Of a stretch of DNA of 20,861 nt, positions 1-20,861 are shown piece by piece. The notes under the pieces were generated by a model. That model was not told the origin of the DNA, did no database searches, and saw only the letters and a list, made by a program, of their open reading frames with translations. The stretch is from the IMG/VR virus record IMGVR_UViG_3300042691_011296, positions 1 through 20,861 of that record, one strand, 5' to 3'. The DNA is from a virus. Within the stretch, counting starts at the first letter, position 1. Every line of letters starts with the position of its first letter. The position numbers and the translations under genes are program-made.

Positions 1-335
1 ACGGAACTACATTCTTTTCACAAGAATTAACTCTAAACTTAAAGAAGTTAACAAACGAAATGACGACTCAGCTTAAATTAATGGCATTTGGTCGTCCGCA
101 GATTATCGTTTGGACTAACAATGGTGATGCATTCTTAGTAGGTAAAAAAGAAGGTGCCGATATGACCGGTGGAACAATTCAAACTGGTGGAGCTTTAGGA
201 GACCTTTACGGATACTCTCTAACTTTCACAGGACAAGAACAATTCCCTGCTCAATTCTTATCTGGAAGTACTACTGCTGATGCATTAGGCGGATTAACTG
301 CAAACTACACAGTAGTTTACGGAGCATCTGCATAA
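1..335 (+). CDS. Tail tube-like major tail protein, C-terminal part (5' truncated)
   Basis: The reading frame is open from the left edge (first full codon at base 3) to the TAA at 333-335, so this is the last ~110 residues of a longer gene and the ATG at 60 is internal. The fragment reads GTTFFSQELTLNLKKL, then IIVWTNNGDAFLVGKKEGADM, a Gly/Thr-rich turn, and ends GDLYGYSLTFTGQEQFPAQF. That layout, with a 'DNNG..WLLG' type strand and a closing 'YTLTFTGQE.PA' strand, is what I recognise from tail tube-like proteins of Bacteroidota siphophages. It would polymerise into the tail tube. It is followed by a strong terminator, which suits a highly expressed structural gene closing a transcription unit. 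The family call is recognition by eye; a head decoration protein is a less likely alternative. Confidence 0.65.
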   Translation, partial: GTTFFSQELTLNLKKLTNEMTTQLKLMAFGRPQIIVWTNNGDAFLVGKKEGADMTGGTIQTGGALGDLYGYSLTFTGQEQFPAQFLSGSTTADALGGLTANYTVVYGASA

Positions 336-365
336 TATCATTCGGTATAAACACTATAAAATATT

Positions 366-394
366 AACCCTACTCTTCGGAGTGGGGTTTTTTT
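366..394 (+). terminator. Rho-independent terminator after the tail tube-like gene
   Basis: A 10-bp stem (AACCCTACTC with GAGTGGGGTT, one T-G wobble) closes on a UUCG tetraloop at 376-379 and runs into seven T residues at 388-394. It lies 30 bases after the stop of the truncated gene and ahead of the next gene, so it should separate the two transcription units. Confidence 0.92.
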
Positions 395-417
395 ATTTAA
401 CTATTAATACGAAATTC

Positions 418-433
418 ATTGTTATTATAATAT
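418..433 (+). repeat. 16-bp junction repeat, copy 1 of 3
   Basis: ATTGTTATTATAATAT, identical to copies at 11370-11385 and 13302-13317. The core TATTATAATA is a perfect palindrome. This copy lies between the terminator at 366-394 and the start codon at 446, 12 bases before the ATG, where a promoter or operator for the next unit would be expected. Confidence 0.75.
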
Positions 434-445
434 AAAGACAAGATA

Positions 446-811
446 ATGCTAGCATATTACATAAGCCAGTCTAACTCATACGTGATAAGAACACAGATAA
501 CAGGTAGTAATGAATTTACTATGAGTTTGACGGATATGATGGGATTAAATACATTTACTGCATCTATTACATCTGCTTCCTATACTCCATACGAAAGTTT
601 ACTATCGTTTACTGCAAGTATAAGTGGAACATTTGTAGCAGACGAATATCGTGCAGTATTATATAATCAATCAGGAAGTGCATCGGTAAATATATGGAAC
701 GGAAGTTTACAAGTGTATGCATCTCAATCAATCGACAAATCAGTATACGAAAATAAAAATACACAATATGTTTCGCACGAAAGTGAGAACAAATATATCA
801 TAATGGATTAA
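446..811 (+). CDS. Small virion-associated protein, function unknown
   Basis: This is a 121-residue protein rich in Ser, Thr, Ala and Tyr with alternating hydrophobic residues, consistent with an all-beta fold. There is no signal peptide or membrane segment. The end, ENKNTQYVSHESENKYIIMD, resembles the close of small structural proteins in Bacteroidota phages that sit next to tail tube or portal genes. The start is the first ATG after the terminator and the 16-bp repeat. The stop lies 1 base before the portal start, so the two are almost certainly co-transcribed and possibly translationally coupled. It could be a head-tail or tail accessory protein. No specific function can be assigned from the sequence. 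Confidence 0.75.
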   Translation: MLAYYISQSNSYVIRTQITGSNEFTMSLTDMMGLNTFTASITSASYTPYESLLSFTASISGTFVADEYRAVLYNQSGSASVNIWNGSLQVYASQSIDKSVYENKNTQYVSHESENKYIIMD

Positions 812-812
812 T

Positions 813-2099
813 ATGAAAGGACAACAAAAATTCTCAATAGTTAATGTAAACAATAACTCTCTTCCAATTATACAGGAAGATACTAAAACTCGTTATCCAT
901 TCGTTCCATTTGGTGTGTATGGCAATGACGATTTCTTTGACGCAGTTACTACTGCTTTCAATGTTAGTACAACTAATGCAGCATCTATCGAAGGTATTGC
1001 TGATTTAATATTTGGTAAAGGTTTATATTCCAAAGACCAAGTATTCAATGAGACTTTACAAAGAATGATTCCGCAAGAAGAAGTTAAGAGAGTTGCATTT
1101 GACTTAAAATTATTTGGTAATGCAGCATTCCAAGTTTATTGGGATGATACACATACAAAGATTAAAAAGATGTACCATGTACCTGTTCAGTTATTAAGAG
1201 CAGAGAAGTTAGGTGCGTCTCCAAAGATAGAAAATTATTATTATTGTACTGATTGGAACGACCAAAGAAAGGTAAGAGATAAAAAGAAAATACCTGCTTT
1301 TGAAACCAGTAATGAGAAGATGGAAATACTTTACATCAAACATTATTGTCCAGGTTTGTATTACTATTCATTACCTGATTGGGTTTCTGCTTTACAATTA
1401 GCAATGGCAGAAGGTGAGATAAGTAATTTACACTTTAATAATATTGTGAATGGGTTCTTACCAGCGGTAATGTTAAACTTCAATAACGGAGTTCCTGCAC
1501 CTGAAGAAAGACAAACTATCGAAGATTTAGTACAAGCTAAATTCACAGGTACGGATAACGCAGGTAGATTTATGTTATCATTTAACGATGACCCTTTAAC
1601 TAAACCTACGATTGACATAATTGATATCACAAACTTACATGAGAAGTATGACTATGTTGCAGAATACACACAGGATAGAATCCTTGTAGCACATAGAGTA
1701 ACATCTCCTTTATTGTTTGGTATCAGAACAAAGAACAATGGTTTCTCTTCACAATCAGAAGAAATGAAAACGGCATTCTCTATCTTACAAACAATGACTA
1801 TTGCACCTTTCCAAAACATTATATTAAATACTTTGGATTACGCATTAACTTGTTCTGGATATACCAATGCTGAATTATACTTTGAACAATTAACTCCGTT
1901 AGTTATCTTATCACAAACAGCAGAAGAAACTGGTAAATCAGTTGCAGAAGTTGAAGATGAAGTAAATGATAGTATGGAAAATCCAGCAACAACAGAAGAT
2001 ACTGCTGACCAAACTCCATTAGAACCAATACCAGGTAAAGAAGATAAGTTTACATTACCTGCACACTTTGAAAAAGAATACGAAATATATAAAAAATAA
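813..2099 (+). CDS. Phage portal protein
   Basis: A 428-residue protein. The N-terminal part (YPFVPFGVYGNDDFFDAV, then a Ser/Thr/Asn stretch leading to IEGIADLIFGKGL) matches the opening of portal proteins from Bacteroidota phages, where a 'FG.....P..L' segment is followed by 'I..KA.YI.GKGL'. The middle holds the YYSLPDW segment and long helices, followed by a region around residues 285-325 (HRVTSPLLFGI...NGFSSQSEEMKTAF) typical of the portal clip/stem. The C-terminus is an acidic tail ending in a Lys/Tyr-rich segment. Twelve portal subunits form the vertex ring through which DNA enters and leaves the capsid. The DUF6712 connector gene follows 2 bases later, as expected for a head-tail joining cluster. 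The length fits the family, and no frameshift is seen. Confidence 0.88.
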   Translation: MKGQQKFSIVNVNNNSLPIIQEDTKTRYPFVPFGVYGNDDFFDAVTTAFNVSTTNAASIEGIADLIFGKGLYSKDQVFNETLQRMIPQEEVKRVAFDLKLFGNAAFQVYWDDTHTKIKKMYHVPVQLLRAEKLGASPKIENYYYCTDWNDQRKVRDKKKIPAFETSNEKMEILYIKHYCPGLYYYSLPDWVSALQLAMAEGEISNLHFNNIVNGFLPAVMLNFNNGVPAPEERQTIEDLVQAKFTGTDNAGRFMLSFNDDPLTKPTIDIIDITNLHEKYDYVAEYTQDRILVAHRVTSPLLFGIRTKNNGFSSQSEEMKTAFSILQTMTIAPFQNIILNTLDYALTCSGYTNAELYFEQLTPLVILSQTAEETGKSVAEVEDEVNDSMENPATTEDTADQTPLEPIPGKEDKFTLPAHFEKEYEIYKK

Positions 2100-2101
2100 T
2101 T

Positions 2102-2620
2102 ATGTCATACGCATTATTCATAAATAGAAACGATATTATAAAGAACTCTCCGTTGCAAGGTGCAATTGATGCAGATGCTTTATTGCCGTTTTGTAGAACT
2201 GCACAAGATAAGTACTTAAAGAATTTATTAGGAACTGTCCTATTCGATTACTTACAGGCACAAATCACTGCAAACACATTTGGTTCATTAAGTTCTTATT
2301 ATCAAGACTTAATGGATGACCATATTAAATATACTTTATTGTGGTATGCATGTGTTGAATATATTCCATTTAGTTCAGTTCAATTTAAATCAAATGGAGC
2401 AGTTAAACAACAAAGTGAACAAGGTATAGCTCCTGCTAAATCTGAAATTGATTATCTTTTAAACAAAGCTCTAAACAATGCAGATTACTACGCATTGAGA
2501 TTACAGAATTACTTAATTGCATATTCTCAAAACATACCTCAATACTTAGAAACTGTTGGTAATCAAACACAAATATATCCTGACCAAAGTAATCAATACT
2601 TCGGTGGAATACAATTATAA
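2102..2620 (+). CDS. DUF6712-like head-tail connector protein
   Basis: A 172-residue, mainly helical protein: ALFINRNDIIKNSPLQGAID, then LLPFCRTAQDKYLKNLLGT, then a helix with DLMDDHIKYTLLWYACVEY, then a conserved-looking NGAVKQQSEQG turn and a final helix with ADYYALRLQNYLIA. This order matches the DUF6712 family, which holds gp6-like adaptor proteins of Bacteroidota phages that dock on the portal to begin the neck. It lies directly after the portal gene and 5 bases before the tail terminator-like gene, the usual place for an adaptor. The start ATG at 2102 follows the portal stop closely. The role in the neck is inferred from the family and the position. Confidence 0.82.
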   Translation: MSYALFINRNDIIKNSPLQGAIDADALLPFCRTAQDKYLKNLLGTVLFDYLQAQITANTFGSLSSYYQDLMDDHIKYTLLWYACVEYIPFSSVQFKSNGAVKQQSEQGIAPAKSEIDYLLNKALNNADYYALRLQNYLIAYSQNIPQYLETVGNQTQIYPDQSNQYFGGIQL

Positions 2621-2625
2621 TAACT

Positions 2626-3492
2626 ATGGCTCAACAAATCGTTCATAATACAGGTGTAAACTATACTCTTTATTACAATGCTTTGAATTATTTCAAAACA
2701 ATAATGAGTAACCATCCATCTATTGCAGCAGTCACACAAGGTGATATTACAAAGATAGATGTGAATCAGTTTCCTGCGTATCCATTAGGAAATATCCTAA
2801 TAACTGAAAGTAATTTTGGTAGTAACATAACAAATTACACAATTCAGTTGACGGTTGCTGATAAAATTAAAAATAAGAATAACGAAAGTGATGATAGAAC
2901 TAATGCACAGACTGTTCCGTTTTATGGAGTAGATGATGTAGTAGACATTCACGCAAATACATTGGGTATCTTAAACGACTTAACTTCATATACGCAAAGA
3001 GGAGTTGCAGGGTTTGAGATAAATGGAGACATAAATTGTTCGGCGTTCTCTGACCAATTCAATAACGGATTGGCCGGATGGGTGGCAACCTTTGAGTTAA
3101 CTACCCACAATGATAAAAATCGTTGTCTTTTTTTTTTAATTAATCCGTCGGGTAGTGGATATATAATTGATGAATGTACAATAGGTGGTGAATACAAAGC
3201 AGTAATTCAACAACCTGTAACACAAGGACAAGTTTTCTCAACAAAAACTTTTCCAGTTTGGACACCATCATTAGAAAATTATACAGGATTAAGATGTTTC
3301 ACAGTAGGAGAAACATTTGAGGGTGAGGATGATTTTGATTTTGTAAACTTACAGGTTTTGCCATTACCATATGAAAATTATGTGAATTGTGATTATTGTG
3401 AGTTGTGGATTAATCCCAAAGTATGGTCAACAACACCGGAGAAGTGGGGACAAGGAACAGATGTTGCATTTAGAAAATGGCAATTTGAATAA
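2626..3492 (+). CDS. Tail terminator-like protein with a C-terminal extension
   Basis: A 288-residue protein in two parts. Residues 1-167 look like the minor tail/tail terminator proteins of Bacteroidota phages: a first helix (YYNALNYFKTIMSNHPSI), FPAYPLGNILITESN, a strand NYTIQLTVADK, a helix VDIHANTLGILNDLTSY, and a closing WVATFELTTHNDKNRC. Homologues as I remember them end shortly after that 'ND.N.C' motif. Here the frame continues through a 10-T run (residues 168-171, LFFL) into about 117 further residues that are rich in aromatics, contain CDYCELWINPKVW, and have no Met. The extension is not recognised; a beta-rich or ligand-binding add-on domain is possible. Slippage at the T run in any direction other than a multiple of three would stop translation within two codons and give a protein of normal length. 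Confidence 0.72.
   Translation: MAQQIVHNTGVNYTLYYNALNYFKTIMSNHPSIAAVTQGDITKIDVNQFPAYPLGNILITESNFGSNITNYTIQLTVADKIKNKNNESDDRTNAQTVPFYGVDDVVDIHANTLGILNDLTSYTQRGVAGFEINGDINCSAFSDQFNNGLAGWVATFELTTHNDKNRCLFFLINPSGSGYIIDECTIGGEYKAVIQQPVTQGQVFSTKTFPVWTPSLENYTGLRCFTVGETFEGEDDFDFVNLQVLPLPYENYVNCDYCELWINPKVWSTTPEKWGQGTDVAFRKWQFE
3128..3137 (+). repeat. T10 homopolymer at a domain boundary
   Basis: Ten consecutive T residues follow CGTTGTC in the tail terminator-like gene. With ten T the frame stays open to 3492. With nine T the next codon is TAA. With eight or eleven T the reading is AAT TAA. It could be a site of transcriptional slippage or a homopolymer sequencing artefact. Confidence 0.85.
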
Positions 3493-3510
3493 AATAAAAA
3501 TAAAAATAAA

Positions 3511-4866
3511 ATGGGTAGTTTAAGTAATTTATATGTGTCACAATCTTATCAGTCTCTATTACATTTAGGGGTTGATACTTCATTTTTTCCAGTTGGTGCA
3601 ACTGCACCGCAAGGATATCTAAATGTTGAAGATGGTTTGGGATACAATGCAGGATTTGCCATATCATCATCAGGAGATATGTTCTTTTCACAATCTGTAA
3701 TAGTAAATAAAAATTTAAGTATTAACCAAAATTTAGATGTTGATGGAAACTTTATTGTATCAGGTACATTCGATATAGAAGGTAAGGTAACAGTAAATGA
3801 TGATGTAAGAATAAATGGTAATTTACAAGTTAGTGGTAGCACAAAATTAACTGGAAGTTTAGAGGTATCAAATAATATCACTGCATCAAATGCATTTATC
3901 ACAAATGATTTAAATGTTGGTGGAACTTTGTTTGCAAGTAAAGTAGTAACACTAATTGAATCATCATCTATAATTTACTCATCTGGGTCTAATATTTTAG
4001 GAGATGAAACTTCGGATACACAAACCCTTATCGGATTGGTTAGAATGTCAGGAAGCAGTCAATTAACTGGTTCTATGGGTATTACAGGCAACTTTATTGC
4101 AGGAGGTAGTGGAACATTTGGAGGAACTGGTAGTTTTATAGGAGATTTGACAGCAACGGGAAATATTTCATCTTCTACAATTAGTGGAATTGGTAATGTA
4201 ACTTTATATTCTCAATCAGTAGATAGTAGATTGGACTTTTTAGAAGGGCCGTTTAGTACATCGGTTGATTTTAGATTAGATGAATTAGAAACTTGGTCAT
4301 CATCTTTACAAACTACTTTCGTAACAGAAGTTGAGTTAACTCAAACTGCATCTTTATTACAAAATAATATTAATACAAAACTAAACACTTCTTCGTTTAA
4401 TGCATATACACAATCGACTGACAATAGAATAAATGTATTGTCATCATTTACAGGAAGTTATGCAACAACTGGAAGTAACACATTTGCAGGTAATCAAACT
4501 ATTAATGGAACTTTATTAGTAAGTTCTTCAATGGTTTATTCTGGAAGTGTAAGAGGTCAAGTATTCCCAATAACAATTAGTTCTAATACTGCAAGTATAG
4601 ATTGTAGTAGAGGTAATTTCTTTACGTTATCATTACCTGCAGGAACAACAAGATTAGAAGCAACAAATGTATTACCAGGTGAAACTCTTTCATTGAGAAT
4701 ATTTAATCAAACAACATCATCAGTAGTAACTACTGGCACATCAGTTAAATTCCCAACAGGATTTACTTATGTACCTACTCCGATATCTAATTCTACTGAT
4801 ATCATAACATTTTTAACATTTGATAATTCATCAATCTTTGCAGTAGCTGCAAACTATTTCGCATAA
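3511..4866 (+). CDS. Tail fibre-like structural protein
   Basis: A 451-residue fibrous protein. The N-terminus (MGSLSNLYVSQSYQSLLHLG, then VEDGLGYNAGFAISSSGDMFFSQS) is a tail-attachment type segment seen in fibres of environmental phages. Residues ~70-230 form imperfect repeats of the kind 'VSG(S/T)..LTGSL' and 'D(L/V)NVGGTL', typical of a trimeric beta-helix shaft. Residues ~235-300 are coiled-coil-like with LDFLEG, RLDELETW and ASLLQNNI. The C-terminus ends ISNSTDIITFLTFDNSSIFAVAANYFA, like the terminal beta domain of several cyanophage and freshwater phage fibres. It probably contributes to host recognition at the tail. The start follows an A-rich leader of AAATAA units. It is placed among neck genes, ahead of the glycine-rich adhesin that begins 1 base after its stop, which suggests the two act together. 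Confidence 0.78.
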   Translation: MGSLSNLYVSQSYQSLLHLGVDTSFFPVGATAPQGYLNVEDGLGYNAGFAISSSGDMFFSQSVIVNKNLSINQNLDVDGNFIVSGTFDIEGKVTVNDDVRINGNLQVSGSTKLTGSLEVSNNITASNAFITNDLNVGGTLFASKVVTLIESSSIIYSSGSNILGDETSDTQTLIGLVRMSGSSQLTGSMGITGNFIAGGSGTFGGTGSFIGDLTATGNISSSTISGIGNVTLYSQSVDSRLDFLEGPFSTSVDFRLDELETWSSSLQTTFVTEVELTQTASLLQNNINTKLNTSSFNAYTQSTDNRINVLSSFTGSYATTGSNTFAGNQTINGTLLVSSSMVYSGSVRGQVFPITISSNTASIDCSRGNFFTLSLPAGTTRLEATNVLPGETLSLRIFNQTTSSVVTTGTSVKFPTGFTYVPTPISNSTDIITFLTFDNSSIFAVAANYFA

Positions 4867-4867
4867 T

Positions 4868-6403
4868 ATGTATATACCATTAACTTTTGAAGGAGCATTA
4901 CAAAAATGTCTATTTGCATCAGGTGGATTAGAAGGATTTTTTATATCTGGAAGTCAACAATGGAAATACCATATGTTTACTGGCGCTGCCGATTTAGTAG
5001 TTCAAAAAGGAACTATTGATAATGTACAAATTTATGTTATTGGTGGTGGTGGCGGAGGTGCTAGAGGAGTTGCAAACACTAATCCAGCCGGCGGCGGTGG
5101 TGGTGGTGGCACAAACTTTACAATGAATGCAAGATTATTTCAAGGAACATATAACATTGTAGTTGGAGAAGGTGGTGCGGTACAAGGTATACAAAATACA
5201 GATGGATTTTCAGGCTCACAATCTTCTATAATAGGTACAGATTTAAATTTAGTTGCAAGAGGTGGTGGAGGTGGTACATGGGGTTCATCTGGTAGAGGAG
5301 GAATATCTGGAAATGGATTTAATGGTGGTACATCAAATACTGAAAATGGTGGTGGCGGTGGAGGTTCAACTGCGGTTGGAGATAACGCAACTGGAATAAA
5401 AGCAGGTAATGGTGGAGCTGGTAACACTTTTTATATTGCAGAATATCCATATGGATATGGTTGTGGAGGAGGAGGTTATGCAATTTCCACAGCTGATGAA
5501 CCAGGATTTAGTTGTAATGATACACAATATGGTGCAGGTGGTGAAGGTAATAATAATTCTACTGCGGGTGCTAATAGATTTGGTATGGGTGGTGGAGGCA
5601 ATGGTAATAGTGGTTCAGCAGGAGGTAGTGGTAGCGTAATGATTCAATATCCAATATATGATTATTGTTCAAACTATTTTGATGAAACAGGAAGTTGTGG
5701 TTGTAGAGAAGTAACATTTGATATTAGTGACCCATTAAATTATCTTCCAGATTTATTTGGAAATTATTTATATACACCATGTGGAACTAATCAATTGGTA
5801 TCAGGAAGTATATTAGCATATCAACCTGTAACAGTATGTGCAGCTAGTAATTCTTTTTATTGGGTTAATAGCAATAGTAGTTATGGTAATTCAAGTGGCA
5901 CACTTATTGAATCAGGTCGTCAATGTATAAGTGCAAGTTATGGTGTAGAAACATGCGTAACTCAATCTTTCCCTCCAACATGTAGTGGTTCTTATGTATT
6001 TTATAAAGGTGGAACTTCTTCAACATTTTATTATATTCCTACTACTAGTTCATCACTTTCTTATAGTCCGATTGCAAATAATAACGTAAGTTTTAAATGT
6101 GTATCTTCAGGAAGTTTTAGTGGTATAGGAAGTTATCCATATGGATTGACAGGTGCAGGTGCAGCTATATCAACTTCATCAATTACTTTTTGTACAAGTT
6201 ATTTATTTACACCAGGAAGTGGTACACAAACAGCAACTTATTATGAATGTTCAACTGATACTTTGGTTTCAATTGCAATTTCAACACCTACAAGATTTTG
6301 TACAAGAAATGGTAGACCAAGAACATTATCAGGTGGTGGTTCAACAATTGTAGCAGGAGGTGGGTGTGTTACAGGAGGTAGTGGTAGTTGTGGATGTCCT
6401 TAA
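4868..6403 (+). CDS. Glycine-rich, cysteine-rich tail adhesin candidate
   Basis: A 511-residue protein. Residues 1-55 resemble the entry strand of glycine-rich phage tail domains ending in VQIYVIGGGGGGARG. Residues ~57-255 carry many poly-Gly tracts separated by short Asn/Ser/Thr segments (for example GGGGGGGTNFTMNARL and NGGGGGGSTAVGDN), the arrangement known from phage adhesins in which parallel Gly-rich strands pack as polyglycine II helices. Residues ~265-511 are a different, Cys- and Ser-rich region (CSNYFDETGSCGCREVTF, repeated 'C..S' turns) ending GGSGSCGCP. No membrane segment is seen. Position right after the fibre gene supports a receptor-binding tip or a spike attached to the fibre. 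The numerous Cys are unusual for a tail protein and may mark metal binding or disulfides formed outside the cell. The receptor cannot be inferred. Confidence 0.7.
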   Translation: MYIPLTFEGALQKCLFASGGLEGFFISGSQQWKYHMFTGAADLVVQKGTIDNVQIYVIGGGGGGARGVANTNPAGGGGGGGTNFTMNARLFQGTYNIVVGEGGAVQGIQNTDGFSGSQSSIIGTDLNLVARGGGGGTWGSSGRGGISGNGFNGGTSNTENGGGGGGSTAVGDNATGIKAGNGGAGNTFYIAEYPYGYGCGGGGYAISTADEPGFSCNDTQYGAGGEGNNNSTAGANRFGMGGGGNGNSGSAGGSGSVMIQYPIYDYCSNYFDETGSCGCREVTFDISDPLNYLPDLFGNYLYTPCGTNQLVSGSILAYQPVTVCAASNSFYWVNSNSSYGNSSGTLIESGRQCISASYGVETCVTQSFPPTCSGSYVFYKGGTSSTFYYIPTTSSSLSYSPIANNNVSFKCVSSGSFSGIGSYPYGLTGAGAAISTSSITFCTSYLFTPGSGTQTATYYECSTDTLVSIAISTPTRFCTRNGRPRTLSGGGSTIVAGGGCVTGGSGSCGCP

Positions 6404-6412
6404 AATTAAATT

Positions 6413-6796
6413 ATGGCTACATTACAAGACATAGCAAAACAGATTAGTTCTCTCGCACAACTAAATCTACAAAGACAACCTACCCGTGCAATAGACACAG
6501 GTAACTTACTTCGTAAAGTTAAGGCTGCAAATACTCCTGCTAAAATGATTAAGGAGTTAAAAACAAAAGATGATTATTCTTTTGAAATAGAATTAGACTA
6601 TGCACCTAATGGAGCTGAATATGGACAATTCGTAAATGATGGTACATATAAAATGGATGCAAGACCATTCGCAGATAATGCAATCAATGACCCGTCTGTT
6701 CAATCAATGTTAAACCAATATTACGAAGATATGGTTGATAAAATGGTAGTAGGAAACATCGCAGCAGAATTGGACAAAATGGAAGCAGAGTATTAG
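6413..6796 (+). CDS. HK97 gp10-like neck/tail completion protein
   Basis: A 127-residue protein with an N-terminal helix (MATLQDIAKQISSLAQLNLQ), a Lys-rich middle (TGNLLRKVKA, KMIKELKTKDDYSFEIEL), and the segment YGQFVNDGTYKMDARPFADNAIND. The 'Y..FV..GT..M.ARPF...A' pattern is the signature of HK97 gp10-like proteins, which act at the head-tail joint or in tail completion. The end is an acidic helix with DKMVVGNIAAELDKMEAEY. Length fits the family (110-150 residues). It lies between the adhesin gene and the Dit-like gene, an unusual place because gp10-like genes normally sit beside the connector and terminator genes. The start ATG at 6413 lies 9 bases after the previous stop in an A/T-rich leader. 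Confidence 0.75.
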   Translation: MATLQDIAKQISSLAQLNLQRQPTRAIDTGNLLRKVKAANTPAKMIKELKTKDDYSFEIELDYAPNGAEYGQFVNDGTYKMDARPFADNAINDPSVQSMLNQYYEDMVDKMVVGNIAAELDKMEAEY

Positions 6797-6847
6797 TATC
6801 ACATACTTTTATTGAAAAGGTGGTTATTATATTAAACAATATACATA

Positions 6848-8014
6848 ATGGCTTTATCATTATTACAGACTCCTGCAAGTTGTTCATTCGCACAATCACC
6901 AATTATATTTTCTATTGATGAGAGCAATACTGCTACATTAACATCATCTTCATTTCAGTATGTAGGTGATTTATATTATTGGCAAGGTGGGCCAAATGCA
7001 TCTTCTTCGGTAGCAGACTATACAATTTCTAAATTTCCAAATACTGCTGGTGTAGGTTTGTTTGATTTAAATAGAATAATCAATTCAACACTTACAGATT
7101 ACGCACAAGCTAATACTTCAAATGTAATTTACTTTGCAATAGATTTCTATTGGCAATATTATAGTGGAACGGCATATATTACGGGTTCACATTTGAAATC
7201 GGAAACATATAAAGCAGTAGATGGGTATGGAGTATTCCCTGAAACTATTGGTCAGCAAATGAATACTACAACTCCATACTGGCCATTGTTAACAGATGGG
7301 CCAGCAACACAATCTGCATTTTTAGATAATAGAGGATTGAGTGGAGTTTATGGTGGAAACATTGGTGTACCAACTCCAACAAAAATAGTTTATACAGGCA
7401 ATACAGGTACCGCAGATTATACATTAACAGCAAATGTTAGTTCTTCTGGACAAGTACAACAATATCCAATAGGCCCATCTCAAAGTGGTTTTCCTCTTTC
7501 AACAACTGGACTAACTTATTTTACAGTTCAAGCATTCAATGGTGCATCTGCATTAGGAACACCAATAAGATATAATATCGATTGTGAACAAAAATATCCA
7601 AATGTAAGAATCAAATGGAAAAATCGTTTTGGACAATTTGATTGGTTAAACTTTTATATGGTTAGTAAACAATCTTTTACAACTGAAAGAAAAACTTATC
7701 AACCACAATTGGGTACATGGGAAGCTTCCACATTATCATATCAAACTTATGATACTGCAAATTCTGCATACATCGTAGATTCTAAACAAGGTTTATCAGT
7801 TAATACATTTTGGTTGCCTGAAAGTTACAATGATATTTTAAAGCAATTATTAGTAAGTGATGAAATCTATTGGATTTACAATGAATCAACAGGTGCATTA
7901 AGACCTATGACTATTGTATCTCAAAACATTTTATTTAAGACGGGAGTAGTAGATAAATTAATTCAATATCAATTTGAATTCCAATACGGACAACCTTACA
8001 AGCTAATTTTATAA
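6848..8014 (+). CDS. Distal tail (Dit)-like protein
   Basis: A 388-residue protein. The N-terminal half is a Ser/Thr/Tyr-rich beta domain (SLLQTPASCSFAQSPIIFSI ... YTISKFPNTAGVGLFDLNRI), the type of opening found in Bacteroidota phage tail proteins. The C-terminal third has a characteristic block: VRIKWKNRFGQFDWLNFYM, then SFTTERKTYQPQLG, then TFWLPESYNDILKQLLVSDEIYW and a closing VVDKLIQYQFEFQYGQPYKLIL. This pattern of 'W.NR.G.FD..NF' followed by a late 'LL.S.E.Y' is what I know from Dit-like proteins that form the hub ring at the tail tip. The TAA overlaps the next ATG (TAATG), so translation of the next gene is probably coupled. The role is inferred from the family and the following hub-like genes. 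Confidence 0.68.
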   Translation: MALSLLQTPASCSFAQSPIIFSIDESNTATLTSSSFQYVGDLYYWQGGPNASSSVADYTISKFPNTAGVGLFDLNRIINSTLTDYAQANTSNVIYFAIDFYWQYYSGTAYITGSHLKSETYKAVDGYGVFPETIGQQMNTTTPYWPLLTDGPATQSAFLDNRGLSGVYGGNIGVPTPTKIVYTGNTGTADYTLTANVSSSGQVQQYPIGPSQSGFPLSTTGLTYFTVQAFNGASALGTPIRYNIDCEQKYPNVRIKWKNRFGQFDWLNFYMVSKQSFTTERKTYQPQLGTWEASTLSYQTYDTANSAYIVDSKQGLSVNTFWLPESYNDILKQLLVSDEIYWIYNESTGALRPMTIVSQNILFKTGVVDKLIQYQFEFQYGQPYKLIL

Positions 8015-10026
8015 TGGGAATAATATCACAACAAGCGTTTACATTCAGGTTAATAGCCGATGGAACTCAATTAGACATATTTGATGATGAAGATATAAAA
8101 GTATCTAATAATGTAACAGGTCTCTTTGATATAGGAGTTTTACCTGCTACATTCACTCGTCAGATATCGGTGCCTGGAACGAAAGTAAACAACGCATTTT
8201 TCGAACATGTTTACGATATTAGTATTGATAACCCTTTTCTATTTGCGACCAATATAAAGGTTCCTGCATACATTGATTTCGATTCTGTATACCTTATCGA
8301 AGGTTACATACAATTGAATAAAGTAAATGTAATTGCAAACAAATATATTGAGTCTTATGAGATTACCTTATATGGTACTCTATCTTCATTTGCTAGAGAT
8401 ACAAACAGATTATACTTAACAGATTTAAGTTCACTATCACAATACAATCACACTTCATCTTACGATAATATTTCAGCAAGTTGGGGTGGTAATTTATTTA
8501 GTGGAGATATAGTTTATCCACTTGCAGATTATGGTAGTGCATATGCATTTACACCAGGTGGTTTTGAATTATTTGGTATGGATGACCAAGATGGTGCATT
8601 GACAATTCAAAACTATAAACCTGCAATCAGAATTAAACCTGTATTAGATGCAATCTTTAACGAAGCAGGATATACATACACTTCATCTTTTATGGCTAAA
8701 CCATTTATCGATGATGTTTATATGATTTGTAATAATTCATTAAGATACCCAGAATATAGTGGTGTTGATTTGGAAACATATGGTAAAATAAAAGTAGGTG
8801 CAATATCAGGTAGTAACATGACTGACATAACTCTTGCATCTGGTAGTTGGACAACTTTGCCATGGTACAATACACTATCTGACCCACAAGACTTTTATAA
8901 TAATGGAGCATATAGAGTTGAGAAAAGAACTAACTTAAAAGGTATATTAAATATAAATATAAATGTAAGTTGTTCGGTAAATAATATGCCAGGTACACTT
9001 TCAGCAAATGGAACATGGCAAATCCGTATGGTAGAGACAGGTAGTTTAACTGCTTATTCAACTCGTGCAATTCAATCTTATATATTATTCTTCGACCAAC
9101 TACAACAAAGTAGAGGTAGCAATGGTATAAATACAACATATCAGTTAGCAACAGAATTTAAACTTGATGATATACCTGTTGGTAATTATTATTTCCAATT
9201 AAGGCAATCTCCAAATAATGCACCACCTACTGCTCAACCATTGGTTAAATTAGACCCAGTTGGAACAACTAAATCATTTTTAGAAATTAAACAAGTTAAC
9301 CAAGCAGCTGATGGTAGAGTTCTGGATATACCTTCGAACATGCCATATGGTACAACGGGTATTAAACAAATTGACTTTATATTAGGATTACAAAAGAAAT
9401 TCAATTTAGTTATTTATCCTAATAAAACTAAATCAAATGAGTTTATAATTGAAACATTTAATGAGTGGTATAGAAGAGGACAGGTAAAAGATTTCAATAA
9501 ATATATTAATTTAGATGACAATATAGAAGTAATTCCTGCAAACAATCTTGCAGTTAATAGATTAAACTTTGGTGATACATTAGATACTGATTATATTTCA
9601 CAACAATTCAGTAAGGAAGCAAATAGAGAATATGGTAAAACATATTACATAGATACGACTAACTTTTATTCACAAGGTGAATTTAATGTTAAGACTACAT
9701 TTGCATCTGACCCATTAGTTAGAATTGCTGGTACTGGATTATCTGGTAGTATTAGTGGTATTAATCCACCAGAAACTACATTCTACGCAGGTAGTTGTAA
9801 GTTTGCATCACAAGCAAATCCAATTTATGTATGTACTTCACCTATTACAATTGATGTATATACATATGATGGAACTTTGACAGAAGGAAATATAATGTTC
9901 TATGATAGTTATGGCCAATCACGTATAACTGGATTTAAGAATTTCCTTCCAAATATTGCAGAAAATATAAGAAATGTTAATCCTATTACGGCAGAGATAG
10001 AAAGTAGTACACCATATAGTTGCTAA
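8014..10026 (+). CDS. Tail hub/baseplate-like protein (N-terminal half of a common larger protein)
   Basis: A 670-residue protein. Its N-terminus (FTFRLIADGTQLDIFDDEDIKVSNNVTGLFDIG, then LPATFTRQISVPGTKVNNAFFEHVYD, then VPAYIDFDSVYLIEGYIQLNKV) follows the scheme seen in large tail proteins of Bacteroidota phages in which a 'LDL..DE.I..' strand is followed by 'G.YS..F.IP.T..N..FF'. Around residues 440-480 is LGLQKKFNLVIYPNKTKSNEFIIETFNEWY, like the hub (gp27-type) domain, then a long beta-rich part. In relatives as I recall them, this region and that of the next gene are one polypeptide. Here they are two genes in different frames 11 bases apart. It probably forms part of the tail tip that holds the fibre and the membrane-contacting hub. 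Confidence 0.65.
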   Translation: MGIISQQAFTFRLIADGTQLDIFDDEDIKVSNNVTGLFDIGVLPATFTRQISVPGTKVNNAFFEHVYDISIDNPFLFATNIKVPAYIDFDSVYLIEGYIQLNKVNVIANKYIESYEITLYGTLSSFARDTNRLYLTDLSSLSQYNHTSSYDNISASWGGNLFSGDIVYPLADYGSAYAFTPGGFELFGMDDQDGALTIQNYKPAIRIKPVLDAIFNEAGYTYTSSFMAKPFIDDVYMICNNSLRYPEYSGVDLETYGKIKVGAISGSNMTDITLASGSWTTLPWYNTLSDPQDFYNNGAYRVEKRTNLKGILNININVSCSVNNMPGTLSANGTWQIRMVETGSLTAYSTRAIQSYILFFDQLQQSRGSNGINTTYQLATEFKLDDIPVGNYYFQLRQSPNNAPPTAQPLVKLDPVGTTKSFLEIKQVNQAADGRVLDIPSNMPYGTTGIKQIDFILGLQKKFNLVIYPNKTKSNEFIIETFNEWYRRGQVKDFNKYINLDDNIEVIPANNLAVNRLNFGDTLDTDYISQQFSKEANREYGKTYYIDTTNFYSQGEFNVKTTFASDPLVRIAGTGLSGSISGINPPETTFYAGSCKFASQANPIYVCTSPITIDVYTYDGTLTEGNIMFYDSYGQSRITGFKNFLPNIAENIRNVNPITAEIESSTPYSC

Positions 10027-10037
10027 AATAAAATATT

Positions 10038-11351
10038 ATGAGTCAAATTATTCCTATATACATACCTACATACATTAGTGACGCAGCTTATTCACCTAGT
10101 AGAGTCTTACCTCGTTTATTCTTTTATAATGGAATGATAGAGTGTGAAACTTATTGGATTGAAAGTGGGTCATTGACCACTTCTGGTGTAACATATCAAC
10201 AAAATGCATTTCCTTATTTTGACAATTATAGTGTAGTAACTGGTAGTTTTCCTACAACTGATTCACTTTCATTACTTTTTAATAATGAGAATGCATCTTA
10301 TGGTCAAATACCTACCGGAAGTTTGTATACTGAATATTGGGAAAAATATGTATCTTTGCTTTATAATCCTAAAACAAGATTAGTCAATTGTTCAGCAATC
10401 ATTCCATTAAAAGATTACTTTGAAATGGAACTTAATGATATTGTAAATTTCCGCGGGAATTATTTTCACCTTCGTGCAATCAATGATTATTCTTTAAAAG
10501 ATGGTTCATGTACTTTACAATTGTTGGGCCCTATTATTTCTGATACATTTAGTAGTGCATTTCCAGAACCTGCACCATTACCAACAGGTAGTAGTGATTT
10601 TGCAACTGCATCAATTAATTTGAATGAATTAAATTCAGGTAGCATATTCATAGATGGGAATATAATTGTATCTGGAAGTCCTTATTATTTTAGTGGTAAC
10701 TTTACACAATATGTGACAGGTGGAGTAGTTGCTAATGTAGTAATGGAAGGTAAAGATGGTGGTTCAACTGCATGGGGTGGATATACAACGGCATCTGCAA
10801 CATTAGCAATTTTAGATAATGGAACACCGGTAACAAGTTCGACACAATATATTTATTCTGGTAGTGGTGATACGGTAATAACATTCCCGACAACATTCAC
10901 AACAGGTCACATAATTACTATATCAGGTAGTACGGCAGTAGTGGGTGACCCTACTCCACCACCAACTGCAAGTTTAACATTTACAGTAAATAATCCTGGA
11001 ACATTCCCTTATCCTGTAACAGCAGGTATGGGTAGTGCAAGTGGAACTCTAATCAATAATACAGGTAATACTATATATGTTTATAGTTGGTTTAATAGTG
11101 GTGGAAATATATCAGGAAATACAGCAAGTGATAGTGCACAATTCTCAGGTGGTAATCCATTGGATATACCATTTACAACTATTTCAGGTAGTGGACAAAC
11201 AGTTTACTCTACCGATTATGAAACGATTATAAGTGATAATACAACAAAATATTGGACTGTAACTAAAAATGATAACCTAACTAGTGGTGCAACTATGAGA
11301 TTAGGATACGCAACAACACCAGGTGGAACGATAACTGCTTTAGCACCATAA
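10038..11351 (+). CDS. Tail hub/baseplate-like protein, second part, with added beta domains
   Basis: A 437-residue protein. Residues ~85-170 (LYTEYWEKYVSLLYNPKTRL, SAIIPLKDYFEMELNDIVNF, RGNYFHLRAINDYSLKDGSCTLQLL) match the block that ends large tail hub proteins of Bacteroidota phages: 'YW..YI..LYN...R', 'L...D...L..ND.I', '.YYL..I.DYSL'. After this come Ser/Gly/Thr-rich stretches (~185-300), a Pro-rich linker near residue 304 (DPTPPPTASL), and a C-terminal domain of ~125 residues with Ig- or lectin-like beta composition. The latter could bind a host surface glycan, which is inference. It starts 11 bases after the previous stop in another frame, so either the hub is naturally made in two pieces or one indel separates two halves. 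Confidence 0.65.
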   Translation: MSQIIPIYIPTYISDAAYSPSRVLPRLFFYNGMIECETYWIESGSLTTSGVTYQQNAFPYFDNYSVVTGSFPTTDSLSLLFNNENASYGQIPTGSLYTEYWEKYVSLLYNPKTRLVNCSAIIPLKDYFEMELNDIVNFRGNYFHLRAINDYSLKDGSCTLQLLGPIISDTFSSAFPEPAPLPTGSSDFATASINLNELNSGSIFIDGNIIVSGSPYYFSGNFTQYVTGGVVANVVMEGKDGGSTAWGGYTTASATLAILDNGTPVTSSTQYIYSGSGDTVITFPTTFTTGHIITISGSTAVVGDPTPPPTASLTFTVNNPGTFPYPVTAGMGSASGTLINNTGNTIYVYSWFNSGGNISGNTASDSAQFSGGNPLDIPFTTISGSGQTVYSTDYETIISDNTTKYWTVTKNDNLTSGATMRLGYATTPGGTITALAP

Positions 11352-11369
11352 CTGATTAATTGAAATAAA

Positions 11370-11385
11370 ATTGTTATTATAATAT
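11370..11385 (+). repeat. 16-bp junction repeat, copy 2 of 3
   Basis: ATTGTTATTATAATAT, identical to the copies at 418-433 and 13302-13317. It lies 18 bases after the stop of the hub-like gene. Its last two bases are the first two of the ATG (11384) of the small ORF ahead of the tape measure gene. Confidence 0.75.
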
Positions 11386-11542
11386 GATAAAGAGTATAAT
11401 AGATTTATTACAAACAAATGAGTTTTACGGAGTAAGTGAAAACGTGAACATAGCAAAAGGCAAATATGCTATACCTTACACATTTAGAGATATAGGTAAA
11501 AATATTAAACGCAGATTATGGCCGATAAAAGAATCAAAGTAA
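11384..11542 (+). CDS. Small 52-residue protein overlapping the tape measure start
   Basis: An ATG at 11384 opens a 52-codon frame reading MIKSIIDLLQTNEFYGVSEN, then VNIAKGKYAIPYTFRDIGKN, then IKRRLWPIKESK, and stops at 11540-11542. It overlaps the first 25 bases of the tape measure gene in another frame. The composition (balanced hydrophobics, Lys/Arg-rich end) looks like a real protein rather than chance translation, and it fills an otherwise empty 166-base gap between tail genes. The start is joined to the 16-bp junction repeat in exactly the way the protease gene start is. I do not recognise a family. Its place just before the tape measure gene is where tail assembly chaperones are coded, but 52 residues is short for one. 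Confidence 0.55.
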   Translation: MIKSIIDLLQTNEFYGVSENVNIAKGKYAIPYTFRDIGKNIKRRLWPIKESK

Positions 11543-13284
11543 AGGTTGATGTTGAAACCAACGCAGCCAATTCAATTGCAGATTTAAAGGCTCTTAAAAA
11601 GGAGTTAAAGAATACTGCGGCAGGTTCTGCTGATTTTAAAAGATTAGTAGGAGAGATTGATGATTTAGAAGATAAACTTAAATCAGCAAAAGGTGCAGCA
11701 GCAGATTGGATTGATTCGTTAGAATCAGCAGGTGGCCCGTTGGGTATGGTTGGTGGTGCTTTGAATAAATTAAAAGTATCAACACAATCATTCGGTGCTG
11801 CATTAAAAGCAACAGGTATTGGTTTAATCGTTTCTCTATTAGGAGGATTTGCAGCTGCTCTTTCAAAGTCGGATAGTACGATGAAAAAGTTCGAACCAAT
11901 CTTAATTGGATTTGAACAAATTTTGAATGGTGTATTAGGTGCATTACAACCACTTATAGATGGATTTATTGAGTTAGCACAGGATGTAATGCCGTATGTA
12001 ACAAAAGCATTTAAGGTAGTTTATTCAGCAGTAACCGCAGTATTTCAATCATTAGGTAAGTTAGGAAGTGCAGTTGTAAAATTATTCAAAGGAGATTTCA
12101 AAGGTGCATGGGAAGATGCTAAATCATCAGTAACAGGATTTAGTGATAACTACGATACAGCAGTTCAAAGATTTGAGAAAGGTCAAAAACAAATGACTAA
12201 AACTCAGAAAGAAAATCTTAAAGAACAAAAGAAAGATAGAGACGAAGCTGCGGAAGAAGCAAAGAGAAAGAGAGAAGAGGAATTAAAAGAATTAATGGAT
12301 GGTCAGAAAGAAGCATTTTTAGAATTACTTTCTGAAAGAGAAGCAGAAGAATATAAAGTTAATGAACATTATTCTAGATTATTATTTCTTGCAACTAAAT
12401 ATGGTGAAGATACAACTCAATTAAAAGCAGCACAAGCTGATGCGTTAAAAGAAATTGATGATAAGTATCTTGCTAAACAAAAAGAGTTAGATGAAAAGGA
12501 AAAAGAAAAGAGATTAAAGGATGCAGAAGAGTTTGCTAAATTCTCATTGGAACAATACGAAAAGATTAAGAAATTAGATGAGGAGAGAAAGGATTCAGCA
12601 TTTAAAACAAACCAAGCGGTATCACAATCATGGGTTGATTTAGGTAATAATATTGGAAATATATTTGGTTCATTGATAAATGTATTTGAACAAGGTTCAG
12701 CTATGGCAAAAGCATTTGGTATTGCACAAGTTGCAATCAATGCTGCATCATCTATTGGACAGATATTAGTAAATGCAAGAGCTGCACAATTTGAATACGA
12801 TAAAGCAATTGCAAGTGGTAACGCTGCAATCTTAATGGCAATACCAAAATTAGTAAATCCAATTACTGCACCATTAGGTATAGCAGAAGCAGCAGCAGGT
12901 AAAGCAGCAGTTGCAGGTGGTATCGCTGGAAAGGCTGCATTGAAGGTAAATACTAATTTACAAATTGCAGCAGTCGGTGTATCATCGGCAGCACAAATCG
13001 CAGCAATCTTATCAGCAGGTAAAAGTAAATCAGCAGGAGCAAGTGGGGGTGGTGGAAGTGCATCAGCTGCGGGTGGTGGAGCAATACCAAATGCACCAAC
13101 AGTTGCACCTACTGCGGCACCAGTAATACAAAGTGGACAGGGTATAAATGCAACTGCACAAATAGGTGAAACTATATCAGCTGCACAAAAACCTATACGC
13201 GCATATGTAATTTCAGGTGACATAACCAGTCAACAAGCATTAGATAGAAGAACGAATAGAGCTGCAACATTTAGTGCAGGGTAA
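11518..13284 (+). CDS. Tape measure protein
   Basis: A 588-residue protein with the usual layout of a tail tape measure. An N-terminal helical region (ADLKALKKELKNTAAGSADF, LVGEIDDLEDKLKSAKG) is followed by a hydrophobic stretch at residues ~96-116 (LKATGIGLIVSLLGGFAAAL). A second amphipathic part follows (FIELAQDVMPYVTKAFKVVY, SLGKLGSAVVKLFKGDFKGAW). Next is a long charged coiled coil (~215-375) dense in Glu, Lys and Asp, then an Ala/Gly-rich hydrophobic region (~395-510) and a low-complexity end with Gly and Pro. It sets tail length and helps DNA entry. Using the general rule of about 0.15 nm per residue, a tail of roughly 85-90 nm would be expected (inference). It is placed after the hub genes rather than before the Dit gene, a reversed order. 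Confidence 0.82.
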   Translation: MADKRIKVKVDVETNAANSIADLKALKKELKNTAAGSADFKRLVGEIDDLEDKLKSAKGAAADWIDSLESAGGPLGMVGGALNKLKVSTQSFGAALKATGIGLIVSLLGGFAAALSKSDSTMKKFEPILIGFEQILNGVLGALQPLIDGFIELAQDVMPYVTKAFKVVYSAVTAVFQSLGKLGSAVVKLFKGDFKGAWEDAKSSVTGFSDNYDTAVQRFEKGQKQMTKTQKENLKEQKKDRDEAAEEAKRKREEELKELMDGQKEAFLELLSEREAEEYKVNEHYSRLLFLATKYGEDTTQLKAAQADALKEIDDKYLAKQKELDEKEKEKRLKDAEEFAKFSLEQYEKIKKLDEERKDSAFKTNQAVSQSWVDLGNNIGNIFGSLINVFEQGSAMAKAFGIAQVAINAASSIGQILVNARAAQFEYDKAIASGNAAILMAIPKLVNPITAPLGIAEAAAGKAAVAGGIAGKAALKVNTNLQIAAVGVSSAAQIAAILSAGKSKSAGASGGGGSASAAGGGAIPNAPTVAPTAAPVIQSGQGINATAQIGETISAAQKPIRAYVISGDITSQQALDRRTNRAATFSAG

Positions 13285-13301
13285 TCATTTTTAAACAATT
13301 T

Positions 13302-13317
13302 ATTGTTATTATAATAT
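13302..13317 (+). repeat. 16-bp junction repeat, copy 3 of 3
   Basis: ATTGTTATTATAATAT, identical to copies at 418-433 and 11370-11385. It lies 17 bases after the tape measure stop. Its last two bases are the first two of the protease start codon (13316), so a promoter -10 role alone would not deliver a transcript that includes this start. Confidence 0.75.
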
Positions 13318-14359
13318 GGAAAAGATATTCGAATTATTAGTTGAAGATGAAACAGATTTTATAAGTGCTATATCACTTGTAGAAATGCCGGCAATTGAAG
13401 AACCATTTCTTTATTTTAATAATGAAGAAATCAAATTTTCAAAAATTGAAACGGAAAAGCGCATGCTTATAGGGCCCGTTCTTATACCCGAGAAACACAT
13501 TTTACGTTTAGAGGCAGATGGAACACCATATAAAGTTTATTTTTCTAAAAAAACAGTAGCTAAACTTGCACAGAATTATCTTAAAAATAAGCTAACAGAT
13601 TCTGCAACGCTTGAACATGGTGATAAAAAAATCAAAGGGGTTCATTTAGTAGAGAGTTGGATTAAAGAAAGTAAACTAGATAAAGCAAACAGTTACGGAA
13701 TGGGTTCTTTGCCTGAAGGAACTTGGATGGGAATGTTTTATATAGATGAAACACCTGATGGTGAGAAAATTTGGAATGATTATATCAAAACAGGAAAAGT
13801 CAAAGGATTTTCAGTCGAGGCATTAGTGACACATAAATTAATTAAAGCTTCTCAACATTATTTAGATAAAGATATAAATGATTTAAATGAAGAAGAAGCA
13901 AATATATTTCTTGGCCAAATCAAAGCAATCATTAAAAAAGATAAAAGATTTAAAAAAAAAGAGAGAATAGAGTTTGAAACATATAATGATTACGGAGAAG
14001 GTATTCGTAACAATGCTAAAAAAGGTATTGAGTTAAACGAAAAAAATGGTAATAAATGTGCCACACAGACCGGTAAGGTTAGGGCACAACAGATTGCCAA
14101 AGGTGAAAATCTTTCAGTTGAAACTATAAAAAGAATGCACAGCTATTTAAGTAGAGCAGAAACCTATTATGACGAAACTGATATGAATGCATGTGGAACT
14201 ATATCTTATTTATTATGGGGTGGTAAAGCTGCATTAAGTTGGAGTAGAAATAAATTGAGAGAATTAGGATTATTAGAAGAAGCCGAAGCAAACCCACAGG
14301 TGACATCAAGTTACCCAGGCCAGGTTGCAAGTGGTAGTGTTGCACCAGCATTAAAGTAA
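13316..14359 (+). CDS. XkdF-like prohead protease with a C-terminal accessory domain
   Basis: A 347-residue protein. The N-terminus MEKIFELLVEDETDFISAIS, then LVEMPAIEEPFLYF, is the opening of XkdF-like proteases. The core follows: LIGPVLIPEKHILRL (51-65), YKVYFSKKTVAKLAQNYL (72-89), TLEHGDKKIKGVHLVESW (98-115), YGMGSLPEGTWMGMF (127-141) and GKVKGFSVEAL (160-170). By analogy with HK97-type proteases, His101 and Ser166 are the catalytic candidates. It would cut scaffold and capsid proteins during maturation. Residues ~226-322 are a separate domain (GIRNNAKKGIELNEKNGNKC, IKRMHSYLSRAETYYD, CGTISYLLWGGKAALSWSRN) that I know from many Bacteroidota phage proteases; its function is not established. 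The start is fixed by the family N-terminus although the 16-bp repeat overlaps it. A protease this far from capsid genes is unusual. Confidence 0.85.
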   Translation: MEKIFELLVEDETDFISAISLVEMPAIEEPFLYFNNEEIKFSKIETEKRMLIGPVLIPEKHILRLEADGTPYKVYFSKKTVAKLAQNYLKNKLTDSATLEHGDKKIKGVHLVESWIKESKLDKANSYGMGSLPEGTWMGMFYIDETPDGEKIWNDYIKTGKVKGFSVEALVTHKLIKASQHYLDKDINDLNEEEANIFLGQIKAIIKKDKRFKKKERIEFETYNDYGEGIRNNAKKGIELNEKNGNKCATQTGKVRAQQIAKGENLSVETIKRMHSYLSRAETYYDETDMNACGTISYLLWGGKAALSWSRNKLRELGLLEEAEANPQVTSSYPGQVASGSVAPALK

Positions 14360-14360
14360 T

Positions 14361-14684
14361 ATGAATCAAAGTACATACATAAAGAATATAGAAAAGTTTG
14401 CATTACCATCTAAACCATTGAGTGAATTTAAATCAATGCTTAAAAGAAGTTCAGCAGGTAATCCTATGTTTGTAAAATGGAGAACTGCAATACCACCAAC
14501 ACATAGAGCATCTTATGAAATGTATTGGGGGGAGTTTTATAGTAATTCTGACCAAAGTGTTACAAAAAAACAAGAAGGTATGGTTAATTTAGTTGCTCCT
14601 ACTACAATAGAAGGATGGAGAACTCTAACATACGACAACATCAGTTCATTTAGATTTGAAGGAAAAACATACACAATAAATTAA
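14361..14684 (+). CDS. Hypothetical protein, 107 residues
   Basis: A 107-residue basic protein that starts 1 base after the protease stop (TAATATG). It reads MNQSTYIKNIEKFALPSKPL, a helical middle (FKSMLKRSSAGNPMFVKWRT), an aromatic segment HRASYEMYWGEFYSN, and a beta-looking end WRTLTYDNISSFRFEGKTYTIN. The last 22 residues look like a small SH3-like or barrel strand pair, as found at the ends of several small phage proteins, but I do not recognise a named family. The tight spacing puts it in the same operon as the protease, so a virion or assembly role is likely. Nothing in the sequence shows an enzymatic motif. Confidence 0.7.
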   Translation: MNQSTYIKNIEKFALPSKPLSEFKSMLKRSSAGNPMFVKWRTAIPPTHRASYEMYWGEFYSNSDQSVTKKQEGMVNLVAPTTIEGWRTLTYDNISSFRFEGKTYTIN

Positions 14685-14689
14685 AGATT

Positions 14690-15007
14690 ATGCCAGTAAA
14701 TGTAAAAAAAGGTGAGAGTGAAAGTGATTTCATTTCCCGTTGTATAGGTGAAGAAGTTGGTGCAGGATATGAACAATCTCAAGCAGCAGCTATATGTTAT
14801 TCATATTGGGACAAAGATAATATGTCAAAGATAACTGACACTACATCAAAAGTGATGGCTAGTATTAATTTCAATACAAAGTATAGAGGAATTAATTTAC
14901 TTGCAGAAGCAGGTGAAGACCCCTGCTGGAACGGTTACACCCAATACGGGACAAAGACCGATGAATCTGGCAGAGAAGTGCCAAATTGTATTCCTGACGA
15001 AAAATAA
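14690..15007 (+). CDS. Small two-module protein of Bacteroidota phages
   Basis: A 105-residue protein made of two recognisable modules. Residues ~1-42 (KKGESESDFISRCIGEEVGA, then EQSQAAAICYSYWDK) match a short Cys-containing helix-turn module 'F(I/V)SRC(I/M)...G....QA.AICY..W' found in many Bacteroidota phage proteins. Residues ~77-105 (DPCWNGYTQYGTKTDESGRE followed by VPNCIPDEK) match a second module 'PC..GY...G.K...GR.VPNC.P'. Each module holds two cysteines, which suggests metal binding or a disulfide. The modules often occur at the C-terminus of prohead proteases or next to them, so presence in this operon is expected. No function has been settled. It starts 5 bases after the previous stop. 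Confidence 0.72.
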   Translation: MPVNVKKGESESDFISRCIGEEVGAGYEQSQAAAICYSYWDKDNMSKITDTTSKVMASINFNTKYRGINLLAEAGEDPCWNGYTQYGTKTDESGREVPNCIPDEK

Positions 15008-15011
15008 AAAA

Positions 15012-15206
15012 ATGATACATTTATTTCGTAAAGAGAAGTTCGATACCAATCTATATGATTTGGAATTGAAGGTTGAATCACAGCAAAAACAAATAATAGA
15101 ATTAAGGGAATTGGTTTTAGAGTTATCTAAACAAATAAATTCACTTCAAATAGAAATTGATTATTTAGTAAATAACAAATATAGTGGGTATGGCAAAAGT
15201 ATCTAA
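15012..15206 (+). CDS. Small coiled-coil protein, 64 residues
   Basis: The ATG at 15012, 4 bases after the previous stop, opens a 64-residue frame MIHLFRKEKFDTNLYDLELK, then VESQQKQIIELRELVLELSK, then QINSLQIEIDYLV. From about residue 15 to 55 it has heptad spacing of Leu, Ile and Val, so it is almost certainly one long coiled-coil helix. The frame is also open further upstream (to 14901), but that part overlaps the previous gene and reads unlike a protein, so 15012 is preferred. The stop overlaps the start of the next gene by 17 bases in another frame. Function unknown; a small oligomeric assembly factor or spacer is possible. Confidence 0.68.
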   Translation: MIHLFRKEKFDTNLYDLELKVESQQKQIIELRELVLELSKQINSLQIEIDYLVNNKYSGYGKSI

Positions 15207-15324
15207 ATCAAATAGTAACAAGGTTAGCTTCGGGGTAAGAAAATCAGGTCAACCAGGTGGTAAGAAGTCTTACAATAAACATACACCTCGTCCTAAACCA
15301 TACAGGTCACAAGGTCGTAGTTAA
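15190..15324 (+). CDS. Small basic protein of Bacteroidota phages, 44 residues
   Basis: An ATG at 15190 starts a 44-residue, highly basic, Gly/Ser/Lys-rich frame: MAKVSKSNSNKVSFGVRKSG, QPGGKKSYNK, HTPRPKPYRSQGRS. Tiny proteins with the plan 'K.SFG.RKSG...KSY....PRPK.Y.GQGR' recur in Bacteroidota phage genomes close to structural genes, so I regard this as real despite its size. It has no hydrophobic core and is probably disordered. A nucleic-acid-binding or virion-associated role is inference from its charge. It overlaps the coiled-coil gene by 17 bases and is the last gene of the rightward structural block. Confidence 0.75.
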   Translation: MAKVSKSNSNKVSFGVRKSGQPGGKKSYNKHTPRPKPYRSQGRS

Positions 15325-15429
15325 AAATAGGTTACAACCTAATTTTAAGACTGCTTCCTGACACTCAAATACAATATTGGTATGTATATATCAAATCGGA
15401 GAATATACGGAAAATAACAAACAAAAAAG

Positions 15430-15460
15430 ACCCGAGCCATTTACGACTCGGGTTTGTTGT
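15430..15460. terminator. Bidirectional terminator between convergent blocks
   Basis: A 7-bp perfect stem (ACCCGAG at 15430-15436 with CTCGGGT at 15447-15453) closes a 10-base loop. On the plus strand it runs into TTTGTTGTT. On the minus strand it runs into six T. It lies between the last rightward gene (ends 15324) and the last leftward gene (ends 15507), so it can stop transcription from both sides. Confidence 0.8.
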
Positions 15461-15506
15461 TAGAATGACAGTAACTAACAACCAGTTATGAGAACAAACA
15501 AAATTT

Positions 15507-16121
15507 CTATTTTTTAATAGCGTTAATAATGCTAGGTAAACTTACATATGAATATTCTTTATGAATTATCGTTGCTATACCTTTTGATTTACCATTTCTT
15601 TGTTTAAGAATTTTAGCAAATTGTTTTTTAATATTCTTTACATCTTTTTCAGTTAATTTAGATTGTGGATGTGAGTCACCTTTTAATACTTTTCTTTTCG
15701 AAAGAGTATCGGATGCTTGTTGTTGTTTTGGATAATCTTTTAAGTGTTTAGGATTAACACATTTTTTATTACCACAAGTATTTGTAATACATCCAGAAGG
15801 AAATTTTACTTTGTGAAGTATTGCTGAATAATTTTTTGGTAATAATTGATTACCATTATTGTCTATAATCCATCTTTTAGGATATAACCAGCAACCATCA
15901 GTTTGCTTAATTACACAATCATTAAATCTATCTTTAGCATTACCAAAGTATTTTTTTAAACCTTTGGAAACTTTCTTTTTAAAATCTTCCTTTTTATTTC
16001 TTTCTGCAATTTGTGTATTAGCTACTAATTTATTATGTGAACTTTTTATTTTTACATCACTCTTAATGGGTGAAGCTTCATCACTCCAATCATTATAATT
16101 TATTTTAAAACGTGTTGACAT
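15507..16121 (-). CDS. HNH endonuclease (free-standing homing type)
   Basis: A 204-residue protein. Residues ~68-130 hold an HNH domain of the phage 'GCW' kind: DGCWLYPKRW (75-84), a His at 103 in SAILHKVKF, then CITNTCGNKKCVNPKHL (111-127). His103, Asn123 and His126 are the probable active-site residues, and the cysteines are probable zinc ligands. It continues with GDSHPQSKLTEKDVKNIKKQ (148-167), the DNA-binding tail that often follows such HNH domains, and a C-terminal helix-turn-helix-like segment. The basic N-terminal 65 residues are not recognised. The start overlaps the ATPase gene end by 17 bases, so it is the last gene of the leftward operon. It may act as a homing endonuclease. A packaging-associated role is less likely because no terminase is nearby. 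Confidence 0.8.
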   Translation of the reverse strand: MSTRFKINYNDWSDEASPIKSDVKIKSSHNKLVANTQIAERNKKEDFKKKVSKGLKKYFGNAKDRFNDCVIKQTDGCWLYPKRWIIDNNGNQLLPKNYSAILHKVKFPSGCITNTCGNKKCVNPKHLKDYPKQQQASDTLSKRKVLKGDSHPQSKLTEKDVKNIKKQFAKILKQRNGKSKGIATIIHKEYSYVSLPSIINAIKK

Positions 16122-17061
16122 ATCTCATACATTTATTTTTCCATTCTTTTGGATAACGAATTATATTAATTGCAATATCTTCTGCTAATCGTAAACTCAA
16201 ATGTAATTTGAGATTTAACTGATTAGCTCTAATCCAATCAATTACCAATCCCATTTCTTTATCAGTAAGTCCTCTACCAAATAGTTGTTTTAATCTTTTA
16301 CTACTTTGTAGTATCTGATAACTTTCTAATTTGTGTTCTACATATACACGTAATAATCTAGGGTGGTCTAATTCCATATCTACATATTCCATTCTATCTC
16401 CTAATGCTTCCCATCTTTTAATAAATGATGGTTCTTTTTTGTTTTGACCATAAACTTTATTACGCCACTTTTGGACTTCTTCCATCATTTTAAAGTTTGT
16501 AAGAATTACTAACTTTGCATCACTTTCAAATTTAGCACCAATGTTTCTTTTACGCAATTCATTATTAAAGTTTGCTTTGGTAAGGTCGACATCTTTAATT
16601 AAATCTCTTTCGGTAGTTGCCATCATAATAGATAAACCTGCTACATCTTTTAAAATACCATCATTATCGTCAGACATAACAACACCCGCTTTATCTAACC
16701 AACCACCTTTTTCTTTACTTCTATTTGCCCAAATATCAGCATATAATGCCCAATTTGAATAGTCTGATTTTCTTACAAGGGGCCCATCTGTAATATCTAA
16801 ATTGATTAACTGCCAGTTATCATCATCATCTTTATCATATTCTGAATTTAAAATATTTACATTAAGGCAACCTGCGTCTTTTAATATCATCTTACCTTCA
16901 AATGATTTACCAATACCCGGAGGGCCGATACAAATTACACCTGTATTAAATCCGTCATATGCATCTAATAATGCCTGTGCATATTCTTCATCTTTTCTTT
17001 CTGCCCATTGGATAATTTGTTTATCGGACATTGCATTCACTTTGTTTACATCTACTGCCAT
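16105..17061 (-). CDS. AAA+ family ATPase, probably for phage DNA replication
   Basis: A 318-residue protein with a clear Walker A (GPPGIGKS, residues 46-53) after a strand GVICI, a Walker B-like strand AGVVMSDDND (125-134), a sensor-1 strand LVILTNF with Asn189, and a following SFIKRWEALGDRMEYVDMEL (212-231) in which Arg216 or Arg223 could be the arginine finger. The C-terminal third is helical (KEMGLVIDWIRANQLNLKLH, SLRLAEDIAINII), like an AAA+ lid. Phage AAA+ proteins of this size act as helicase loaders, DNA repair or replication ATPases. Which one cannot be told here. It is fourth in a leftward operon of small early-type genes, downstream of an iteron cluster. Its start follows the previous stop by 1 base (TAAGATG). 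Confidence 0.78.
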   Translation of the reverse strand: MAVDVNKVNAMSDKQIIQWAERKDEEYAQALLDAYDGFNTGVICIGPPGIGKSFEGKMILKDAGCLNVNILNSEYDKDDDDNWQLINLDITDGPLVRKSDYSNWALYADIWANRSKEKGGWLDKAGVVMSDDNDGILKDVAGLSIMMATTERDLIKDVDLTKANFNNELRKRNIGAKFESDAKLVILTNFKMMEEVQKWRNKVYGQNKKEPSFIKRWEALGDRMEYVDMELDHPRLLRVYVEHKLESYQILQSSKRLKQLFGRGLTDKEMGLVIDWIRANQLNLKLHLSLRLAEDIAINIIRYPKEWKNKCMRYVNTF

Positions 17062-17062
17062 C

Positions 17063-17209
17063 TTATTTATTGTTTAATTGTTTACGAATTTTATGTTGTT
17101 CTCTTAAATACGACTGAACTTTTTCTAATTCAGTTTTAAGATACATTACTTCTTTTTTGGTTTTAATGATTGCTTCTGCTAATCTTTCCAATGTTAATTC
17201 TTTTGACAT
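17063..17209 (-). CDS. Small helical protein, 48 residues
   Basis: On the minus strand an ATG at 17209-17207 opens a 48-residue frame: MSKELTLERLAEAIIKTKKE, VMYLKTELEKVQSYLREQHK, IRKQLNNK. It has heptad-like hydrophobic spacing across nearly its whole length and is basic, so a coiled coil is likely. The stop TAA is 1 base before the ATPase ATG, and 10 bases separate its start from the previous gene's stop. The tight packing supports a real gene in the operon. Function unknown; it could be a partner of the ATPase, which is inference from position only. Confidence 0.68.
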   Translation of the reverse strand: MSKELTLERLAEAIIKTKKEVMYLKTELEKVQSYLREQHKIRKQLNNK

Positions 17210-17219
17210 AATTTTCACT

Positions 17220-17438
17220 TTAAGGATTTAATATTCTTTCCAATGTATTACAAAATACTTTATTATCTCTATCCAAAGGAACATTGGTTAATAATTTAAT
17301 TTCAATCTCTCTAATGTATTCTATAAGTTCTTTTACAGGCATGTTATAATTTACCTGAATTTTTTGTAGATAATGTTTGGACTTTACTAAATCTCTAAAC
17401 GCCTGTAATCTTTCTATCTTTTTGTCTAATTCATTCAT
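17220..17438 (-). CDS. Hypothetical helical protein, 72 residues
   Basis: A 72-residue protein: MNELDKKIERLQAFRDLVKS at the N-terminus, then KHYLQKIQVNYNMPVKELIE, and a C-terminal helix region ending FCNTLERILNP. It is predicted mostly helical with a charged, possibly coiled-coil start. No family is recognised. It is the second gene of the leftward operon, 7 bases from the upstream gene and 10 bases from the small helical gene after it. Size and place suggest an early phage protein. Confidence 0.65.
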   Translation of the reverse strand: MNELDKKIERLQAFRDLVKSKHYLQKIQVNYNMPVKELIEYIREIEIKLLTNVPLDRDNKVFCNTLERILNP

Positions 17439-17445
17439 AACTTAT

Positions 17446-17721
17446 TTATTTATTTTGTAATTCCCATTTAGCTTGCATAACAACTGCATATCGTTGCAAT
17501 TCTTTAGCTTGGTTATAATTTACTTTTAATTTATTTACTATTGTCATCATATCTTCAATTAATATCCAACGAAAATCTTCACATATTTCTACCATTTCAT
17601 TTAAGCAAATTTCATTTCCACTTTTTGACCATAATTTACTATATGCTTTTAGATAAGGTAAATTAATCATTTTCTTTTCAAATTTTTGGTAAGGTAATTT
17701 ACCATTTTTTAACTTTGTCAT
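17446..17721 (-). CDS. Hypothetical protein, 91 residues, first gene of leftward operon
   Basis: A 91-residue basic protein reading MTKLKNGKLPYQKFEKKMIN, LPYLKAYSKLWSKSGNEICL, a helical middle (EMVEICEDFRWILIEDMMTI) and an end with YNQAKELQRYAVVMQAKWEL. It is probably all-helical. There is no recognised motif. It is the first gene after a leftward promoter candidate at 17767-17798, with a 45-base leader. A DNA-binding or regulatory role would fit a first early gene, but the sequence does not show it. Confidence 0.65.
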   Translation of the reverse strand: MTKLKNGKLPYQKFEKKMINLPYLKAYSKLWSKSGNEICLNEMVEICEDFRWILIEDMMTIVNKLKVNYNQAKELQRYAVVMQAKWELQNK

Positions 17722-17766
17722 ATTATAATTTTTTTATATATCCTAACCTTCATTGGTAGGAATACC

Positions 17767-17798
17767 CAAAGATACGACAAATATTTATTCTGGCCATA
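17767..17798 (-). promoter_or_regulatory. Bacteroidota-type promoter for the leftward operon (candidate)
   Basis: Read on the minus strand: TATG (17798-17795), 20 bases, then TATCTTTG (17774-17767). The -7 element fits TAnnTTTG exactly. The -33 element matches TTTG at three of four bases. Transcription would begin near 17760, about 40 bases before the ATG at 17721. Confidence 0.5.
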
Positions 17799-17825
17799 CC
17801 ATTTGGGAACTATTTTGAAAAGTTT

Positions 17826-17988
17826 TTATTGGCAATCAATGACTTGCATATATTCTTTTTTGTAATATAACTAAACCGTTGAAAATCAATCATTTATGCA
17901 ACTAACTGATAATCAATAAGTTATCAAAAAACCTCATAAAACATTGATTTTCAACAAGTTATGCAACTGGTTGATACTCAATGAGTTA
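17826..17988. other. Iteron cluster with inverted repeats: candidate origin or operator
   Basis: Three related ~25-29-base units share a TATGCAA(C/G)T head. Copy A is on the minus strand at 17826-17850 (diverged). Copies B (17895-17923) and C (17960-17988) are on the plus strand and agree at 24 of 29 positions. Copies B and C are also bracketed by a perfect 13-bp inverted repeat: GTTGAAAATCAAT (17878-17890) and ATTGATTTTCAAC (17943-17955). No gene occupies 17722-18025. Repeated binding sites in A/T-rich DNA beside an AAA+ ATPase operon are typical of a phage replication origin or a multi-site operator. The sequence alone does not say which. Confidence 0.6.
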
Positions 17989-18019
17989 GGTTTTGGGGGT
18001 AAAAATGGGGTTTTTTGGG
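17989..18019 (+). other. G-tract series, possible two-tier G-quadruplex
   Basis: Four runs of G on the plus strand (GG, GGGGG, GGGG, GGG) are separated by T/A spacers of 4, 7 and 6 bases, directly after iteron C and just before the end of the leftward DUF4338 gene. In an otherwise A/T-rich gap this is a conspicuous strand asymmetry. It may mark a structure at an origin or a transcription pause for the leftward gene. Confidence 0.35.
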
Positions 18020-18025
18020 TATTTT

Positions 18026-19183
18026 TTACCTACCTACATCTTTTAGGTATTTGTCTTTACAATCATTCCATGTCATACCAATTATGTTTGAATAGAATAA
18101 GGTCTCATCTTTTAATCTATTTTCAGTATGTAGGGTTGTATATCTTTTAATTGCTTTATCTTTCCACCAATTGATTGTGTATTCATCACCATCTGCAAAG
18201 TGTTTGTTTGTAATTAACTTATCTTCTGTAATTTTACCACAAAGATAATCATTACCATTCTGGTATATTGATGCAAAGTATACACCTCTCTTATATCCGT
18301 GATAGTATGAATTACCTTTAATACCACATTCTTTGAATATTAGATTGATTAGATTTTGTTTAGGTCCAGTTTTCAATTGTGATTTTTTATACTTTTCTGG
18401 ATATTTCTCTTTGATATAATCTTTCCAAATATTATAAATCCAATCGTCAGGTTTAATCTTTACTAACCCTGATGAATGTCCTAATCCTTTGAAATGAGGA
18501 ATACTATTATATTGACTACTCCCACCATATAGTGATGTGGTTTCTACTGCAATTAATGTATCGTTATATCTTTCAAACCATTCCTTTCTAAATACAGGAG
18601 ATGTAGTTAGTGCAGCAATCAATTTACCACCTACAAAATTAAACCCTAATGGTTGCGTTGGTACAATTGCAGTTCCAATACAGGTGTTGTTTAACTTACC
18701 ATCCTTAAACTTATTATCCCTACTCCAACCTATAAACTTATCTCTTACACCCAAACTAGATATGTCTGAACCTAATGCAATCACTCCTAACAATTTACCA
18801 CTTACTCTATCTTTGACAAAAGCTTTAATATTTCTACCTGGGTTTGCAGTAAACTCCATAGAACTAATCAACATCCTAACATCAGTCCATTTAGTAGTTT
18901 CGTCTGTAATCTCAACATATGGTTGCAAAGAATTGATTTCTGCAATAGTTAAGTCTTTGTCCATTATATCGGTAGGTCTCCATAGAGTATCAATGTATGA
19001 ATGATATACTGGTAATCTACTCATTGAATTATGTAAGTCATCATTAAACTCACCCCACTTTTTATAGAGTGTGCTTTCTTCAACTGACATGTTATGTAAT
19101 TGATTTAAGTTTTGAATAAGTAATTCTTTATTCTTATCAAAGTTAAATTCCTTTTCTATTATTTCTGTATCCCAAAATTTCAT
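18026..19183 (-). CDS. DUF4338 (DruA-like) protein
   Basis: A 385-residue protein. Residues ~129-235 match the core of DUF4338, the domain of Druantia anti-phage protein DruA: GKLLGVIALGSDISSLGVRD (129-148), KFIGWSR (149-155), NNTCIGTAIVPTQP (165-178), GKLIAALTTSPVF (186-198), FERYNDTLIAVETTSLYGGS (203-222), SQYNSIPHFKGLG (223-235). The family's usual sequence has 'G...F......RD..IGW', then an 'ILP' strand, then 'L.....R...DW...Y......ETF'. Here the 'ETF' position reads ETTSLYG, the variant I associate with phage-encoded members. The biochemical activity of the domain is not established. The gene is alone and leftward, facing away from the DUF6291 unit across a 207-base gap. Roles in phage replication, inter-phage competition or counter-defence are possible (inference). 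Confidence 0.72.
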   Translation of the reverse strand: MKFWDTEIIEKEFNFDKNKELLIQNLNQLHNMSVEESTLYKKWGEFNDDLHNSMSRLPVYHSYIDTLWRPTDIMDKDLTIAEINSLQPYVEITDETTKWTDVRMLISSMEFTANPGRNIKAFVKDRVSGKLLGVIALGSDISSLGVRDKFIGWSRDNKFKDGKLNNTCIGTAIVPTQPLGFNFVGGKLIAALTTSPVFRKEWFERYNDTLIAVETTSLYGGSSQYNSIPHFKGLGHSSGLVKIKPDDWIYNIWKDYIKEKYPEKYKKSQLKTGPKQNLINLIFKECGIKGNSYYHGYKRGVYFASIYQNGNDYLCGKITEDKLITNKHFADGDEYTINWWKDKAIKRYTTLHTENRLKDETLFYSNIIGMTWNDCKDKYLKDVGR

Positions 19184-19236
19184 ATACTACAATATACAAA
19201 TAATTATTGGTTTTGCCAAAAAAAAACTTATTAACA

Positions 19237-19268
19237 TTTGGTGGTTTGAAAAAAGTTTCTTATATTTA
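19237..19268 (+). promoter_or_regulatory. Bacteroidota-type promoter for the structured leader
   Basis: TTTG (19237-19240), 20 bases, then TATATTTA (19261-19268), one mismatch from TAnnTTTG. The 20-base spacing is the same as in the promoter at 19841-19872. Transcription should begin around 19274-19277, just ahead of the first hairpin of the leader. Confidence 0.6.
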
Positions 19269-19274
19269 ATTATA

Positions 19275-19390
19275 TCAAACAAAAAACATATAGTGTTGGA
19301 TACTATATTAAAGATAACGGAAGAAATTCCAAAACACACCCCTGAGAATTATGAAATCCAACTTCATAGTTCAACGGGGTTTTTAATTTT
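19275..19390 (+). ncRNA. Structured leader/small RNA with a kissing-loop pair and terminator-like end
   Basis: Three hairpins follow the promoter. H1: ATATAGT (19288-19294) with ACTATAT (19302-19308), loop GTTGGAT. H2: GGAA with TTCC (19319-19330), loop GAAA, a GNRA tetraloop. H3: a lower stem ACCCC (19338-19342) with GGGGT (19376-19380), an internal loop, an upper 10-bp stem GAATTATGAA (19346-19355) with TTCATAGTTC (19363-19372), loop ATCCAAC (19356-19362), then TTTTTAATTTT running into the ATG at 19391. The 7-nt loops of H1 and H3 are exact reverse complements. H3 has the form of an intrinsic terminator. This could be a stand-alone small RNA or an attenuator of the DUF6291 gene. No known RNA family is recognised. 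Confidence 0.65.
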
Positions 19391-19855
19391 ATGAATACTA
19401 TTATTTACAAAACGCATTTTGAGTTAATGAATACATTGACAGATGCACAGGCAGGTTTACTGATTAAATCAATTGGAATATATTGTACAGGAGTAATGCC
19501 AACATTTAACGACCAATTAGTTCAGGGTATCTTTTTAGGTTTAAGACATGACTTTGATACACAGGCTGAAAACTATGAAAAGAAAGTTAAAGCAAATAGA
19601 GAAAATGGTAAGAGTGGTGGTAGACCAAAGAAACCCACAATAACCGAAGATAACCCACAAAACCCAATGGGTTATTTGGAAACCGAACAAACCCAACCTA
19701 ACCCACAAAACCTTAAAGATAAAGATAAAGATATAGAGAAAGATAAAGATATAGAGAAAGATATAGCTAATAGTACTGGTAGCATATTAACTAATAAAAT
19801 AGCTAGACAAGATAATCTTTCTGAAATACTTGATAATATATTTGGAAATGATTAA
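19391..19855 (+). CDS. DUF6291-like phage protein
   Basis: A 154-residue protein. Residues 1-70 (YKTHFELMNTLTDAQAGLLI, KSIGIYCTGVMPTFNDQLVQ, GIFLGLRHDFDTQAENYEKK) match DUF6291, small helical proteins common in phages and prophages of Bacteroidota and Firmicutes. These usually read 'F..YKSF...I..L..E...EL..AI..Y...G..P', then 'F..I...ID.N..RY'. The following ENGKSGGRPKKP (71-82) is the typical basic link. After it come Asn/Pro-rich segments and a Lys/Asp/Ile repeat (~108-125) coded by a tandem DNA repeat. Members often sit with replication initiation genes, so a replication role is plausible but unproven. The ATG lies directly after the T tract of the leader terminator with no room for a ribosome-binding leader between, which is unusual. 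Confidence 0.75.
   Translation: MNTIIYKTHFELMNTLTDAQAGLLIKSIGIYCTGVMPTFNDQLVQGIFLGLRHDFDTQAENYEKKVKANRENGKSGGRPKKPTITEDNPQNPMGYLETEQTQPNPQNLKDKDKDIEKDKDIEKDIANSTGSILTNKIARQDNLSEILDNIFGND
19721..19768 (+). repeat. 18-bp tandem repeat in the DUF6291 linker
   Basis: AAAGATAAAGATATAGAG occurs twice without mismatch (19721-19738 and 19739-19756), preceded by AAAGAT and followed by a partial unit. It encodes a KDKDIE repeat. As 18 is a multiple of three, copy-number change would alter linker length without breaking the frame. Confidence 0.85.
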
Positions 19856-19872
19856 TAAATTAACTATATTTG
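19841..19872 (+). promoter_or_regulatory. Bacteroidota-type promoter for second structured RNA
   Basis: TTTG (19841-19844), 20 bases, then TATATTTG (19865-19872), a perfect fit to TTTG-N20-TAnnTTTG. The -33 element lies inside the end of the DUF6291 gene. Transcription would begin about 19877-19880. Confidence 0.72.
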
Positions 19873-19877
19873 AAAGA

Positions 19878-20004
19878 TAATATGTTATTATAAAAGACAG
19901 GATTAAAAAATACTTCAACGCTATTCAGCATTACATTATGAAGTTCCTGTTCAACATATTATACAGAGCCGAAGTTTAGAGTGCCATCTTCTTCGGCTCT
20001 TTTT
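19878..20004 (+). ncRNA. Candidate small RNA of ~125 nt, ending in a terminator
   Basis: No gene fits 19856-20087. Downstream of the perfect promoter, ACAGGA (19897-19902) pairs with TCCTGT (19945-19950), and ACTTCA (19912-19917) pairs with TGAAGT (19939-19944), which lies flush against the first pairing, leaving a 9-base A-rich bulge on the 5' side. A small GCT/AGC hairpin is inside. Then comes the terminator at 19965-20004. The terminator's 16-nt loop holds TGCCATCTT (19982-19990), the exact reverse complement of AAGATGGCA at the start codons of the GIY-YIG gene (20085-20093) and of the AAA+ ATPase gene (minus strand, 17064-17056). A small RNA that pairs with these start sites is a reasonable hypothesis. 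Confidence 0.62.
19965..20004 (+). terminator. Strong Rho-independent terminator
   Basis: AGAGCCGAAG (19965-19974) pairs perfectly over 10 bp with CTTCGGCTCT (19991-20000), loop of 16 bases, followed by a T tract (20000-20004). It ends the candidate small RNA and the DUF6291 unit. Confidence 0.88.
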
Positions 20005-20030
20005 ATGCGTTTCATTTTTTTTATTATACT

Positions 20031-20038
20031 TATATTTG
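20031..20038 (+). promoter_or_regulatory. -7 promoter element for the GIY-YIG unit
   Basis: TATATTTG fits TAnnTTTG exactly and lies 49 bases before the ATG at 20088, downstream of a terminator. No good TTTG is found at the expected -33 distance, so the promoter may be weak or need an activator. Confidence 0.45.
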
Positions 20039-20087
20039 GTAATATCAGAAATTATTACTATATTGTATAAACACAAAACATAAAAAG

Positions 20088-20615
20088 ATGGCAAATCAAA
20101 AACAATGTATAGATTGTGGTAAAGTAAAAGACACCACACAATTTAGCAAAAGAACTTCAAGCAAAGATGGTTTACAAAGTAAATGTAAACAATGTAATTC
20201 AAAAGACAATCATAAGTTTAGAACTGAAATCAATCCAGAACACCATGCAAAGTGGCAAACTAATAATTGGGATAGATTTATGAATTATATGAGAAAGTAT
20301 AGAAAGGCTGACAAGACTGGTATTATCTACGCAATCACAAACCCTGAAGGTGAGGTTTATATTGGAATGTCAGAAATGTTTTTGAAAGTTAGAATGATTG
20401 AACATAGAAAACATTATAGACAATACAAAGAAGGTAAACGAGAATCACTTCCAGGTCTGCACGATAGTTTTGACAAGTATGGTGTTATCAATCATAAATC
20501 AGAAATTATTTTAGAATTAGAAGGTATTGATAGAAAACAATTAGAACATATAGAAAGAAGTTTTATTGAAGCAGTAAAACAAACAGGCAAATCATTAAAT
20601 AAAAGAAGTTGGTAA
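20088..20615 (+). CDS. Zinc-ribbon/GIY-YIG endonuclease
   Basis: A 175-residue protein with two domains. Residues 7-36 form a zinc ribbon: CIDC (7-10) and CKQC (33-36), with a KDTTQFSKR segment between, the type found in front of phage homing nucleases. Residues ~76-165 are a GIY-YIG domain: TGIIYAITNPEGEVYIGMSE carries the GIY-like motif (78-81) and YIG (91-93), followed by KVRMIEHRKHY with the probable catalytic Arg (Arg102 or Arg107), and LEHIERSFIEAVK with the probable metal-binding Glu156. Such proteins nick or cut DNA and are usually free-standing homing endonucleases, here in a short operon. The start ATGGCAAAT follows an A-rich leader and contains the 9-base sequence complementary to the terminator loop upstream. 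Confidence 0.85.
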   Translation: MANQKQCIDCGKVKDTTQFSKRTSSKDGLQSKCKQCNSKDNHKFRTEINPEHHAKWQTNNWDRFMNYMRKYRKADKTGIIYAITNPEGEVYIGMSEMFLKVRMIEHRKHYRQYKEGKRESLPGLHDSFDKYGVINHKSEIILELEGIDRKQLEHIERSFIEAVKQTGKSLNKRSW

Positions 20616-20617
20616 TT

Positions 20618-20812
20618 ATGAAAAGAATTAAATTAGGAGACTACGCAGAAGCATTGATACATGTTATCACTTTTGGATTTGGTGGTCGTATTGCAGTCTT
20701 TATTGCAAAACAAATGGGATATGAATCATGTGGTTGCTGTGAGAGAAAGCAGTGGTTAAATAGATTAACAGATAAAACTTACGATGGTGAGTGTAATAGT
20801 ATAAAATTATGA
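20618..20812 (+). CDS. Small protein with a C-terminal Cys motif, 64 residues
   Basis: The ATG at 20618 lies 2 bases after the GIY-YIG stop. It is preferred over the in-frame TTG at 20609, which overlaps that gene. The 64-residue frame reads MKRIKLGDYAEALIHVITFG, FGGRIAVFIAKQMGYESCGC, CERKQWLNRLTDKTYDGECN. It is a known type of small Bacteroidota phage protein: a Gly-containing amphipathic or membrane-active helix followed by a CGC.ERK.WLN motif. Many phages carry one near structural or lysis genes. Its function is not established; the paired cysteines suggest metal binding. The stop TGA overlaps an ATG (ATGA) at 20809. Confidence 0.75.
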   Translation: MKRIKLGDYAEALIHVITFGFGGRIAVFIAKQMGYESCGCCERKQWLNRLTDKTYDGECNSIKL

Positions 20813-20861
20813 TAGAAAGTATAAAAGAAATTAGACCTGATTGATACCTGATACATTTAGA
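20809..20861 (+). other. Right edge: ATGA-coupled start that ends after 11 codons
   Basis: An ATG at 20809 overlaps the previous stop in the usual coupled way and reads MIESIKEIRPD before TGA at 20842-20844. This is too short to call a gene. It may be the 5' end of a gene broken by a frameshift, a sequencing error near the contig edge, or chance. The remaining bases show a small CCTGAT direct repeat (20836-20841 and 20847-20852). Confidence 0.3.

Follow-up and report, generated by a model that had tools for sequence, protein, structure and literature searches.

Purine-type kissing-loop riboswitches use loop–loop pairing within a leader, upstream of a terminator, and the phi29 pRNA is a phage RNA that carries two mutually complementary loops in one molecule. 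The natural target of pT181 attenuation is a plasmid replication gene. In attenuators of the pT181 type, kissing hairpins govern termination in the leader and changes in the loops yield orthogonal pairs (PMC3753616). The CI RNA of phage P4 comes from the leader of the replication operon and pairs with complementary leader sequences, which leads to premature termination before the replication genes (PMC4825925). The c4 RNA of phages P1 and P7, whose complementary parts probably lie in loops, sets heteroimmunity (PMC12197685).

Here we describe a leader element in a complete IMG/VR virus record of 20,861 nt (hereafter the window), in which the loops of two hairpins, H1 and H3, are complementary to each other. 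As with P4 CI, the RNA lies upstream of replication-type genes wherever the gene family is recognisable, the DUF6291 and RFTD types described below being presumed members. Unlike P4 CI, one contiguous RNA of ~110 nt carries both partners in hairpin loops, one of them the loop of a terminator-like hairpin; in contrast to P4 CI immunity, a search of 10 records, possibly fragments, gave no phage integrase. Attenuation in pT181 relies on a separate antisense RNA to switch the structure, whereas here both loops lie in one sense transcript and no alternative antiterminator helix is seen. The c4 RNA blocks translation of ant, and the element has no Rfam relation to it. The phi29 pRNA has a packaging role and, unlike this element, no link to a terminator or a replication gene. 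Neither kissing loop of the purine riboswitches is a terminator loop, whereas the H3 loop is, and the element has no Rfam match to them. More generally, Rfam 15 gave zero matches at the gathering score; with E relaxed to 10, all matches were at chance level and none covered the element. This agrees with an earlier, sequence-only reading of the window, which had recognised no known RNA family in the three hairpins. No matching phage RNA was found in the open-access literature either; as far as these two sources show, the phage RNA family is undescribed.

Architecture of the leader

The sequence-only reading had drawn three hairpins and a T tract reaching the ATG at 19391, with two 7-nt loops that are exact reverse complements, and the sequence agrees on each point (Table 1). 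The strand from 19270 to 19395 has a folding energy of -27.2 kcal/mol (z = -3.7), a value that none of 200 shuffles equalled. In nested folding of the window sequence, two weak extra pairs shrink the H1 loop to a UGG triloop. Prefix folding has H1 and H2 already formed ahead of H3, with competing structure absent. H3 consists of an ACCCC/GGGGT base, a 3x3 internal loop and a 10-bp upper stem; with this base and the 5–6 U that follow, both conserved, it has the G+C-rich hairpin and U-run of an intrinsic terminator. A simple terminator scan of the window did not return H3, presumably because of the internal loop.

Table 1. Features of the leader and its surroundings in the window.
Feature	Position	Strand	Description
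Probable HNH / endonuclease VII-like or homing endonuclease gene	15507-16121	-	near replication region
DruA-like protein	18026-19183	-	PF14236, 73.9 bits
Bacteroidota-type promoter	19237-19268	+	TTTG (-33), 20 nt, TATATTTA (-7); predicted start ~19274-19276
H1 hairpin	19288-19308	+	ATATAGT-GTTGGAT-ACTATAT; 7-bp stem; 7-nt loop GTTGGAT at 19295-19301
H1-H2 linker	19309-19318	+	A-rich, conserved, TAAAGATAAC
H2 hairpin	19319-19330	+	GGAA-GAAA-TTCC
H3 hairpin, terminator-like	19338-19380	+	7-nt loop ATCCAAC at 19356-19362
Kissing (loop-loop) helix	19295-19301 with 19356-19362	+	Watson-Crick covariation in relatives
U-tract	19380-19390	+	TTTTTAATTTT; between H3 and ATG at 19391; presumed intrinsic termination site
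DUF6291 gene	19391-19855	+	154 aa; first gene downstream; Pfam PF19808, 57.6 bits
RNA-B, structured RNA	19841-20004	+	~130 nt; own promoter and terminator; z = -5.0
RNA-B promoter box	19841-19872	+	TTTG-N20-TATATTTG
RNA-B terminator	19966-19999 plus T-run	+
Probable HNH / endonuclease VII-like or homing endonuclease gene	20088-20612	+	near replication region

The Bacteroidota promoter consensus is TTTG/TAnnTTTG (PMC7366714). A TTTG-N20-TATATT box ends 10–14 nt upstream of the element in 16 of the 18 loci checked, and the element always stands directly upstream of a gene in the same slot. The gap from H3 to the ATG is ~10–20 nt, which leaves no space for a second promoter. One relative (L034) lacks the standard box immediately 5' of the element; what precedes the element there is an additional hairpin (GAGATT...AATCTC) and, possibly, an earlier -7 box (TATCTTTG). 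Repeats resembling ATCAATGAGTTACAT, which could be iterons or operator sites, occur 100–300 nt 5' of the ATG in L001 and L004, and none was seen in the window. An antisense promoter opposite the linker is doubtful: inspection shows a -7-like TATCTTTR there, and the aligned sequences, again by inspection, have no conserved -33 TTTG at the proper spacing.

Relatives of the element

A search with the DUF6291 protein returned four loci (L001–L004), all with the element. Pattern scans, protein scans and a covariance model (R1) brought the set to ~25 IMG/VR records holding 15 distinct element sequences. R1 finds a single strong copy per record; its weaker matches either fall on the opposite strand of that hairpin or lie close to noise level. 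Element-bearing phages are known solely as IMG/VR contigs: cultured phages and wider DNA searches gave no convincing element. The single match in genome_contigs (L095) was discarded as a chance match, with mismatched loops and neither H1 nor H2, and matches from two further pattern scans were mostly chance matches in coding sequence. As to phage kinship, the portal protein of the window shares 33% identity with its counterpart in Nonlabens phages P12024S/L, which were isolated on a marine flavobacterium; P12024S has no R1 match.

The two loops covary

Independent variation of the two loops, which the sequence-only reading had itself named as grounds for abandoning the pairing, was sought and not found: in each of the 15 distinct sequences the two loops are perfect reverse complements. 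In a 14-sequence alignment, all 98 loop–loop cells are Watson–Crick, with no G-U, and six of the seven kissing pairs have changed on both sides, so that pairing is kept by compensatory change. The kissing helix is 100% paired in these 14 distinct relatives versus 32–43% after sliding by 1–3 columns, and its covariation score is 0.87 versus 0.08–0.16 in the slid controls, with the proviso that the aligned sequences are mutually related and shuffles are not to be taken as probabilities. The loop match is thus beyond chance.

The same holds out of sample. Four distinct members (L136, L114, L124 and L158) were found after R1 had been built, with both loops treated as unpaired in the model, and all four have perfectly matched loops; in L158 these are an unrelated 6-nt pair, GGTCAG/CTGACC, and the nested fold leaves both loops open. 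A chance origin of the complementarity is ruled out by the covariation together with these members, and comparison of sequences strongly supports the kissing-loop pairing as real. The 7-nt pairs (H1/H3) are GTTGGAT/ATCCAAC, GTAGGAT/ATCCTAC, GTAGGAA/TTCCTAC, GTAGGCT/AGCCTAC, GTGAGAT/ATCTCAC, ATCTCAC/GTGAGAT and ATCGCAC/GTGCGAT. L001, whose protein is 96% identical to that of the window, has GTGAGAT/ATCTCAC, a joint change of both loops; between L001 and L020, L034 and L136 the H1 and H3 loops are swapped. The window and L029 differ in 3 of 111 alignment columns, two of which form a compensatory kissing pair.

The stems are also maintained. H1 is 100% paired in the 14 sequences, with changes on both sides in four of its seven pairs, and six of the ten upper-stem pairs of H3 have changed likewise. 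A GAAA-capped hairpin between the loops had been part of the sequence-only description; it is present in the window, and the cap is no general trait, relatives having GCAA-TTAA-TTGC or GAAC-TTAATT-GTTC at H2 with variable tetraloop identity. After H3, GGTTTTT is conserved among relatives. Read on the + strand, the stems of H1, H2 and H3 contain G-U pairs, which would be A-C mismatches on the opposite strand; selection has therefore acted on the + strand RNA. Diversity peaks in the kissing loops (pi 0.44) and is lowest of all regions in the H1–H2 linker and the H3 base (pi 0.09), with linkers at 0.09–0.15. The variability of the loops hints at specificity types, and the linker from H1 to H3, ~28–30 nt in all aligned sequences, suits an intramolecular fold. 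A protein-coding reading was rejected, as the 3' arm of H3 in the window holds an in-frame TAG and the paired changes fit RNA, not codons; the frame happens to be open in L001. A short ORF within H3 (ATGAAATCC...) is unconserved and stops two codons in in L020.

Gene context and cassette behaviour

The sequence-only reading had proposed a new type of control for the DUF6291 gene class. This proved too narrow: genes of several unrelated types follow the leader, and not every DUF6291 gene has it. The first downstream gene is DUF6291 in the window, L001–L004 and L096, a Lin1244_N / replication initiation protein (phrog_2562) in L020 and a replisome organizer (phrog_6251) in L019. Lin1244_N genes also follow in L048 and L158 and, with a score just above the cut-off, in L114; the gene in L136 has a sub-threshold DUF1376 / primosomal match, and that of L022, L029 and L034 encodes an MA(Q/K)RFTD protein without a convincing family match. 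These families are unrelated to one another and mostly of replication type. Judging from its equivalents in the relatives, DUF6291, which is not named in any open-access paper found, is probably a replication-module protein, and we would assign the RFTD-type protein to replication as well. Beyond the first gene comes a unidirectional run that includes an endonuclease and, by a weak match, a possible sigma factor, and reaches the terminase.

Some close relatives have promoter and gene without the element, which marks it as a cassette. In the DUF6291 loci L006–L008 the promoter box is followed directly by the gene, and in L141 the same box leads straight to the ATG of a MAKRFTD gene whose product is 96% identical to the query protein. 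In one protein scan, 5 of 17 loci had a strong R1 match and 12 had none, a few of the latter holding only short sequence 5' of the gene. The window element is identical to that of L002–L004 (protein identity 81%), unlike that of L001 (96%). Element identity is thus at odds with protein identity, which indicates that leader and gene have recombined (a mosaic).

Downstream of the same gene slot lies a second structured RNA, RNA-B, conserved in 14 other loci; many, not all, of the element-bearing records have a match to it. Its conserved core is GCTATTCAGCATTACA; it belongs to no Rfam family, and no loop match to the kissing-loop element was seen. Two further observations concern neighbouring genes of the window. 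A phage-encoded DruA-like protein, named for a component of the Druantia anti-phage system, adjoins the leader in divergent orientation, and two probable endonuclease genes are located near the replication region (Table 1).

Discussion

The reading that we favour, with about even confidence, is a kissing-loop-clamped attenuator leader of a replication gene that releases an RNA of ~110 nt. On this view the element leads a phage replication operon from a promoter-proximal position. Transcription would begin near 19275, H1, H2 and H3 would fold as they emerge, and the H1 loop would then pair with the H3 loop. H3 and the U-tract would halt part of the RNA polymerases just 5' of the ATG and free a compact RNA with its 5' hairpin locked to the 3' terminator, and read-through would produce the replication-gene mRNA. 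By tuning or timing the folding of H3, the loop–loop clamp may set termination, and the whole may be an attenuator cassette suited to stand ahead of different replication genes. From the arrangement of these parts we infer termination at the U-tract, an influence of the kiss on termination and a possible relieving signal. An antiterminator helix was neither seen in prefix folding of the window nor conserved in the alignment, so this would not be a classic two-state attenuator; with no competing structure in prefix folding, the kiss or a factor bound to the conserved linkers, rather than the usual alternative helix, would exert control. The downstream genes are unrelated, which makes autoregulation by their products unlikely. 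The kiss may act for or against termination, and within or between molecules.

The last point bears on trans-acting copy or superinfection control, a possible but doubtful reading in which the released RNA would find other leaders as they are being made and pair with their H1 or H3 loop. Termination would then rise with genome copy number, and phages of different loop types would not sense one another, as with plasmid incompatibility groups or heteroimmunity groups of phages. The loops are the most variable part relative to the linkers, yet perfectly matched without G-U and swappable between H1 and H3, and P4 CI RNA, the pT181 attenuator and P1/P7 c4 RNA provide precedents; a purely intramolecular clamp does not obviously need hypervariable loops, which hints at action between molecules. 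However, linkers of constant length and conserved sequence point to an intramolecular fold, no antisense promoter was seen to be conserved, a helix can diversify by compensatory drift alone, and the failure to find an integrase in the 10 records makes classic lysogenic immunity unlikely. A bolder and still more tentative version has the leader RNA as both sensor and target: copies would kiss each other or nascent leaders, phage copy number would throttle transcription of the replication gene, and loop types would be mutually blind co-infection groups.

A stand-alone small RNA with host or phage targets or a protein partner, sharing its promoter with the replication gene only incidentally, would fit several features: the element has a promoter and a terminator of its own, another RNA ending in a terminator lies nearby, and the conserved linkers could serve as a binding site. 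We regard this as unlikely: the element invariably stands directly 5' of a gene occupying the same slot, too close for another promoter to fit between, and the 13 loci checked, of which several are partial records, showed no further hairpin with the same loops, on which ground a third partner RNA was also rejected. It is still less probable that the element controls leader stability or translation, the kiss shielding the 5' end or shaping ribosome entry and H3 being no working terminator. The end of H3 near the ATG and a compact fold at the mRNA 5' end would be in keeping with such a role, but a conserved U-tract directly follows the G-rich arm and the same genes occur without the element. Hardly credible is a packaging-type RNA like phi29 pRNA that oligomerises via both loops; two complementary loops in one RNA could in principle permit rings or dimers, but there is no Rfam match, the element sits at a replication gene with a terminator as its 3' end, and element-free relatives exist.

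The covariation evidence for this tertiary loop–loop contact is clean, and one of the two loops engaged in it caps a terminator-like hairpin. The finding suggests that replication genes are under a compact form of RNA-based control, mixed and matched by phages with replication proteins from several unrelated families. With the loop types, nature supplies a series of matched pairs on which models of RNA copy control in cis and in trans could be tested directly.
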